Assembly: GCF_000720175.1 (NCBI RefSeq)
Contig: NZ_JOIX01000056.1
Coordinates: 11,859-75,858, forward strand
Length of the DNA stretch: 64,000 nucleotides
Direction of reading: 5' to 3'
Source: Streptomyces sp. NRRL S-337
Lineage (GTDB): Bacteria > Actinomycetota > Actinomycetes > Streptomycetales > Streptomycetaceae
This document shows positions 1 through 64,000 of this stretch, in pieces. The first letter of the stretch is position 1. Each line of letters starts with the position of its first letter. A program made the translations under genes and the position numbers. The notes beneath the pieces are model-generated. The model saw only the letters and a list, made by a program, of their open reading frames with translations, was not told the origin of the DNA and ran no database searches.

Positions 1-349
1 CCGATTACTGGCTGTCCAACCTGCCAGCGGACACACCGATCGCGGGCCTGGTCCGTCTGGCCAAGGTCCGCTGGCGCATCGAGCACGACTACCGCGAACT
101 CAAGCACGGCCTGGGCCTGGACCACTTCGAAGGCCGCTCCTGGCCCGGGTGGCACCACCACGTCACCCTCGTGACCGCCGCCCACGCCTTCCTCACCGAA
201 CAACGCCTGGTCCCAAAAGTCTCCGCGCCGGCCTCACCCTCTACCAAGTCCTCGACACTCTCCAGGACGTCCTGAGGTGCTGGACCGGCATCTGCACCAC
301 CTGCCACCAACCCCTACCCAGCAGGCCCCCAAGATCGAGACGTACCTAA
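1..349 (+). pseudogene. IS701-family transposase, C-terminal remnant, frameshifted
   Basis: The window opens inside a transposase. Frame 3 reads DYWLSNLP, KVRWRIEHDYRELKHGLGLDHFEGRSW and HHHVTLVTAAHAFLTEQRL, the conserved end of IS701-type DDE transposases with the catalytic glutamate in the YRELK motif. After about base 215 the homologous ending (RAGLTLYQVLDTLQDVLRCW, then a CxxC pair) continues only in frame 2, to a TAA at 347-349. One small indel near 210-225 therefore separates the two halves. The N-terminal part is outside the window. I see no clear terminal inverted repeat downstream. It marks the left region as mobile DNA. Confidence 0.8.
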
Positions 350-605
350 CGGAGTCCTATTAGGCAGAACTGACCGACGGTGTCCCACCACTCCCGTCGG
401 CGGGCAAGTCTGCTCACCTTGCGAGGGATCGTCCAGGCCGACGTCAACTTCCTTGAAAGGTAAGGGATCTACCAAGAGGCGATCAATTGCGATCCATAAT
501 CGCGCCAACATCTCCCACATCAAGACCTCACAACGGCATAGATGCTCCAAATCAGATCCCATCACTTGGCAGACTCCCTTCGGTTGTCCACCCGGGGGGA
601 AGTGC
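350..605. other. Intergenic region upstream of the toxin locus
   Basis: I see no convincing gene here. The base composition is clearly less GC-rich than in the surrounding core genes, with AT-rich stretches near 455-560, as expected for recently acquired DNA and a promoter region. The upstream in-frame start at 453 for the next gene has no plausible ribosome site. Confidence 0.5.
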
Positions 606-905
606 ATGCCAGGCAAATTGAAGGTCCATTTCGGGGCCTTGGCTGAGGCCACCGATGAGCTCGATTCCATAGCCAAGTCGCTCCAGGAGCACCTGACGGA
701 GCTGGACCAGGCCGTGAGCCGGGTATCCGAGAGTTGGGACGGTGATGCCCGGCAGGCGTTCGACGCCTACTTCCAGCGATGGCGCGCCGCCTCACGCAGC
801 CTTCACCGTGCCGTCCGCGCGCTGCACAAAACCGTGCACACCGCGCACGGCAACTACTCGGCGGCACGGACCGCCAACCTGCGCATGTGGGGAGGGGGCC
901 GATGA
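606..905 (+). CDS. WXG100-family (ESAT-6-like) protein
   Basis: This 99-residue, mostly helical protein has the WXG turn as W44-D-G46 (SESWDGDA) between two amphipathic helices, the right size and layout for WXG100 proteins that form helical-hairpin dimers and travel through type VII (Esx) secretion systems. The ATG at 606 is chosen because it gives the standard family length, and a purine-rich CCGGGGGGAAG stretch lies just upstream. The stop overlaps the next start as ATGA, so the two genes are translationally coupled. I infer that it is the small partner of the adjacent toxin. No secretion machinery (EccC and others) is in the window. Confidence 0.85.
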   Translation: MPGKLKVHFGALAEATDELDSIAKSLQEHLTELDQAVSRVSESWDGDARQAFDAYFQRWRAASRSLHRAVRALHKTVHTAHGNYSAARTANLRMWGGGR

Positions 906-2399
906 GCCGCTCTTCCGGACATGGCGGGAAGCCGATCGATCTGCATCCTGATGACCTGCACCGCGTAGCTCTGATGTTCGCCAAGGGCCAGGACCGCCTC
1001 GAAACGGTCTCCGCAAAACTCAACGCTGCGCTTCAGAACTTCGCCGGCATGGCGGGCAATGACGATTACGGCCACAAGTTCGGCAAGAAGTACGACCCGG
1101 CCGCCAATGCTCTTTTCCGTACGCTGTCCGCCGCCGTACGCGCGATCGGTCAGCATTCCACCGGACTGGTGACCACGGCCAACAACTACCTCAAGGCCGA
1201 CCACCACTCCAACGCCAAGGCGTCGAAGGGCGGGCCGGAGCAATATCCGGCACCCCCTGTGCTCACCGACGTGATGTATGCCGACCTGGACTCGGCCATC
1301 GGGCCGGGCGACAGCGGCGTCCCCGACGTCATCGCCAAGTACTGGCCCAACGGCCACCAGGACATGCTGCGTCTAGCAGCAACCGCCTACCGGAACGCAG
1401 CCTCCGAGATCGACAACATCGGGACCGGCCTGCATCAGCAGGTGCGATCGATCACGGACAACGGCGACGACGACTCCATCGACGCGATGGCCGACTTCTG
1501 GGCGCAGATCTGGCAAGGCGGCCAGCGCGCCGGCAAGGCACCGCTGTCCGCGGCCAAGCACGCCTGCGACGAACTCGCCAAAGCCTGCGAGTCCTTCGCC
1601 CACGCCATCGACGAAGCCCACAGCGATGCTGAATGGAAACTGGGTGCGGCAGGAGTCGCCATTACGGTCACCACTGCCCTGGGCCTCATTCTCACCCCCT
1701 TCACCGGCGGTACCTCGGACGCTGGGGCGGCCGCACTCGACGGCGCAGAGGCTGCCGCGATCCTCGGCGGGGTGGAAGTCGCCCTCGATGACGCCCTCGC
1801 CACCATCGGCACCGACATGATCGCCGACCTGGAAACCTACCTCCAAGCCGCTGCCTTCGAGGCGGTCGACGCCGAGACCACCGAAGTCGGCCAGGTCCTC
1901 GAACGCGAACTCGCCGAAACCGAAGCCCGCGAGCCCGCCGGAGTGGGCGGCCGAGGCGGCGGGGGAAGCAAGCCGCCAAAGAATGGTGGGGGGGGAAGAG
2001 CCGCCTCCCGAAGAACCAGAGCCCGGAAAAATCGACGAGTCGGAGAAGCCCTTCAACCCAGAGGAACGGAAGATTGCCGAACTGCTTGAGTCTGAGGGAA
2101 AGCATGTAAAGGCGATCAAGGAATCCGAAGTCGATGGAGTGAAGACCGCAGATTCCGAGGTTGACGGAACACCCACAGAGTTCAAGAGCCTACAGCCAGG
2201 CGCCCGCGCCAACACCGTAAAAAATCAGCTCAATTCGGCGAAGAAGCAGGCGCGGGATGCCATCATAGATACGCGTGGGAGCGGGCTCAGCGAAGGCGAT
2301 GCGCGCGAAGGCTTGGAGAAATTCCTACGCAACAATCCGCCCGGCCGGATGGACTTCATTGGGATCGTTGGAGACGGCTTCAACATCGTTTGGCCATAG
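902..2399 (+). pseudogene. Type VII-associated polymorphic toxin with CdiA-like nuclease tip, frameshifted in a poly-G tract
   Basis: The ATG at 902 opens a frame with a WXG100/LXG-like helical N-terminus (from IDLHPDDLHRVALMFAKGQ), then a long helical region, a hydrophobic stretch near residue 250 (VAITVTTALGLILTPF) and a Gly-rich linker. In this frame the protein ends at 2089 with junk. From 1983 the +1 frame reads a CdiA C-terminal, tRNase-like domain: ERKIAELLESEGKHVKA, then TEFKSLQPGA with the E-x-K of a PD-(D/E)xK nuclease, and RMDFIGIVGDG near the end. The switch point is a run of eight G at 1988-1995; seven would join both halves into a protein of about 498 residues. Inference: a broken toxin, a phase-variable toxin, or a homopolymer sequencing error. 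Confidence 0.8.
1988..1995 (+). repeat. Poly-G8 tract at the toxin frame junction
   Basis: Eight consecutive G sit in the linker between the delivery domain and the nuclease domain of the toxin. The upstream domain is in frame 2 and the toxin domain in frame 3, so loss of one G restores the full-length product. Such tracts are prone to strand slippage. Confidence 0.85.
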
Positions 2400-2407
2400 G
2401 AGTGCAA

Positions 2408-2770
2408 ATGAGCAACTATCATTACATCTTCATTCATCCTGGCTATCCCGTCGACCCAATGATCGCGGACATCTCCACCGCCTGCGGGGTGACATTGCGC
2501 CCGGCAGAGGATGAATTCATAGACTTCAGCGCCCCTCTCGATCGAGCGGCGGTCGAAGTGGAGATCGATCATGAATATGAAGAAGATCACGGGATTCCGT
2601 TTGAAAAATACGACTCGATGCTGACCGTTCGAGATTTCGATCGCGACATCGAGCACCAGGAAGTTATTGCAAAGCAGATCTTCCGCAATCTCGCCGACAC
2701 TGGTAAGTACTCACTTGTGCTCGTACTGGATCTTCAGAAATTGATCGACTCCGCTGGGCCTCCTCTCTAA
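2408..2770 (+). CDS. Probable immunity protein to the CdiA-like toxin
   Basis: This small acidic protein of 120 residues starts at the ATG at 2408, preceded by AGGAG at 2398-2402, and lies 8 bp after the toxin stop. It is rich in Asp/Glu (for example EIDHEYEEDHGIPFE near the middle) and has noticeably lower GC and rarer codons (ATA, TTT, AAA) than core genes. I recognise no domain. Position directly behind a nuclease toxin, tight spacing and acidic character are the usual hallmarks of a cognate immunity protein, so the role is inferred from context only. It could also be an unrelated small accessory protein. Confidence 0.65.
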   Translation: MSNYHYIFIHPGYPVDPMIADISTACGVTLRPAEDEFIDFSAPLDRAAVEVEIDHEYEEDHGIPFEKYDSMLTVRDFDRDIEHQEVIAKQIFRNLADTGKYSLVLVLDLQKLIDSAGPPL

Positions 2771-2900
2771 ACAGGGACCCTTCGAGGGTTGATGCACTCG
2801 CGCGTAATATGCACCTCTGATCCACCGCTTGCGTCACATCGGGCCGTTGGGCTCCGCACGCTGCCCCACGGCCCCCGGGCGCGAAGCCGCCGGTTTGCTT

Positions 2901-2936
2901 CCGCCAGTTTGGCGGGCTGATTGCGTCATGACGCAA
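2901..2936. promoter_or_regulatory. Two adjacent inverted repeats (hairpin plus 16-bp perfect palindrome)
   Basis: CCGCCAGTTTGGCGG at 2901-2915 can form a short hairpin and may end the toxin-immunity transcript. It is followed at 2921-2936 by TTGCGTCATGACGCAA, a perfect 16-bp palindrome of the type bound by dimeric repressors. No regulator gene flanks it. Confidence 0.55.
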
Positions 2937-2990
2937 TACCCCCGGGCGGTCCCTTGAGCGGGATGGCCCTGGGGCGATGAGCTATCGACC

Positions 2991-4112
2991 TTGTCGGTGC
3001 TGCCGGTTGATGGGCGTGGCCGTCACTGCGGTCTGCGCCACCGTGTTGATTTGCCGGTTTGTCGGGCCGGTCGTGGTGCGGCGGCGGGCAGCTTCGGCGC
3101 GGCGGCTCGGTGTGGGATTGCGGCTGGCGTGCCGGATGCGTTCGCCGCGACCACGGACGAGCTGTACCGCAGGCTCCTGCGCCTGCACCTGGAGCCGACC
3201 TTCGGCGAGCTGGACGTCAACGAGCTCAGCACGGCGAAGGTGAGGACCTGGCGGGCCGAGCGCCTGGGCGTGACGGGGGCGACCACGGTCGCCAAGTCCT
3301 ATCGCCTCCTCAAGGCGATCATGGAGACCGCGGTCGACGACGAGCTGATCCGGCGCAACCCGTGCCGCATCAAGGGCGCGGGCAAGGAGGAGGCCGACGA
3401 GCGTCCGATCGCCACCGTCGAGCAGGTCTTCGACCTCGCCGACGCCATCGGGCTGCGCTGGCGCCTGATGATCCTCCTCGGCGCGTTCGCCTCGATGCGC
3501 CCGGAGGAACTGGCGGAGCTGCGCCGCAAGGACATCGATTTGGAGGAGGGGTCGGTGTGGGTCAAGCGCGCAGCCACGGAGCTGACCACGGGCAAGCGCG
3601 TACTCGGCGACCCGAAGTCCCGTGCCGGCAAACGGGAGATCATGCTGCCCCAGTCCGTGCTGACCGACCTCCGCCAGCACCTGGACTGGTTCGCCGAGCC
3701 GGGCCCGGAGGGCCTGGTTTTCGTCGGAGAGCGCGGGGCGCCCTTCCGCCGGTCCACCTTCGGGCGCAAGTACCGCAAGGCGCGGAAGAAGGCGGGCCTG
3801 CCCGACGACTTCCGCTTCTACGACCTGCGGGGCACCGGCAACAACCTGGCCGCCGACACCGGCGCCAAGCTGAAGGACCTCATGGTCCGCGCCGGACATT
3901 CCAGCGCCCGAGCCCAGCTGATCTACCAGCACTCCAAGAGGAAGCATCAGCGCAAGATCGCCTCTGCCATGGACGCCGACGTACGCCGACAGCGCCAGCA
4001 GGCGACCGATCGCGGTGAGGAGGTCGGGGAGTTGGCCACCGTCCATCGCCTGGCCACTCGGACCAGCACCTCCGAGGTGCCAGGAGAGGCGATCGAGTCG
4101 GCCGAGCGATGA
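2991..4112 (+). pseudogene. Tyrosine recombinase/integrase with degraded N-terminus
   Basis: From about 3136 onward this is a phage/ICE-type integrase. It has a core-binding SAM-like domain (DELYRRLLRLHLEPTFGEL, then VAKSYRLLKAIMETAVDDELIRRNPC), the first catalytic Arg in ASMRPEELAEL, then YDLRGTGNNLA, MVRAGHSS and the nucleophile Tyr in LIYQHSKR. The His usually following the second Arg is Gly here (DLRGT), a variant I have seen in other actinobacterial integrases. The stretch before 3136 (Cys- and Arg-rich) resembles no arm-binding domain, so the first 40-60 residues seem lost. A GTG at 3129 could start a shortened protein. It is the only recombinase in this accessory block, and no excisionase or replication gene accompanies it. 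Confidence 0.75.
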
Positions 4113-4283
4113 AGATGCATGACTGTGATCAGGGCCGGGCCGGCGAAGTCGGCCCGGCCCTTGTCATTCCCGCTCATCGTGCCGGTCTTGATCGAAGGCG
4201 GTCTTGGGTCGGCGCGGTTTTCACTGTATGTACTGACACGAGAGCCGAACTGGCCAGTGGCAAGTTCATGTGGAGGGGGACTC

Positions 4284-6350
4284 GTGGCGATCAAGATCCT
4301 GCCTGTGGCGGAGACGCAAGCCGAGTTAATCGATGCGGCCGTGGCCTTGGGCGACCGCTACACCAAGACGCTGGGGTTGCTCACGCCGCCCGCGTACCGC
4401 AAGCACGCGAGCGACGGCGGGCTGCTCGTCGCGGTCGACGAGGGGGAGGTGGTCGGGTACGCGCTCTTCGGGCTCCCGAAGCGAAACCCGCATGTCCGGC
4501 TCGCGCACCTGTGCATCGCGGAGGAACACCGCGGGAAGGGCGTGGCACGGCTGCTGGTGGAGGAGATCCGGCGCCGGCACTCGGATCGGCTGGGGATCAA
4601 GGCGAAGTGCCGTCGTGACTACGGGCTCAGCGATATGTGGACGAGCCTGGGATTCGTTCCGCAAGGGGAGGTGCGGGGACGCGGACAGGACGGGGAGACC
4701 CTGGACGGGTGGTGGCTCGACCACGGTCACCCGGACCTCTTCGCCGACGTGGAAAGCGAAGCGCTCTTGGTCGTGACCGTGGACCACGGCGTGTTCGCCG
4801 ATCTGCGGGGGCGGTCGCCGGCAAGCGAAGCGGCACAGTCACAGGCTCTTGAGGCTGGCTGGCTGGCGGACCTCATCGAGATCGCCTTCACGCCGCAGCT
4901 TCTGCACGATCTCCGGGACATCGTCGACACGGCAGAGCGCAAGCATCAGCGGGCCGCCTCGCACGGGCTGCGTCGGGTCACTCCGGACGCAGAAGCAGTG
5001 GCTTCACGGCGTTGCGAGTTGCTGGAGGCGGCTCGGACGTCCGAGGTTCACGACCTGCCAGCCGACTCCGAGCTGCTGCCGCGCCTCCAGTACGTGGCTG
5101 AGACCTCGTGTGCCGGCCTCCAGGTTCTTGTGACTCGGGATCCACTGCTGAGGCAGCTGGCTGATGTTGCTTGGAGCGTCGCCAGGGTCAAGGTGGTGGC
5201 ACCGTCGGCGGTGACGCTGCACGTGGACGAGTTGCGACAGGCGCAGATGTACAGGCCGGCCGACCTCATGGGCACGGAGTTCCGCGCCAGTAAGGTCTCG
5301 CCCGGGGCAGAGGCCGAACTCGTCGCGTTCTTCGACCAGTCAGGAGACGACAGGGGTTCGGCGTTCGCCAGGCGACTGCAAGTCTTGGCCGCGGACGCGG
5401 TCGTATGGAACCGCGAACTGCTTCGTGACGGTCAAGGCCGCCCGGTCGCGCTCTACGCATGGGCGATGGACGGCCGCACACTGAATGTGCCGGTGCTGCG
5501 GACCGCGGCGCACCCCCTGGAAGAGACGCTCGCGCGGCAGCTGTTGTTCTCACTGAAACGTCTCGGGCGGGAATGCGGGGCTCAGGCTGTACGAGTCACT
5601 GATGCTTTCCCGTCGCCCGCCACCAAGGCGGCCGCAGGTGATGACGGTTTCTTCGAGCACGATGGCGGCCTGGCGGCCCTGCTGGTCGACGTCTGCGGGA
5701 GCGCCCAAGAGGTGGCAGCCGTGGCCGGTCAGGCGGCCCGTGAGCTGGGGCGTGAGGAGACCGCACTCGAAGCCGGATTGCCGGCTGAGGTGGCCGGCTT
5801 CGTCGAGCGGGCCTGGTGGCCGGCCAAGGTTATGGACTCCCTGATGCCGTCCTTCCTGGTGCCGATCGAACCCCGCTGGTCCACCGAGCTGTTCAACACC
5901 CCTGCGACGCTGCTGCCACGCCCCGATGAACTGGGGATCAGCAGGGAACACGTCTACTACCGTTCCTCCGGGCGCCGTGGCGAGAGCGTCCCGGCGCGCC
6001 TGCTCTGGTACGTCAGCAGGGGCTCCTCCTACGAGGAGGGCCAAATGGTCATCGGATGCTCGCAGTTGGACGAGGTCGTGATCGACGCACCGGATGCCCT
6101 CCACTCGAAATTCGAACACCTGGGCGTATATGGTCGGGAGCAGGTGCGCGCAATCGCCCGCGGTGATGCTTCAGGCCGTGCGATGGCCTTGAGGTTTTCG
6201 GATACCGAGATCTTTCCGAGGACGGTGCCGCTGCGGCGATTGAAGTCACTGGCTCAGGGCCTGGGACTACAGTTTTCGCTGATGTCGCTGTCGAAGATCA
6301 GCAACAGGCTGTTCCAGGCGGTCTACGAAGAGGGACACCGAAGGACGTGA
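4284..6350 (+). CDS. GNAT acetyltransferase fused to a PIN-like domain
   Basis: The protein has 688 residues from GTG 4284, preceded by GGAGGGGG at 4272-4279. Residues 1-150 form a GNAT domain with the acetyl-CoA loop HRGKGVA (R83 to A88). Residues about 160-320 look like a PIN nuclease: VVTVDHGVF with D167, an acidic helix around E194-E199, and LVTRDPLLRQL with D286. The rest (about 325-688) includes a second degenerate GNAT-like stretch (VALYAWAMDGRTLNVPVLRT) and a C-terminal part I do not recognise. The stop overlaps the GTG of the ASCH gene (GTGA), so both are made together. Likely substrates are RNA or a protein, but nothing in the sequence fixes this. Domain calls are by motif; the module function is inference. 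Confidence 0.75.
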   Translation: MAIKILPVAETQAELIDAAVALGDRYTKTLGLLTPPAYRKHASDGGLLVAVDEGEVVGYALFGLPKRNPHVRLAHLCIAEEHRGKGVARLLVEEIRRRHSDRLGIKAKCRRDYGLSDMWTSLGFVPQGEVRGRGQDGETLDGWWLDHGHPDLFADVESEALLVVTVDHGVFADLRGRSPASEAAQSQALEAGWLADLIEIAFTPQLLHDLRDIVDTAERKHQRAASHGLRRVTPDAEAVASRRCELLEAARTSEVHDLPADSELLPRLQYVAETSCAGLQVLVTRDPLLRQLADVAWSVARVKVVAPSAVTLHVDELRQAQMYRPADLMGTEFRASKVSPGAEAELVAFFDQSGDDRGSAFARRLQVLAADAVVWNRELLRDGQGRPVALYAWAMDGRTLNVPVLRTAAHPLEETLARQLLFSLKRLGRECGAQAVRVTDAFPSPATKAAAGDDGFFEHDGGLAALLVDVCGSAQEVAAVAGQAARELGREETALEAGLPAEVAGFVERAWWPAKVMDSLMPSFLVPIEPRWSTELFNTPATLLPRPDELGISREHVYYRSSGRRGESVPARLLWYVSRGSSYEEGQMVIGCSQLDEVVIDAPDALHSKFEHLGVYGREQVRAIARGDASGRAMALRFSDTEIFPRTVPLRRLKSLAQGLGLQFSLMSLSKISNRLFQAVYEEGHRRT

Positions 6351-6826
6351 ACGATCTGGACCGCGCGATGCTGCTGTCCGTACACCCCCGCTTCGCCACT
6401 GCGATCCTGGCGGGCAGCAAGACGGTCGAGGTGCGCCGACAGCGCGTCGCCGCGCCACCCGGCACCACCGTCGTTCTCTACGCCACCGCCCCCACGATGG
6501 CCTTGGTGGGGCTGGCGCGCATCGCGGCGGTCAAGGTCGGCTCCCCGCGGGAGGTGTGGAGCGCGCATCGGACCCAAACCGGGATCAGCCGACGGGAGTT
6601 CGACGAGTACATGAGTGGCGCTACCCAGGCCAGCGGACTCACCCTCGAAGCGCCGCAGCCCTTCGAGGAGCCGGTGCCGCTCAGCGCTCTGCGTGCCGCG
6701 GGGACCTTCCACCCGCCACAGAGCTACCGGTACCTCAAGGGCGAAGCCCTCAGGCAGGTAGCCGAAGCCTCGCCGTCCGCGGGTACGGTCCTCCGCGGAA
6801 TCCTGGGAGTCCCTGTACCGGTGTAG
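6347..6826 (+). CDS. ASCH-domain protein coupled to the GNAT-PIN gene
   Basis: This 159-residue protein starts at the overlapping GTG 6347. Residues near 10-30 carry the ASCH signature: SVHPRFATAILAGSKTVEVR fits the G-x-K-x-x-E-x-R pattern. The domain has a PUA-like beta-barrel fold associated with RNA binding, and one family member (E. coli YqfB) hydrolyses N4-acetylcytidine. Pairing with a GNAT-PIN protein suggests a joint RNA-related function, for example opposing acetylation or acting as its control partner. That is inference from coupling and fold only. Confidence 0.8.
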   Translation: MNDLDRAMLLSVHPRFATAILAGSKTVEVRRQRVAAPPGTTVVLYATAPTMALVGLARIAAVKVGSPREVWSAHRTQTGISRREFDEYMSGATQASGLTLEAPQPFEEPVPLSALRAAGTFHPPQSYRYLKGEALRQVAEASPSAGTVLRGILGVPVPV

Positions 6827-6921
6827 GCGGGAGCTGGGCCTGGCTGACGACACGGCGGCCCGGCCCGTGTCGCACCCGTCCTGTGGCACCGAAGGCACAG
6901 CTGAATGATGTGGGTCAGTGC

Positions 6922-7668
6922 CTACTGGGATTTCCCGGATTGGCGTTGCTTGGCCCGCTCGATCTGTCGTAGCAGTAGGTCCGCGAACTGAATGATCTCG
7001 GCGGCCTCGATCGGGTCGTCGAAGTCGATGGTGCGATGGCTTGAGGGGTTCTTATACGCACCCATGGCGCCGGCGAACAGGGCCGAGGCTGCTTCCTGCT
7101 CGCCGCCCTCTGCTCCGGCATCAGCGAGCACGCCGCCGGCCTTGCCGTTCTGGTGTGGCTGGAACGCGGCACGCATCAGCTTCACTCCGACCAGGGAATT
7201 GTCCAGACCGGAGGCGTCCCGCACAGCCACTTCCACCGCCTTCATCGCGCCGAAGCAGGCCAGCTCGTAGTCCCCGAGGTTGAAGGTGGTGCGAACCGTC
7301 CCTTCGAGGCGGGGATGCAGCGGCCCAGAGAGCCGTTCGCGTGCCTCGAACTGAACTATCCCGGCCGGATTTTCCGCCAGCTCCTTGCCTTCCTGAGAGA
7401 CTCTTCGGAAGGCGTCGGACTGTGTGTGGTCTCGTGACAACAGGGCGCGTGACTCCAGCCACGTCCAGGCGTCAGCGAGTCCGTCCAGTAGTGCATCTTC
7501 GTCGGGTTCGCTCTGGAAAGCCCGGCGTGCCGAACTGATCAGCCCGTCGAACTGAAGGTGTCGACTGTTGCTGTCCGCGAGGTGCTGCAGGAGGAGGAGC
7601 GCGACGTCTCTGGTGGGCAGCTGGCGGATCTTCTCCGCAGGGACCGGCGGCACGTACGTGAAGGTCAT
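6922..7668 (-). CDS. TIGR02391 (Ymh-like) family protein, HEPN-like
   Basis: This 248-residue protein is on the minus strand, converging on the ASCH gene. The C-terminal half (from VRTTFNLGDYELACFGAMKAV) matches the TIGR02391 family, often found on plasmids, in prophages and near restriction or abortive-infection genes. It contains YKNPSSHR near residues 205-212, which resembles the RNP-x-x-H element of HEPN ribonucleases with Lys in place of Arg. The N-terminal 120 residues are helical with no named domain. It may be a defence or stress effector, which I infer from family context; the Arg-to-Lys change could weaken catalysis. Confidence 0.75.
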   Translation of the reverse strand: MTFTYVPPVPAEKIRQLPTRDVALLLLQHLADSNSRHLQFDGLISSARRAFQSEPDEDALLDGLADAWTWLESRALLSRDHTQSDAFRRVSQEGKELAENPAGIVQFEARERLSGPLHPRLEGTVRTTFNLGDYELACFGAMKAVEVAVRDASGLDNSLVGVKLMRAAFQPHQNGKAGGVLADAGAEGGEQEAASALFAGAMGAYKNPSSHRTIDFDDPIEAAEIIQFADLLLRQIERAKQRQSGKSQ

Positions 7669-7950
7669 GGCCGCACGCTAGAGCCGTCCACCGACAGCGC
7701 ACCTGGACTTTCGCGGTTCTCGTGCAATGGCAGGGTGCTCGATGCTCGGTGGCACGCGTTCAGCCGCAGGCGGTGCAGAACGGCCTCGGCCGCGGCCATG
7801 CCGGGCCTATTCGCAGGTGCATCGTTGCAGGCCACCCGGCAGTATGTGATGCAGGCCACGCAAATTGTGTCTCGCGATTCGAGATGGCGGTCGATCAGGT
7901 TGCCGTAGAAGGGGTTGCGGGCGCCAATTCGGCGCAGTAATCGGTGCGTT

Positions 7951-7971
7951 ATGGCACGCGAATGGCACGCG
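7951..7971. repeat. Tandem ATGGCACGCG repeats, possible integrase arm sites
   Basis: ATGGCACGCG occurs at 7951-7960 and again at 7962-7971, an 11-bp period. Similar short direct repeats lie beside the attachment sites of actinobacterial integrative elements as arm-type sites. They sit about 60 bp from the 3' end of tRNA-Gly, which is compatible with an old attachment region. Confidence 0.45.
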
Positions 7972-7997
7972 GCCCCAAAATGGTCTAGACAACAAAC

Positions 7998-8024
7998 AAG
8001 CCCCAGGCCACTGGCCTGGGGCTT
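7998..8024 (-). terminator. Intrinsic terminator of tRNA-Gly(CCC)
   Basis: A 12-bp perfect stem (AAGCCCCAGGCC and complement) with a 3-nt loop lies right behind the tRNA 3' end. On the minus strand a T-rich tail (TTGTTTGTTG) follows. Confidence 0.85.
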
Positions 8025-8029
8025 TCACG

Positions 8030-8103
8030 TGGAGCGGGTGACGGGAATCGAACCCGCGCTCTGAGCTTGGGAAGCTCATGTTCTACCATTAAACTACACC
8101 CGC
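8030..8103 (-). tRNA. tRNA-Gly(CCC)
   Basis: A cloverleaf reads on the minus strand: acceptor GCGGGTG pairing with CACCCGC, a D-loop with the usual GG (AATGGTA), an anticodon stem TGAGC/GCTCA around loop TTCCCAA (anticodon CCC), T-loop TCGATTC in a standard CGGGT..CCCG context, discriminator T and an encoded CCA. It has 74 nt including CCA. All invariant positions are present, in contrast to the glycine tRNA at 62492. Confidence 0.95.
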
Positions 8104-8360
8104 GTCATTCCGCCTCTTCCGAGAGCGGAACATCGTCGCACACTCTACCCCATCGCCGCCCCGCGGTGCATTTGGCATGTCCGGGTGGGTCGAGCCACGG
8201 CGGGGAGAGGGGATGGCGCGGGGGTGCGCCGGCCGCGGGATGCGGGTGTGCGGGGCGGGAGTTGGGGCGTACGGTGGGGGCTCGGAGTGCCGCGTGTGGT
8301 GGCGCCCAGTTCATCCCCTAATGTGGCTTTTGTTGTCCACGCAGTTGGGAGAGGGACTTG

Positions 8361-8519
8361 ATGGAGCGCACCGTCGTACGTTGTGCCGAGGGCCACGTGT
8401 TCAGCACCGCTTCGTTCCCGATGCAGACCACCGACCGGCTCGGTCCCGGACGGCTGTTGCGCTGCCCGCGCTGTGCTCGGCTGCGGCATGCGGTGCCCGT
8501 CGAGCACGCGAAGCGGTAG
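8361..8519 (+). CDS. Small CxxC zinc-ribbon-like protein
   Basis: This 52-residue ORF starts at ATG 8361 behind GGGAGAGGGA at 8347-8356. It begins MERTVVRCAEGHVFST and has a second metal-type pair in RCPRCARL near residues 34-42, so Cys8 with His12 and the CPRC pair could bind one zinc. The size and pattern match a short conserved Streptomyces hypothetical protein known to me. The function is unknown. It stands alone between the tRNA and dcd. Confidence 0.75.
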   Translation: MERTVVRCAEGHVFSTASFPMQTTDRLGPGRLLRCPRCARLRHAVPVEHAKR

Positions 8520-8656
8520 TGATCAACCCGTAGTAGTGGTGGTGATCAGCGCGCAGCAGCGGTAGTGATCAGCGCGCGGCAGCGGTAGTGATCAGCCCGT
8601 AGCAGTGGGAGCGATCGACCCGTAGCAGTCGTGGTGATCGATCCGTAGCGGTGGCG
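8519..8656 (+). repeat. Six imperfect 23-bp tandem repeats
   Basis: Six consecutive 23-bp units begin at 8519, 8542, 8565, 8588, 8611 and 8634, with a consensus like GTGATCAGCCCGTAGCAGYGGTR. Units 2 and 3 differ by one base and the outer ones by several. Each contains a TGATCA- or CGATCG-like core. They overlap the stop of the preceding small gene and are noncoding. Confidence 0.85.
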
Positions 8657-8700
8657 ATCTGCGTCGTCGGGCGCGAGTGGAATGATCGTCCGAGGGTGGT

Positions 8701-8728
8701 GGGCCCGGTCCCTGGTGGGACCGGGCCC
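8701..8728 (+). terminator. Intrinsic terminator upstream of dcd
   Basis: A perfect 12-bp GC-rich stem (GGGCCCGGTCCC and complement) with loop TGGT follows the small gene and its repeats, with a TCGTCGT tail. Confidence 0.75.
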
Positions 8729-8771
8729 TCGTCGTGCGGTGGGGGTGGTGCGGGCGCGTATCCTCGTCTGC

Positions 8772-9347
8772 GTGCTTCTCTCAGACAAGGACATCCGGGC
8801 CGAGATCGATGCCGGCCGGGTGCGCATCGACCCCTATGACGAGTCGATGGTGCAGCCGTCCAGTATCGACGTGCGTCTCGATCGCTACTTCCGGGTGTTC
8901 GAGAACCACCGCTACCCGCACATCGACCCCGCCGTCGAGCAGTCCGACCTGACCCGTGAGGTGGTCCCGGAGGGGGACGAGGCGTTCATCCTGCACCCGG
9001 GTGAGTTCGTGCTCGCCTCGACGTACGAGGTCATCACGCTGCCCGACGACCTCGCCTCGCGGCTGGAGGGCAAGAGCTCGCTCGGGCGGCTCGGGCTGCT
9101 GACGCATTCCACCGCCGGGTTCATCGACCCGGGGTTCAGCGGGCATGTGACGCTGGAGCTGAGCAACGTGGCCACGCTGCCGATCAAGCTGTGGCCGGGC
9201 ATGAAGATCGGGCAGCTGTGCATGTTCCGGCTGACCTCGCCGGCCGAGCACCCGTACGGCAGTGAGCGGTACGGCTCCCGCTACCAGGGGCAGCGCGGCC
9301 CGACGCCGTCCCGGTCGTTCCGGAACTTCCACCGTTCGAAGGTGTGA
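8772..9347 (+). CDS. dcd: dCTP deaminase
   Basis: This 191-residue protein starts at GTG 8772, the length typical of actinobacterial Dcd. Motifs include [17 protein letters not shown] near residue 28, the [24 protein letters not shown] active-site region (with Ser/Arg and the catalytic Glu region) around 100-125, and a C-terminal [11 protein letters not shown]. It deaminates dCTP to dUTP (in some family members straight to dUMP) for thymidylate synthesis. It is followed at 93 bp by a phosphoribosyltransferase gene on the same strand. The longer in-frame upstream extension is excluded because it overlaps the terminator. Confidence 0.95.
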
Positions 9348-9440
9348 GGCCGCCCGCGGCGGGGGCGCCGTGGGCCGGGCCGAGGTCGTCGGCCGAAGGC
9401 CAGGTCGTAGGTCGAAACAGAGAAGGTCTGAGAGAGATTC

Positions 9441-9938
9441 GTGAGTGACGTGCGGGAGAACCTGACGTACGAGCGGTTCGGCGGGGCGGTCCGCGAGCTG
9501 GCACAGACGATCGCGGACGACGGGTACGAGCCGGACATCGTGCTGTCGATCGCCCGGGGCGGCGTGTTCGTCGCGGGCGGTCTGGCGTACGCGCTGGACT
9601 GCAAGAACATCCACCTCGTGAACGTGGAGTTCTACACCGGCGTGGGGACCACCCTGGAGATGCCGGTCATGCTGGCGCCGGTCCCGAACGCGATCGACTT
9701 CTCGGAGAAGAAGGTGCTGATCGCCGATGACGTGGCCGACACCGGCAAGACGCTGAAGCTGGTGCGCGACTTCTGCCTGGAGACCGTGGCCGAGGTGCGC
9801 AGCGCGGTGATCTACGAGAAGTCGCACTCGCTGGTGAAGTGCGAGTACGTCTGGAAGCGCACGGACGACTGGATCAACTTCCCGTGGAGCGTCGAGCCGC
9901 CGGTGGTCCGGCGGGAGGGGCAGATCCTCGACGCGTGA
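9441..9938 (+). CDS. Phosphoribosyltransferase (xanthine/guanine type)
   Basis: This 165-residue type I PRTase starts at GTG 9441. It has the PRPP loop KVLIADDVADTGKTLKLV around residues 93-110 and an early IVLSIARGGVFVAGGLAYAL segment typical of hypoxanthine/xanthine-guanine PRTases, plus a C-terminal tryptophan-rich hood (DDWINFPW). It probably salvages a purine base with PRPP; the exact base cannot be read from the sequence. A strong terminator follows. Confidence 0.85.
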   Translation: MSDVRENLTYERFGGAVRELAQTIADDGYEPDIVLSIARGGVFVAGGLAYALDCKNIHLVNVEFYTGVGTTLEMPVMLAPVPNAIDFSEKKVLIADDVADTGKTLKLVRDFCLETVAEVRSAVIYEKSHSLVKCEYVWKRTDDWINFPWSVEPPVVRREGQILDA

Positions 9939-9960
9939 CCCGGTAAGTTCCTTATCGCAC

Positions 9961-9988
9961 AAGGGAGTTGGCTTCGGCCGGCTCCCTT
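9961..9988 (+). terminator. Intrinsic terminator of the phosphoribosyltransferase gene
   Basis: AAGGGAGTTGGC pairs with GCCGGCTCCCTT around a TTCG tetraloop, followed by TGTTGGTTG. Confidence 0.8.
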
Positions 9989-10130
9989 GTTGGTTGGGGG
10001 CGGTGCGTCGGTGTGCGCGCCGGCCTGTGTCCTGTGCGCGTCTTTCGGCCAATGGCGTTACCGGTGTTCCGCCGGGGCCTACTTGCGAGTACAACCCGCG
10101 GTAACAGCAGACCGGAGGGGAGGCCGCAGG

Positions 10131-11714
10131 ATGCGTACGAGAGGCGTGAGACGGGCGGGGCACGGGTGGCGCGGGTTCGGTGGCTTACGGGGTGCGGTGG
10201 TGGGCTCGGCCGCGGCGCTGGGGGTGGTGTTCACCCTGGCGGCGGGCGGCGGGGCGAGTGCCGCCACCGGAGCCGCGAGCGGAAGCGGGCGGGCGACGAT
10301 CACGGCCACCACACCGCTGTCGCCCGAGCTGGAGAGGATCCGGGCGCAGGAGGCGGTCAAGCTCTACGGGGACCCGGCCGAGCGGCCGCTCGCCGAGCGC
10401 AAGACCTCGCTGATCTCGCTGGGCGACAGCGAGATCTCCGGCGAGGGCGTCGGGACGTACGAGCCGGGGACCGACGGGCCCACCAACTGGTGCCACCGGT
10501 CCCCGGACGCGGCGATCCACCGCACCGGCATCGCGGCCGACGTCACGTACAACGTCGCGTGCTCGGGCGCGTCCAGCGGGAACATCGTCATCGGCGGCAG
10601 CAAGCAGTACGCCGATGAGCTGGTGCAGAGCGACAGCCTGGCGATCGCGGCCCGCAACACCCGGCTGAAGATGGTGCTCCTGATGGCCGGCGCCAACGAC
10701 GACCTGCAGTTCGGGCCGGTGATGACGGACTGCGTGGAGCACTGGTTCCTGCTCCAGGGCACCTGCGAGCCGAAGTACCGGCCGGGGTGGCAGGCGCGGG
10801 TCGACGGCCTGGTGCCGAAGATCGAGCGGACGCTGAACGACCTGCGGACCGTGATGCGGAACGCGGGGTACGCGGACGGCGACTACCGGCTCGTGGTGAT
10901 GTCGTACCCGAGCCCCATCGGGCCGGACGTGGAGGACAACCCGCACTTCCCCGGGAAGCTGCCGGGCGGCTGCACGGGCTACACCTCCGACGCCGGATGG
11001 GGGCGCAACACCGCCGTACCGGCCTTCGAACGCGGCGTCCGGAAGATCGCGCAGGACACCGGCGTGACCTACCTCGACGCCTCGCGGCTCTTCCACGGCC
11101 ACGAGGTGTGCATGGAGGACACCTGGGCGCGCGGGCTGTACGTGAACCTCACCAACCCCTTCCCGCCCGACTCCAATTCGGTGCGGCAGTCCTTCCACCC
11201 CAACGCGCGCGGGCATGCGGCGTTCGCCTCCTGCCTGACCCAGCTGTACGCGGCGCCGGGACTGCGTGAGGCGTCCTGCACGGACCCGGCGAGCACCGGG
11301 CGGCCGAAGCTGTACCCGGGCGCCTGGGACGACGCGTACCGGCCGCTGCGGAACGCCGCCACCGGCAGCTGTGTGGACGCGACCGGCGGCGCCAGCCGCA
11401 ACGGCACGGTGGTCGGCGGCTGGGACTGCAACGGCCAGCGCCACCAGGACTGGTGGTACGACGGTGACCAGCGGTCGGTGCACGTCGGACTGACCCAGGA
11501 CCGGTGCCTGGACGTCCCGGGCGGACGGTACGAGCCGGGGGCCGGGCTGGTGCTGTGGAACTGCTCGGGCGCGGCCAACCAGCAGTTCGCCCGGCCGGCG
11601 GACGGCACGGTCCGGCCGGCCGCCGCGCAGTCGCTCTGCCTGACGCTGGACGGCGTGAAGGAGCCGCTGCGGCTGCGGGCGTGTGACGGGTCGACGGGGC
11701 AGCGGTTCGCGTAA
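10131..11714 (+). CDS. Secreted GDSL/SGNH esterase with ricin-type lectin domain
   Basis: This 527-residue protein starts at ATG 10131 behind GGAGGGGAGG. The first about 45 residues form an Arg-rich signal peptide (hydrophobic core AVVGSAAALGVVFTLAAGG, cleavage near ASA). The SGNH fold has block I SLISLGDSEISGEG, block III GANDD and block V FHPNARGHAAF with the catalytic His. Residues about 400-527 form a ricin B-type beta-trefoil with QDWWYD and NQQFARP (QxW-like repeats), likely for carbohydrate binding. It probably acts as an extracellular esterase or lipase on polymer-bound substrates. It is transcribed alone and shares a terminator with the convergent gene. Confidence 0.9.
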   Translation: MRTRGVRRAGHGWRGFGGLRGAVVGSAAALGVVFTLAAGGGASAATGAASGSGRATITATTPLSPELERIRAQEAVKLYGDPAERPLAERKTSLISLGDSEISGEGVGTYEPGTDGPTNWCHRSPDAAIHRTGIAADVTYNVACSGASSGNIVIGGSKQYADELVQSDSLAIAARNTRLKMVLLMAGANDDLQFGPVMTDCVEHWFLLQGTCEPKYRPGWQARVDGLVPKIERTLNDLRTVMRNAGYADGDYRLVVMSYPSPIGPDVEDNPHFPGKLPGGCTGYTSDAGWGRNTAVPAFERGVRKIAQDTGVTYLDASRLFHGHEVCMEDTWARGLYVNLTNPFPPDSNSVRQSFHPNARGHAAFASCLTQLYAAPGLREASCTDPASTGRPKLYPGAWDDAYRPLRNAATGSCVDATGGASRNGTVVGGWDCNGQRHQDWWYDGDQRSVHVGLTQDRCLDVPGGRYEPGAGLVLWNCSGAANQQFARPADGTVRPAAAQSLCLTLDGVKEPLRLRACDGSTGQRFA

Positions 11715-11761
11715 CGGCCGCTGCCGGTAGGCCGGCCGCACGCGGCGCCCCGTACGGCGAA

Positions 11762-11798
11762 GGGCCCGTCCCGGAGCGGAGTGCTCCGGGACGGGCCC
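11762..11798. terminator. Bidirectional terminator between convergent genes
   Basis: A 16-bp stem (GGGCCCGTCCCGGAGC and complement) with a 5-nt loop lies between the convergent esterase and Yip1-family genes. Confidence 0.85.
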
Positions 11799-11826
11799 CT
11801 GCCGTGTGGCCGGTCCGGGCCGTGGG

Positions 11827-12768
11827 CTACAGCGTGCCCAGTTTGAGCAGCGCCAGCAGCGCGACCAGCTGGATCGCGGAGGCGCCGAGCGCCTTCGGCC
11901 ACGGCAGGTCGTGCGACTTGCTGACCATGGAGGTCAGGAGGTAGCCGGTGGCGAGCCAGGTCAGCCAGCCCAGGACCTGGACGAGCGCGGAGTCGCCGCC
12001 GAGGAACATCGCGAACAGCAGCCGGGGCGCGTCCGTGATCGTCATGATCAGCATGGCCAGGCCGATGGTCGGCTGCCAGGCACCGTCACCGCCGAGCTGG
12101 CGGGCCAGGGTGTGGGTGACCGCGCCCAGGATCAGGCTGCCGACGATGAACATCACGGCGGTGATCAGCACCCAGGGGATGCTGTTGGAGAGCGTGGCGT
12201 TCAGCACGTCCTCGCGGGCCTTGTCGAAGCCGAAGACCGCGAGCAGGCCGTAGACGAACGTGACGGTCAGGGCCGGGCCCCACACCTGGTGGTCCCGCAT
12301 CTGCCAGAACGTCGGGTCGGGACGCAGCACGATGCCGGACAGCAGCTGCTTCCAGTGCAGCCGGGGGCCGGCCGGCGGGGCGGAGGACTGGCCGGCGCGG
12401 TACGTGCCGCCGTCGGCGTACTCACCGTCGGCCGGGCCGTTGCCGTACTGATCGGGGTACCCGCCGTACGCGTCCGGGGCCTCGCCGATGCTGAACTGCC
12501 GGGTGCTGCCGGGGTTGTTGTCGCCGCCGTACGGTGCGTAGCCGGCGCCGCCGGCGTCGCCGAAGTACTCGGGCTCGCCGTACTGCTGCGGCTGCCCCTG
12601 CGGGCCGCTGCCGTACTGCTGCCACTGCCCGTGCGGTGGCGGCGCGGCCTGCTGTCCGTACGGCCCCTGCTGCCCGTACGGCGCCTGCTGCGCCTGTCCC
12701 TGGTGCCCCTGCTGTCCGTTCTGCGCGGGGCGGGCGTCCCGTCCGCGACCCATCCTGAATCCAGCCAC
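11827..12768 (-). CDS. Yip1-family membrane protein
   Basis: The protein has 313 residues. The first about 140 are a Gln/Gly/Tyr/Pro-rich low-complexity tail (repeats such as YGQQGPYGQQ), followed by LHWKQLLSGIVLRPDPTFWQMRDHQVWGPAL, the start of the Yip1 domain, and five hydrophobic segments (for example VTFVYGLLAVFGF, VLITAVMFIVGSLILGAV, PTIGLAMLIMTI). Actinobacterial Yip1 proteins of this type are integral membrane proteins without a defined biochemical role. It is on the minus strand, converging on the esterase gene. Confidence 0.85.
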   Translation of the reverse strand: MAGFRMGRGRDARPAQNGQQGHQGQAQQAPYGQQGPYGQQAAPPPHGQWQQYGSGPQGQPQQYGEPEYFGDAGGAGYAPYGGDNNPGSTRQFSIGEAPDAYGGYPDQYGNGPADGEYADGGTYRAGQSSAPPAGPRLHWKQLLSGIVLRPDPTFWQMRDHQVWGPALTVTFVYGLLAVFGFDKAREDVLNATLSNSIPWVLITAVMFIVGSLILGAVTHTLARQLGGDGAWQPTIGLAMLIMTITDAPRLLFAMFLGGDSALVQVLGWLTWLATGYLLTSMVSKSHDLPWPKALGASAIQLVALLALLKLGTL

Positions 12769-12914
12769 GCCTTCGAAAGTACCTGGTCCCCGGGGGCCGG
12801 GTGGCCGAGTGGGGAGATGGGGGTGCGTTTGGGGCTGAGCTGTGACAGTCCGCAGTTCGCTGCGCTTGGCTGTCGGCCCACGTACTCGGCTGCGGCGCCG
12901 TGCCGGGAAAAGCT

Positions 12915-12954
12915 GAGTGGGGGTGCGCGTGATTGCTCACGTGCACCCCCACTC
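12915..12954 (-). terminator. Terminator of the Fe-S oxidoreductase gene
   Basis: An 18-bp stem with one mismatch (GAGTGGGGGTGC.. and complement) and loop TTGC lies 31 bp past the stop of the minus-strand gene. Confidence 0.8.
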
Positions 12955-12985
12955 GGGGTTTTCCTCAAGGTTCTTCAGGTGTGGG

Positions 12986-15253
12986 CTACTTCACCGGCTC
13001 GGGCTCCGGCTCGTTCGCCGTTTCCGGCTCGTCCGTCGGGTCGGTGGGCGTCTTGACGGAGTCCAGCAGGAGCTGGGCGACGTCAACGACCTGGATGGAT
13101 TCCTTCGCCTTGCCGTCGTTCTTCTTGCCGTTGACCGAGTCGGTGAGCATGACCAGGCAGAAGGGGCAGGCGGTGGAGACGATGTCGGGGTTGAGGGAGA
13201 GGGCTTCGTCGACGCGTTCGTTGTTGATGCGCTTGCCGATGCGCTCTTCCATCCACATGCGGGCACCGCCGGCGCCGCAGCAGAAGCCGCGCTCCTTGTG
13301 GCGGTGCATCTCCTCGTTCCGCAGGCCCGGCACCTTGGCGATGATCTCGCGCGGCGGGGTGTAGACCTTGTTGTGGCGGCCCAGGTAGCAGGGGTCGTGG
13401 TAGGTGATCAGGCCCTCGACCGGGGTGACGGGGATGAGCTTGCCCTCGTCGATGAGGTGCTGCAGCAGCTGCGTGTGGTGGATGACCTCGAACTCGCCGC
13501 CCAGCTGGGGGTACTCGTTCGCGATGGTGTTGAAGCAGTGCGGGCAGGTCGCGACGATCTTCTTCTTGGACTTCGGCTTCTTCGTCGACTCGTCCTCCGA
13601 GTCCTCGCCGAAGGCCATGTTCAGCATCTCGACGTTCTGCTGACCGAGCTGCTGGAAGAGGAACTCGTTGCCCAGGCGGCGGGCCGAGTCACCGGTGCAC
13701 GCCTCGTCGCCACCCATGATGGCGAACTTCACGCCCGCGATGTGGAGGAGTTCGGCGAAGGCCTTGGTGGTCTTCTTGGCGCGGTCCTCCAGGGCTCCGG
13801 CGCAGCCGACCCAGTACAGGTACTCGACCTCGGTGAGGTCCTCGATGTCCTTGCCGACGACCGGGACCTCGAAGTCGACCTCCTTGGTCCAGGCGAGGCG
13901 CTGCTTCTTGGCCAGGCCCCAGGGGTTGCCCTTCTTCTCCAGGTTCTTGAGCATGGTGCCGGCTTCGGAGGGGAAGCTGGACTCGATCATGACCTGGTAG
14001 CGGCGCATGTCGACGATGTGGTCGACGTGCTCGATGTCGACCGGGCACTGCTCGACGCAGGCACCGCAGGTGGTGCAGGACCACAGCACGTCCGGGTCGA
14101 TGACGCCGTTCTCCTCCAGCGTCCCGATCAGCGGGCGCTCGGCCTCGGCCAGCGCCGACGCGGGCACGTCCTTGAGCTGCTCCTCGGTGGCCTGCTCCGT
14201 GCCCTCCATGTCCTTGCCGCCGCCGGCGAGCAGGTAGGGGGCCTTGGCGTGCGAGTGGTCGCGCAGGGCCATGATCAGCAGCTTGGGGGAGAGCGGCTTG
14301 CCGGTGTTCCACGCGGGGCACTGCGACTGGCAGCGGCCGCACTCGGTGCAGGTGGAGAAGTCCAGCAGGCCCTTCCAGGAGAAGTGCTCGATCTGGGAGA
14401 CGCCGAACTGGTCGTCCTCGCCCGGGTCCTCGAAGTCGATCGGCTTGCCCGCCGAGGTCATCGGCTGCAGCGCGCCCAGGGCGACGTCGCCGTCGGCCTC
14501 GCGCTTGAACCAGATGTTGGGGAAGGCCAGGAAGCGGTGCCAGGCGATGCTCATGTCGGTGTTGAGGCCGACCGTGATCGCCCACGTCATCGTCACGCCG
14601 AGCTTGATCATGGCGACGAAGTAGGTCAGGTTCTGCAGGGTGCCGAGGCTGAGCCCCTTGAACGCCGCGACGAGGGGGTACGAGGCGAAGTACGCGGGCT
14701 CGTAACCGTCGACGTGGTGCAGGGCGCCTTCGAGGCCGCGCAGCGTCATGATGGCCAGACCGATGACGAGGATGACGTACTCGACGAAGTACGCCTGCCA
14801 GGCGGTCGAACCGGCGAAGCGGGATTTGCGGCCGGCCCGCGAGGGCAGGTTCATCAGCCGGATCGCGATCAGCACGATGATGCCGAGCGTGGTGGCCGTA
14901 CCGATGAACTCGGTGTAGAGCTCGTACGGCAGCCAGTTGCCGATGACCGGCAGCACCCAGTCGGCCTTGAAGAGCTGGCCGTAGGCGTTGACGATCGTCA
15001 GCCCCAGAGTGAGGAAGCCGACGGCGACGAACCAGTGGGCGATGCCGATGACACCCCACTTGTTCATACGTGTGTGGCCGACGAACTCTTTGCCGAGGGT
15101 GATCGTGCGCTGCTTCGGGTCGTCGGTGCGGGTGCCCGCCGGAACCGGCGAACCGAGCCGGAAGAACCGGATGAACCGGGCGATGGCTCGGCCGACGAGC
15201 GCAACACCGACTGCCGTGAGGACCAGCACCACGATGATCGCGGCGAGTTGCAT
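12986..15253 (-). CDS. Membrane-anchored Fe-S oxidoreductase (heterodisulfide reductase-like)
   Basis: This 755-residue protein has about five N-terminal membrane segments resembling the cytochrome b-type subunit of nitrate or heterodisulfide reductases. Two 4Fe-4S clusters follow (CTECGRCQSQCP and CTTCGACVEQCP, residues about 300-420), then two cysteine-rich CCG domains (CPHCFNTIANEYP, HDPCYLGRHN, CCGAGGARMWMEERIG). It probably passes electrons between the quinone pool and an unidentified dehydrogenase. It is a single gene, divergent from dnaK, with a Pro/Glu-rich C-terminus. Homologues are common in Streptomyces and mycobacteria. The exact reaction is not evident from the sequence. Confidence 0.9.
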   Translation of the reverse strand: MQLAAIIVVLVLTAVGVALVGRAIARFIRFFRLGSPVPAGTRTDDPKQRTITLGKEFVGHTRMNKWGVIGIAHWFVAVGFLTLGLTIVNAYGQLFKADWVLPVIGNWLPYELYTEFIGTATTLGIIVLIAIRLMNLPSRAGRKSRFAGSTAWQAYFVEYVILVIGLAIMTLRGLEGALHHVDGYEPAYFASYPLVAAFKGLSLGTLQNLTYFVAMIKLGVTMTWAITVGLNTDMSIAWHRFLAFPNIWFKREADGDVALGALQPMTSAGKPIDFEDPGEDDQFGVSQIEHFSWKGLLDFSTCTECGRCQSQCPAWNTGKPLSPKLLIMALRDHSHAKAPYLLAGGGKDMEGTEQATEEQLKDVPASALAEAERPLIGTLEENGVIDPDVLWSCTTCGACVEQCPVDIEHVDHIVDMRRYQVMIESSFPSEAGTMLKNLEKKGNPWGLAKKQRLAWTKEVDFEVPVVGKDIEDLTEVEYLYWVGCAGALEDRAKKTTKAFAELLHIAGVKFAIMGGDEACTGDSARRLGNEFLFQQLGQQNVEMLNMAFGEDSEDESTKKPKSKKKIVATCPHCFNTIANEYPQLGGEFEVIHHTQLLQHLIDEGKLIPVTPVEGLITYHDPCYLGRHNKVYTPPREIIAKVPGLRNEEMHRHKERGFCCGAGGARMWMEERIGKRINNERVDEALSLNPDIVSTACPFCLVMLTDSVNGKKNDGKAKESIQVVDVAQLLLDSVKTPTDPTDEPETANEPEPEPVK

Positions 15254-15439
15254 TGGGGGCTCCTCGAACCTGCGAGAGCGGAATTACTAAGCAGTAACTT
15301 TTTGGGTCTGACGCTGAGGTTACCCATTCTCCCCGGTGCCATGAAGGCGCGCGGCCGGTGATCTGTGTCGCGCAGGCAACCCTGCGTCGCGGGTGGACGT
15401 CCTCGGGGAGGGCCGGGTGACGATAAGGGCGACATAAAA

Positions 15440-15460
15440 GTTGAGTGGGCTCGACTCAGC
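15440..15460. promoter_or_regulatory. HspR inverted repeat (HAIR) 1 upstream of dnaK
   Basis: GTTGAGT-N7-ACTCAGC matches the HAIR consensus CTTGAGT-N7-ACTCAAG at 11 of 14 positions, about 70 bp upstream of the dnaK start. Confidence 0.75.
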
Positions 15461-15491
15461 TCTGTTGACAGGTTTTTCTTGGTGTTGCACT

Positions 15492-15512
15492 CTTGAGCCT
15501 GTTCCACTCAAG
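15492..15512. promoter_or_regulatory. HspR inverted repeat (HAIR) 2 upstream of dnaK
   Basis: CTTGAGC-N7-ACTCAAG matches the HAIR consensus at 13 of 14 positions and ends 18 bp before the dnaK ATG, over the AGCTGGAGG ribosome-site region. A TTGACA at 15465-15470 between the two sites could be the -35 element. Repression by HspR with DnaK as co-repressor is established for this operon in Streptomyces. Confidence 0.9.
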
Positions 15513-15530
15513 TCAGCTGGAGGAATCGAA

Positions 15531-17298
15531 ATGGCACGTGCGGTCGGCATCGACCTGGGCACGACGAACTCCGTCGTCAGTGTTCTTGAAGGCGGTGAGC
15601 CCACCGTCATCACCAACGCCGAGGGCGCCAGGACCACGCCGTCCGTCGTCGCTTTCGCGAAGAACGGCGAGGTGCTGGTCGGCGAGGTCGCCAAGCGCCA
15701 GGCGGTCACCAACGTCGACAGGACCATCCGGTCGGTCAAGCGCCACATGGGCACCGACTGGAAGATCGGCATTGACGGCAAGGACTTCAACCCGCAGCAG
15801 ATGAGCGCCTTCATCCTGCAGAAGCTCAAGCGGGATGCAGAGGCGTACCTGGGCGAGAAGGTCGTCGACGCGGTCATCACCGTTCCGGCCTACTTCAACG
15901 ACTCCGAGCGCCAGGCCACCAAGGAGGCCGGTGAGATCGCGGGCCTCAACGTCCTGCGCATCGTCAACGAGCCCACCGCGGCCGCCCTGGCCTACGGCCT
16001 GGAGAAGGACGACCAGACCATTCTGGTCTTCGACCTCGGTGGCGGCACCTTCGACGTCTCGCTGCTGGAGATCGGCGACGGCGTCGTCGAGGTGAAGGCC
16101 ACCAACGGTGACAACCACCTCGGTGGTGACGACTGGGACCAGCGCGTCGTCGACTACCTGGTCAAGCAGTTCCAGAACGGCCACGGCGTCGACCTGTCCA
16201 AGGACAAGATGGCGCTGCAGCGTCTGCGCGAGGCCGCCGAGAAGGCGAAGATCGAGCTGTCGTCGTCCACCGAGACGACGATCAACCTGCCGTACATCAC
16301 CGCCTCGGCCGAGGGCCCGCTGCACCTGGACGAGAAGCTCACCCGCTCGCAGTTCCAGCAGCTGACCGCGGACCTCCTGGAGCGCTGCAAGACCCCGTTC
16401 CACAACGTGATCAAGGACGCCGGCATCCAGCTGGCCGAGATCGACCACGTGGTCCTGGTCGGCGGTTCGACCCGTATGCCGGCCGTCGCCGAGCTCGTCA
16501 AGGAGCTGACCGGCGGCAAGGACGCCAACAAGGGCGTCAACCCGGACGAGGTCGTGGCCATCGGCGCCACCCTGCAGGCCGGTGTCCTCAAGGGTGAGGT
16601 CAAGGACGTCCTCCTGCTGGACGTCACCCCGCTGTCCCTGGGCATCGAGACCAAGGGCGGCATCATGACCAAGCTCATCGAGCGGAACACGACGATCCCG
16701 ACCAAGCGGTCCGAGATCTTCACCACCGCCGAGGACAACCAGCCGTCCGTGCAGATCCAGGTCTACCAGGGCGAGCGCGAGATCGCGGCGTACAACAAGA
16801 AGCTCGGGATGTTCGAGCTGACCGGTCTGCCGCCGGCCCCGCGTGGCGTCCCGCAGATCGAGGTCTCCTTCGACATCGACGCCAACGGCATCATGCACGT
16901 GACCGCGAAGGACCTGGGCACGGGCAAGGAGCAGAAGATGACCGTCACCGGCCGCCGAGGCCCGCAACCAGGGCGAGCAGCTCGTCTACCAGACCGAGAA
17001 GTTCCTCAAGGACAACGAGGACAAGGTCCCCGCTGAGGTCAAGACCGAGGTCGAGGAAGCCGTCACCGAGCTGAAGGAGAAGCTCAAGGGCGAGGACACC
17101 GCGGAGATCCGCACCGCCACCGAGAAGGTCGCGGCCGTCTCCCAGAAGCTCGGCCAGGCCATGTACGCCGACGCCCAGGCCGCGCAGGGCGCCGAGGGTG
17201 CTCCGGCCGGTGACCAGGCCAAGGCCGACGCCGCCGACGACGTCGTGGACGCCGAGATCGTCGACGACGAGAAGCCCAAGAAGGACGGTGCCGCGTGA
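15531..17298 (+). pseudogene. dnaK: DnaK chaperone gene with internal deletion and frameshift
   Basis: From ATG 15531 (ribosome site GGAGG) the first 474 residues are normal Hsp70: DLGTTNS at the start, the ATPase domain, and the substrate domain up to [12 protein letters not shown]. At about 16953 the frame breaks into [10 protein letters not shown] and stops at 17036. The true C-terminus ([17 protein letters not shown] through [17 protein letters not shown]) resumes in frame 1 from 16957 to the TGA at 17296-17298. The two parts total about 587 residues, whereas Streptomyces DnaK has about 618, so about 30 residues (the segment after VTGGSS) are missing along with the frame. Because the operon is otherwise intact, an assembly deletion is more likely than real loss. 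Confidence 0.9.
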
Positions 17299-17960
17299 CG
17301 GAGGAGACCCCGGGCTTTGAAGAGAAGCCCGACGTCCCCTCTGACGCCGCAACCCCCGAAGACGCGGCGCAGGAGGCCGAGTCCGCCGACAAGGCGGGCT
17401 CGGCCCCGGCCGGGGACGTACAGGACGTAGCGCTCCAGGCGCAGCTGGACCAGGTGCGTACGGCGCTCAACGAGCGCACGGCGGACCTCCAGCGGCTCCA
17501 GGCGGAGTACCAGAACTACCGTCGTCGGGTGGAACGGGACCGGGTCGCGGTCAAGGAGATCGCGGTGGCGAACCTCCTGTCCGAGCTCCTTCCCGTGCTC
17601 GACGACGTCGGCCGGGCGCGTGAACACGGCGAGCTGGTCGGCGGCTTCAAGTCGGTCGCCGAGTCGCTGGAAACCGTGGTCGCCAAGCTCGGTCTGCAGC
17701 AGTTCGGCAAGGAGGGCGAGCCCTTCGACCCGACGATCCACGAGGCCCTGATGCACTCGTACGCGCCCGACGTCACGGAGACGACGTGCGTGGCGATTCT
17801 GCAGCCCGGGTATCGCATCGGTGAGCGAACGATCCGCCCCGCGCGGGTCGCCGTCGCCGAACCGCAGCCGGGCGCGCAGAGCGCCAAGTCCGGATCGGAT
17901 GACGACGCCAAGGGTGCCAAGGCTTCGGACGAGGAGAGCGGTGGCCCGGAAGAGGGCTGA
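17295..17960 (+). CDS. grpE: GrpE nucleotide exchange factor
   Basis: The 221-residue protein starts at GTG 17295, overlapping the dnaK stop (GTGA). It has an acidic disordered N-terminus, a long coiled coil (residues about 50-100: [26 protein letters not shown]) and the C-terminal beta domain with [15 protein letters not shown] and [22 protein letters not shown], the GrpE signature. It releases ADP from DnaK. It is second in the HspR-controlled operon. Confidence 0.95.
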
Positions 17961-18005
17961 CGTGGGGACAAATAGAAGAACCGCGCGGGAGGAGGGACGT
18001 CGAGG

Positions 18006-19178
18006 ATGAGCACCAAGGACTTCGTCGAGAAGGACTATTACAAGGTCCTCGGCGTCCCGAAGGACGCCACCGAAGCGGAGATCAAGAAGGCGTACCGCAA
18101 GCTGGCCCGGGAGAACCACCCGGACGCCAACAAGGGCGACGCCAAGGCCGAGGAGCGCTTCAAGGAGATCTCCGAGGCCAATGACGTCCTGGGGGACGCC
18201 AAGCGCCGCAAGGAGTACGACGAGGCGCGCGCGCTGTTCGGCAACGGCGGCTTCCGGCCGGGGCCGGGCGGTGGCGGCAGCTTCAACTTCGACCTGGGCG
18301 ACCTGTTCGGGGGATCGGCCGGGGGCGGCGGTGCCGGCGGCTTCGGCGGCGGGCTCGGCGACGTCTTCGGCGGTCTGTTCAACCGCGGCGGTGCCACGGG
18401 TACGCGTACCCAGCCGCGGCGCGGCCAGGACGTCGAGTCCGAGGTGACGCTGAGCTTCACCGAGGCGGTCGACGGGGCCACGGTCCCGCTGCGGATGTCC
18501 AGCCAGGCGGCCTGCAAGGCATGTTCGGGCACCGGCGACAAAAACGGTACGCCTCGGGTCTGCCCGACGTGTGTCGGCACCGGCCAGGTCAGCCGGGGCG
18601 CGGGCGGCGGCTTCTCGCTCACCGACCCGTGCGCCGACTGCAAGGGCCGCGGCCTGATCGCGCAGGACCCGTGCGACGTCTGCAAGGGCAGCGGACGGGC
18701 CACCAGCGCGCGCACGATGCAGGTCCGCATCCCCGCGGGCGTCTCCGACGGGCAGCGGATCCGGCTGCGCGGCAAGGGCGCTCCCGGTGAGCGGGGCGGC
18801 CCGGCCGGCGACCTGTACGTGGTCGTGCACGTCGGCGCCCACCCGGTCTTCGGCCGCAAGGGCGACAACCTCACCGTCACGGTGCCGGTCACCTTCCCGG
18901 AGGCGGCGCTCGGCGGCGAGGTGAAGGTGCCGACGCTGGGCGGCCCGCCGGTGACGCTGAAGGTGCCGGCCGGCACTCCCAACGGACGCACGATGCGGGC
19001 CCGGGGCAAGGGCGCGGCCCGCAAGGACGGCACCCGGGGTGATCTGCTGGTCACCATCGAGGTCGTCGTTCCCCAGGACCTCAGCGACGAGGCGAGGGAA
19101 GCGCTGGAGTCCTATCGCGAGGCGACCGCGGGGGCCGACCCGCGGGCGGAGCTGTTCCAGGCCGCGAAGGGAGCTTGA
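18006..19178 (+). CDS. dnaJ: DnaJ co-chaperone
   Basis: The 390-residue type I DnaJ has a J domain with the HPD motif ([11 protein letters not shown]) at residues about 37-44, a Gly/Phe-rich linker, four CxxCxGxG zinc repeats ([34 protein letters not shown]) and the C-terminal beta-sandwich ending with [15 protein letters not shown]. It stimulates DnaK ATPase and delivers clients. The ATG at 18006 lies 45 bp after grpE. The Gly linker is long, as usual in Streptomyces. Confidence 0.95.
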
Positions 19179-19179
19179 G

Positions 19180-19632
19180 ATGGAGAGCCGGGGCGGGCAG
19201 CGTCGTAACCCGTATGAACTGACCGAAGAGTCGCCGGTGTACGTCATCTCCGTCGCGGCTCAGCTCTCCGGCCTGCATCCGCAGACCCTTCGGCAGTACG
19301 ACCGGCTGGGGCTGGTCTCGCCCGACCGCACGGCCGGGCGGGGCCGCCGCTACTCCGCCCGGGACATCGAGCTGCTCCGCACGGTGCAGCAGCTGTCCCA
19401 GGACGAGGGCATCAACCTCGCCGGCATCAAACGCATCATCGAGCTGGAGAACCAGGTCGCGGCCCTGCAGCAGCGGATCGCCGAGCTGCAGGGCGCCCTG
19501 GAGGGCGCGGCCAGCGCGATGCAGCAGCGGGAGGCCGCGGTGCACGCCTCCTATCGGCGCGATCTGGTGCCCTATCAGGACGTGCAGCAGACCAGCGCGC
19601 TGGTGGTGTGGCGGCCGAAGCGGTCCGACTGA
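19180..19632 (+). CDS. hspR: HspR heat-shock repressor (MerR family)
   Basis: The 150-residue protein starts at ATG 19180, one base after the dnaJ stop. It has a MerR-type winged helix at residues about 18-60 (VYVISVAAQLSGLHPQTLRQYDRLGLVSPDRT, RRYSARDIELL) and a C-terminal coiled coil (ENQVAALQQRIAELQ). HspR binds HAIR sites with DnaK as co-repressor. Such sites occur here before dnaK and clpB, so the regulator, its operon and a second target are all in the window. Confidence 0.95.
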   Translation: MESRGGQRRNPYELTEESPVYVISVAAQLSGLHPQTLRQYDRLGLVSPDRTAGRGRRYSARDIELLRTVQQLSQDEGINLAGIKRIIELENQVAALQQRIAELQGALEGAASAMQQREAAVHASYRRDLVPYQDVQQTSALVVWRPKRSD

Positions 19633-19660
19633 CGGGCGCCGCGTCCGGCGGTTTCACGGC

Positions 19661-19696
19661 CGAGGGCCGGGGTGGTGACGACCGCCCCGGCCCTCG
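19661..19696 (+). terminator. Terminator of the dnaK operon
   Basis: A 16-bp stem with one wobble pair (CGAGGGCCGGGGTGGT and complement) and loop GACG lies 28 bp after the hspR stop, followed by GTCGTGTCC. Confidence 0.8.
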
Positions 19697-19755
19697 GTCG
19701 TGTCCGGTGCGGGCCGCACGGGCGTGCCGGGCCGGGAGCGGCCCCGGCGGGGCGC

Positions 19756-20160
19756 TCAGCTGCCGTTGTAGCCCGCCGTCGGCATCGACAGCCGGCGGTG
19801 TACCTGTGACTTCATCGCGAGCGTGTAGACCGGCTCGTCGAGGTCGGCGGTCTCCAGCCGGACGCCGGCCGCCGCGCAGCGGGCGCTGAACTCGTCGGCG
19901 CCGTCGATGGCGTTCTCCAGCGCCCGCCGATTGGGCGTCACGAACACGTCGACCAGGCCCTTTTCGACGTCGCGCCACAGCGCGCTGTGGTCGGCGCGCA
20001 GGTGATGCAGGGTGAGCTGGCAGGTCAGGTGGTAATCACGGGCCGCCGCCCACTGCTTGCACATGTCGTGCTGGCTGCGGTCGTCGACCAGGAACGGGTC
20101 CTCGTCCAGCTCGGACAGCGGCATCAGGCAGGCGATCGCCGTCACTCGGACCGAGTTCAT
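19756..20160 (-). CDS. Conserved hypothetical protein with weak resemblance to a serine-recombinase catalytic domain
   Basis: The 134-residue protein starts at 20160 behind GGAGGGCACG, overlapping the preceding gene as ATGA. Layout elements recall the N-terminal domain of serine recombinases: DDRSQHDMCKQWAAARDYHL (a DRQ-x-x-C-like helix), LWRDVEKGLVDVFVTPN (compare the family's DIEAGRVDAVVVW) and an NRRALENAI helix. The catalytic Ser and the DNA-binding domain are absent. I treat the likeness as weak. It could be an ancient non-catalytic paralogue or an unrelated fold. Family function unknown. Confidence 0.7.
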   Translation of the reverse strand: MNSVRVTAIACLMPLSELDEDPFLVDDRSQHDMCKQWAAARDYHLTCQLTLHHLRADHSALWRDVEKGLVDVFVTPNRRALENAIDGADEFSARCAAAGVRLETADLDEPVYTLAMKSQVHRRLSMPTAGYNGS

Positions 20161-20393
20161 CGTGCCCTCCGGTGCGTGGCGACTGTGGGGGCGACGATAC
20201 CCCCGAGGGCGGCCCGTGGTGGAGGGGCTGTACCGGGTGGCGAGGCGTATCCGCAGGCGTGGCAGATCTTCCAGCCGTCCTGGTTGACCGCGAGCTGGCC
20301 GCCGCAGCGCGGACAGAGCTCGGCGTGCGGGCAGGGACGGGCGGGGTGCGGACGGCGCGGAACGGTCGTCACGATGCGCAAAGCCGACGCCAT
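20157..20393 (-). CDS. Small zinc-ribbon protein, coupled to the following gene
   Basis: The 78-residue protein starts at ATG 20393, preceded on its strand by GGAGGCGCC. A CPRCGGQLAVNQDGWKICHACG segment (residues about 27-50, plus CPHAELC before it) makes a four-Cys zinc ribbon. The rest is Arg/Pro-rich and disordered. The TGA overlaps the next ATG. Together with the resolvase-like neighbour it forms a two-gene operon between hspR and clpB. The function is unknown. Confidence 0.7.
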   Translation of the reverse strand: MASALRIVTTVPRRPHPARPCPHAELCPRCGGQLAVNQDGWKICHACGYASPPGTAPPPRAALGGIVAPTVATHRRAR

Positions 20394-20555
20394 GGCGCCT
20401 CCAGCTGCCTTCTTCCGGCCGGGACGACGCCGAAGTTGCCCGTCGTTGTCCGGTGCTGTTCGGTCCCCGTCGTACTTGGGTACCAGGTGACGTGGTGACA
20501 CCGGATGCGGAGGATCCGTTTTCGGACAGGTCTGGACCAGAGCGCTCTCGGGCGC

Positions 20556-20960
20556 TCAGGCCCGTCCCATGGCCCTGGTCACCGCGATCTCGATCATGAC
20601 CCGATCGGGGTTGGGGGCCGGCGTCCGCCCGTACCGCTCGGCGTACCGCGCGACGGCATCGGCCACCACCTCGGTCTCGGTCCGCACCCGCGCGACGCCC
20701 TCCAGGGTCGCCCAGCGGCCCCGGTCGACCTGGCACACCGCGACCCGCGCCCCGTCCGGCCCGGCGGCGAGCACGTTCTTGACCTTGGTGCTGTCCTTGC
20801 GGGTGATGACCCGCGCGATCCGCTGCCCGGCGTCGTAGGTGACCCCCACCGGAACGACGTGCGGCGTCCCGTCGGGCCGCGGCGTGGTGAGCGTCGGCAT
20901 CAGGTACTCGCCCCAGAAGGCGAGGTACTCGGGACTGAGGGCGCTGAGGTCGTGGGCCAT
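20556..20960 (-). CDS. PPOX-class F420-dependent oxidoreductase-like protein
   Basis: The 134-residue split-barrel protein has the family pattern: LMPTLTTPRPDGTPHVVPVGVTYD near the start, then ARVITRKDSTKVKNVLAAGPDGARVAVCQVDRGRW and TLEGVARVRTE. Actinobacterial members often bind F420 or FMN and reduce small molecules. The substrate cannot be predicted. It is on the minus strand, divergent from clpB with about 170 bp between them. Confidence 0.85.
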   Translation of the reverse strand: MAHDLSALSPEYLAFWGEYLMPTLTTPRPDGTPHVVPVGVTYDAGQRIARVITRKDSTKVKNVLAAGPDGARVAVCQVDRGRWATLEGVARVRTETEVVADAVARYAERYGRTPAPNPDRVMIEIAVTRAMGRA

Positions 20961-21025
20961 GGGCGTCAGGGTAATTGGGGGGGCAGGGTGGGGGAGCGCC
21001 GGTGCCCGGATCGGGCCGGAGCGGG

Positions 21026-21046
21026 CTTGAGTGGAATAGACTCAAC
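21026..21046. promoter_or_regulatory. HspR inverted repeat (HAIR) upstream of clpB
   Basis: CTTGAGT-N7-ACTCAAC matches the HAIR consensus at 13 of 14 positions. It lies 88 bp before the clpB start and covers a probable -35 TTGAGT. Confidence 0.9.
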
Positions 21047-21134
21047 TTATCGCATGTTGGCATAGGCAGGATGGGCTCAGGGCACGTGCGCCAGTACCGG
21101 GTACGGGCACGAGTACGAGGAGGATCACAAGGCC

Positions 21135-23771
<2,637 letters not shown>

Positions 23772-23780
23772 GCCGGGGCC

Positions 23781-23810
23781 GGCCCGGGTGGGGGATCGCC
23801 CGCCCGGGCC
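23781..23810 (+). terminator. Probable terminator after clpB
   Basis: An imperfect stem (GGCCCGGGTGGGG with GCCCGCCCGGGCC) starts 10 bp after the clpB stop. There is no T-run. Confidence 0.45.
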
Positions 23811-23933
23811 GCCGGAGCCGCCGGTGGATCGTCCCCTTGACCTACACGTTGCCCGCACCGGCACCGTCCGGGCTTGCCAGGACGGGGCGGATGTGGGGGA
23901 GGATGGCAGGGACCATACGAAGGGAATTCCACG

Positions 23934-24470
23934 GTGAGCATCGACCCGTCCTCGATTCCGAATTTCGGGGGCCAGCCCGAACCGCAGCCGTCGGGGCCTG
24001 ATGGTCCCGTGCTGCCAGACCAGGACCTGGTCAAGCAGCTCCTCGACCAGATGGAGCTGAAGTACGTAGTCGACGAGGAGGGTGACCTCGCCGCGCCGTG
24101 GGAGCAGTTCCGCACGTACTTCATGTTCCGGGGCGAGGAGGAGCAGCAGATCTTCTCCGTCCGCACGTTCTACGACCGTGTCCACGGCCTCGATGAGAAG
24201 TCGAAGCTGCTGGAGGCGATCGACGACTGGAACCGCCGGACGCTGTGGCCCAAGGCCTACACCCACACCCATGACGACGGCACGGTCCGTCTGATCGGTG
24301 AGGCATCGATGCTGATCGGCACCGGTGTTTCGCTCGAACACTTCGTGTCGAGCACGGTCAGCTGGGTTCGCGCCTCGATCGAATTCGACAAGTGGATCGT
24401 CGAGCAGCTCGGTTTGGAGGCCGAGATCGACGGCGATTCCGACGACAAGCCGGGCGAGGAGGAGGGCTGA
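23934..24470 (+). CDS. YbjN-domain protein
   Basis: The 178-residue protein starts at GTG 23934 behind GAAGGGAAT. It is acidic at both ends, with a central YbjN/type III chaperone-like fold: LVKQLLDQMELKYVVDEEGDL, YFMFRGEEEQQIFSVRTFY, RLIGEASMLIGTGVSLEHF. Proteins of this family are implicated in motility and stress control in E. coli, but the actinobacterial role is unknown. It is a single gene with its own terminator. Confidence 0.8.
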   Translation: MSIDPSSIPNFGGQPEPQPSGPDGPVLPDQDLVKQLLDQMELKYVVDEEGDLAAPWEQFRTYFMFRGEEEQQIFSVRTFYDRVHGLDEKSKLLEAIDDWNRRTLWPKAYTHTHDDGTVRLIGEASMLIGTGVSLEHFVSSTVSWVRASIEFDKWIVEQLGLEAEIDGDSDDKPGEEEG

Positions 24471-24498
24471 CGCCCCCTTTCACCCCCGGACCCGGCTG

Positions 24499-24532
24499 CG
24501 CGGGCCCAGGAGCATCCGCTCCGGGGCCCGCG
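24499..24532. terminator. Bidirectional terminator
   Basis: CGCGGGCCC-A-GGAGC pairs with GCTCC-G-GGGCCCGCG around loop ATCC. It lies between the convergent YbjN and aminotransferase genes. Confidence 0.8.
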
Positions 24533-24564
24533 TCGTCGTGTGTGGGGGGCTTTCCCGCCGCCGG

Positions 24565-25767
24565 CTAGCCGGCCGCCAGCGCCTTCAGCCGCCCCGCCGC
24601 CTCCTGGAGGACCTCGATGCTCTTGCAGAAGGCGAAGCGCACGAACGGGGCGCCCTCGTCCTTGTGGTCGTAGAAGACCGCGTTGGGGATGGCGACGACG
24701 CCGGCGCGCTCGGGCAGGGACCGGCAGAAGGCGAAGCCGTCGCCGTCGTGGGACAGCTCGGCTCCCAGGGGGCGGATGTCGGTGGTGATGAAGTACGTGC
24801 CGGTGGGACGGAAGACCTGGAAGCCGGCGTCGGCCAGGCCGGCGGCGAGCACATCGCGCTTGGCGCGCAGGTCGTCGCGCAGGCCGCTGTAGTAGCCGTC
24901 GGGCAGGGCCAGTGCCTCGGCGACGGCGTACTGGAAGGGGCCGGCGGAGACGTAGGTGAGGAACTGCTTGGCCGAGCGGACCGCGGTGATCAGCTCCGGC
25001 GCCGCGGTGACCCAGCCGACCTTCCAGCCGGTGAAGGAGAAGGTCTTGCCGGCCGAGCTGATCGTGACGGTGCGGTCGCGCATCCCGGGGAAGGACGCGA
25101 GGGGCAGGTGCTCGCCCTCGAAGACCAGGTGCTCGTAGACCTCGTCGGTGATCACGAGGAGGTTCCGCTCCACGGCCAGCTCGGCGATCGCGGAGAGCTC
25201 CTCGCGGGTCAGGACGGTGCCGGTGGGGTTGTGGGGGGTGTTGAGGAGGATGAGGCGGGTGGCGTCGGTGACCGCGTCCCGCAGCTCTTCGAGGTCGAGG
25301 CGGTACGTACCGGATTCCGGCTCGGCGCGCAGGGTCACCGGCACCCGGCGGCCGCCCGCCATGGCGATGCAGGCGGCGTAGGAGTCGTAGTACGGCTCCA
25401 GCGCGACGACCTCGTCGCCCGGTTCGAGGAGGGCGAGCAGCGCGGCCGCGATGGCTTCGGTGGCGCCGGCGGTGACCAGGACCTCGGTGTCGGGGTCGTA
25501 CGAGAGGCCCAGGTGGCCGTAGAAGCGCTCCTGGTGGGCGGCGACGGCGGTGCGCAGCTCGGGGACGCCGGGGCCGGGCGGGTACTGGTTGCCGCGGCCG
25601 TCGCGCAGGGCGCGCACCGCGGCCTCCCTGACCTCTTCGGGGCCGTCGGCGTCCGGGAAGCCCTGGCCGAGGTTGAGGGAGCCGGTGCGCACGGCGAGCG
25701 CCGACATCTCGGCGAAGATCGTGGTGCCGAATTCGGCGAGGCGGCGGTTGAGCAGCGGTCGGTCCAT
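24565..25767 (-). CDS. PLP-dependent class I aminotransferase
   Basis: The protein has 400 residues when the second ATG (25767, spaced 8 nt from AGGA) is used. Fold type I motifs: LNLGQGFPDADGPEEV near the start, NTPHNPTG around 170-177, DEVYEHLVFEG, and the PLP lysine in SSAGKTFSFTGWKVGW near 235. The SxGKTFSxTGWKxGW form is typical of kynurenine/glutamine or methionine aminotransferases and of DapC-type N-succinyldiaminopimelate aminotransferases, so substrate assignment stays open. A kynurenine pathway operon exists elsewhere in the window, but proximity does not prove a link. Confidence 0.9.
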   Translation of the reverse strand: MDRPLLNRRLAEFGTTIFAEMSALAVRTGSLNLGQGFPDADGPEEVREAAVRALRDGRGNQYPPGPGVPELRTAVAAHQERFYGHLGLSYDPDTEVLVTAGATEAIAAALLALLEPGDEVVALEPYYDSYAACIAMAGGRRVPVTLRAEPESGTYRLDLEELRDAVTDATRLILLNTPHNPTGTVLTREELSAIAELAVERNLLVITDEVYEHLVFEGEHLPLASFPGMRDRTVTISSAGKTFSFTGWKVGWVTAAPELITAVRSAKQFLTYVSAGPFQYAVAEALALPDGYYSGLRDDLRAKRDVLAAGLADAGFQVFRPTGTYFITTDIRPLGAELSHDGDGFAFCRSLPERAGVVAIPNAVFYDHKDEGAPFVRFAFCKSIEVLQEAAGRLKALAAG

Positions 25768-26000
25768 GCGCGCCATCCTGCGCCGAACCTCTGGAGTTCC
25801 TCAACTGTGCTTTGAGACGCGGAGGGCGGGGGCATCAGCCCCAGCACACAAGGACGGAAGCGGTCGCCGACGCGGCGGCCGGCGGCCCGGGAGGGGCCGT
25901 GGCGGCGCACCGGGCGCCGGACGGAGCGATGCAGCCCCACTGCCTGAAGGGCGTGGGAGGTGCGCCCACGCTTCGGGGGAGCGAAAGGAGTGTGAGGCAG

Positions 26001-26270
26001 ATGATGGGGCTCGTGTTCTTCGGGCTGATCTGCGCGGCGGTGATCGGGGTCGTGGCCCTGGCCGTGCGGAACGGGAGCGGCACCGGACGCGGCGGGAGCT
26101 CGGCCGGCGCCAGCTGGTGGGCGGGTGGCGACTCGGGGTCGGGCGGCCACCACGGCGGGCATCATGGCGGGCACCACGGCGGTGGCCACGGCGGCGGGCA
26201 CCACGGCGGGCACTCGTGCGGCGGCGGCGGTGGCTGCGGTGGTGGCGGGGGCTGCGGCGGAGGGTCCTGA
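26001..26270 (+). CDS. Small membrane-anchored His/Gly/Cys-rich protein
   Basis: The 89-residue protein has an N-terminal membrane helix (LVFFGLICAAVIGVVALAV), a short Ser/Gly linker, then an uninterrupted tail of GHHGG-type repeats (over a dozen His) ending in CGGGGGCGGGGGCGGGS with four Cys in all. The ATG at 26001 lies behind AGGAGTGTGAGGC. The tail should bind transition metals. A shared design is known among Gly/His-rich metal-handling proteins, but I recognise no named family. It may be extracytoplasmic, depending on topology. Confidence 0.75.
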   Translation: MMGLVFFGLICAAVIGVVALAVRNGSGTGRGGSSAGASWWAGGDSGSGGHHGGHHGGHHGGGHGGGHHGGHSCGGGGGCGGGGGCGGGS

Positions 26271-26577
26271 ACCGTACACATGCGGGTGGCCCATGCCCTT
26301 CCGCATATGCGCCCGGCGGGCCGGGAAACGAGCGTCAACGCCCGCTGGGCGCAAGGTAGTTGAACAGATGAACTGCTAGGCCCTCTAGGGGATGGAAACC
26401 CCCGGGAGATGGGTAAAACTGCTGTGGGTGACCGGGCATTCATGATTCCCTCTTCAGAGAGAATCCCCCACGTTCTCCCCTTCCCACGTGGGCACGAGCC
26501 GGCAGGCAGACGTACATTCCTGATCCTTCACGGGCGGGCCGGCCCACCATTCCACTGCGTGCTTGCGGAGCCGACCC
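26271..26577. other. Intergenic region without a gene
   Basis: I see no coding signal. The middle (26340-26460) is less GC-rich and could hold the promoter of the following gene. CCCACGT at 26467-26473 and ACGTGGG at 26486-26492 form an inverted repeat that may be an operator or short hairpin. Confidence 0.45.
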
Positions 26578-27099
26578 ATGCTCACCACTTTGAAGACGGC
26601 GTACACCGATACCCGTGCATCCGACCTGGCCTGGGCGCTGGGCAGGGAACCCCTGCCGGCCCTGGCCGTGCTCGATCTCCAACACCACGACGTCCAGGTC
26701 CAGTTGAGGCTGCTCGGCGCCTCCCACCAGGTCATCCTCGAAGAGGAACGCGGGACGTGTTCCGAGACCGTCGCCTGCATGCCGGGCAGCAGCACCCCGT
26801 TGCCGCTCGGCGTGGCCAAGCGCCTGGGGGACTGGGAGTACGAGTTCGCCGCGCATGTGGAGACCCTGTCGCGCGGTTCGTTCGCGGGGCGCGCGCAGGA
26901 GTTGCTCGCGCTGGTCGCCGAGCATCCGTACGGGCTCGCCGGGACGTTCCCCGGTTCGCCGCACGCCTTCACGGCGCTGCTGGCGCAGTGCCAGCGGGAC
27001 CAGGTGCGCTGGCGGACCTGGCACGCGTATCCGCAGGAGGGCCGTTTGGTGGCCACCCGGACCCGGGTGGGCGTACGCGCAGCGGTCGCGGCCGTCTAG
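26578..27099 (+). CDS. DUF2617-family protein
   Basis: The 173-residue protein has the DUF2617 pattern: TRASDLAWALGREPLPALAVLDL, LRLLGASHQVILEEE, a Cys pair (GTCSETVACMPG) and LGDWEYEFAAHVETLSRGSFA. The ATG at 26578 follows GCGGAG. In Streptomyces this gene usually sits in a cluster with DUF350, DUF4178 and DUF4247 genes and a membrane spermidine synthase (from memory). Here only the spermidine synthase is beside it, 199 bp downstream. The function is unknown. Confidence 0.8.
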   Translation: MLTTLKTAYTDTRASDLAWALGREPLPALAVLDLQHHDVQVQLRLLGASHQVILEEERGTCSETVACMPGSSTPLPLGVAKRLGDWEYEFAAHVETLSRGSFAGRAQELLALVAEHPYGLAGTFPGSPHAFTALLAQCQRDQVRWRTWHAYPQEGRLVATRTRVGVRAAVAAV

Positions 27100-27298
27100 G
27101 GACGGCGACTCCCCCTGCGGTACGCGCCCGGCGGGTGCAAGGGCGGCGGGGCGCGCGCGGTGGTGCGCACGCGGGCGCGCAACCGCCGCCGTCCGCCGTG
27201 GACTTGCGCTCCGACGTCGCTCAACTGACGCGTGTAGCCCGCAGAGTGCACTCGTGTGGGTGACCAAGAGGTACGGAATCGTCACGTAGCGTTCACTC

Positions 27299-28996
27299 AT
27301 GATCGACCCGCCAGAGTCCGCTCTCACCGGCACCCTGGAGCCGTCGGAGGCCATGACGTCGGCGCGGCTGCCCGTCGCGGCCGGGCTCGGCCGGCTGCTC
27401 GTGCTCTGCGTGGTCTTCGTCTGCGCCGCCTGCGGACTGGTCTACGAACTCGAACTCGTCGCGCTGGCCACCTACTTGGTGGGCGACTCGGTCACCCAGG
27501 CGTCGGTCGTGCTGTCCGTCATGGTCTTCGCGATGGGCGTCGGCGCGCTGCTCGCCAAGCGGCTGCGGTGCCGGGCGGCGGTCGGCTTCGGCGTGGTCGA
27601 GGCCGGCCTCGCACTGGTCGGCGGCAGCTCCGCGATGGCGCTCTACGCCTGTTTCGCCTGGTTCGCCCAGTCCCGCTCCGCGCTGGTCGCCTTCTCCCTG
27701 GTCATCGGCGTCCTGATCGGCGCCGAGGTGCCGCTGCTGATGACCCTGATCCAGCGGGTGCGGCGCCAGGACGCCGGCGGGGCGGTCGCCGACCTGTTCG
27801 CCGCGGACTACGTCGGCGCGCTCGTCGGCGGCCTGGCCTTTCCCTTCCTGCTGCTGCCGAGCCTCGGCCAGCTGACCGGCGCGCTGGTCACCGGCACCGT
27901 CAACGACGTGGCCGGCGGCGCCCTGGTGCTCTGGCTGTTCCGCCGCGACCTGACCGCCCGCGCCCGCTGGACCCTGCTCGTGGTGAACATCCTCGTGCTG
28001 GCGCTGCTCGCCGCCGGCGTGCTGCTGGCCGCGCCCTTCGAACGGGCCGCACGCCGGGCGGTGTACGGCTCGGCGGCCCGGGTCGCGGTGCAGACCGGCG
28101 TCCAGGAGGTGGTGCTGACCGGCGGTACCGGAAGCGGTGCGGGACGGTCGAGGAAAGGTTCCGGCCGGCCGCTGGAGCTCTATCTCGACGGCCGGCTGCG
28201 GGTCAGCGCGGACACCGAATTCCGCTACCACGAAGCGCTGGTGCACCCGGCGATGGCCGCCGGGCCGCACGCCCGGGTCCTGGTCCTCGGCGGCGGCGAC
28301 GGCCTCGCCGTACGCGAGATCCTCCGCTACCGCGCGGTCCGCTCGGTGACCGTCGTCGAGCTCGACCCCGGCGTCCTCCGGCTGGCCCGTACGGACCCCG
28401 GCCTGACCCGCCTGAACGACCACTCGCTCGGCGACCCCCGGGTCCACGTCGTCACCGCCGACGCCTTCGACTGGCTGCGCGACCGGCACGCCCCCGGCCA
28501 CCGCACGGCACCGTACGACGTCATCGTCTCCGACCTCCCCGACCCCGGCATCACCGCCAGCACCAAGCTGTACTCCCAGGAGTTCTACGGTCTGGCCGCG
28601 CGGCTGCTGGCCGACCGCGGACGCCTGGTGGTGCACGCCGGACCGCCGGTCGCCCGGGCCCGGGCGTACTGGACGGTGGACGCGACGGTCCGCTCGGTGG
28701 GTCTGGCCACCGACCCGTACCGCATGCCCGGCCGCCCCGCGTCCTCCTTCGGCCCGGACCGCTCGGCCGACCCCACCCCGGGCCCGACCGGCGAACCGCT
28801 CACCGTCGGACCGGCCGCCGGCTACTGGGGCTTCGTGCTCGCCGCCCGGCACCGCCCCCGCTTCGGCCCGGCGCCCGACGCGCCCCCGCCACCGGTGACC
28901 CGCGAGGCGCTCCGGGCCGCCGGGCACGGCGACCTCCGCGACCGCATCCCCGGCCTGCCGGCCTCCACGCTGATGCGTCCGCGCTACCAGGACTGA
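27299..28996 (+). CDS. speE: Membrane-fused polyamine aminopropyltransferase (spermidine synthase-like)
   Basis: The 565-residue protein has an N-terminal half with about seven membrane helices (from [30 protein letters not shown]), typical of the spermidine-synthase-fused membrane family. The C-terminal half is the aminopropyltransferase: [28 protein letters not shown], the decarboxy-AdoMet site [26 protein letters not shown] and the catalytic DLPDP in place of the canonical DxTDP. The long Arg/Pro-rich C-terminus is typical of high-GC relatives. Whether the product is spermidine is not shown by sequence. Confidence 0.85.
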
Positions 28997-29122
28997 GCAC
29001 CAGGACCGAGCCGTTCCGCGACCCGGGGCAGGGTACGCGCGGCGGCACCGACCCGCGCCGGAGTGCAGAAAGTTGTGCGTGGGCGGGCACGGTTCCGGGG
29101 GCGCTGGGTAGGCTCCGTTGTC

Positions 29123-29968
29123 ATGGAGCATGAGGTGTACGTTCCGTTTCCCGTCCGGACCGTGCGGCAGGCGCTCACCGATCCGGAGCGGGTGGCGCGC
29201 TGTGTCCCCGGAGTCCAGCTCGACGCCGATGCCGCCCCGCACCGCCCCGAGGGCCGGCTGCGGCTGCGCATCGGAAGCTCCACCATCACCTACCGCGGCA
29301 GTCTCACGGTCGGCGAACCGGCGGACGGCGGCCCCGGCGACGCCGCCACCGCCGAACTGACCGTCGAGGCGAAGGGCACCGAATCCGTGGGCGACGGGGC
29401 GGTCGCGCTCACCCTGACCGTACGGCTGTCCCCGGCCACCGATCCCGGCCCCGGCACCACCCTGGCCTGCGCCGGCACCGTCCACAGCGACGGCCGGCTG
29501 GCCGAGGCCACTGACCGGTCCGCCGAGGCCGCCGGGCGCCGGCTGCTGGACCGGTTCGCCGAGAACCTCGCGGACGACCTGCGGCAGCGCCCGGTGGCCG
29601 AAGGCCCCGCCCGGACCGGGGTCTTGGACGCCGAGGTGCCGCCGCCCTCCCTGGACCCGCTCAGCGACGAGGACGCCATCGAGGAGGCCGACCTGGCCGA
29701 CGCGGGCGACGCCGCCGAGGAGCCCGGGTTCGCCTACGACGACGACCTGGACGAGGTCGCCCCGGCCGAGGCCGCGCACGCCCGCCGCACGATGATCGGG
29801 CGCAGCGCCGAGGAGGTCGACCACGCCCCGCCGCGCGGCCGGTACGCGCCGGTGCCCGCACCCGAGCCCAACGCCACCTCGCTGACCCTGCGCTGGGCGG
29901 CGCCGGCCGCCGCGGTGGTGCTGGCGTCCGCCGTCGTCGTCAGCCGGGTGCTGCGCCGCCGCCGCTGA
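29123..29968 (+). CDS. CoxG-like SRPBCC protein with C-terminal membrane anchor
   Basis: The 281-residue protein has at residues 1-150 an SRPBCC ligand-binding fold of the carbon monoxide dehydrogenase subunit G type (YVPFPVRTVRQALTDPERVARCVPGVQL, GSLTVGEP, DRSAEAAGRRLLDRFAENLADDL). An acidic linker follows, then a C-terminal helix (WAAPAAAVVLASAVVVSRVL) with a basic RRRR end. It likely binds a hydrophobic ligand near the membrane. No CO dehydrogenase genes are nearby, so the name refers to fold only. The ATG at 29123 replaces a longer frame without a ribosome site. Confidence 0.8.
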   Translation: MEHEVYVPFPVRTVRQALTDPERVARCVPGVQLDADAAPHRPEGRLRLRIGSSTITYRGSLTVGEPADGGPGDAATAELTVEAKGTESVGDGAVALTLTVRLSPATDPGPGTTLACAGTVHSDGRLAEATDRSAEAAGRRLLDRFAENLADDLRQRPVAEGPARTGVLDAEVPPPSLDPLSDEDAIEEADLADAGDAAEEPGFAYDDDLDEVAPAEAAHARRTMIGRSAEEVDHAPPRGRYAPVPAPEPNATSLTLRWAAPAAAVVLASAVVVSRVLRRRR

Positions 29969-30026
29969 CCGCGACCCCCGGCGACTTCCCCCGGCGCGGC
30001 CCGGCACACCGCTAGGGTCGGGCCCC

Positions 30027-30875
30027 GTGAGTACCGACAACACCACGCAGGGCGGCGCGCCGGACGGGGTACGGCTGGCCGCCGGAGACACCGAAGTGAC
30101 CGTCCGGCCGGACCGCGGCTGCCGGATCGAAAGCCTCCGGGTCGGCGGTACGGAACTGCTGCGGCAGGGCGACAAGTACGGCTGTTTCCCGGTGGTTCCG
30201 TGGTGCGGCCGGCTCGCGCACGGCGAGTTCCGCAACGGCGGCGAGCTGCACCGCATGCCGCTGAACGCCCCGCCGCACGCGATCCACGGCACCGGCCGCG
30301 ACCTTTGCTGGCACACCGCCCGCACCGGCCCGACGGAGGCGGTCTTCACCTACGACCTCGCCGACCCGGCGGCGCCCTGGCCGTACCCGGGGCGGGTCAC
30401 CCAGCTCGTCCAGCTCGGCGCGGACGGCACCTCGCTCACCCTCACCATGGGCGTCGAGGCGACCGGCGACTCCTTCCCGGCACAGGCCGGCTGGCACCCG
30501 TGGTTCCGGCGGAACCTCGGCGAGGGGAGGGACGTACACCTCGACTTCCTGCCCGAGTGGCAGGAGGAGCGGGGCCCCGACCACCTCCCGACCGGCCGCC
30601 GGATCACCCCGCGGCCCGGCCCCTGGGACGACTGCTTCGGCGTGCCGCGCGGGGTGGCCGCCACCCTCACCTGGCCGGGCCGGCTGGAACTGAAGGTCAC
30701 CAGCCGCGCCGAGTGGGTGGTGGTCTACGACGAGCAGGAGGCCGCGGTCTGCGTCGAGCCGCAGACCGGCCCGCCCAACGGCCTCAACACCCTGCCGCGC
30801 CTGGTCACCCCCATCGACCCGCTGGAGATCTCCATGACCTGGAGCTGGCGGAGCCTGTCCGGGGACACCGCATAA
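30027..30875 (+). CDS. Aldose 1-epimerase family protein
   Basis: The 282-residue galactose mutarotase-like beta-sandwich has CFPVVPWCGRLAHGEFRNGG (substrate-binding Arg), HAIHGTGRDLCW and FPAQAGWHPWFRRNL with the two catalytic His regions, and VCVEPQTGPPNGLN with the catalytic Glu near 255. It interconverts anomers of a hexose or hexose phosphate. It starts at GTG 30027 and lies 10 bp before pyrE, so they may share a transcript. Confidence 0.85.
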   Translation: MSTDNTTQGGAPDGVRLAAGDTEVTVRPDRGCRIESLRVGGTELLRQGDKYGCFPVVPWCGRLAHGEFRNGGELHRMPLNAPPHAIHGTGRDLCWHTARTGPTEAVFTYDLADPAAPWPYPGRVTQLVQLGADGTSLTLTMGVEATGDSFPAQAGWHPWFRRNLGEGRDVHLDFLPEWQEERGPDHLPTGRRITPRPGPWDDCFGVPRGVAATLTWPGRLELKVTSRAEWVVVYDEQEAAVCVEPQTGPPNGLNTLPRLVTPIDPLEISMTWSWRSLSGDTA

Positions 30876-30885
30876 GCTCGGGACC

Positions 30886-31428
30886 ATGAGTGACGACGTG
30901 CGCGGCGAGCTGCTGCAGCAGATCAAGGACAAGGCCGTGGTGCACGGCAAGGTGACGCTTTCCTCCGGCAAGGAGGCCGACTACTACATCGACCTGCGCC
31001 GGATCACCCTGGACGGCGAGGCCGCGCCGCTGGTGGGGCAGCTGATGCTGGACATCACCGCCGACCTGGACTACGACGCGGTGGGCGGGCTGACGCTGGG
31101 CGCCGACCCGGTGGCGACCTCGATGCTGCACGCCTCCGCCGCGCGCGGCCGGCGGCTGGACTCCTTCGTCGTCCGCAAGGCCCAGAAGGCGCACGGCATG
31201 CAGCGTCGCATCGAGGGCCCGGACATCACGGGCCGCCGGGTCCTGGTCGTCGAGGACACCTCCACCACCGGCGGCTCCCCGCTGACCGCCGTCGAGGCGG
31301 CCCGCGAGGCGGGCGCCGAGGTCGTCGCGGTGGCCACCATCGTCGACCGCGGCGCCGCGTCCGCGATCGCCGACGCCGGACTGCCCTATATCACGGGCTT
31401 CCAGCTCGCCGACCTCGGCCTCGCCTGA
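30886..31428 (+). CDS. pyrE: Orotate phosphoribosyltransferase
   Basis: The 180-residue protein has the OPRTase layout: HGKVTLSSGKEADYYIDLRRITLDG near residue 20 (PRPP and orotate binding), GGLTLGADPVATSML, and the PRPP loop RVLVVEDTSTTGGSPLTAVEAARE near 118-135. It makes OMP in pyrimidine synthesis. The other pyr genes are not in this window. The stop is followed by a hairpin that contains a parS site. Confidence 0.95.
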   Translation: MSDDVRGELLQQIKDKAVVHGKVTLSSGKEADYYIDLRRITLDGEAAPLVGQLMLDITADLDYDAVGGLTLGADPVATSMLHASAARGRRLDSFVVRKAQKAHGMQRRIEGPDITGRRVLVVEDTSTTGGSPLTAVEAAREAGAEVVAVATIVDRGAASAIADAGLPYITGFQLADLGLA

Positions 31429-31497
31429 GGGCCGTCCGGCACCCGGCGCTGACGCGGACGTACCGCGCTGACCTGGGGATTCGCCGAGGGGTGGCCG

Positions 31498-31511
31498 GTT
31501 TCACGTGAAAC
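31498..31511. promoter_or_regulatory. parS (ParB binding site), copy 1
   Basis: GTTTCACGTGAAAC is the core of the Streptomyces parS consensus. It lies in a longer inverted repeat (31487-31520, GGGGTGG at the left and CCACCCC at the right, one mismatch), so it may also end pyrE transcripts. Confidence 0.9.
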
Positions 31512-31645
31512 CGACCACCCCTTTCGCGTGGTGGCCGGATGGGGGAGGTGGAGCAATCCGCGGAGTCTGGGAAGATGTGCTCGGCAACGTCGCCGTCCCA
31601 GGTCAGGGCCAAGAACGCACACCCGCACATACAAGGAGCGGACAG

Positions 31646-32668
31646 ATGCCCATCGCAACCCCCGAGGTCTACAACGAGATGCTGGACCGGGCGAAGGCAG
31701 GCAAGTTCGCCTACCCGGCCATCAACGTCACGTCGACGCAGACGCTGCACGCCGCACTGCGAGGGTTCGCCGAGGCCGAGAGCGACGGCATCATCCAGAT
31801 CTCCACCGGCGGTGCGGAGTTCCTGGGTGGTCAGCACAACAAGGACATGGTGACCGGCGCGGTCGCGCTCGCCGAGTTCGCGCACGTCGTGGCCGACAAG
31901 TACGGCATCACCGTCGCGCTGCACACCGACCACTGCCCCAAGGACAAGCTCGACGGCTATGTCCGCCCGCTGCTCGACATCTCCGCCGAGCGCGTCGCCA
32001 AGGGCCAGAACCCGCTGTTCCAGTCGCACATGTGGGACGGCTCGGCCGAGACCCTCGCCGACAACCTGGCCATCGGCCAGGAGCTGCTCGCCAAGGCCGC
32101 CGCCGCCAAGATCATCCTTGAGGTCGAGATCACCCCGACCGGCGGCGAGGAGGACGGCGTCACCCACGAGATCAACGACGAGCTCTACACCACGGTCGAC
32201 GACGCGCTGCGCACCGCCGAGGCGCTGGGCCTGGGCGAGAAGGGCCGCTACCTGCTCGCCGCCTCCTTCGGCAACGTCCACGGCGTCTACAAGCCGGGCA
32301 ACGTCGTGCTCCGCCCCGAGCTCCTCAAGGACCTCCAGGAGGGCGTCGGCGCCAAGTACGGCAAGACCGCGCCGTTCGACTTCGTCTTCCACGGCGGCTC
32401 CGGCTCCACCGAGCAGGAGATCGCCACCGCGCTGGAGAACGGCGTGGTCAAGATGAACCTCGACACGGACACGCAGTACGCGTTCTCCCGTCCGATCGCG
32501 GACCACATGTTCCGCAACTACGACGGTGTGCTGAAGGTCGACGGCGAGGTCGGCAACAAGAAGACCTACGACCCGCGCAGCTGGGGCAAGCTGGCCGAGG
32601 CCGGCATGGCCAAGCGGGTGACGGAGGCTTGCGCGAACCTTCGCTCGACGGGCACGAAGATCAAGTAA
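31646..32668 (+). CDS. fba: Class II fructose-bisphosphate aldolase
   Basis: The 340-residue protein starts at ATG 31646 behind AAGGAGCGG. Class II motifs: FAYPAINVTSTQTLHAAL, the zinc ligands in VALHTDHCPKDKLDGYVRPLLD near residue 95, EITPTGGEEDGV, and FVFHGGSGSTEQEI near 250. It cleaves fructose 1,6-bisphosphate in glycolysis and gluconeogenesis using Zn2+. It is the only aldolase in view and is preceded by the parS site rather than an operon partner. Confidence 0.95.
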   Translation: MPIATPEVYNEMLDRAKAGKFAYPAINVTSTQTLHAALRGFAEAESDGIIQISTGGAEFLGGQHNKDMVTGAVALAEFAHVVADKYGITVALHTDHCPKDKLDGYVRPLLDISAERVAKGQNPLFQSHMWDGSAETLADNLAIGQELLAKAAAAKIILEVEITPTGGEEDGVTHEINDELYTTVDDALRTAEALGLGEKGRYLLAASFGNVHGVYKPGNVVLRPELLKDLQEGVGAKYGKTAPFDFVFHGGSGSTEQEIATALENGVVKMNLDTDTQYAFSRPIADHMFRNYDGVLKVDGEVGNKKTYDPRSWGKLAEAGMAKRVTEACANLRSTGTKIK

Positions 32669-32710
32669 CGCGCCGTCCCCTCCCGTGAGGGGGTGGAAGA
32701 ACGGTGTGTG

Positions 32711-32738
32711 GGGGCGGGCGTCTGCGGGCGTCCGCCCC
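32711..32738 (+). terminator. Probable terminator after fba
   Basis: GGGGCGGGCG pairs with CGTCCGCCCC (one wobble) around an 8-nt loop, followed by TTCGTCGT. Confidence 0.55.
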
Positions 32739-32779
32739 TTCGTCGTGCGAGGGGCCCGGTTGGCGGGCAGGCTCGGGCT

Positions 32780-34333
32780 ATGGGTGACGTGGGGCTGAGG
32801 TCCTCGCAGGGCCGGTGGGTGTTGCTGACCGCCGTGCTGGGGTCCGGGATGGCGATGCTGGACAGCACCGTCGTCAATGTCGCGCTGCCGCGGATCGGGC
32901 AGGATCTGCATGCCGATCTGGCGGTGCTGCAGTGGACGGTGACCGCCTATCTGCTCACCCTCTCCGCGCTGATCCTGCTGGGCGGGGCGCTGGGGGACCG
33001 GTACGGGCGGCGGCGGGTCTTCGTCATCGGGGTGGTCTGGTTCGCCACGGCCTCGCTGTTGTGCGGGCTGGCGCCGCAGGCCGGGGTGCTGATCGCGGCC
33101 CGGGCGTTGCAGGGGGTCGGCGGGGCGCTGCTCACGCCCGGTTCGCTCGCCCTGATCCAGGCGGTCTTCCGGCCGGACGACCGGGCCCGGGCGGTCGGTG
33201 CCTGGTCCGGGCTGGGCGGGGTGGCCGCGGCGATCGGCCCGTTCGTGGGCGGCTGGCTGGTGGACGGGCCCGGCTGGCGCTGGGTGTTCTTCGTGAACGT
33301 ACCGCTGGCGCTGGTGTGCGTACCGGTGGCGCTGCGGCACGTCCCCGAGACCCGGGAGCGGGACGCGGAGGCGCGCCGCGGGTTCGACGTGGCGGGCGCG
33401 GTGCTGGGCGCGCTGGCGCTGGCCGGGGTGACGTACGCGCTGATCTCCGCGCCCGGCCGGGGTCTCTCGCCCGGGGTGGTCGTCCCCGCGGTGGCCGGTG
33501 TGTTGCTCGGGGTGGCCTTCGTCCGCGTCGAGGGGCGCCGTACGGACCCGATGCTGCCGCCCTCGATCTTCCGCATCCGCCTGTTCTCCGCGATCAACGC
33601 GGTGACGGTGTGCGTCTACGCGGCGTTCAGCGGCTTCTTCTTCCTGGCCGTCCTCCAGTTCCAGGTCGTCGTGGGCTATTCGGCACTCCAGGCCGGCGTC
33701 GCCCTGCTGCCCACCACGGTGCTGATGCTTCTGCTGTCCGCCCGCTCCGGTGAACTCGGCCAGCGCATCGGGCCACGGATCCCGCTCACCGTCGGACCGG
33801 TGCTGTGTGCCGCCGGGATGCTGCTGATGGTCCGGGTGGGACCGGGCGCCTCCTATTCGGCGGATGTGCTGCCCGCGCTGGTGGTGCTGGGCATGGGAAT
33901 GGTGGCGCTGGTGGCGCCGCTCACCGCGACCGTGCTGGCCTCGGTGGACGTGGACCGGGCCGGTCTGGCCAGCGGCATCAACAACGCGGCGGCCCGGGCC
34001 GCGGGCCTGGTCGCGGTGGCCGCCCTGCCCCTCCTGGCGGGCATGGGCCCCGAGGCGTACCGCTCGGCCGACGAATTCGCCGCCACCTTCCGCCGCGCCA
34101 TGCCCCTGTGCGCCGCCGTCCTCTTGGCCGGCGCCCTGATCGCCTGGCTGACGGTGCGGCCCGCGGCCCGCCCTCCGGCCCCACCCACCAAGGAACCCTG
34201 CCACCCCGAATGCACCTACCACTGCGGAGTGGCCGCCCCGCCTTTGGACCCCGGCGACGAACCACAGCAGCCCCCACCCACCTCCACTTCTCCCCCAACG
34301 GGAAGGGGCGGGCCGGAGGGGCCTGGTTCGTGA
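32780..34333 (+). CDS. MFS drug exporter, DHA2 (14-helix) type
   Basis: The 517-residue protein has about 14 membrane helices. MFS signatures are present: DSTVVNVALPRIGQDL, LGDRYGRRRVFV (motif A) near residue 75, and GPFVGGWLVDGPGWRWVFFVNVPLAL (motif C region with the DHA2-type WRWVFFVN). The C-terminal tail (from KEPCHPECTYHCG) is Cys/Pro-rich with three Cys and a His in a short space. It probably exports a hydrophobic compound by proton antiport. No regulator gene is beside it. Confidence 0.9.
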   Translation: MGDVGLRSSQGRWVLLTAVLGSGMAMLDSTVVNVALPRIGQDLHADLAVLQWTVTAYLLTLSALILLGGALGDRYGRRRVFVIGVVWFATASLLCGLAPQAGVLIAARALQGVGGALLTPGSLALIQAVFRPDDRARAVGAWSGLGGVAAAIGPFVGGWLVDGPGWRWVFFVNVPLALVCVPVALRHVPETRERDAEARRGFDVAGAVLGALALAGVTYALISAPGRGLSPGVVVPAVAGVLLGVAFVRVEGRRTDPMLPPSIFRIRLFSAINAVTVCVYAAFSGFFFLAVLQFQVVVGYSALQAGVALLPTTVLMLLLSARSGELGQRIGPRIPLTVGPVLCAAGMLLMVRVGPGASYSADVLPALVVLGMGMVALVAPLTATVLASVDVDRAGLASGINNAAARAAGLVAVAALPLLAGMGPEAYRSADEFAATFRRAMPLCAAVLLAGALIAWLTVRPAARPPAPPTKEPCHPECTYHCGVAAPPLDPGDEPQQPPPTSTSPPTGRGGPEGPGS

Positions 34334-34468
34334 AGGTAAGGCGAAGCAGTCCACCAACCAGGCCCCGGAGGCCAGGCAGGGGGGAGCAACGGCGAGAAAC
34401 CACCGCGGCGGGAAAGCCGACCACGTGCGCAGGCCCGCCGCAGGCACGCCGTGGGGGAGACTAAGGAC

Positions 34469-34882
34469 ATGCCCATTCACGAAAACCTGCTGGGGGGACC
34501 GCCCCCCACTCATCTCCCCGACGACCCCGGGCCCCGGGAGGCGCTCGCGGCCGGTACCGCGCCGGCCGATGTCGCCGCGAAGTACCCGACGTCCTCCCTC
34601 GCCTGGGCGCAGCTCGCGGACGACGCGTTCGAGGGCGGCCGGGTCGTCGAGTCGTACGCGTACGCCCGCACCGGCTACCACCGCGGTCTGGACGCGCTGC
34701 GCCGGGCCGGCTGGAAGGGCCACGGCCCGGTGCCGTTCGAGCACGAGCCCAACCGCGGCTTCCTGCGGGCGCTGCACGCCCTCGCCCGGGCCGCCGGGGC
34801 GATCGGCGAGCAGGACGAGTACGAGCGCTGCACGCAGTTCCTGAAGGACTCCTCGCCGACGGCCGCCCAGACCCTGGGCTGA
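34469..34882 (+). CDS. DUF3151-family protein
   Basis: The 137-residue protein is an actinobacterial DUF3151 member: NLLGGPPPTHLPDD at the start, then KYPTSSLAWAQLADDAF, SYAYARTGYHRGLDALRRAGW and HEPNRGFLRALHALARAA. The helical, TPR-like pattern suggests a protein-interaction module. The function is unknown. It has its own terminator. Confidence 0.85.
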   Translation: MPIHENLLGGPPPTHLPDDPGPREALAAGTAPADVAAKYPTSSLAWAQLADDAFEGGRVVESYAYARTGYHRGLDALRRAGWKGHGPVPFEHEPNRGFLRALHALARAAGAIGEQDEYERCTQFLKDSSPTAAQTLG

Positions 34883-34918
34883 CCGCGACGCGACGCCGCG
34901 CCCGCGAAGGCGCCCGCT

Positions 34919-34948
34919 GGCCCGCCTGGCCCTCTGACCAGGCGGGCC
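34919..34948 (+). terminator. Terminator of the DUF3151 gene
   Basis: GGCCCGCCTGG and its exact complement surround an 8-nt loop, followed by TTGC. Confidence 0.85.
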
Positions 34949-35057
34949 TTGCACATGCCGGGGACCATTGCGGAAGATGCCCGGTGGGGACCGGGGCCCC
35001 CGTGCCGGAATCGGCAGGGGCGGACCGCTACCCGGAGTACGTTTCGAGGAGACAGCG

Positions 35058-35900
35058 ATGTCCCACGAGGTAACCGGCGGGGCTCAGGAGCCTGAGACCC
35101 CGAACCTCGACTTCGCAGGTACCACCCCGTACGAGGACTACGTCCAGGCGGACGTCCTCACCCATCTCCAGCAGCCGCTCTCCGACGATCCCGGCGAGAT
35201 GGTCTTCCTGGTCACCACCCAGGTCATGGAGCTGTGGTTCACCGTCATCGTCCACGAGTGGCGGACCGCGGCCGAGGCGCTGCGCCGCGACGACCTGCCG
35301 GTGGCCATCGACGCGCTGCGGCGCTCCGCGTACGAGCTGGAGGCGCTGAACGCCGCCTGGAAGCCGCTGGCCAAGCTGACCCCGGCCCAGTTCAACGCCT
35401 ACCGCAGTGCGCTGGGCGAGGGTTCGGGGTTCCAGTCGGCGATGTACCGGCGGCTGGAGTTCCTGCTCGGTGAGAAGTCCGCGTCGATGCTGGTGCCGCA
35501 CCGCGGCGCCCCCCGCGCGCACGCCGAGCTGGAGAAGGCGCTGCACGAGCCGAGCCTGTGGGACGAGGTGCTGCGGCTGCTGGCCCGCCGCGGCCACCCG
35601 GTCCCGGCGGCCGTACTGGAGCGGGATCCCGCGCAGCGCTACGAGCCGGACCCGGCGGTGGAGGCCGTCTGGGCGGAGATCTACGCGGGGGAGCAGGAGT
35701 CCGAGCTGGTCCGGCTGGGCGAGGCGCTGACCGAGGTGGCCGAGCTGGTCTGGCGATGGCGCAACGACCATCTGGTCGCGACCCGGCGGGCGATGGGCGC
35801 GAAAATGGGTACCGGTGGTTCCGCGGGCGTCGCCTGGCTGGAGAAGCGGGCCCGCAAGAACGTGTTCCCCGAGCTGTGGACGGCGCGCAGCCATGTCTGA
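35058..35900 (+). CDS. kynA: Tryptophan 2,3-dioxygenase
   Basis: The 280-residue heme protein has a helical TDO fold: TPYEDYVQADVLTHLQQP near the start, FLVTTQVMELWFTVIVHEW with the conserved ExWF-x-x-x-x-H, GEGSGFQSAMYRRLEFLLG (heme/substrate Ser-Gly region), and WRWRNDHLVATRRAMGAKMGTGGSAGVAWLE containing the proximal His. It opens the indole ring of tryptophan to give N-formylkynurenine. It is first in a three-gene operon with kynU (8 bp overlap) and a hydrolase. Confidence 0.95.
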   Translation: MSHEVTGGAQEPETPNLDFAGTTPYEDYVQADVLTHLQQPLSDDPGEMVFLVTTQVMELWFTVIVHEWRTAAEALRRDDLPVAIDALRRSAYELEALNAAWKPLAKLTPAQFNAYRSALGEGSGFQSAMYRRLEFLLGEKSASMLVPHRGAPRAHAELEKALHEPSLWDEVLRLLARRGHPVPAAVLERDPAQRYEPDPAVEAVWAEIYAGEQESELVRLGEALTEVAELVWRWRNDHLVATRRAMGAKMGTGGSAGVAWLEKRARKNVFPELWTARSHV

Positions 35901-37152
35901 GACCCCCGAGATGCCCGCGGCTCCCATGCCCGGGAGCGAACTGGCGATACGCGCGACGGAGTTGGACGCCGCCGATCCGCTCGCCGCGGTCCGTGAGCGG
36001 TTCGTCCTCGACGACACCGTCTATCTGGACGGCAATTCCCTCGGCGCGCTGCCCCGCGCGGTGCCCGGCCGGATCGCCGACGTCGTCGCCCGCGAGTGGG
36101 GCGAGCTGCGCATCCGCTCGTGGACCGAATCCGGCTGGTGGACCGCCCCCGAGCGGATCGGCGACAAGATCGCTCCGCTGATCGGGGCCGGCCCGGGCCG
36201 GGTGGTGGTCGGCGACTCGACCAGCGTGAACATCTTCAAGGCCGTGGTCGGCGGGGTCCGGATGGCCGGGAAGGGCTGTACGGAGATCCTCGTCGACGCC
36301 ACGACCTTCCCGACCGACGGCTACATCGCCCGGTCGGCGGCCCGGATGACCGGACTCGCGGTGCGGCCGGTGGAGCCGGCCCGGATCGCCGACGAGGTCA
36401 CCGAACGCACCGCGGTCGCGCTGGTCAACCACGTCGACTACCGCACCGGGCGGCTCAACGACCTGCCGTCCATCACCACCGCGCTGCACTCCGCGGGCGC
36501 GCTGGCCATCTGGGACCTGTGCCACAGCGCGGGCGCCCTGCCGGTCGGCCTCGACGCCCACGGCGTGGACCTCGCGGTCGGCTGCACGTACAAGTACCTC
36601 AACGGCGGCCCGGGTTCGCCCGCGTACCTCTACGTCCGCGAGGGGCTCCAGGAACGGTTCGAGTCGCCGCTGCCGGGCTGGAACTCGCACGCCGACCCGT
36701 TCGCGATGGACCCCGGCTACACCCCCGGCGACGGCATCGTGCGCGGCCGGGTCGGCACCCCCGACATCCTGTCGCTGCTGGCGCTGGAGGCGGCGCTGGA
36801 GGCCTGGGACGGGGTGTCCATGGACGACGTACGGGCCAAGAGCCTGGCGCTGACCGACTTCTTCCTGGAGTGCGTGGCCGCCCATGTGCCGCCGGGCCGG
36901 GTCCGGTCGGTCACCCCGGCCGACCACCGGCAGCGCGGCAGCCAGGTGGCGCTGCAGTGCCCGGGGGCCGGTGAGGTGATGGACGAGCTGATCCGCCGCG
37001 GTGTGGTCGGCGACTTCCGCCACCCGGACGTGCTGCGCTTCGGCTTCACCCCGCTCTACACCTCCTTCGCGGACGCGGAGCGGGCGGCGCGGGTGCTCGG
37101 CGAGGTGCTGGGCGCGCAGCCGGACGCGGTGGCGCCCGGGACCGTCGGGTGA
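35893..37152 (+). CDS. kynU: Kynureninase
   Basis: The 419-residue PLP enzyme starts at ATG 35893, overlapping kynA by 8 bp. Motifs: YLDGNSLGALPRAVP, the NHVDYRTGRLND segment, IWDLCHSAGALPVGL with the PLP Asp, and the catalytic Lys in GCTYKYLNGGPGSPAYLYV near residue 235. It cleaves kynurenine to anthranilate and alanine. Together with the neighbouring genes it completes tryptophan to anthranilate, used in catabolism or as an antibiotic precursor in Streptomyces. Confidence 0.95.
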   Translation: MSETPEMPAAPMPGSELAIRATELDAADPLAAVRERFVLDDTVYLDGNSLGALPRAVPGRIADVVAREWGELRIRSWTESGWWTAPERIGDKIAPLIGAGPGRVVVGDSTSVNIFKAVVGGVRMAGKGCTEILVDATTFPTDGYIARSAARMTGLAVRPVEPARIADEVTERTAVALVNHVDYRTGRLNDLPSITTALHSAGALAIWDLCHSAGALPVGLDAHGVDLAVGCTYKYLNGGPGSPAYLYVREGLQERFESPLPGWNSHADPFAMDPGYTPGDGIVRGRVGTPDILSLLALEAALEAWDGVSMDDVRAKSLALTDFFLECVAAHVPPGRVRSVTPADHRQRGSQVALQCPGAGEVMDELIRRGVVGDFRHPDVLRFGFTPLYTSFADAERAARVLGEVLGAQPDAVAPGTVG

Positions 37153-37910
37153 GCGCGGCGGACGAGGAGTCGGCGCTGCTGGGGCTCGCCCCGGTGGCGC
37201 CGGACCGCACGCTGGCCTACGGGCCGCACCCGGACCAGGTCGTCGACCTCTACGGCCCGTGGGGCGCCGCCGCCGGTCCACCGGTGGTGCTGCTGCACGG
37301 CGGGTTCTGGCGCGCGGCCTACGACCGGTGTCATCTGTCGCCGCTGGCCGCCGCGCTGGCCGGGCAGGGGCGGCCGGTCGCGCTCGTCGAGTACCGCAGG
37401 GTCGGTGCGGGCGGCGGCGCACCGGGGACCTTCGAGGACGTGGCGGCCGGCATCGAGGCGGTGGCGGCGCAGGATCCCGGCGCCGGCGGTCCGGTGCTGG
37501 TCGGGCACTCGGCGGGCGGCCATCTCGCGCTGCTCGCCGCGGCCCGGCCCGGCACCCCGCTCGCCCACGTGCTGGCCGTCTCGCCGGTCGCCGACCTGGC
37601 GCGCGCCCATGAGCTGGGCCTCAGCGACGGGGCGGTGGCGGAGCTGCTCGGACCGGCACCCGGTCTGGCGGAGCGCCTGGCCGCCGCCGACCCGATGCGC
37701 CATCCGCCGGCCGGCGTCCCGGTGACGCTCCTGCACGGCACCGACGACCCGGACGTCCCCCTGGAGCTCTCCCGCCGGTACGCCGCGGCGCACCCCGGCA
37801 GCGCCGAGCTGAGGGAGCTGCCGGGCGTCGGGCACTACGCCCCGGTGACACCGGGCACCCCGGCCTGCGCCACGCTGTGCGGGCTGCTGCCGGGGCCCGT
37901 TCCGCGGTGA
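37149..37910 (+). CDS. Alpha/beta hydrolase, probable kynurenine formamidase
   Basis: The 253-residue protein starts at GTG 37149, overlapping the kynU stop. It has an oxyanion-hole motif HGGFWRAAYD (the HGGxW form seen in arylformamidases), the nucleophile elbow GHSAGGHLAL near residue 120, an Asp (DDPDVPLELSRRYA) and GVGHYAP with the catalytic His. The operon supplies the enzymes before and after N-formylkynurenine hydrolysis, and no metal-dependent KynB is beside them, so this is the best candidate for that step. The substrate is inferred from context, not shown. Confidence 0.8.
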   Translation: MSAADEESALLGLAPVAPDRTLAYGPHPDQVVDLYGPWGAAAGPPVVLLHGGFWRAAYDRCHLSPLAAALAGQGRPVALVEYRRVGAGGGAPGTFEDVAAGIEAVAAQDPGAGGPVLVGHSAGGHLALLAAARPGTPLAHVLAVSPVADLARAHELGLSDGAVAELLGPAPGLAERLAAADPMRHPPAGVPVTLLHGTDDPDVPLELSRRYAAAHPGSAELRELPGVGHYAPVTPGTPACATLCGLLPGPVPR

Positions 37911-37942
37911 TCCCCGGCACCGCGCCGACCAGGTAGTACTTG

Positions 37943-37992
37943 AGACGGACCCCGGCAGATCCCCTTCGGTGGGGACGCCCGGCGGTCCGTCT
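37943..37992 (+). promoter_or_regulatory. Structured leader or terminator before the sensor kinase
   Basis: AGACGGACC at 37943-37951 pairs exactly with GGTCCGTCT at 37984-37992, enclosing a second hairpin (TCCCC with GGGGA around TTCGGT). It either ends the kyn operon or forms the 5' leader of the kinase gene 18 bp downstream. Confidence 0.55.
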
Positions 37993-38010
37993 CTGCTTAC
38001 CGTTGTCTGC

Positions 38011-39372
38011 GTGAACGAGAAGACCCAGTCGCAGGGCACCCTGCGCTCAGAGGCCCGGATAGCCCGCGGTGCGCTGCACCGGCTGCGCCAGGACCTGTTC
38101 GTCGACGCCTTCGCCTTCCGCCCGATGCCGCCGCTGGAGGACGCCAAGGTGTCCCGGTGGGTCCCCTGGCTGCCGGAGCGGCTGCGGCACTGGCTGCGCT
38201 GGCTGCCGCACCTCATGGTCGGTTTCTTCTCGGTGTGCGTCTTCCTGGCGTCCTTCACCATGGGCTACGACATGGGGCCGGTGCGCGGCACCCTGGTCGG
38301 CGGCTTCTCCCTGCTGGTGGCCGCCGCGCCGGCGCTCACGCTGTTCCGGCCGGTGGGCGCCTACTGGCTGGCGCTGGGCGCGTTCGTGGCGTCGGTCGTG
38401 GGCGTTGCGCTCATCTCCGACTACCCCAGTGCCTTCAGCGGCACCGCCTTTCCCACGCTGCTGGCCGTGATGACGCTGGTGGTGCTGCGCACCCGGCCCC
38501 GGATGGCGGTGGAGATGTGGCTGGTCACCCTTGCGGTGGGAGCCGTGGTGCTGGCGGTCACCAGGAACGACTCGGGGGATCTGGGGCCGGTGATGGTCTT
38601 CAGCGGCATGGTGCTGATCTGCGCCGCCGCGGTCCGCGCCTGGCGCGAGGAGCGCCGGCAGGTCGTCGAGACGCTGACCGCGACCGCCGAGGAGCGGTCC
38701 CGGCGCACGCTCCTGGAGGAGCGCGCCACGATCGCCCGTGAGCTGCACGACGTGGTGGCCCACCACATGTCCGTGATCGCCATCCAGGCGGAGGCAGCCC
38801 CGTACCGGGTCGAGAACACCCCGCCCGAGCTCGCCACGTCCTTCGCCACGATCCGCGAGAACGCCGTCGCCGCGCTGACCGAACTGCGCCGCATCCTGGG
38901 CGTGGTCCGCTCCGAGGATCCGGACGCCTTCGCAGAGGTCGATCCGGAGGCCCCGCAGCCGACGCTGGCCAGCCTCGAATCGCTGCTGGACAGCGTCCGC
39001 GGCGCCGGGCTGACCGTCGAGGCGGTGATCACCGGTGCGCCGCGTCCGCTGCCGCAGGGCGTCGAGCTCTCCGCCTACCGGATCGTTCAGGAGGCGCTGA
39101 GCAACACGCTGCGCCATGCGCCGGGCGCCGACGCCCGGGTGGAGATCTCCTACGTGCTCGGCGGGCTCGGCCTGCGGATCATCAACGGCGCCCCGAGCCG
39201 GCTGGCCAAGCCCTCCCCGGGCGCGGGCCACGGCGTGCTGGGCATGCGCGAGCGGGTACAGATGCTGGGCGGCGAGATGACCGCCGACCACACCGAGGAC
39301 GGCGGTTTCGAGGTCGCGGCGTTCATCCCGGTCGCCGCGTCCGAGGCCACTGCGAAGGGGGGTGCCGCATGA
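38011..39372 (+). CDS. Sensor histidine kinase (NarL/DesK-type)
   Basis: The 453-residue protein starts at GTG 38011. Five to six membrane helices occupy residues about 60-215, then a HisKA_3 dimerisation domain with the phospho-accepting His in ERATIARELHDVVAHHMSVIAIQ near 247, and an HATPase domain (YRIVQEALSNTLRHAPGADARVEI, GHGVLGMRERVQMLGGEM). It autophosphorylates and passes the phosphate to the adjacent regulator, with which it overlaps as ATGA. The signal is unknown. The long membrane part suggests a membrane or envelope cue. Confidence 0.9.
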   Translation: MNEKTQSQGTLRSEARIARGALHRLRQDLFVDAFAFRPMPPLEDAKVSRWVPWLPERLRHWLRWLPHLMVGFFSVCVFLASFTMGYDMGPVRGTLVGGFSLLVAAAPALTLFRPVGAYWLALGAFVASVVGVALISDYPSAFSGTAFPTLLAVMTLVVLRTRPRMAVEMWLVTLAVGAVVLAVTRNDSGDLGPVMVFSGMVLICAAAVRAWREERRQVVETLTATAEERSRRTLLEERATIARELHDVVAHHMSVIAIQAEAAPYRVENTPPELATSFATIRENAVAALTELRRILGVVRSEDPDAFAEVDPEAPQPTLASLESLLDSVRGAGLTVEAVITGAPRPLPQGVELSAYRIVQEALSNTLRHAPGADARVEISYVLGGLGLRIINGAPSRLAKPSPGAGHGVLGMRERVQMLGGEMTADHTEDGGFEVAAFIPVAASEATAKGGAA

Positions 39373-40025
39373 TCCGGGTGCTGATCGTCGACGACCAGGT
39401 GATGGTTCGCGAGGGGTTCTCCGTCCTGCTCAACGCCATGCCGGACATCGAGGTCGTCGGGGAGGCCGTGGACGGCCGCCAGGCGGTGCGGAAGGTCGCG
39501 GAGCTCAAGCCCGACGTCGTCCTGATGGACATTCGCATGCCGGAGATGAACGGTCTGGACGCGACCCGCGAGATCGTCGCCGCCGACGCGGACGCCAAGG
39601 TCCTGGTCCTGACGACCTTCGATCTGGACGAGTACGTGTACCAGGCGCTGCGCGCCGGGGCCAGCGGCTTCCTGCTGAAGGACGCCTCGGCCGGTCAGCT
39701 CGCCGAGGGCGTGCGGATCGTCGCCTCCGGCGAGGCACTGCTGGCCCCGACCGTCACCAAGCGGCTGATCTCGGAGTTCTCCCGGCTGGGGACGCCCCGC
39801 GCCCCCGCCCAGGAGCGCATCGCCGATCTGACGGAACGCGAGACCGAGGTGCTGGTGCTGGTCGCCCAGGGCCTGTCGAACGGGGAGATCGCGGCCCATC
39901 TCGTCGTCGCCGAATCGACGGTGAAGACGCACGTCAGCCGCATCCTGGTGAAGCTCGGCCTGCGCGACCGCACGCAGGCGGCGGTCTTCGCGTACGAGGC
40001 CCGGCTGGTGACACCGGGGGCCTGA
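39369..40025 (+). CDS. LuxR/NarL-family response regulator
   Basis: The 218-residue protein has a receiver domain with VDDQ (acidic pocket), phospho-Asp in VVLMDIRMPEMNGLDATREI near residue 54, and Lys in SGFLLKDASA, then a C-terminal LuxR-type HTH (LTERETEVLVLVAQGLSNGEIAAHLVVAESTVKTHVSRILVKLGL). It is coupled to the kinase by ATGA overlap. It probably activates genes in response to the kinase; the targets are not visible here. Confidence 0.95.
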   Translation: MIRVLIVDDQVMVREGFSVLLNAMPDIEVVGEAVDGRQAVRKVAELKPDVVLMDIRMPEMNGLDATREIVAADADAKVLVLTTFDLDEYVYQALRAGASGFLLKDASAGQLAEGVRIVASGEALLAPTVTKRLISEFSRLGTPRAPAQERIADLTERETEVLVLVAQGLSNGEIAAHLVVAESTVKTHVSRILVKLGLRDRTQAAVFAYEARLVTPGA

Positions 40026-40057
40026 CCCGCCTCTGCGTCCACAGCCTGTGGACACGA

Positions 40058-40095
40058 GTACGCGGCCGGAGTCCGCTACAGCTCCGGCCGCGTAC
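40058..40095 (+). terminator. Terminator of the two-component operon
   Basis: A perfect 14-bp stem (GTACGCGGCCGGAG and complement) with a 10-nt loop lies 32 bp after the regulator stop. Confidence 0.8.
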
Positions 40096-40109
40096 GTCTG
40101 TGGGTGGTG

Positions 40110-40123
40110 GTTTCACGTGAAAC
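40110..40123. promoter_or_regulatory. parS, copy 2
   Basis: GTTTCACGTGAAAC, first of three copies within 90 bp of noncoding DNA between convergent operons. Confidence 0.9.
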
Positions 40124-40147
40124 GGCGCCCTACGTCGGCGAGTTGGG

Positions 40148-40161
40148 GTTTCACGTGAAAC
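40148..40161. promoter_or_regulatory. parS, copy 3
   Basis: Exact GTTTCACGTGAAAC, 38 bp after copy 2 (start to start). Confidence 0.9.
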
Positions 40162-40185
40162 GGCGGCGTGCATCCGTGCGTTGCC

Positions 40186-40199
40186 GTTTCACGTGAAAC
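40186..40199. promoter_or_regulatory. parS, copy 4
   Basis: Exact GTTTCACGTGAAAC, again 38 bp from its neighbour, so the three sites are evenly spaced. Confidence 0.9.
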
Positions 40200-40211
40200 C
40201 GCCGGGCGGGA

Positions 40212-41849
40212 TCAGCCGATGTCGCGCCGGCGGAACCCGGCCAGGCCGGCGGCGAGGAAGACGGCGGAGAGCGCGAGCAGCCAGACGAACGGGGCGGCGG
40301 TGGCGTGGGTGCCCGGGAGCTTGGGCAGGTGGCCGTAGGGCGAGAGGTCCATGGCCCACTGGGGGAGCCTCAGCGACGGGCCGATCCAGCCGAGCGCCAG
40401 GCAGCCCCCGACCACCGCCCACACGGCCGTGGTGGCCCGGGGCAGCAGCCCGAAGGCCAGCACCGCCAGGCCGGTGAGCGTCCAGACTGCCGGCACCTGG
40501 GCGAGCGCGGCGGCCAGCACCGGCCCCACCCGGCCGGCGTCGCCGACCGAGATGCCGTACGAGATGCCGAGCGCCAACCCGCCGAAGCCGAGGACGACGA
40601 CCGTGCCGGCGTAGGCGACGGCCAGGTGGCCGGCGGCCCAGCGGAGCCGGCCCACCGCGCCGGCCAGCACCGGTTCGGCCCGGTCGGCGGTCTCCTCGCC
40701 GCGCAGCCGGAGCACCGCACCGGCCGCGTAGATCGCGGCGACCATGCCGAGCATGCCGACCATCGTGGCCAGGAAGGCGTCGGTCAGCCGCGCCTGCCCG
40801 CCCATCCGCTCGAAGATCTCGCGGGTCCGCTGGTTGCCGCCGACCATGTCGGACGCGCCCTTCGCGATCCCGCCGAAGACCGCGCCGGCGCACACGTAAC
40901 CGAGCGTCCAGCCGCCGAGGGTCGTCCGCTGCAGCCGCCAGGCCAGGCCGAACGGCCCGGCCAGCGAGCGCGGGGCCCGGGCCGGACCGGGCCGGGCCGG
41001 CAGGAAGCTCATGCCGAGGTCGCGGCGGGCGGTGAGCGCGTAGGCGGCGGCCACGGTGAGCGCGGTGCCCGCCAGGAAGAGCAGCAGCGCCCCCCAGCGC
41101 TCGTCGGCGTACGCCCGCAGGTTCTCCGCCCAACCGAGCGGCGCGGCCCAGGTGAGCGGGGAGCCGGCGGTGGCGTCGGCGGCATCGCCCGCGCCGCGCA
41201 GCGCGAAGGCGAGGCCGAGCACCGCGCCGGTCAGCCCCTTCGCCATCCGGGCGCTCTCGGTGAGCTGCGCGGCGATGGCGGCCAGACCGGCGAACAGCAT
41301 GCCGGTGCCGCCGATGGCGAGCCCGAGGGCCAGCGAACCGGCGGCCGGCCGACCGGACCGGGCGAGCCCCGCCGCGATCAGCACGACGAGCACGGCGTTG
41401 GCGAGCAGCGCCGCCAGCAGGGCCGCGGTCAGCGGCGCCCGACGGCCCACCATCGCGGCGGACAGCAGCTCCTGACGGCCCGTCTCCTCCTCCTCACGGG
41501 TGTGCCGCACGACGATCAGCAGGCTCATCACCGCGGCCAGCACCGCCCCGAACCCGGCCATCCGCCAGGCGATCAGGCCGCCGAGGGAGTCGCTGAAGAC
41601 GGGGCCGTACAGCGCGCGCATCGAGCCGTTGGTGGTCATCGAGCCGGCCAGTTGGGCGCGCTCGGCGGCGGTGCCGTAGAGCGCTTCGAAGGACGAGCCC
41701 AGGCTCGCCACGACCAGGCCGAGGCCGAGCACCCAGGCCGGGATCATCACCCGGTCGCGGCGCAGCGCGAGCCGCAACAGGACGCCGGTACCGGCCAGTT
41801 GGCGGGAGCGGGCGGTGCCGGCGGGCACCGCGGCGGCCACCGCGGTCAT
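40212..41849 (-). CDS. ABC-2 type exporter permease
   Basis: The 545-residue protein has about 12 membrane helices in two similar halves (for example [41 protein letters not shown] in the first and [24 protein letters not shown] in the second), each with the [14 protein letters not shown] coupling motif of antibiotic-exporter permeases. It is encoded after its ATPase with an ATGA overlap. It likely exports a hydrophobic compound. A divergent regulator shares the upstream region. Confidence 0.9.
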
Positions 41850-42814
41850 CGGGCGACCGCCGTCTCGTCGCGGTCGGCCCCGCCGCGTACGTCGTCCTGG
41901 TAGTGCCGCAGGAACAGCTCTTCCAGGGTGGGCGGGGTGCTGGTCAGGCTGCGTACCCCGGAGGTGGCCAGCGACCGCAGCACGGCGTCGAGCTTGCCGG
42001 TGTCGACCTGCAGCCTGACCCGGTGCCCCTGGACGTCCAGGTCGTGGACACCGGGGAGCGCGGCCAAACCTCCCCCGGCTACCGCTGGGGGGACCCCGTC
42101 AGGGCCGGCCAGTTCGGCGACGATCGACGTACGGGTCAGGTGCCGCAGCTCGCCGAGCGAACCGGACTCGACCGTCCGCCCCTTGCGGATGATGCTGACC
42201 CGGTCGCAGAGCGCTTCCACCTCGGACAGTACGTGGCTGGAGAGCAGCACCGTACGGCCGCGGTCGCGCTCCTCGATGACGCAGGTCTGGAAGACCTCCT
42301 CCATCAACGGGTCGAGCCCGGAGGTCGGTTCGTCGAGGATCAGCAGGTCGACGTCGGAGGCGAAGGCGGCGACCAGGGCGACCTTCTGCCGGTTGCCCTT
42401 GGAGTACGTGCGCCCCTTCTTGGTCGGGTCGAGCTCGAAGCGCTCCAGCAGCTCGTCCCGCCGCGCCCGGTCCATCCCGCCGCGGAGCCGCCCGTAGAGA
42501 TCGATGACCTCGCCGCCGGAGAGGTTGCGCCACAGGGTGACATCGCCGGGGACGTAGGCGACGCGGCGGTGCAGGGCGACGGCGTCGTGCCAGGGATCGC
42601 GGTCCAGGAGCCGGGCGGTGCCGCGGTCGGCGCGCAGCAGACCGAGCAGCACGCGGATGGTGGTGGACTTCCCGGCGCCGTTGGGCCCCAGGAATCCGTG
42701 TACCTCGCCGGCCTCGACGGTGAGGTCGAGGCCGTCCAGCGCACGGGTCCGCCCGAAGGACTTGTGGAGACCGTCCACCCGGATCGCGGGAGCGGGAGCG
42801 ATTGGCTTGGTCAT
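41846..42814 (-). CDS. ABC exporter ATP-binding protein
   Basis: The 322-residue protein has Walker [10 protein letters not shown] near residue 43, Q-loop region [12 protein letters not shown], signature [15 protein letters not shown] (a variant of LSGGQ with YSKGN) near 136-145, and Walker [16 protein letters not shown]. The YSKGNRQK signature is typical of DrrA-type drug exporters. It drives the following permease. The start codon lies 20 bp from the palindrome at 42835, so binding there should control it. Confidence 0.95.
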
Positions 42815-42834
42815 GCTTCGGAAGCTACGCGAGT

Positions 42835-42850
42835 TTCACAAATTTGTGAA
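42835..42850. promoter_or_regulatory. 16-bp perfect palindrome in the divergent promoter (probable operator)
   Basis: TTCACAAATTTGTGAA is a perfect palindrome, AT-rich against a very GC-rich background, between the divergent ABC operon and the GbsR-like gene. It is the natural candidate operator for that regulator. Confidence 0.75.
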
Positions 42851-42908
42851 GTTAAGAAACCGTATAAAGTTGAGCGGGGTGGCGCTGATCAGGGGAGAGG
42901 ATGCGGAC

Positions 42909-43460
42909 ATGAGCAATGCGGAACGTGCGGCAGGTACGGACAGCGGCGACGGGCGGCGGACTGCCGACCCACGCGCCCAGGAGGCGATCTCCCAGTTCGT
43001 CGAACGGTTCGCGGCCCAGATGGTGGACGCCGGGATGGCCCGCATGCCGGCCCGCGTCTTCGCCTGCCTGCTCGCCTCCGACTCCGGCGTCCTGACCTCC
43101 GCCGAGCTGGGCGAACGGCTCCAGATCAGCCCCGCCGCGGTGTCCGGCGCGGTGCGCTACCTCTCCCAGGTCGACATGATCAGCCGCGAACGCGAGCCGG
43201 GCTCCCGCCGCGACCGCTACCGCGTGCACAGCGACCAGTGGTACGAGGCGCTGACCCGCCGGGAGAACGTCATCGCCCGCTGGGAGGGCACCCTGCGCGA
43301 GGGCGTGGAGAGCCTCGGCCCCGACTCCCCGGCCGGCCGCCGGCTCAACGAGACCCTGGTCTTCTTCGCCTTCCTGCAGAAGGAGCTGCCCGCCCTGCTG
43401 GACCGCTGGCGCGACCACCGCGACCAGCTGCGCGCCGGTTACGACGGCGCCGACGGCTGA
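42909..43460 (+). CDS. GbsR/MarR-family transcriptional regulator
   Basis: The 183-residue protein has a winged helix at residues about 30-105 (VERFAAQMVDAGMARMPARVFACLLASDSGVLTSAELGERLQISPAAVSGAVRYL, then SREREPGSRRDRYRV as the wing) and a helical C-terminal dimerisation region. The ATG at 42909 follows GGGAGAGGA. The divergent arrangement with a drug-type ABC exporter and the palindrome in between indicate local repression relieved by a transported ligand; this is inference. Confidence 0.9.
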   Translation: MSNAERAAGTDSGDGRRTADPRAQEAISQFVERFAAQMVDAGMARMPARVFACLLASDSGVLTSAELGERLQISPAAVSGAVRYLSQVDMISREREPGSRRDRYRVHSDQWYEALTRRENVIARWEGTLREGVESLGPDSPAGRRLNETLVFFAFLQKELPALLDRWRDHRDQLRAGYDGADG

Positions 43461-43544
43461 GCCCGGCGGCCGACGGCCCCACCGCTCGGCGCGCAGACGA
43501 GAGCCTCACCCCCGCCGCTCCCAGCTCATCCCCGCCGCTCCCCG

Positions 43545-44678
43545 CTACCCCCGCCGCGGCAGCTGCAGCCGCCAGGCCCCCGGCTGCACCGTCCACGTAC
43601 GGGTCCGCACCGGCCCGCCGACCACCGCGTCCGCCCGGTAGTGGAAGTCCGCGCCGGACACCGTCACGGTCCGCGCCCGGGCCCGTATCGGATGCCCGCC
43701 GCCCGGCCAGTGCACCACGACCTCGGCCAGCTCCCCGCCGCCGTCCCGGCGGTCCCCCTGACCGTCGCCGTCACCCACGCCGCGACCGGCCCCGGTCCCC
43801 GGCCACCCCGTCCCGGCCTGCCCGCCCGGCACCACCGACACCCCGCGCACCGGCCGGTCCAGATCCGCCAGCAGCACCCCGTCCGCCTCGATCCGCAGCC
43901 GCTGCTCCGGCACCCGCACGCGCCGCCCGCCCGCCGCCCCGGCCTCCGTACGGGACGACCCCCAGAACCCGGCCGCCGGTGCCAGCAGCGCCAGCGCTGA
44001 CCGCGCGGTCCGGGCGGCCGGCCCCCACCACGGCCGGTGCCCGTCGGCGCCCGGCCCCCCGGCCGACGGCCCGTCCGCCCCGGCGGACCCCGCGCCCACC
44101 GCGCCCTCCGTGTGCTCCCCGGCATCCACCGGCCCGGCCGCACCCGGCACGAACACCCGGTGTCCCGGGCCGTCCGCCGCCCGCCGCCCGCCGTTCCGTC
44201 CGCCGTCCCGCCCGCACGGGATCCGCAGCCCGCCCAGCACGATCCCGCCGCTGTCGTCCGTCAGCAGGTCCATCGCCCGCTCCACGCCGTCCAGCACCGT
44301 CCGTGCCGCGGCGACGGTGTCCTGCGGGACACCCAGCGAGCGGCTCAGCGCCACCGCGGCCGGCGCCCCCACCGGGACCATCGACACCGGCACCCCGGCC
44401 AGCTCCCGCTCCCTGTGCAGCAGCCCCACGACCCGCAGCAGCGCCCGGTCGTCGCCGATCACCACCGGCCGCCGCTGCCCCCGCCGGGCCAGCGCCCGCG
44501 CGAACTCCTCCGGCCCCTCCGGCAGGCAGATCTTCGCTCCCGCGCCCGCACACAGGACGTCCTTCGCGATGCGCACGGATTCGCCGTCGGTCCTGCGCGC
44601 GACCGGATCGATGACCACGAGCAGGGGGTACCCCCGAACGGAGTCCACGGGAGAGTGCCCAGAAGGCTGCGCCGACAC
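43545..44678 (-). CDS. Diacylglycerol kinase-like protein, degenerate
   Basis: The 377-residue protein resembles the lipid/diacylglycerol kinase fold: LLVVIDPVARRTDGESVR near residue 20, a VIGDDRALLRVV segment where active kinases have GGDGT, and VPVGAPAAVALSRSLGVP in place of PLGTxNDxAR. The C-terminal half contains the beta-domain (LRIEADGVLLADLDRP) and a Gly/Ala-rich insertion (residues about 170-240). Loss of the GGDGT loop suggests it cannot use ATP in the usual way. It is divergent from purA. Confidence 0.7.
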   Translation of the reverse strand: MSAQPSGHSPVDSVRGYPLLVVIDPVARRTDGESVRIAKDVLCAGAGAKICLPEGPEEFARALARRGQRRPVVIGDDRALLRVVGLLHRERELAGVPVSMVPVGAPAAVALSRSLGVPQDTVAAARTVLDGVERAMDLLTDDSGGIVLGGLRIPCGRDGGRNGGRRAADGPGHRVFVPGAAGPVDAGEHTEGAVGAGSAGADGPSAGGPGADGHRPWWGPAARTARSALALLAPAAGFWGSSRTEAGAAGGRRVRVPEQRLRIEADGVLLADLDRPVRGVSVVPGGQAGTGWPGTGAGRGVGDGDGQGDRRDGGGELAEVVVHWPGGGHPIRARARTVTVSGADFHYRADAVVGGPVRTRTWTVQPGAWRLQLPRRG

Positions 44679-44712
44679 CTCGGTCCTTCCTCAGGTAGCA
44701 TCTCGGTGCAAG

Positions 44713-44740
44713 AGCCCCTTGCGCTATTGCGCCAGGGGCT
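44713..44740 (+). promoter_or_regulatory. Hairpin in the purA upstream region (possible attenuator)
   Basis: AGCCCCTTGCGC pairs with GCGCCAGGGGCT (one mismatch) around TATT, followed by TCGTCTATTC. It lies 115 bp before purA in a divergent region, where a plain terminator is not expected, so it may attenuate purA transcription. It could also stop a short transcript from the opposite promoter. Confidence 0.5.
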
Positions 44741-44854
44741 TCGTCTATTCCGGGGCACCGGTTCGACGGCTGCAGCGATGACGGACGCGTGAACACGCAA
44801 CGCCACGCCATCCACGCACGTTGGACATGCCCCGCCCGGAAGGGGTGTACGCCT

Positions 44855-46141
44855 GTGCCCGCACTTGTGCTGCTCGGTGCTCAGTGGGGTGATGAGGGCA
44901 AGGGGAAGGCCACCGACCTGCTCGGTGGATCCGTCGATTACGTGGTGCGCTACCAGGGCGGCAACAACGCCGGCCACACGGTCGTCGTGGGCGACCAGAA
45001 GTACGCGCTGCATCTCCTCCCCTCCGGAATCCTCTCGCCGGGGTGCACCCCGGTCATCGGCAACGGTGTCGTGGTCGACCCGGCGGTCCTGCTCTCCGAG
45101 CTGAGCGGACTCAACGAGCGCGGCGTCGACACGTCCAAGCTGCTGCTCAGCGGTAACGCGCACCTGATCACGCCGTACAACATCACCGTCGACAAGGTGA
45201 CGGAACGGTTCCTCGGCAAGCGGAAGATCGGCACCACCGGTCGCGGCATCGGCCCGACCTACGCCGACAAGATCAACCGCGTCGGCATCCGCGTCCAGGA
45301 CCTCTACGACGAGTCGATCCTCACGCAGAAGGTCGAGGCGGCGCTCGACGTCAAGAACCAGCTGCTGACCAAGCTCTACAACCGCCGCGCCATCGAGGCC
45401 GGCCAGGTCGTCGAGGAGCTGCTCGGCTACGCCGACCAGATCAAGGGCTACGTCGCCGACACCACCCTGATCCTCAACAACGCCCTCGCCGAGGACAAGG
45501 TCGTCCTCTTCGAAGGCGGCCAGGGCACGCTGCTGGACATCGACCACGGCACGTACCCCTTCGTGACGTCCTCGAACCCGACCGCCGGCGGCGCCTGCAC
45601 CGGCACCGGCGTCGGCCCGACGAAGATCAGCCGGGTCATCGGCATCCTCAAGGCGTACACCACCCGCGTCGGCGCCGGCCCGTTCCCCACCGAGCTCTTC
45701 GACGAGGACGGCGAGGCCCTGCGCCGCATCGGCGGCGAGCGGGGCGTCACCACCGGCCGCGACCGCCGCTGCGGCTGGTTCGACGCGGTCATCGCCCGCT
45801 ACGCGACCCGCGTGAACGGCCTGACCGACTTCTTCCTCACCAAGCTCGACGTGCTCACCGGCTGGGAGCAGATCCCGGTCTGCGTGGCGTACGAGATCGA
45901 CGGCAAGCGCGTCGAGGAGCTGCCCTACTCGCAGTCCGACTTCCACCACGCGAAGCCGATCTACGAGACCCTGCCGGGCTGGTCCGAGGACATCACCAAG
46001 GCGAAGTCCTTCTCCGACCTGCCGAAGAACGCCCAGAACTACGTCAAGGCACTGGAAGAGATGTCCGGCGCCCCGATCTCCGCCATCGGCGTCGGCCCCG
46101 GCCGCGACGAGACGATCGAGATCAACTCGTTCCTGTCGTAG
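44855..46141 (+). CDS. purA: Adenylosuccinate synthetase
   Basis: The 428-residue protein starts at GTG 44855. It has the P-loop [16 protein letters not shown] (residues about 8-23), the catalytic Asp/His region with [49 protein letters not shown] and the GTP-binding [18 protein letters not shown]. It makes adenylosuccinate from IMP and aspartate. It has a good terminator and no operon partner. Confidence 0.97.
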
Positions 46142-46161
46142 GGGCAGGGACCGCCTGAACC

Positions 46162-46204
46162 AAGGGCCCGCACACCGTCGGTACGTGACGGGGCGCGGGC
46201 CCTT
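46162..46204 (+). terminator. Terminator of purA
   Basis: AAGGGCCCGC pairs exactly with GCGGGCCCTT, enclosing an inner CCGTC/GACGG hairpin and followed by TTGCG. Confidence 0.85.
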
Positions 46205-46307
46205 TGCGTGCGCGCTCCCTGTGCTCGAACGAGTGATCTGGGGCGGAATATGCCCATGGCACCTCCGCTCCCGGCCATGCTGGCTTTCCTCTCGAAAGGA
46301 GTGCAGC

Positions 46308-46892
46308 ATGACGGTTATGGCCGAGCGCATGTCTCACATGTCGGTGGAGGACTTCGAGCAGATCGCCTCCGCCGCGCCCGAGACCGTCACGTTGGAGTTC
46401 ATCGGCGGACGGATCGAGGAGAAGTGCGTGCCGGACGGGGATCACGGAACGATCATCATGTGGCTGATCAGGCAGTGCATGCAGGGTCGCCCGGAGCTGG
46501 ACCTCGACCCAACCCAGGGGCTGAAGGTCGGGGAGTACCGCAAGGGCCGGGTCCGGCCGGACGGCTCGCTCGCGCCCATCGGGCACTTCGCAGGCCAAGG
46601 TGAGTGGGCCGGCACCGACGGCGTCCTGATGACCGTAGAGGTCACCTCCTACGACGGCGACACCGACCGCCGTGACCGGCAGGAGAAGCCCACCGCCTAC
46701 GCGGCCGCAGGCATTCCCGTCTACCTCCTCATCGACCGCGATGCCTGCCAGGCCGTCGTCCACACCCACCCCAGCGCAGAGCTGGGTTGCTACCTCGACG
46801 TCCACCGGGCCCCCTTCGGCGAGCAGGTCACCCTCCCCGACCCGGTCGGCATCACCCTCGACACCGAGCCCCTGAAGACCTACGTCCGCTGA
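46308..46892 (+). CDS. Uma2-family (PD-(D/E)xK-like) protein
   Basis: The 194-residue protein starts at ATG 46308 behind AAAGGAG. It has the Uma2 pattern: MSVEDFEQIASAAPE, VTLEFIGGRIEEKCVPDGDHG, VRPDGSLAP, LMTVEVTSYDGDTDRRDRQEKPTAYAAAGIPVYLLIDRD, with the E-V-T-S and K-x-x-x-Y nuclease-fold residues in place. Uma2 proteins are very numerous in actinomycetes and cyanobacteria and are suspected nucleases of unknown role. It stands at the start of an accessory stretch. Confidence 0.9.
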   Translation: MTVMAERMSHMSVEDFEQIASAAPETVTLEFIGGRIEEKCVPDGDHGTIIMWLIRQCMQGRPELDLDPTQGLKVGEYRKGRVRPDGSLAPIGHFAGQGEWAGTDGVLMTVEVTSYDGDTDRRDRQEKPTAYAAAGIPVYLLIDRDACQAVVHTHPSAELGCYLDVHRAPFGEQVTLPDPVGITLDTEPLKTYVR

Positions 46893-47081
46893 CGGCGCGG
46901 GACGGGGGTCGTCTCCTCCTCCGTCCCTTCCTTTACCGGGACTTGGCCGATATCCGGCGCTTGTGGATGCCGAATTCCGTGTGGCGGAACTCGGCGCGCT
47001 CGTGGAACGTAGAAGCAGCACGAGCACCGCTTGTTCGCCCGCACGATCGCCCGTCCTCATCCTGCGCGCCAAGGAGACCGT

Positions 47082-47888
47082 GTGATTCCCGCCGTACGAG
47101 CCCTCGCCCGCGCCGCCATGGCCGCGCGTCCGGTACCGCTCGCCGACGTCCAGTCACGGGCCGAACTCCTCAGCCGTTTCGGACGCAGCTACCTCGTCCC
47201 GGTCGAGCTGTTCGCCGACTTCGCGGCCGAACTCACCGACCGGCGCCGGCCCGACGGCCCGTTCGCCGTGCTGTGCATCAACGGACGGCGCTGGTTCCGC
47301 TACCGCTCCGTCCACTACGACACCCCCGACCTGCGCTTCTTCCACGACCACAGGGAGGGCGACCGGCCCGGCTACCTGATCCGCGAGCGGCGCTACGAGG
47401 ACACCGGGCAGCGGCAGTTCGAGATCAAGCTGACGGGGCGGCGCGGCGAGACGGTCAAGCACCGGCAGCCCCTGCTGCCCGGCGCCCCGGCCCTGAGCCC
47501 GGCGGCCCGCGGCTTCCTGGCCTCCGTACTGGACCGCTCGTACGGAATCAGCGCGCCGGCCGACCTGGGCCTGGCCCTGGAAACGGAATACACCCGCACC
47601 ACGTTCGTCGCGGACGGCCAGCGCATCACGTGCGACGCGGCGCTGCACTGCCGGGACCTGGCGACCGGCCGCGCGGTACGGGCCGACGGCGGGCTGGTCC
47701 TTGTCGAGACCAGGACCACCGGCCGGCCGACCGCGGCCGACCGGCTGCTGCTGCACGGCCACGGTGTCGTGGCGGCCGACTTCACCAAGTACTGCGGCGG
47801 CCTGTCGGCCCTCCGCCCGGATCTGGCTGCGACCCATTGGCGGAAGGCCGTCCACACGGTCTTCCCGCCGGCTACGGCCTGTTCATGA
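47082..47888 (+). CDS. VTC-domain protein (polyphosphate polymerase-like)
   Basis: The 268-residue protein starts at GTG 47082 with AAGGAG at 47071-47076. It resembles the VTC/CYTH tunnel fold: RSYLVPVELFADFA, CINGRRWFRYRSVHYDTPDLRFF, RERRYEDTGQRQFEIKLTGRRGETVKHR (the E-x-K and K-x-R pattern), and VLVETRTTGRPTAADRLL. In other Streptomyces such genes accompany a CotH-like kinase or membrane protein; neither is here. The enzyme could bind polyphosphate or another triphosphate, but activity is unproven. Its 3' end lies against the DUF397 genes. Confidence 0.75.
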   Translation: MIPAVRALARAAMAARPVPLADVQSRAELLSRFGRSYLVPVELFADFAAELTDRRRPDGPFAVLCINGRRWFRYRSVHYDTPDLRFFHDHREGDRPGYLIRERRYEDTGQRQFEIKLTGRRGETVKHRQPLLPGAPALSPAARGFLASVLDRSYGISAPADLGLALETEYTRTTFVADGQRITCDAALHCRDLATGRAVRADGGLVLVETRTTGRPTAADRLLLHGHGVVAADFTKYCGGLSALRPDLAATHWRKAVHTVFPPATACS

Positions 47889-48180
47889 ACCCGTCCGCGC
47901 GGACCGCCCCGACGAACGCGGCCCATGAACGGGCGGCGAAGACGAGCGCGGGTCCGTGGGGGTCCTTGGAGTCACGGACGGGGACGATGCCGGGGAGGTT
48001 GGGGGCGACCTCGACGCAGTCGCCACCTTCCTTGTTGCTGTAGCTGGACTTACGCCAGGCCGCGGCGCCGGGAAAGCCTTCGGCCACCTCGACGCAGCTG
48101 CCACCCTCCTCGTTGCTGTAGCTGGACTTGCGCCAGACGGTCAGCGTGGAGACGTCCGGTAAGTGCCTCTCAGCGCTCAT
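47872..48180 (-). CDS. DUF397 protein with duplicated N-terminal segment
   Basis: The 102-residue protein starts at ATG 48180. The motif WRKSSYSN occurs twice (WRKSSYSNEEGGSCVEVAEG and WRKSSYSNKEGGDCVEVAPN), then NLPGIVPVRDSKDPHGPALVF, ARSWAAFV and a short tail. DUF397 proteins are small partners of XRE/DUF5753 regulators in Streptomyces development. The upstream DUF397 gene overlaps it by 11 bp. Its second half is nearly identical at DNA level to the neighbour, showing recent duplication. Its 3' end overlaps the 3' end of the convergent VTC gene by 17 bp. Confidence 0.85.
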   Translation of the reverse strand: MSAERHLPDVSTLTVWRKSSYSNEEGGSCVEVAEGFPGAAAWRKSSYSNKEGGDCVEVAPNLPGIVPVRDSKDPHGPALVFAARSWAAFVGAVRADGFMNRP

Positions 48181-48394
48181 GCTCGTACCTCTTCGCCTTG
48201 ACTCCCGCGACGAACGCCGCCCAGGAGCGGGCCGGGAAGACGAGCGCGGGACCGCTCGGGTCCTTCGAGTCACGGACGGGGACGATGCCGGGGAGGTTGG
48301 GGGCGACCTCGACGCAGCTGCCACCCTCCTGGTTGCTGTAGCTGGACTTGCGCCAGACGGCGGCGCTCAGATCGGGACGGGATGCGCTCAGCAA
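48170..48394 (-). CDS. DUF397 protein, second copy
   Basis: The 74-residue protein probably starts at TTG 48394 (no ATG or GTG fits the family start). It has one DUF397 module: WRKSSYSNQEGGSCVEVAPN, LPGIVPVRDSKDPSGPALVFPARSWAAF, ending KAKRYEHER. Its first 125 bp lie inside the end of the XRE gene in another frame. It likely acts with that regulator. Confidence 0.75.
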   Translation of the reverse strand: MLSASRPDLSAAVWRKSSYSNQEGGSCVEVAPNLPGIVPVRDSKDPSGPALVFPARSWAAFVAGVKAKRYEHER

Positions 48395-49214
48395 GGTAGG
48401 TCCCCTCCATGACGGATCGGATCATGTCGAGCGACATGATCGGCGGCAGTGCCAGTGCCCGCAGCCGATCGTAAGTCACCGCGAATTCCTTCACCTCCTC
48501 TGGTTCTTCGAAGAGTTGGCCACGGTGGCCGTTCTCGATGTACGCCACCTCGGAGCCGTCCGGCATGGTCGGGATCTCCAGCGACCAGCCCAGGGCTGAG
48601 TGTGCCCCGCTGCTGTACGGCAGTACCTGCAGCGTGATGCGCGGGTCGTCGGCTGCGCTCAGCAACCGTGCGAGCTGGTCTCGCATCACGGCCGGGCCGC
48701 CAATGGGTCGCATAAGGACTGCCTCGTCCAGGATGACCCACAGTTCCGGTGCGTCGGGCTTGGTCAGCCGAGCCTGACGACCGAGTCGAGCGGCCAGCCG
48801 TTCCTCCAACTGCTCGGGGCTCTTCAACGTCAGGCCCACGCTCAGGACTTCGCGGGCGTAGTCCTCCGTCTGGAGCAGGCCGGGCACCACGGCCGCGGCG
48901 TACTGCCGGATGGCCACCGCCCGCTCCGAAAGCGCCATGAACTTCCGTGACCAGTCCGGGAACGTCTCCCGGTGGACGTACGGCCACAGATCGACGAGCA
49001 AGCCATCGGCGGCGAGGGCCCCGTCCAGGGCCTGCGCCAGCTTCAAGGTCGGCTTGGAGCCCGTCGTGCGCTCGACCTGATTGATCCGCGTGCTGTGCGT
49101 ATGCGCGCGTTTTCCCAGTTCGGACTGGGTGAGGCCGGCCGCTTCGCGGAGTCTGCGAACGCGCAATCCGAAGAGCGCTGCGATGGATGACGAGGGGTCA
49201 ACTTCGTTGGCCAA
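48270..49214 (-). CDS. XRE/DUF5753 regulator with unusual C-terminal extension
   Basis: The protein has 314 residues from TTG 49214 (GGAAG seven bases upstream). It has an N-terminal Cro/C1-type HTH (LRVRRLREAAGLTQSELGKRAHTHSTRINQVER) and a DUF5753 domain (FMALSERAVAIRQYAAAVVPGLLQTEDYAREVL, ITLQVLPYSSGAHSALGWSLEIP, MSLDMIRSVMEGTY). Relatives end right after the VMEGTY/IYR region. Here the frame runs on for about 40 residues (Arg/Gln/Pro-rich) across the start of the DUF397 gene, suggesting a lost stop or small indel. This XRE-DUF397 pairing occurs in WhiJ-like developmental systems. Confidence 0.8.
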   Translation of the reverse strand: MANEVDPSSSIAALFGLRVRRLREAAGLTQSELGKRAHTHSTRINQVERTTGSKPTLKLAQALDGALAADGLLVDLWPYVHRETFPDWSRKFMALSERAVAIRQYAAAVVPGLLQTEDYAREVLSVGLTLKSPEQLEERLAARLGRQARLTKPDAPELWVILDEAVLMRPIGGPAVMRDQLARLLSAADDPRITLQVLPYSSGAHSALGWSLEIPTMPDGSEVAYIENGHRGQLFEEPEEVKEFAVTYDRLRALALPPIMSLDMIRSVMEGTYLAERIPSRSERRRLAQVQLQQPGGWQLRRGRPQPPRHRPRP

Positions 49215-49388
49215 AGGGTCACTTCCGTCCTTACGGCTTGAGAAGTAAGGAGCTACCACCTTCCGCAGCCTATGCCGCACGGCAACGATGTGAGCACGGA
49301 ACGTAGTCATCCGCACGACAGACCCCCGCGACCGTCGCAACCGGTCCGGGGGCATGGTCAACGCGCAATTTCGAGAGAGAACGTCGAC

Positions 49389-49694
49389 ATGTTTCAGCGT
49401 ATTGCCCGCCGCCTCGCGCGGTGGGGGCTTCTCCCAACTCCCCGTCCGCAAGGGCGCCATCGCGCCGTATGCGGCGGGCGGCACCCTGCCGTCACCGAGC
49501 CCCGGGTGCCGATGCCCCGCCGCCCCCACCGACCGGAGATCGAGACCCCCCTCGACGGCGACGCCTCCCCCCTCGTCCGCCCCTACCTCGTCGCGCACGA
49601 GCAGCGCGAACGGCGAAAGGCGCTGCTGCTGGCCACGCTCGGGGTCGACGCCCCCGGCCCGTACTGGATCCACGGTGTGGAGGTCGCCCGATGA
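49389..49694 (+). CDS. Small basic protein, first of a pair divergent from the XRE gene
   Basis: The 101-residue protein starts at ATG 49389 (GAGAGAA upstream). It has a basic amphipathic N-terminus (MFQRIARRLARWGLLP), then a PRRPHRPEIETPLDGDASPLVRPYLV segment and a helical end. No domain is recognised. It overlaps the next gene as ATGA. Small genes like this are frequently adjacent to XRE-DUF397 loci in Streptomyces, so the pair may be part of the same regulatory set; this is inference. Confidence 0.65.
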   Translation: MFQRIARRLARWGLLPTPRPQGRHRAVCGGRHPAVTEPRVPMPRRPHRPEIETPLDGDASPLVRPYLVAHEQRERRKALLLATLGVDAPGPYWIHGVEVAR

Positions 49695-49918
49695 GCGGGG
49701 GCGAGGGCGAGGGGCGGCCGCTGCCCCTCCGCATGTGCGTGCGCTGCGAGCGGATCACGGACGAGCCCGTGCTCGTCGCCGAGGTGCACGGGAACAGCAG
49801 GCCCGGCTGGAACGTCTACGCGTGCCCCGGCTGCGCGCCGCACGTGCCCGCGGCGCCCGATCCGCTGGTGGTCCTGGAGGCCCTGCTGGGGCGCCGGAGG
49901 GGCGGGCCGCGGCGGTGA
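49691..49918 (+). CDS. Small zinc-finger-like protein, coupled
   Basis: The 75-residue protein starts at ATG 49691, overlapping the upstream stop. Two CxxC pairs (MCVRCERITDEP near residue 16 and YACPGCAPH near 45) form a treble-clef or ribbon metal site. The C-terminus is basic (GRRRGGPRR). The function is unknown, probably a DNA- or protein-binding adaptor. A clear terminator follows. Confidence 0.7.
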   Translation: MSGGEGEGRPLPLRMCVRCERITDEPVLVAEVHGNSRPGWNVYACPGCAPHVPAAPDPLVVLEALLGRRRGGPRR

Positions 49919-49934
49919 GCGGGCCCGTGGGGAG

Positions 49935-49958
49935 CGGCCTGGAGCTTCCTCCAGGCCG
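49935..49958 (+). terminator. Terminator of the small-gene pair
   Basis: CGGCCTGGAG and its exact complement surround a CTTC loop, 17 bp after the stop. Confidence 0.75.
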
Positions 49959-49960
49959 TA

Positions 49961-50002
49961 GACAGTGTGTCTGTGGGCGTGGTGTGCGCCATACAGACTG
50001 TC
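49961..50002. promoter_or_regulatory. Imperfect inverted repeat before the class III aminotransferase
   Basis: GACAG..TCTGT.GGCG on the left is mirrored by CGCC..ACAGA..CTGTC on the right. It lies 94 bp before the aminotransferase start and could be the operator for the GntR-family regulator encoded behind it. Confidence 0.45.
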
Positions 50003-50095
50003 GGTACCGGCGCGCGGGCCGTGATCCCTACGCTGGGGACGTTCGCCGTGCCGATCCCTCGGCGGACCCGAGCGACCCGATCCGAGGTACTGACC

Positions 50096-51517
50096 GTGAC
50101 CACGACGCACCCCTCTCCCGCCGCCGATCCCGCCGCCGACGACAACAGCAGCGCGAAGCGCTTCCAGGGAAGGGCGGGGGTGGGCGACGGGCGGGCGGTC
50201 AAGGCCGCCGACCGCGCGCACGTCTTCCACTCCTGGTCCGCGCAGGGCCTGATCGACCCGCTGCCGATCGCCGGTGCCGAGGGGTCCTACTTCTGGGACT
50301 ACGACGGCAACCGCTACCTCGACTTCTCCTCCCAGCTGGTCAACACCAACATCGGCCACCAGCACCCGAAGGTCGTCGCGGCGATCCAGGAGCAGGCCGG
50401 GAAGCTGTGCACGCTCGCGCCCGGGTTCGCGGTGGACGTACGGTCCGAGGCCGCGCGGCTGATCGCCGAGCGCACCCCCGGCGACCTCGACAAGATCTTC
50501 TTCACCAACGGCGGCGCCGAGGCCGTGGAGAACGCCGTCCGGATGGCCCGGCTGCACACCGGACGCGCCAAGGTGCTGTCCGCCTACCGCTCGTACCACG
50601 GCGCGACCGCCGCGGCGATCAACCTGACCGGTGACCCGCGCCGCTGGCCCTCCGACACCGCCTCCGCCGGCGTGGTCCACTTCTGGGGCCCGTTCCTGTA
50701 CCGCTCGCCGTTCCACGCGGAGAACGAGCAGCAGGAGTGCGAGCGCGCCCTGGCGCACCTGGAGCAGACCATCGCCTTCGAGGGTCCGCAGTCGATCGCC
50801 GCGATCATCCTGGAGACCGTCCCGGGCACCGCCGGCATCATGGTCCCGCCGGCCGGCTACCTCGCCGGGGTCCGCGAGATCTGCGACCGCTACGGCATCG
50901 TCTTCATCCTCGACGAGGTCATGGCCGGCTTCGGCCGGACCGGCGCGTGGTTCGCCGCCGACCAGTTCGACGTGACCCCCGACCTGCTCACCTTCGCCAA
51001 GGGCGTCAACTCCGGCTACGTCCCGCTGGGCGGCGTCGCGATCAGCGCCGAGATCGCCGCGACCTTCGAGACGCGGCCGTACCCGGGCGGGCTGACGTAC
51101 TCCGGCCACCCGCTGGCCTGCGCCTCCGCCGTCGCGACGATCAACGCGATGGCCGAGGAGCGGATCGTGGAGAACGCGGCCGAGATCGGCGAGAAGGTCA
51201 TCGGGCCGGGGCTGCGCGCGATCGCCGAGCGGCACCCGTCCGTGGGCGAGGTCCGCGGCCTGGGTGTCTTCTGGGCCCTGGACCTGGTCAAGAACAAGGA
51301 GACCCGCGAGCCGCTCGTGCCGTACAACGCGTCCGGCGCGGCCAACGCCCCGATGGCCGAATTCGCCGCGGCATGCAAGCGCGGTGGGCTCTGGCCGTTC
51401 GTCAACATGAACCGCACCCACGTCGTCCCGGCCTGCACGATCACCGAGGCCGAGGCCAAGGAGGGTCTCGCCGCCCTCGACGAGGCGCTGACCGCCGCGG
51501 ACGCGCACACGCACTGA
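50096..51517 (+). CDS. Class III (omega) aminotransferase
   Basis: The 473-residue protein is on PLP fold type I, class III: FWDYDGNRYLDFSSQLVNTNIGHQHPKVVAAI near residue 65, FFTNGGAEAVENAVRMAR, YRSYHGAT, FILDEVMAGFGRTGAWFA with the PLP Asp, and the lysine in LLTFAKGVNSGYVPLGG near 302. The family includes beta-alanine, taurine and polyamine-pyruvate transaminases, often labelled aspartate aminotransferase family. A GntR-type gene follows by 143 bp, suggesting local control by an amino substrate. The start is GTG 50096; the longer upstream frame would cross the inverted repeat. Confidence 0.9.
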   Translation: MTTTHPSPAADPAADDNSSAKRFQGRAGVGDGRAVKAADRAHVFHSWSAQGLIDPLPIAGAEGSYFWDYDGNRYLDFSSQLVNTNIGHQHPKVVAAIQEQAGKLCTLAPGFAVDVRSEAARLIAERTPGDLDKIFFTNGGAEAVENAVRMARLHTGRAKVLSAYRSYHGATAAAINLTGDPRRWPSDTASAGVVHFWGPFLYRSPFHAENEQQECERALAHLEQTIAFEGPQSIAAIILETVPGTAGIMVPPAGYLAGVREICDRYGIVFILDEVMAGFGRTGAWFAADQFDVTPDLLTFAKGVNSGYVPLGGVAISAEIAATFETRPYPGGLTYSGHPLACASAVATINAMAEERIVENAAEIGEKVIGPGLRAIAERHPSVGEVRGLGVFWALDLVKNKETREPLVPYNASGAANAPMAEFAAACKRGGLWPFVNMNRTHVVPACTITEAEAKEGLAALDEALTAADAHTH

Positions 51518-51660
51518 GGCTGCGACCCGCAGTGAAGGGCGCCGACGCGCACACCGCCGCCTGAGCGGCCGCCGCGCGCAGCGGCACCCCGCGGCCCTCG
51601 CCTATGGTTGGCGGGGGCCGCTGCCATCCGCGGTCAGGGACGGCGAAGGAGACGCACACG

Positions 51661-52329
51661 ATGGCCGCCGGCGGAGACAGCACAGTCATACGTCGCAGCA
51701 CGCTGCGTCAGCAGATCGCCGACGCCCTGCGCGACGAGGTCCTGGCGGGCCGGCTGCCGTGCGGCCACCCGTTCACCGTCAAGGAGATCGCCGAGCAGTA
51801 CGGCGTCTCCGCGACCCCGGTCCGCGAGGCGCTGCTCGACCTCTGTGCCCAGGGGCTGCTCGACGTCGAACAGCACCGCGGCTTCAAGGTCCACGCCTTC
51901 ACCGCCGACGACTTCCGGGCCATGGTCGAGGCCCGCACCCTGGTCATCGAGGGGATCTTCCGCAGCGGCGCCCAGGAGGCGCTCGCCGCCACCCCCGCCG
52001 AGGTGCTGATCTCCATCCGCCGCCGCGCCGACGAGGCCGAGCGGGCCGCCCGGGCCGGCGACCTGGACGTGCTCATCGGCTACGACCTGCGGTTCTGGCG
52101 CGAGCTCGGCAACATCGTGAACAACACCTACATCAGCGACTTCCTGGACCGGATTCGGGTCCAGACCTGGATGTACGCGGTGCCGGTGCTGCGCCGCGCC
52201 CCCGACCTCACCAACCGCCTGTGGCAGGGCCACTGCGCCCTGGCCGACGCCCTGGTCCGGCGCGACCTGTCCGCCGCCCAGCGGCTGATCGCCGAGTACA
52301 ACGCGCACGCGCTGGCCCTGGTCCGTTAG
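51661..52329 (+). CDS. GntR-family regulator (FCD type)
   Basis: The 222-residue protein has an N-terminal winged helix (TLRQQIADALRDEVLAGRLPCGHPFTVKEIAEQYGVSATPVREALLDLCAQGLLDV) and a helical FCD ligand domain (FRAMVEARTLVIEGIFRSG, then DLRFWRELGNIVNNTYISDFLDRIRVQTW). It probably senses a carboxylate and controls the preceding aminotransferase gene on the same strand. Confidence 0.9.
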   Translation: MAAGGDSTVIRRSTLRQQIADALRDEVLAGRLPCGHPFTVKEIAEQYGVSATPVREALLDLCAQGLLDVEQHRGFKVHAFTADDFRAMVEARTLVIEGIFRSGAQEALAATPAEVLISIRRRADEAERAARAGDLDVLIGYDLRFWRELGNIVNNTYISDFLDRIRVQTWMYAVPVLRRAPDLTNRLWQGHCALADALVRRDLSAAQRLIAEYNAHALALVR

Positions 52330-52468
52330 CCGGTAACCGTCCGGTGCGCCCGCTCTCGTCGGATGGCGCCGCGGGCACTACGCTGTCCCGACTCGGCCGT
52401 AATGGGCCGCACCCGTAGCTGTGCGTGCGCCGGTGTCCTTGTCCCCGACCGGAAGCGAGTCCTCACCC

Positions 52469-53119
52469 GTGGCATGTGACCTGTGGCTGGTACCCCTCGT
52501 CGATGTGCTGTGCCACAGCCCCGACAACCCGTTCTCCGAAGAGATCGCCGCCTACGACAAGGCCCTGACGGAAGCGGGACTGCCACCGGTCCCCGTCTTC
52601 AGCTACATGCCGGGCCTGTCCGGGGACGTCGCCCCCATCGCGGGCTTCGACTACGACGCACTGCACTTCCTGCGCCGCGCCTACCTGCTGCGGCTGTGCG
52701 GCCTGGAGGTCACCCCGGTCGACGAACTGGGCGGTGACTACGAGCAGTTGCTGGAGATGTTCGAGACCACCGCGCAGCAGTCCCACCTGGTCTGGCACTA
52801 CGACCACGCGGGCGCGTACGTCCCGGTCGACTTCCCGCATCCGCTCGCCAACGACGAACTGCTGGAGGGCGGCGGCCCGCTGGGGTCCTCGCACGGGCTG
52901 CTGCGGGACCTGGAACTGGTTGCGCCATCCCTGGGTATCGATCCGGCCAATCCGCCGGCCGCGCCGGAGCCGCCGGCCGGGCCGACCTCTCTGGAGGAGC
53001 GGGCGGGCGCGGTGCCCATGGACGACGGCCCGTTCGCCCGGGAGCGCCACGTCTGGCTCGGCCTGCACGCGGCGGCGACCCGCAGCCTGGGCCAGGGCTC
53101 GATGATCGTCTTCAGCTGA
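52469..53119 (+). CDS. Conserved hypothetical protein
   Basis: The 216-residue protein starts at GTG 52469 (GGAAGCGAG upstream). The pattern WLVPLVDVLCHSPDNPFSEEIAAYDKAL, FSYMPGLSGDVAPIAGFDYDALHFLRRAYLL and WHYDHAGAYVPVDFPHPLAND looks like a conserved Streptomyces family, with no domain name known to me. It has no signal peptide or membrane segment, so it is likely cytoplasmic. It is followed by low-complexity repeats. Confidence 0.7.
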   Translation: MACDLWLVPLVDVLCHSPDNPFSEEIAAYDKALTEAGLPPVPVFSYMPGLSGDVAPIAGFDYDALHFLRRAYLLRLCGLEVTPVDELGGDYEQLLEMFETTAQQSHLVWHYDHAGAYVPVDFPHPLANDELLEGGGPLGSSHGLLRDLELVAPSLGIDPANPPAAPEPPAGPTSLEERAGAVPMDDGPFARERHVWLGLHAAATRSLGQGSMIVFS

Positions 53120-53233
53120 CCGGTCGGCTTCGGCGGACCGGACGTCTTCGGCCGGCCGGTCGTCTCCGGTTGGTCCGTCGTCTTCGATTGAGCCGTCGTG
53201 TTCGCCAGAGCCGGAGCCGTCGCCTTCGGTCGG
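53120..53233. repeat. Imperfect 18-bp tandem repeats between convergent genes
   Basis: About six units of 18 bp with core CCGKYCGTCTTCG (starting at 53120, 53138, 53156, 53174, 53192 and, after a 6-bp slip, 53216) fill the space between the hypothetical gene and the SLATT gene. They lie past both stops. Confidence 0.7.
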
Positions 53234-53295
53234 TCCGGCGACGGCGGGGGGTGCGCCATGCCGCTGCCCCGCCCGCCGTCGCCGCCCCGTCTTCC

Positions 53296-54057
53296 TCAGC
53301 GCGGCGGTTCCGGCGGCCGCTGGCGCGGCATGTTCGGGCGGCCGCGGTGCGGCAGCGCGTACCGGCCCGCGAGCCCGGCGTGTTCCTGGCGGGGGACAGC
53401 CCACGGGGCCATGGACTGGGTGGCCCGCGGCACCGCGCCGGTCCGGAACTCCGCCATCCAGTCGGCCGTCTCGGTCCGCACCAGCTCCCCGAGGTCCTCG
53501 TTGAACCGCCGGAGCAGCCCCAGACAGCGCTCGGCCGCCTCGCTCGCGGTGCCCTCCGTCGGGCCGAGCACCTCGCGCACGCCCTCCGAAGCCCAGTCGA
53601 ACTGCAGCGCCTCCAGCCGCCGGTGGATCGCCTGCGCGGTCGCCAGGTCCCGCATCCAGCCGGCCGTCACCCCGAAATACCGGTCGCAGCCCACGCACAC
53701 CGCCGCCAGCAGCAGCGACAGACAGCCCCACGGTGCCCCGCCCTCCCACGCCCGGGCCAGATCCAGCAGCGGCAGCACCCCGCCCCCCGTGACCCCGGCC
53801 GCGGCGCCCAGCCGGAGCGCCCGGGCGCCCCGGCGCTTGGCCACCCGGTCGTGCAGGTACCAGTCGGCGGCGCGCAGCGCGCCGTCCTCGGTCCAGAGGT
53901 AGAGCGCGTCGAGGCGGTCGCCCGGCTCGCCCCAGCCGCCCGCGGGGAAGGCCCGCCCGGAGACGTCCCGGCGGGCCCGGCCCCGGACGCCGTACCGGCG
54001 GAGCGGGCGGCCCTCCTGCTGAGGGGGCCCCTCGGGCTGCATCTCCGGCTGACTCAC
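53296..54057 (-). CDS. SLATT-domain (two-helix membrane) protein
   Basis: The 253-residue protein starts at GTG 54057 behind GGGAGTG. It has basic cytoplasmic ends around two membrane helices ([21 protein letters not shown] and [21 protein letters not shown]) followed by a helical segment ([23 protein letters not shown]). This is the SLATT arrangement, a 2TM effector in SMODS/SLOG nucleotide-signalling defence systems. No SLOG or CD-NTase gene is adjacent, so here it may act alone or in another process. Confidence 0.7.
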
Positions 54058-54359
54058 CCGGGCACTCCCTCTCTGCGCGCTCTGCGGAACGGATACGTAC
54101 GGTGCCTGCGATGGGGTCCCTCCCACGCCTTTCGGGCTATGGGGAGTACGGGAGGGCCGTCGCGCGCCGCCCCCTTTCCTACCGCCGAACGGCTGGCCCC
54201 AGCTCCAAGATCACGCTATTTCCGCCCAGAAGTGGTGCGGGGTCGGGTAGGGAACGGCACGGAATCTCACCCGAAAGAGTTGCCGCCGCGGTGACGGAAG
54301 GTTTCCGGACCGCCCGTCCGCCGTCCGGCCGTCCGGGCCACTCGTCTAGGCTGCCTGTC

Positions 54360-55625
54360 GTGAAGGTCCTCGTCATCGGCGGCGGCGCCCGCGAACACGC
54401 CCTGTGCCGCTCTCTGTCCCTCGACCCCGACGTCACCGCGCTGCACTGCGCCCCCGGCAACGCCGGCATCGCCGAGGTGGCCGAACTGCACCGGGTCGAC
54501 GCCCTCGACGGCCGGGCCGTCGCCGACCTGGCCGCCGGCCTGGCGGCCGACCTGGTCGTCGTCGGTCCCGAGGCCCCCCTGGTGGCGGGCGTCGCGGACG
54601 CGGTCCGCGAGCGCGGCATCCCGGTCTTCGGCCCGTCCGCCGACGCCGCCCAGCTGGAGGGCTCCAAGGCCTTCGCCAAGGACGTGATGGCCGCCGCGGC
54701 CGTCCCGACCGCCCGCAGCTACGTCTGCACCACCCCGGAGGAGATCGACGAGGCCCTGGACGCCTTCGGCGCGCCCTACGTGGTCAAGGACGACGGGCTG
54801 GCGGCCGGCAAGGGCGTCGTGGTGACCGACGACGTGGACACCGCCCGCGCCCACGCGCTGGCCTGCGACCGCGTCGTCATCGAGGAGTTCCTCGACGGTC
54901 CGGAGGTCTCGCTCTTCGCGATCACCGACGGCGAGACCGTCGTCCCGCTCCAGCCCGCCCAGGACTTCAAGCGCGCCTACGACGGCGACCAGGGCCCCAA
55001 CACCGGCGGCATGGGCGCGTACAGCCCGCTGCCCTGGGCCGACCCCAAGCTGGTCGACGAGGTCATGGCGAGCGTGCTGCAGCCCACCGTCGACGAGCTG
55101 CGCCGCCGCGGCACCCCGTTCTCCGGTCTGCTCTACGCAGGTCTGGCGATCACCTCCCGCGGGGTCCGGGTGATCGAGTTCAACGCCCGCTTCGGCGACC
55201 CGGAGACCCAGGTGGTCCTGGCCCGCCTCAAGACGCCGCTCGGCGGGCTGCTGCGGGCCGCCGCCACCGGCAACCTCGCCGCCCTGCCGCCGCTGCGCTG
55301 GAGCGACGACGCGGCCGTCACGGTCGTCATCGCGTCCCACAACTACCCGGACACCCCGCGCACCGGCGACGTCATCGAGGGTCTGGCCGAGGTCGCCGCG
55401 CAGGACGCCCCCGACGCCTACGTGCTGCACGCCGGCACCAAGCTCGACGAGGCCGGCGCGGTGCGCAGCGCGGGCGGCCGGGTGCTGTCCGTCACCGCCT
55501 CCGGAGCCGACCTCGCCGCCGCCCGTGAGCGCGCCTACCGGGCCGTGGCCCGGATCTCCCTGGACGGCTCCCAGCACCGCACGGACATCGCCGCCAAGGC
55601 CGCCGCGGAGGCCCAGGGCGCCTGA
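54360..55625 (+). CDS. purD: Phosphoribosylamine-glycine ligase (GARS)
   Basis: The 421-residue ATP-grasp protein starts at GTG 54360: [13 protein letters not shown] at the N-terminus, [57 protein letters not shown], and [34 protein letters not shown]. It joins glycine to phosphoribosylamine in purine synthesis. purC lies 5 kb downstream and purS/purQ further on, a dispersed purine group. Confidence 0.97.
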
Positions 55626-55632
55626 GACGCCC

Positions 55633-55667
55633 GCGCCGTGGGTCCCGCGCCCCCGGGCCCACGGCGC
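55633..55667 (+). terminator. Terminator of purD
   Basis: GCGCCGTGGG pairs exactly with CCCACGGCGC around a 15-nt loop, 7 bp past the stop. Confidence 0.7.
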
Positions 55668-55972
55668 CCCACCGCCGGTTCCCGGCTTTGCCCAAAGCCA
55701 TTCCATCGAGTGACCACGTCAGATTCCGGCTGACGGGACGGAGCCCCCCAACTAGGGTGCCGCGCAAGCGTCCTGCGGCCGCCGCGTCCGATACCGGTGC
55801 GGTGGCCACGGGGACGTCCGGCAAGTGGCTCACCGGCATTGCGATGTCGGTGGCCGGTGCCAGAGTGGTGGTGAGTGAGCTCGCTCGCACCACAACGCGC
55901 AAATGTTCGAAGGCGTCCGTCCACTGTTCTCTCCGTCCGGCTCCATCAGGACAGCAGGGGGTGTACAGGCTC
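55668..55972. other. Intergenic region upstream of the M48-like gene
   Basis: An open frame crosses this stretch upstream of the next gene but has no family-like content or ribosome site. I see no other gene. Less GC-rich words around 55880-55920 (CGCAAATGTTCG) may belong to a promoter. Confidence 0.5.
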
Positions 55973-57787
55973 GTGGCAAGTCCGGAAACAGGCGTCCTGG
56001 CGGCGCGTGCCCGTGCCCTCGCCGTGCTGCGGATCCGCGGCGCCGCGCTGGCCGTGGCGCTGCTGCCCGCGGCGGTGGCGGTGGTGCTGGCCGTCGGCCG
56101 GGCGACCGGCCGTCTCGGCGCGGGCTGGGACCCGGCCGGCTGGGTGGCCGGCGCCTTCGCGCTGGTCGGCCTGCTCCTGGCCGCGTTGGTCGGGGCCGTG
56201 GTCGCGCGTGCCCGGCCGGCGCTCAGCCCCTCCGTGCCGATCACCGAGGAATCCGCCCCGGACCTCTACCGCCTCGTGCGTGACCTGGCCGACCGGCTGG
56301 AGGTCCCCGCGCCCTCCGCCATAGCCCTCACCCCGGACTGCGACAGCTGGCTGGAGGACCGTACGCACCGCGCGCACGGCCCGCCCCGCGGCGCCGGCGG
56401 GCCCGAGCCCGGTGCCGGGCGCCGGTCCGCCGAGGCACCGGTCCTGGTCATCGGCTCGCCGTTCCTGTGGTGGATGCGGGTCGCCGAGCTGCGTGCCCTG
56501 CTGGCCCCCGTAGTGGCCGGCACGGGCCCCTCCGCGCACCCGGACATAGCCGCCGCCCGCCGCTTCATCCGCGGCCTGGACGCCGCCGTCGCGGTCGCCG
56601 CCCGGGCCCGGGGCCCGCTGCGCGGCCCCGCACTCCGCTTCGTCGGCAAGGTGGCCCGGCTGCTGCTCCGCGCCTGCCGCGAACACGCCACGATCATGGA
56701 GCGGGCCGTCGCGGCCGCCGCCTCCGAGCGCGCCCAGAGTGTCGACTACGGCCTGCGGATCGTCGCCCAGGAGCAGGTCGGGCTGGCCTACGCGGGCTGG
56801 GACCGGCTGCTGACCCGGGTCGCGCTGCCCGCCTGGCGGATGGGCCGCTGGCCGTCCCGCCTGGACGCCGGCGTGGTCTCCGCGCTCACCGAGCTCTCCC
56901 GCCGCGACCGCCTCGCCGACGGCTTCGCCTCCCGGCTGGGCGAGCGCCCGGCCTGCGACCTCCTGGAGGAGCCCGGCGCCATCGACCGCGCCGCCTCCCT
57001 GCTGGCCGCCCGCCTGTTCCACGGCGGCCCGGCCGAGACCGGGCCCGACTGGTCCCCGGTCGGCTGGAACCAGTACCCGGAAGAGGTCGTGGACCGGAAG
57101 TGGCGCCTGGAGGCCGCCCGCCTCCACCGCGTCCTCGACGACCTCCCGGCCCCGGCGCTCGGCCCCGCACCGGCCACGCCCCCGATGGAGCCGTCCCCGG
57201 CCCCGACCTTCTCGTACGCGGGCGGCCCGGCCGGTCCGCCCGCGGGGCGCGGCGGCCCGGCGGACCACCGGCCCGGCGACGGGCGCCCCGGCGGCCCGCC
57301 GTCCGCGCCCACCGCGCCCCCGGGCCCGACGCTCGACCGGGTCATCGAACGGCTCGCCCATGACGCGCACGCCGGCGACCTGGTCGCCGCCCGGCTGGGC
57401 GCGGAGGTCGAGCGCGAGGAGCGCGAGGAGGCGGCCCGCCAGGCCGCCCGCGGCAGCCTGGCCGAGGACGCCACGGCGGGCGTGGCCTGGGGCGACGGCC
57501 TGGCCGAGGGCGGCCTGCCGCTGTTCCCGCTGCAACCGCCCCGTACGGGCCGGGAGCTGCTCGCCGACCACGTCACGGCCATGGTCTGCTGCGCCGCCGT
57601 GGACACCGCCGGCGCGGTCCCCGGTCTGGACTGGCTCGACGGCCCGGCGCTGCTGGTCGACGGGGCCCGCCGGGCCGACCTGGGCAGCCCGGTGCTCAGC
57701 CTGGTCGACGACGGCGACGCGGGTCCGCTCCGCGGCTGGCTGACGACGGTGGGCGTGCGCCCGGAGAAGCCCGTCCGCCTGGTGTGA
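55973..57787 (+). CDS. M48-like membrane protein without the zinc motif (pseudopeptidase)
   Basis: With GTG 55973 (GCAGGGGG ten bases upstream; GTG 55961 is an alternative) the protein has 604 residues. Two N-terminal membrane helices are followed by ITEESAPDLYRLVRDLADRLEVPAPSAIALTPDCDSWLED and VLVIGSPFLWWMRVAELRALLAPVVAGTGPSAH. In M48 metalloproteases the last element would be EL..VLAHELGH; the HExxH is absent here, so it cannot bind zinc in that way. A long Pro/Ala-rich region (residues about 400-480) precedes a C-terminal helical part. Relatives occur across Streptomyces. The function is unknown, perhaps a membrane scaffold. Confidence 0.7.
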   Translation: MASPETGVLAARARALAVLRIRGAALAVALLPAAVAVVLAVGRATGRLGAGWDPAGWVAGAFALVGLLLAALVGAVVARARPALSPSVPITEESAPDLYRLVRDLADRLEVPAPSAIALTPDCDSWLEDRTHRAHGPPRGAGGPEPGAGRRSAEAPVLVIGSPFLWWMRVAELRALLAPVVAGTGPSAHPDIAAARRFIRGLDAAVAVAARARGPLRGPALRFVGKVARLLLRACREHATIMERAVAAAASERAQSVDYGLRIVAQEQVGLAYAGWDRLLTRVALPAWRMGRWPSRLDAGVVSALTELSRRDRLADGFASRLGERPACDLLEEPGAIDRAASLLAARLFHGGPAETGPDWSPVGWNQYPEEVVDRKWRLEAARLHRVLDDLPAPALGPAPATPPMEPSPAPTFSYAGGPAGPPAGRGGPADHRPGDGRPGGPPSAPTAPPGPTLDRVIERLAHDAHAGDLVAARLGAEVEREEREEAARQAARGSLAEDATAGVAWGDGLAEGGLPLFPLQPPRTGRELLADHVTAMVCCAAVDTAGAVPGLDWLDGPALLVDGARRADLGSPVLSLVDDGDAGPLRGWLTTVGVRPEKPVRLV

Positions 57788-57997
57788 CGCATGCGGGGCC
57801 GTGCAGGGCCTCGCCGCACCGGCTGAATGTTCCTCTCCAGTTCGTGATTCGGAGCCAAGGGCATCTAAATTCACGACGAAGGGTGACGAAGCAAGTGCGT
57901 AATGTGATGTGCTGGGGGGCGGCCGGGTTCACCCAGCCGGACGCAACACCGGCCCGATCGGCCGCGGCCGGTGGGGGACGCGGGAGGGGAGTGGAAG

Positions 57998-59479
57998 GTG
58001 GCGACGGAACAGATCAGGCGCTGGGAGTCGGGCGCCCTCGCCCACGCGGTCACGGACCCGTTCGGACAGGGCCCGCTGCCCTGGCTGCGCGGCAGCGAGA
58101 ACTACTTCGACTCCGGCCGCATCATCCCCTGGTACGTCGACCCCGCCGTCGCCCAGGGCGATCTGCGGGCGCCCGCACCCCGCAAGCTCAACGGCCCGCG
58201 CACCGCCGACGACGTCCACGGCCAGATCAAGGGCTTCGCCAACACCGGCGCGGTGGCGCCCGGCGAGGCCATCGACTTCCGGGTGTCGGTCGACCCGCCC
58301 CAGCCGTTCAGCATCGACGTCTACCGCATCGGCCACTACGCCGGCACCGGCGCCTCCAAGATCACCACCAGCCCCCGGCTGTCCGGCATCGTCCAGCCGC
58401 CCCCGATGGCCGCCGGCCGCACCGTCTCCTGCCACCACTGGTGGCTGTCCTGGCGCCTCCAGGTCCCCGCGTACTGGCGGCTCGGCGCCTACGTCGCGGT
58501 CCTGACCACCGCCGACGGCTGCCGCTCCCACATCCCCTTCACGGTCCGCGACGACCGCCCCGCCGACCTCCTGCTGCTCCTGCCCGACATCACCTGGCAG
58601 GCGTACAACCTCTTCCCCGAGGACGGCCGCACGGGCGCCAGCCTCTACCACGCCTGGGACGAGAAGGGCGCGCTGCTGGGCGAACAGGACGCCGCCACCA
58701 CCGTCTCCTTCGACCGCCCCTACGCCGGCGCCGGCCTCCCCCTCCATGTGGGCCACGCCTACGACTTCATCCGCTGGGCCGAGCGCTACGGCTACGACCT
58801 CGCCTACGCCGACGCCCGCGACCTGCACGCCGGCCGGGTCGACCCGTCCCGCTACCGCGGCCTGGTCTTCCCCGGCCACGACGAGTACTGGTCGGTGCCG
58901 ATGCGCCGCACGGTCGAGCTGGCCCGGGACACCGGCACCTCCCTGGTCTTCCTCTCCGCCAACACCATGTACTGGCAGGTCGACCTCGCCCCGTCCCCCT
59001 CGGGCAGCCCCGACACCCTGCTCACCTGCCGAAAACGCCAGGGCCCCGGCCGCCCCGCCCTGTGGCGCGAGCTCGGCGACCCCGAGCAGCGCCTGATGGG
59101 GATCCAGTACGCCGGCCGGGTCCCCGAGCCGGCCCCGCTGATCGTCCGCAACGGCGACCACTGGCTCTGGGAGGCCACCGGCGCGCACGAGGGCGATGAG
59201 CTCCCCGGCATGGTCGCCGGCGAGGCCGACCGCTACTTCCCGCGCACCAGCCTCCCCGACCACACCCGCCGCATCCTGCTCGCCCACTCCCCGTACCGCG
59301 ACGGTGAAGGCACCCGACGCCACCAGGAGACCTCCCTCTACCGCGCCCCCAGCGGCGCCCTGGTCTTCGCCTCCGGCACCTTCGCCTGGTCCCCCGCCCT
59401 GGACCGCCCCGGCCACGTCGACGAGCGCGTCCAGCGCGCCACCGCCAACCTCCTCGACCGCATCTGCAAACGGGACTAG
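57998..59479 (+). CDS. N,N-dimethylformamidase large-subunit-like protein
   Basis: The 493-residue protein starts at GTG 57998 behind GGGAGGGG. It resembles the large subunit/C-terminal domain of N,N-dimethylformamidase: GSENYFDSGRIIPWYVDPAVAQGDLRAPAPRKLNG, a beta-sandwich segment (IDVYRIGHYAGTGASKITT), then LLLLLPDITWQAYNLFPEDG, ERYGYDLAYADARDLHAG and LVFPGHDEYWSVPMRRTVELARDTGTSLVFLSANTMYWQV, where the HDEYW motif is diagnostic. No small subunit is adjacent. The substrate is unknown. Related proteins are widespread in Streptomyces, mostly unannotated. Confidence 0.8.
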   Translation: MATEQIRRWESGALAHAVTDPFGQGPLPWLRGSENYFDSGRIIPWYVDPAVAQGDLRAPAPRKLNGPRTADDVHGQIKGFANTGAVAPGEAIDFRVSVDPPQPFSIDVYRIGHYAGTGASKITTSPRLSGIVQPPPMAAGRTVSCHHWWLSWRLQVPAYWRLGAYVAVLTTADGCRSHIPFTVRDDRPADLLLLLPDITWQAYNLFPEDGRTGASLYHAWDEKGALLGEQDAATTVSFDRPYAGAGLPLHVGHAYDFIRWAERYGYDLAYADARDLHAGRVDPSRYRGLVFPGHDEYWSVPMRRTVELARDTGTSLVFLSANTMYWQVDLAPSPSGSPDTLLTCRKRQGPGRPALWRELGDPEQRLMGIQYAGRVPEPAPLIVRNGDHWLWEATGAHEGDELPGMVAGEADRYFPRTSLPDHTRRILLAHSPYRDGEGTRRHQETSLYRAPSGALVFASGTFAWSPALDRPGHVDERVQRATANLLDRICKRD

Positions 59480-59508
59480 GAGCCGCGCCCCGGCCCCCGT
59501 ACGCGACC

Positions 59509-59532
59509 GGGGCGGGCCCGAAGGCCCGCCCC
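59509..59532. terminator. Bidirectional terminator
   Basis: GGGGCGGGCC and its exact complement around a CGAA tetraloop, between convergent genes. Confidence 0.85.
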
Positions 59533-59552
59533 GTGCGAGGTCCGTGTTCGTC

Positions 59553-60005
59553 TCAGGCGTCCTCTGCCCTGGTGGTGGGCAGCAGCTCCCGGATGTCGTG
59601 CGGCAGTGAGTGGCTCAGCCGCTCCATCAGTTCCGGGGCCAGCGCGGCGTCCAGCACCTCGAAGACCGCCGCCGCCTCCTGGAGGGCCGCCTGCTCGGAG
59701 ACCCCGCCGCGCCAGGCGACCCGCGCGGCGAAGACCGTGAGGTCGAAGCGCTCGCCGTCGCCCGGAGCGGCCGCCCCGCCGGGCCGTTCCGCCGAAGGTC
59801 CGGCGGAACTCCCGGCCTGCTGCGGCTCCCGGGTCAGATGGCCCGCCAGTTCGTGTGGCAACTGCGCCGCGATGTGCCGGGCCAGCCCGGCCGGTACCCG
59901 CTCGGCCACCGTCTCCAGCGTCGAGCGGACCGCCCGTTCCGCCGCGCCCCGGTCCGGCAGTGAGGCGCGCTCCTGCACCAGAACGAGGAACTCGTGATGC
60001 TGCAT
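59553..60005 (-). CDS. DUF2267-family protein
   Basis: The 150-residue protein has two helical repeats of the DUF2267 kind: FLVLVQERASLPDRGAAERAVRSTLETVAERVPAGLARHIAAQLPHELAGHL and, after a Gly/Pro linker, the shorter RFDLTVFAARVAWRGGVSEQAALQEAAAVFEVLDAALAPELMERLSHSLPHDIRELL. It is probably a soluble helical bundle. The function is unknown. It may be cotranscribed with the DUF2795 gene 66 bp upstream. Confidence 0.85.
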   Translation of the reverse strand: MQHHEFLVLVQERASLPDRGAAERAVRSTLETVAERVPAGLARHIAAQLPHELAGHLTREPQQAGSSAGPSAERPGGAAAPGDGERFDLTVFAARVAWRGGVSEQAALQEAAAVFEVLDAALAPELMERLSHSLPHDIRELLPTTRAEDA

Positions 60006-60071
60006 GGTTCTGCCTCCCTTCCCAGCCGTCGCCTACCCGGGGCGCGCGCCGCCCATCACGGGCGGGGCGAT

Positions 60072-60263
60072 TCAGCCCTCCTTGCCGATTTCCTTGCTGA
60101 CCTCCGCCGGGGAGGGGTATTCCTTCGCCGGCAGCTTCTTCAGCGCGTCCATGATGTCCTTGCCGGCGCCGTGGCGACCGGCCTCGTTGACGATCTCGTC
60201 CTTCGAAGCGGGGTAGTCGACGCCGCCGAGGCACTTCTGCATTTCGATGGGGTTCACCTTCAT
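60072..60263 (-). CDS. DUF2795-family small protein
   Basis: The 63-residue protein starts at ATG 60263: CLGGVDYPASKDEIVNEAGRHGA, DALKKLPAKEYPSPAEVSKEIG. This is the DUF2795 helical fold, with typical (Y/F)P and KLP motifs. The function is unknown. It is divergent from the DUF3140 gene and upstream of DUF2267 on the same strand. Confidence 0.85.
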   Translation of the reverse strand: MKVNPIEMQKCLGGVDYPASKDEIVNEAGRHGAGKDIMDALKKLPAKEYPSPAEVSKEIGKEG

Positions 60264-60449
60264 GCGGGGAGGAATAACCACTCCCGCGCGGCCCGTACCG
60301 CCCCCGCCCCGCAATCCACCTCAAGAGCTCAACCGGCCGCCCGTCCGCCCCGCCCGACTGGACACCCCTTTCTTCCGGGTTTGTCGTCACCGGACGCCGG
60401 GAACCCATCGACAGATCCCGACCTACGGCCGACTTTCTGGAGGCATGTC

Positions 60450-60788
60450 ATGGCGGAGTCCGGACCCGTGAGCGACACGCTCTGGAACGAGTTCCACGCC
60501 CTGGTCAACATGACCTCGCGCGAGCTGCAGGACTGGCTGAGCACCGACGCGGCGGGCGAGGAGACCGAGGAGGTCCCCGACCGGGCCGGCAAGCCCACCG
60601 GCCGCCGGGTCCTGGGAATCCTGGGCAAGCGCCGCACCGACCTCACGGAGGACGACGCGCGGATCATGGAGCGGGTCTGCGACATCATCCGCTCCCAGCG
60701 GGACGCCTCCCGCGACCCCCAGGCCGGCGGCGACTCCTGGCGCCACGGCCTGATGAGCATCGGCCACGACCCCCTCAAGCCGGCCTAG
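60450..60788 (+). CDS. DUF3140-family protein
   Basis: The 112-residue protein starts at ATG 60450: LWNEFHALVNMTSRELQDWLST, GKPTGRRVLGILGKRRTDLTEDDARIMERVCDIIRSQR, WRHGLMSIGHDP. The LGKRR-x-x-L and HxLMSxGHDP patterns are those of DUF3140, a DNA-associated-looking helical family. Its DUF2795 and DUF2267 neighbours often co-occur with it in actinobacteria, so the three may act in one process; the link is inference. Confidence 0.85.
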   Translation: MAESGPVSDTLWNEFHALVNMTSRELQDWLSTDAAGEETEEVPDRAGKPTGRRVLGILGKRRTDLTEDDARIMERVCDIIRSQRDASRDPQAGGDSWRHGLMSIGHDPLKPA

Positions 60789-60875
60789 ACGGGCACTCCC
60801 ACCCCTGCGACATCGCCGTACCTCGGCGTACGGGAGAATCGGTACGACTCCTGGATCAACCTACGCGGAGGAAGC

Positions 60876-61775
60876 GTGTCCGGTTTTGTAGAAAAGCCTG
60901 AGCCCGTGGAGGTCCCGGGGCTCACCCACCTCCACACCGGCAAGGTGCGCGACCTCTACCAGAACGCCGCCGGTGAGCTGATCATGGTCGCCAGCGACCG
61001 CATGTCCGCCTACGACTGGGTGCTGCCCAGCAAGATCCCCGACAAGGGCCGGGTGCTCACCCAGCTGTCCCTGTGGTGGTTCGACCAGCTCTCCGACCTG
61101 GCCGCCGACCACGTGCTGTCCACCGAGCTCCCGCCCGGCGCCCCGGCCGACTGGGCGGGCCGCACCCTGGTCTGCAAGTCGCTGCGGATGGTCCCCGTCG
61201 AGTGCGTGGCCCGCGGCTACCTCGCCGGCTCCGGCCTCGTCGAATACCGCAAGACCCGTACGGTCTGCGGTCTGGCGCTCCCCGAGGGCCTCGACGACGG
61301 CTCCGAGCTCCCCGCGCCGATCTTCACCCCCGCGACCAAGGCCGCGGTCGGCGACCACGACGAGAACGTCTCCTACGAGGAGGTCGCTCGCCAGGTCGGC
61401 GCCGAGACCGCCGCCCATCTCCGCCAGCTGACCCTGGGCCTCTACGCCCGGGCCCGCGACATCGCCCGCGAACGCGGACTGATCCTGGCGGACACCAAGT
61501 TCGAGTTCGGCTTCGACGGCGACACCCTCACCCTTGCCGACGAGGTCCTCACCCCGGACTCCTCCCGCTACTGGCCCGCCGACCAGTGGCAGCCCGGCCG
61601 CCCCCAGCCGTCCTTCGACAAGCAGTACGTCCGCGACTGGCTGACCTCGCCCGCCTCGGGCTGGGACCGCGCCGGCGAACAGCCGCCGCCCGCCCTCCCG
61701 CAGGAAGTCATCGAGCGCACCCGCGCCAAGTACATCGAGGCGTACGAGCGCCTCACCGGCCTGAGCTGGTCGTAA
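60876..61775 (+). CDS. purC: SAICAR synthetase
   Basis: The 299-residue protein starts at GTG 60876 behind GCGGAGGAAG. It has LHTGKVRDLYQNAAGELIMVASDRMSAYD, KSLRMVPVECVARGYLAGSGLVEY, the FTPATKAAVGDHDENVSYEE segment and LILADTKFEFGFDGDTLTLADEVLTPDSSRYWP. It condenses CAIR with aspartate in purine synthesis. It converges with three tRNA genes. Confidence 0.97.
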   Translation: MSGFVEKPEPVEVPGLTHLHTGKVRDLYQNAAGELIMVASDRMSAYDWVLPSKIPDKGRVLTQLSLWWFDQLSDLAADHVLSTELPPGAPADWAGRTLVCKSLRMVPVECVARGYLAGSGLVEYRKTRTVCGLALPEGLDDGSELPAPIFTPATKAAVGDHDENVSYEEVARQVGAETAAHLRQLTLGLYARARDIARERGLILADTKFEFGFDGDTLTLADEVLTPDSSRYWPADQWQPGRPQPSFDKQYVRDWLTSPASGWDRAGEQPPPALPQEVIERTRAKYIEAYERLTGLSWS

Positions 61776-61806
61776 CGGCCGCCGGAGGCCCAGCCGGACA
61801 CAAAAG

Positions 61807-61841
61807 GGGAAAGCCCCCGGTCACCGATCGGGGGCTTTCCC
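61807..61841. terminator. Bidirectional terminator for purC and tRNA-Gly(GCC)
   Basis: A perfect 13-bp stem (GGGAAAGCCCCCG and complement) with a 9-nt loop. On the tRNA side a CCCCTTTTGTG tail follows. Confidence 0.9.
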
Positions 61842-61845
61842 TCTG

Positions 61846-61921
61846 TGGAGCGGACGACGAGGCTCGAACTCGCGACCTCAACCTTGGCAAGGTTGCGCTC
61901 TACCAACTGAGCTACGTCCGC
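61846..61921 (-). tRNA. tRNA-Gly(GCC), copy 1
   Basis: The cloverleaf has acceptor GCGGACG/CGTCCGC, D-loop AGTTGGTA with GG, anticodon arm CAACC/GGTTG around TTGCCAA (anticodon GCC), T-loop TTCGAGC and encoded CCA: 76 nt with all invariant bases. Confidence 0.95.
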
Positions 61922-62344
61922 ATGCTCCGTGCCGAGCTCCTGTCCCCAGTCGCTCACCGCGCGGTGCGGGGTCCACTATAGCCAACCCCGAGGGCTTCCA
62001 GGGACCGCCACCGAAGGCCGGATGCCCCCGCGCCCGGCTCCCGCCCTCGCCGCCGGCGGCAGACGCGCGCCGCGCCCCGGCGCCGACCGGCCACCCGGGC
62101 TCGGCCCCCTCGGCCGCCAACTCCCCAGCCGGCAAAACCGCTTCCGGCAAGAACGGCCCGAAGAAAGACTCCACACCCTCTCCGTCGGCCGTGCCCGGAA
62201 CCTGGAAAACGATCTGTGACGGGATCTTCCCTCTCGATCACTCGCCCCGTGACATCCATCACGCCAATTCCCGCGGATCACGTTTCCGGGCGGCGGCGGG
62301 AAATGCAGAAGGCCCCGGTCACAAGGACCGGGGCCTTCATTCTG
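61922..62344. other. Spacer between the glycine tRNA genes
   Basis: No gene is supported. The stretch is extremely GC-rich at 61970-62150, then more AT-rich near 62200-62300, and carries the terminator of the second tRNA. No ORF has family content. Confidence 0.5.
62308..62338 (-). terminator. Terminator of the tRNA-Gly(GCC) copy 2 transcript
   Basis: GAAGGCCCCGGTC and its exact complement around ACAAG, located 6 bp past the tRNA 3' end on the minus strand. Confidence 0.85.
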
Positions 62345-62417
62345 AGCGGACGACGAGGCTCGAACTCGCGACCTCAACCTTGGCAAGGTTGCGCTCTACC
62401 AACTGAGCTACGTCCGC
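62345..62417 (-). tRNA. tRNA-Gly(GCC), copy 2
   Basis: The 73-nt sequence is identical to copy 1 through the discriminator base, but CCA is not encoded (the genomic 3' end reads TCAGA). Anticodon GCC. Confidence 0.95.
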
Positions 62418-62491
62418 AGGCATCCACTCGGCTTTCACCGGTGGCGCGACAGCTACTCTACCTGATCCAAAGGACTGGTAGAGACTGTCAG

Positions 62492-62563
62492 AGCGGGTGA
62501 CAGGGATTGCACACTGCGCCTCCCCCTTGGAAAGGGGGCGCTCTACTACTGAGCTACACCCGC
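62492..62563 (-). tRNA. tRNA-Gly(UCC) with altered D- and T-loops (possible non-translational tRNA)
   Basis: The acceptor GCGGGTG/CACCCGC and anticodon arm CCCCC/GGGGG around TTTCCAA (anticodon TCC) are regular and the D-stem GCTC/GAGC is intact. The D-loop reads AGTAGTA, where G18 is replaced by A. The T-loop reads TGCAATC, where the TTC (T54-psi55-C56) becomes TGC; so both partners of the 18-55 contact are changed. The T-stem CAGTG/CCTGT forms few pairs. CCA is not encoded. The G55 change recalls staphylococcal peptidoglycan glycine tRNAs (GUGC in place of GTpsiC). It may supply glycine to the cell-wall bridge, or be a decaying gene. It lies 74 bp upstream of copy 2 and probably shares its transcript. 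Confidence 0.8.
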
Positions 62564-62682
62564 GTGACTCCTCGGGGCCCGGCCTTTCGGCCTCGCCCCT
62601 CGGCGTGCTCCAGACTCTAGCTGATCAGTAGGGGTGCTGTGCAAGTCGGCTGCGCCCGGGCCGGCGGACCCCGGCAAGTCGG

Positions 62683-63003
62683 TTAGTGGTTCGCCGCGTT
62701 GAAGGCCTCGTAGACCTTCTTGGGGATCCGGCCGCGCGGCGGGACGTCCATCTGGTGCGAGCGGGCCCAGGCACGGACGGCGGCCGGGTCGGGGGTTACG
62801 GCGGTCCGGGTGTAGGCCTTGCCGGACCTGGCCCGCTTGCGGCCGGCCTCGACGAAGGGAGCGAGGGCGCCGCGCAGTTTCTTCGCATTGGCGGGATTGA
62901 GGTCGATCTCGTACGACTTCCCGTCCAATCCGAAGGTGACCGTCTCTGCGGCTTCTCCTCCGTCGATGTCATCGGAGAGCGTTACTACTACGCGCTGCGC
63001 CAC
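62683..63003 (-). CDS. lsrL: Lsr2-family nucleoid protein (LsrL-like)
   Basis: The 106-residue protein has the N-terminal dimerisation domain MAQRVVVTLSDDIDGGEAAETVTFGLDGKSYEIDL and a C-terminal DNA-binding part with AVRAWARSHQMDVPPRGRIPKKVYEAF. The RGR tripeptide contacts the minor groove of AT-rich DNA in Lsr2. As in S. coelicolor, where the paralogue LsrL lies beside purS (from memory), it sits between tRNA-Gly genes and purS. It silences AT-rich, often foreign, DNA. Confidence 0.9.
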   Translation of the reverse strand: MAQRVVVTLSDDIDGGEAAETVTFGLDGKSYEIDLNPANAKKLRGALAPFVEAGRKRARSGKAYTRTAVTPDPAAVRAWARSHQMDVPPRGRIPKKVYEAFNAANH

Positions 63004-63303
63004 GGATATCGGTCCTTTCGTGGAGCGACCCCGTGTTGACGTGGGGTGATGCTCCGGATCCGGCTGATTGGGATCAATGCTTTTTCATTTGTACAGCGAT
63101 GGGCATTGCATTGTGAAGCCCAGTTAATTTCGTCAGCGTGTCTTCCCGCAATCCGGCCTCCGGATCTTTTCGAGGATTTTCCCTTGGGGGCACTCCGCCC
63201 GATACCGCACCGTGATCGGGCAGGCAGGATATCTATGCGCGTAGATTTTCGAACACGGTACTGTGAGGACACCGCCTTACGCACCACACCACCGGGAGTG
63301 CCA
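63004..63303. other. AT-rich divergent promoter region between lsrL and purS
   Basis: No gene is supported. The region is unusually AT-rich for this chromosome (TTTTTCATTTG near 63081, TTAATTTCG near 63124, GATTTTCG near 63244). It holds promoters for the divergent lsrL-like and purS genes and would be a natural binding site for the Lsr2-type protein. AAG/GAG-type ribosome site CGGGAG lies before the purS GTG. Confidence 0.6.
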
Positions 63304-63549
63304 GTGGCACGCGTCGTAGTCGACGTCATGCTCAAGCCGGAGATCCTCGACCCGCAGGGGCAGGCGGTGCAGCGCGCACTGCCTCGTCTGGGTTTCGAAG
63401 GGATCGCCGATGTCCGTCAGGGCAAGCGATTCGAACTAGAGGTGGAGGGACCGGTCGATGACGCCGCCCTCGCCCGGGTCCACGAGATGGCCGGGACGTT
63501 CCTCGCCAACACCGTCATCGAAGACTTCACCGTGCGGGTCGAGTCATGA
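63304..63549 (+). CDS. purS: FGAM synthase subunit PurS
   Basis: The 81-residue protein starts at GTG 63304: [40 protein letters not shown], then [19 protein letters not shown], the whole PurS fold. It forms the FGAM synthase complex with PurQ and PurL. Its stop overlaps the purQ ATG (ATGA). Confidence 0.95.
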
Positions 63550-64000
63550 CCTCGCGTATCGGTGTGATCACTTTCCCTGGCACGCTCGATGACCGCGACA
63601 CCCAGCGCGCGGTCGCTCTGGCGGGCGCCGAGGCGGTGCCGTTGTGGCACCGTGACAAGGACCTCAAGCAGGTCGACTGCTGCCGGGCGCGATGCTGCGC
63701 AACAACCACCTGCACTTCATCTGCCGTGACCAGAAGCTGCGGGTGGAGAACGACGCCACGGCCTGGACCGCGGACTACGAGGCGGGGCAGGAGATCTCCA
63801 TCCCGCTGAAGAACATCGATGGCCGGTACACCGCCGACGAGCGCACGCTCGACGAGTTGGAGGCGGAGGGCCGGGTGGTCTTCCGTTATCTGGACGGCAA
63901 CCCCAACGGTTCGCTGCGGGACATTGCCGGCATCACCAATGCGGCGGGCAATGTGGTCGGCCTGATGCCGCACCCCGAGCACGCGGTGGAGCCGCTGATC
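63546..64000 (+). pseudogene. purQ: FGAM synthase glutaminase PurQ, internally deleted and frameshifted, cut by the window end
   Basis: ATG 63546 opens normally: [33 protein letters not shown] (44 residues). At about 63677 the sequence jumps to [54 protein letters not shown] in another frame. The missing segment, about 65-70 residues from memory of the family, includes PGGFSYGDYLR and the catalytic Cys of GICNGFQ, leaving the late His/Glu. Such a product would lack glutaminase activity. As purine synthesis needs it, an assembly deletion is suspected. The gene runs past the window end. Confidence 0.9.

Follow-up and report, generated by a model that had tools for sequence, protein, structure and literature searches.

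A conserved variant tRNA-Gly(UCC) of Streptomycetaceae with a changed elbow and T-arm, apparently withdrawn from translation

What is a glycine tRNA for when its D-loop and T-loop depart from those of its isoacceptors in the same genome? The question is raised by a gene of Streptomyces sp. NRRL S-337 that lies in a 64,000-nucleotide stretch of contig NZ_JOIX01000056.1, referred to here as the window. An initial annotation of the window recorded an odd tRNA-Gly(UCC) with TGC in the T-loop and AG in the D-loop, likened it to the cell wall glycine tRNAs of staphylococci, and suggested that it could be specialized for wall synthesis. GUGC at positions 53-56 is the motif of staphylococcal wall tRNA-Gly, and the staphylococcal non-proteinogenic tRNA-Gly were reportedly described by Giannouli et al. 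in 2009. We read A18 and G55 directly in the gene and found the original observation to be real and stronger than first stated. The gene and its surroundings comprise the following features.

62563..62492 (-), variant tRNA-Gly(UCC) gene, 72 nt, 3' CCA not encoded (RF00005, ARAGORN, genus-wide conservation)
62544..62550 (-), D-loop AGUAGUA, with A18 in place of G18 and G19 retained (direct reading)
62529..62531 (-), anticodon UCC (ARAGORN, RF00005, direct reading)
62500..62517 (-), T-arm, 18 nt, with a bulged U at 62513 between pairs 52-62 and 53-61
62505-62511 (-), T-loop UGCAAUC, in which G55 replaces U55
62345..62417 (-), normal tRNA-Gly(GCC) (ARAGORN, RF00005)
61849..61921 (-), normal tRNA-Gly(GCC) (ARAGORN, RF00005)
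8033..8103 (-), normal tRNA-Gly(CCC), used for comparison (ARAGORN, RF00005)
62683..63003 (-), lsr2 (PF11774, PF23359), constant neighbor of the variant gene
63046..63549 (+), purS (PF02700), start codon putative
60876..61775 (+), purC (PF01259)

Covariance-model scoring, proposed as a check in the initial annotation, placed the cloverleaf over threshold, with an RF00005 match at 62563..62492 (-) that reaches 54.9 bits (gathering score 29) and stays below the scores of the neighboring tRNAs. ARAGORN likewise called a tRNA-Gly(tcc) at 62492..62563 (-). The acceptor, D and anticodon stems are intact, as first described and as the aligned genes bear out, and U73 (the discriminator), C2-G71 and the UCC anticodon are retained; A58 is present, and G19 and C56 could still pair. 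The T-stem had been called poorly paired, which was mistaken: it consists of five pairs (G49-U65, C50-G64, A51-U63, G52-C62 and G53-C61) and an additional U that separates 52 from 53, in a conserved register. The variant thus shares its cloverleaf, acceptor stem, U73 and anticodon with the ordinary bacterial tRNA-Gly(UCC) of RF00005 and differs from it by the bulged, 18-nt T-arm, A18, G55 and A51-U63. Compared with the normal UCC and CCC tRNAs of its own genome, it has A18 for G18, G55 for U55, and A51-U63 where both have G51-C63. A covariance model of the variant (R1) scored it at 104 bits and those two normal tRNAs at 66, the window's gene being itself among the sequences used to build R1. 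The minimum-energy fold of the single sequence is not a cloverleaf, which is also the case for the normal UCC and GCC tRNAs and is therefore uninformative. The two adjoining tRNA-Gly(GCC) and the distant tRNA-Gly(CCC) of the first description were all recovered, and there are no wall genes among the variant's neighbors. Elsewhere in the window, ARAGORN reported a 92-nt tRNA-Gly(acc) at 40619-40710 (+) that had no Rfam support at the gathering threshold and is probably a false positive of GC-rich DNA.

A count of other tRNA-Gly(UCC) genes returned a canonical one on another contig of the same genome (G000:C83:13893; 71.6 bits, also called by ARAGORN). The variant is therefore not the sole UCC reader, and decoding should not need it.

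Conservation of the locus was then assessed across the genus. A BLAST search with the gene and its flanks found a match in 121 of 121 sampled Streptomyces genomes, the window's own counted; the odd D-loop, T-loop and T-arm were present in all 50 genomes read first (loci L051-L100), and sequence from only some of the other 71 was read later. Two or three tandem variant copies occur in some genomes, and lsr2 lies next to it at every one of the 118 loci L051-L168, some of which represent the same genome twice. A copy scan yielded 183 distinct copies. It required a 5' GC, TTCCA in place, T53, C55, A57 and C60 (gene numbering), a 3' GCT and pairing at six of the seven acceptor positions, and these columns accordingly provide no independent evidence; residues 18-19, 55, 49-65, 51-63 and 32-38 were free of such constraint. 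Majority identity was 0.93 in tRNA columns, some of them imposed by the scan, and 0.48 in the flanks (181 copies, two having too little flank).

Positions 18 and 55 are normally in contact within the tRNA elbow. Among the 183 copies, residues 18-19 and 54-56 took just two joint forms: AG goes with UGC in 177 and GG with UUC in 6, and no mixed forms occur. The parts of the elbow thus appear to have changed together. A51-U63 is present in every copy (183/183). Position pair 49-65 is G-U, which is listed as a strong EF-Tu pair, in 172 copies and A-U in the other 11, and the bulged base lies one pair lower in a single copy. Positions 32 and 38 always form a Watson-Crick combination (C-G in 95, U-A in 88), both sides changing together; C32-G38 is, to our knowledge, unusual in elongator tRNAs. 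In 24 aligned genes (23 distinct), 31 cells carried a change in both members of a pair, where shuffles averaged 10.0, and the covariation score exceeded that of all 500 shuffles. Two of five pair-count measures were no higher than in shuffles: pairs with a double change numbered 5 against 4.0, with 106 of 500 shuffles reaching 5, and further pair types numbered 6 against 9.0, a count reached by all 500.

The distribution of the variant was followed through a family sample of 61 genomes from 17 genera. In 49 of them R1 found a match of at least 86 bits, other listed tRNAs scoring 73 or less. These matches fall into two grades. The six genomes read from two genera (g2 and g5) have the bulged T-stem with canonical loops (GG and UUC), and a seventh genome in this intermediate range, G155, was assigned by its similar score only; the remaining 42 carry the full variant. 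As g2 and g5 branch outside the remaining genera in a midpoint-rooted PurC tree, the simplest history, if that rooting is right, would be that the bulge and A51-U63 came first and the joint change at 18 and 55 followed. Position 49 is also A in eight of nine Streptacidiphilus (g3) genomes and in the single g10 genome.

No variant was found in the other 12 family genomes, namely three of genus g11, eight of genus g14 and G146. The absence in G146 suggests an assembly gap, since it also lacks the two tRNA-Gly(GCC) that its relative G135 has next to the gene, and this genome was set aside. Genus g14 is Kitasatospora, the PurC of G133 being 100% identical to that on NZ_LISX01000001. A scan of named genomes with a g14 PurC gave 565 confirmed matches, of which the best 80 were kept. 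Of these loci, 21 fall in the Kitasatospora clade of the PurC tree, and the variant was present in none of them; 19 reach lsr2 (0/19), so the interval is covered. It was present in 56 of the 59 other named loci among these 80, and the three without it do not reach lsr2. In g11 it was missing from all three genomes, two of which were examined at the locus. Two ordinary tRNA-Gly(GCC) occupy the place beside lsr2 in five g11 and g14 loci. In Kitasatospora and g11, the Y RNA-like family YrlA gave sub-threshold matches (33 bits, gathering score 69) that extend over two tRNA-Gly(GCC) in tandem (L233 6181-6310, L234 6160-6301 and L235 1198-1331), likely an effect of its tRNA-like domain.

Beyond the family, a class sample of 345 genomes was searched, consisting of 33 from the same genus and 312 others. 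R1 and a T-loop pattern for GUGC-type tRNA-Gly(UCC) each found the variant in all 33. R1 returned no variant-like tRNA in the 312 genomes outside the family, with E capped at 1e-15 and no more than 14 candidates scored per genome, filters strict enough for a much diverged relative to escape. The pattern matched in 3 of the 312, against 4 of 345 genomes for a reversed-pattern control; none of the three looks like a tRNA, and chance probably accounts for them.

How far, then, does the staphylococcal likeness extend? The comparison was made from review descriptions. Both systems have an extra tRNA-Gly(UCC) beside normal isoacceptors (a redundancy established here for the window's genome only) with changed D- and T-loops, and in both it can be present more than once: S. 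aureus has three such isoacceptors, and some streptomycetes carry as many as three copies in tandem. UGC follows G53 in the 177 copies noted above, which matches the staphylococcal motif. In the excerpts consulted, two reviews attribute features of weak EF-Tu binding to three tRNA-Gly of S. aureus (PMC4052509, PMC8007984); A51-U63 and A49-U65 are listed among the features consistent with it (PMC4052509, section 7). The first of these pairs is common to both systems, and both T-stem changes listed there occur together in the g3 and g10 copies with A49; elsewhere G49-U65 prevails. G18G19 is replaced by UU or CU in S. aureus according to the same section, whereas A18G19 or, in six copies, GG is found here, and a bulged T-stem U goes unmentioned for S. 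aureus in those excerpts. The retained G19 and the prevalence of G49-U65 leave the likeness first proposed incomplete. The staphylococcal class is further marked by efficient charging by GlyRS with weak EF-Tu binding and by the use of its glycine for wall bridges by Fem ligases; on the last of these points the indirect evidence for the variant, set out below, is mixed. Because G19 is retained, we have not filed the variant as a member of the staphylococcal class; it is better described as a tRNA that seems to have been taken out of translation. An independent origin is suggested by the intermediate form of two genera, together with the lack of such a tRNA among the hits in the 312 class genomes outside the family.

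We tentatively favor, at a confidence not far below even, a Streptomycetaceae-specific, charging-competent tRNA-Gly(UCC) that binds EF-Tu poorly and is reserved for non-ribosomal glycine transfer, with FemX as its likeliest user. The variant would have a promoter to itself and would be a substrate of the ordinary glycyl-tRNA synthetase, and the re-engineered T-arm and elbow would make it a poor EF-Tu ligand. Its Gly-tRNA would for that reason escape the ribosome and form a reserved pool, the likeliest consumer being a single FemX-type ligase that may add glycine to the diaminopimelate of the wall precursor. That the variant acts largely outside translation is, in our judgment, probable; that FemX is its main user is a more tentative proposition, somewhat short of an even chance.

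EF-Tu contacts part of the T-arm, which is where changes of the variant fall, and this together with the normal UCC tRNA of the genome and the C32-G38 copies argues against the most serious rival, namely that the variant is a translation tRNA whose altered elbow and bulged T-stem are either tolerated or an adaptation, for instance to slow or stage-specific decoding of GGA and GGG. The intact acceptor, D and anticodon stems and anticodon, the possible G19-C56 pair, A58 and the intermediate genera with canonical loops are all consistent with such a role, as is a divergent second EF-Tu that might serve it. This protein scored 509-581 bits in the family sample, compared with 722-739 for the main EF-Tu (in the window's genome, 561.9 bits at G000:C132:4799-5959 and 735.9 bits at G000:C20:63774-64961). 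It is encoded in 31 of 42 full-variant genomes, none of the seven in the intermediate range (six of them read) and one of 11 that clearly lack the variant, G146, which has it, being left out of these counts. Given phylogenetic confounding and 12 exceptions among 60 genomes, we treat the association as a lead only, and the 11 full-variant genomes without the divergent EF-Tu count against this rival, which we regard as possible but doubtful. In an improbable scheme, a second, Streptomycetaceae class of tRNA-Gly of independent origin, with a new elbow (A18 facing G55) and bulged T-stem, would split Gly-tRNA into translation and reserved pools, and the divergent EF-Tu, over-represented in these genomes, might help to sort them.

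The preferred reading, a reserved glycine donor, leads to the question of its user. A single FemAB-family gene is present in the window's genome. Its product, of 372 aa, is similar to lipid II:glycine glycyltransferase and to solved FemX structures; by comparison with the FemX/VanK glycyl ligases of Streptomyces coelicolor (PMC4052509, in the part consulted), this single protein could use the variant. FemAB distribution does not track the tRNA. FemAB genes occur in 60 of the 61 family genomes, and the 12 that lack the variant are among these; the sole genome without a match (G141, a 410-contig assembly) carries the variant; five Kitasatospora FemX are 75-78% identical to that of the window's genome. 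Among 137 class genomes outside the family, 65 have FemAB and none has a variant-like score. The presence of FemX therefore fails to explain where the variant is present or absent. Mycelial muropeptides of Kitasatospora viridifaciens carry glycine linked to diaminopimelate (PMC8092295, Table 1), this species standing for its clade as its own genome was outside the tRNA search. Since FemAB persists in genomes without the variant and glycine is found in that wall, FemX very probably works without the variant, which would at most raise or insulate its supply. The interpretation first suggested thus has partial support, from conservation, redundancy for decoding in this genome, the retained U73, C2-G71 and anticodon, and A51-U63. 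Its link to the wall is not supported, as absences that do not follow FemAB speak against it; a wall role is plausible but unproven.

Losses that do not follow FemX are what would be expected if another enzyme, acting in lipid, natural-product or protein modification, were the main user of a non-ribosomal glycine donor that was lost in Kitasatospora and g11. This alternative points to no particular genus-conserved enzyme, and the presence of the variant in every sampled Streptomyces genome suits a core process; we consider it unlikely.

The reserved-donor reading supposes transcription from the gene's own promoter, and the upstream region contains one candidate element.

62614..62619 (-), TAGAGT, -10-like element, 50 nt upstream of the mature 5' end

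Exact TAGAGT was found upstream of 75 of 181 copies, against 0.6 in shuffles, most commonly about 50 nt from the gene, and a TANNNT box lies 15-75 nt upstream in 160 of 181, against 27.8 in shuffles. A plain sigma-70 consensus scan of the window gave no promoter-like site at this element. Instead of carrying an amino acid, the RNA might also be regulatory or act as a decoy, for example as T-box ligand, fragment source or integration site; the roughly 50 nt between box and tRNA might accord with this, and tRNA genes are frequent integration sites. The glycine-charging determinants C2-G71, U73, C35 and C36 are nonetheless retained, no T-box was detected at the gathering level in the window, and a search for a mobile-element origin gave no plasmid match and a single weak phage tRNA-Gly match, which makes such a role very unlikely. 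A decaying pseudogene or sequencing artefact, to which the low Rfam score and the ARAGORN calls in only 60 of 181 copies might point, is ruled out: all same-genus genomes that were read share these odd residues, and the stems show compensatory changes within diverged flanks.

ARAGORN misses the variant in the other 121 of the 181 copies, and pipelines based on it may leave this tRNA unannotated, which may help to explain why no streptomycete counterpart was described in the open-access titles and beginnings of abstracts searched. For S. lividans, 65 tRNAs with transcript evidence are counted, and not listed one by one, in the excerpts of PMC8079986 consulted.

If the reserved-donor reading is right, the main antibiotic-producing genus would have, among its core features, a tRNA kept apart from translation, and the staphylococcal wall tRNAs would have a convergent parallel in a low-risk organism that is amenable to genetics. 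The Kitasatospora losses and the intermediate form offer natural comparisons, and the diversion of aminoacyl-tRNAs from EF-Tu would become directly testable.
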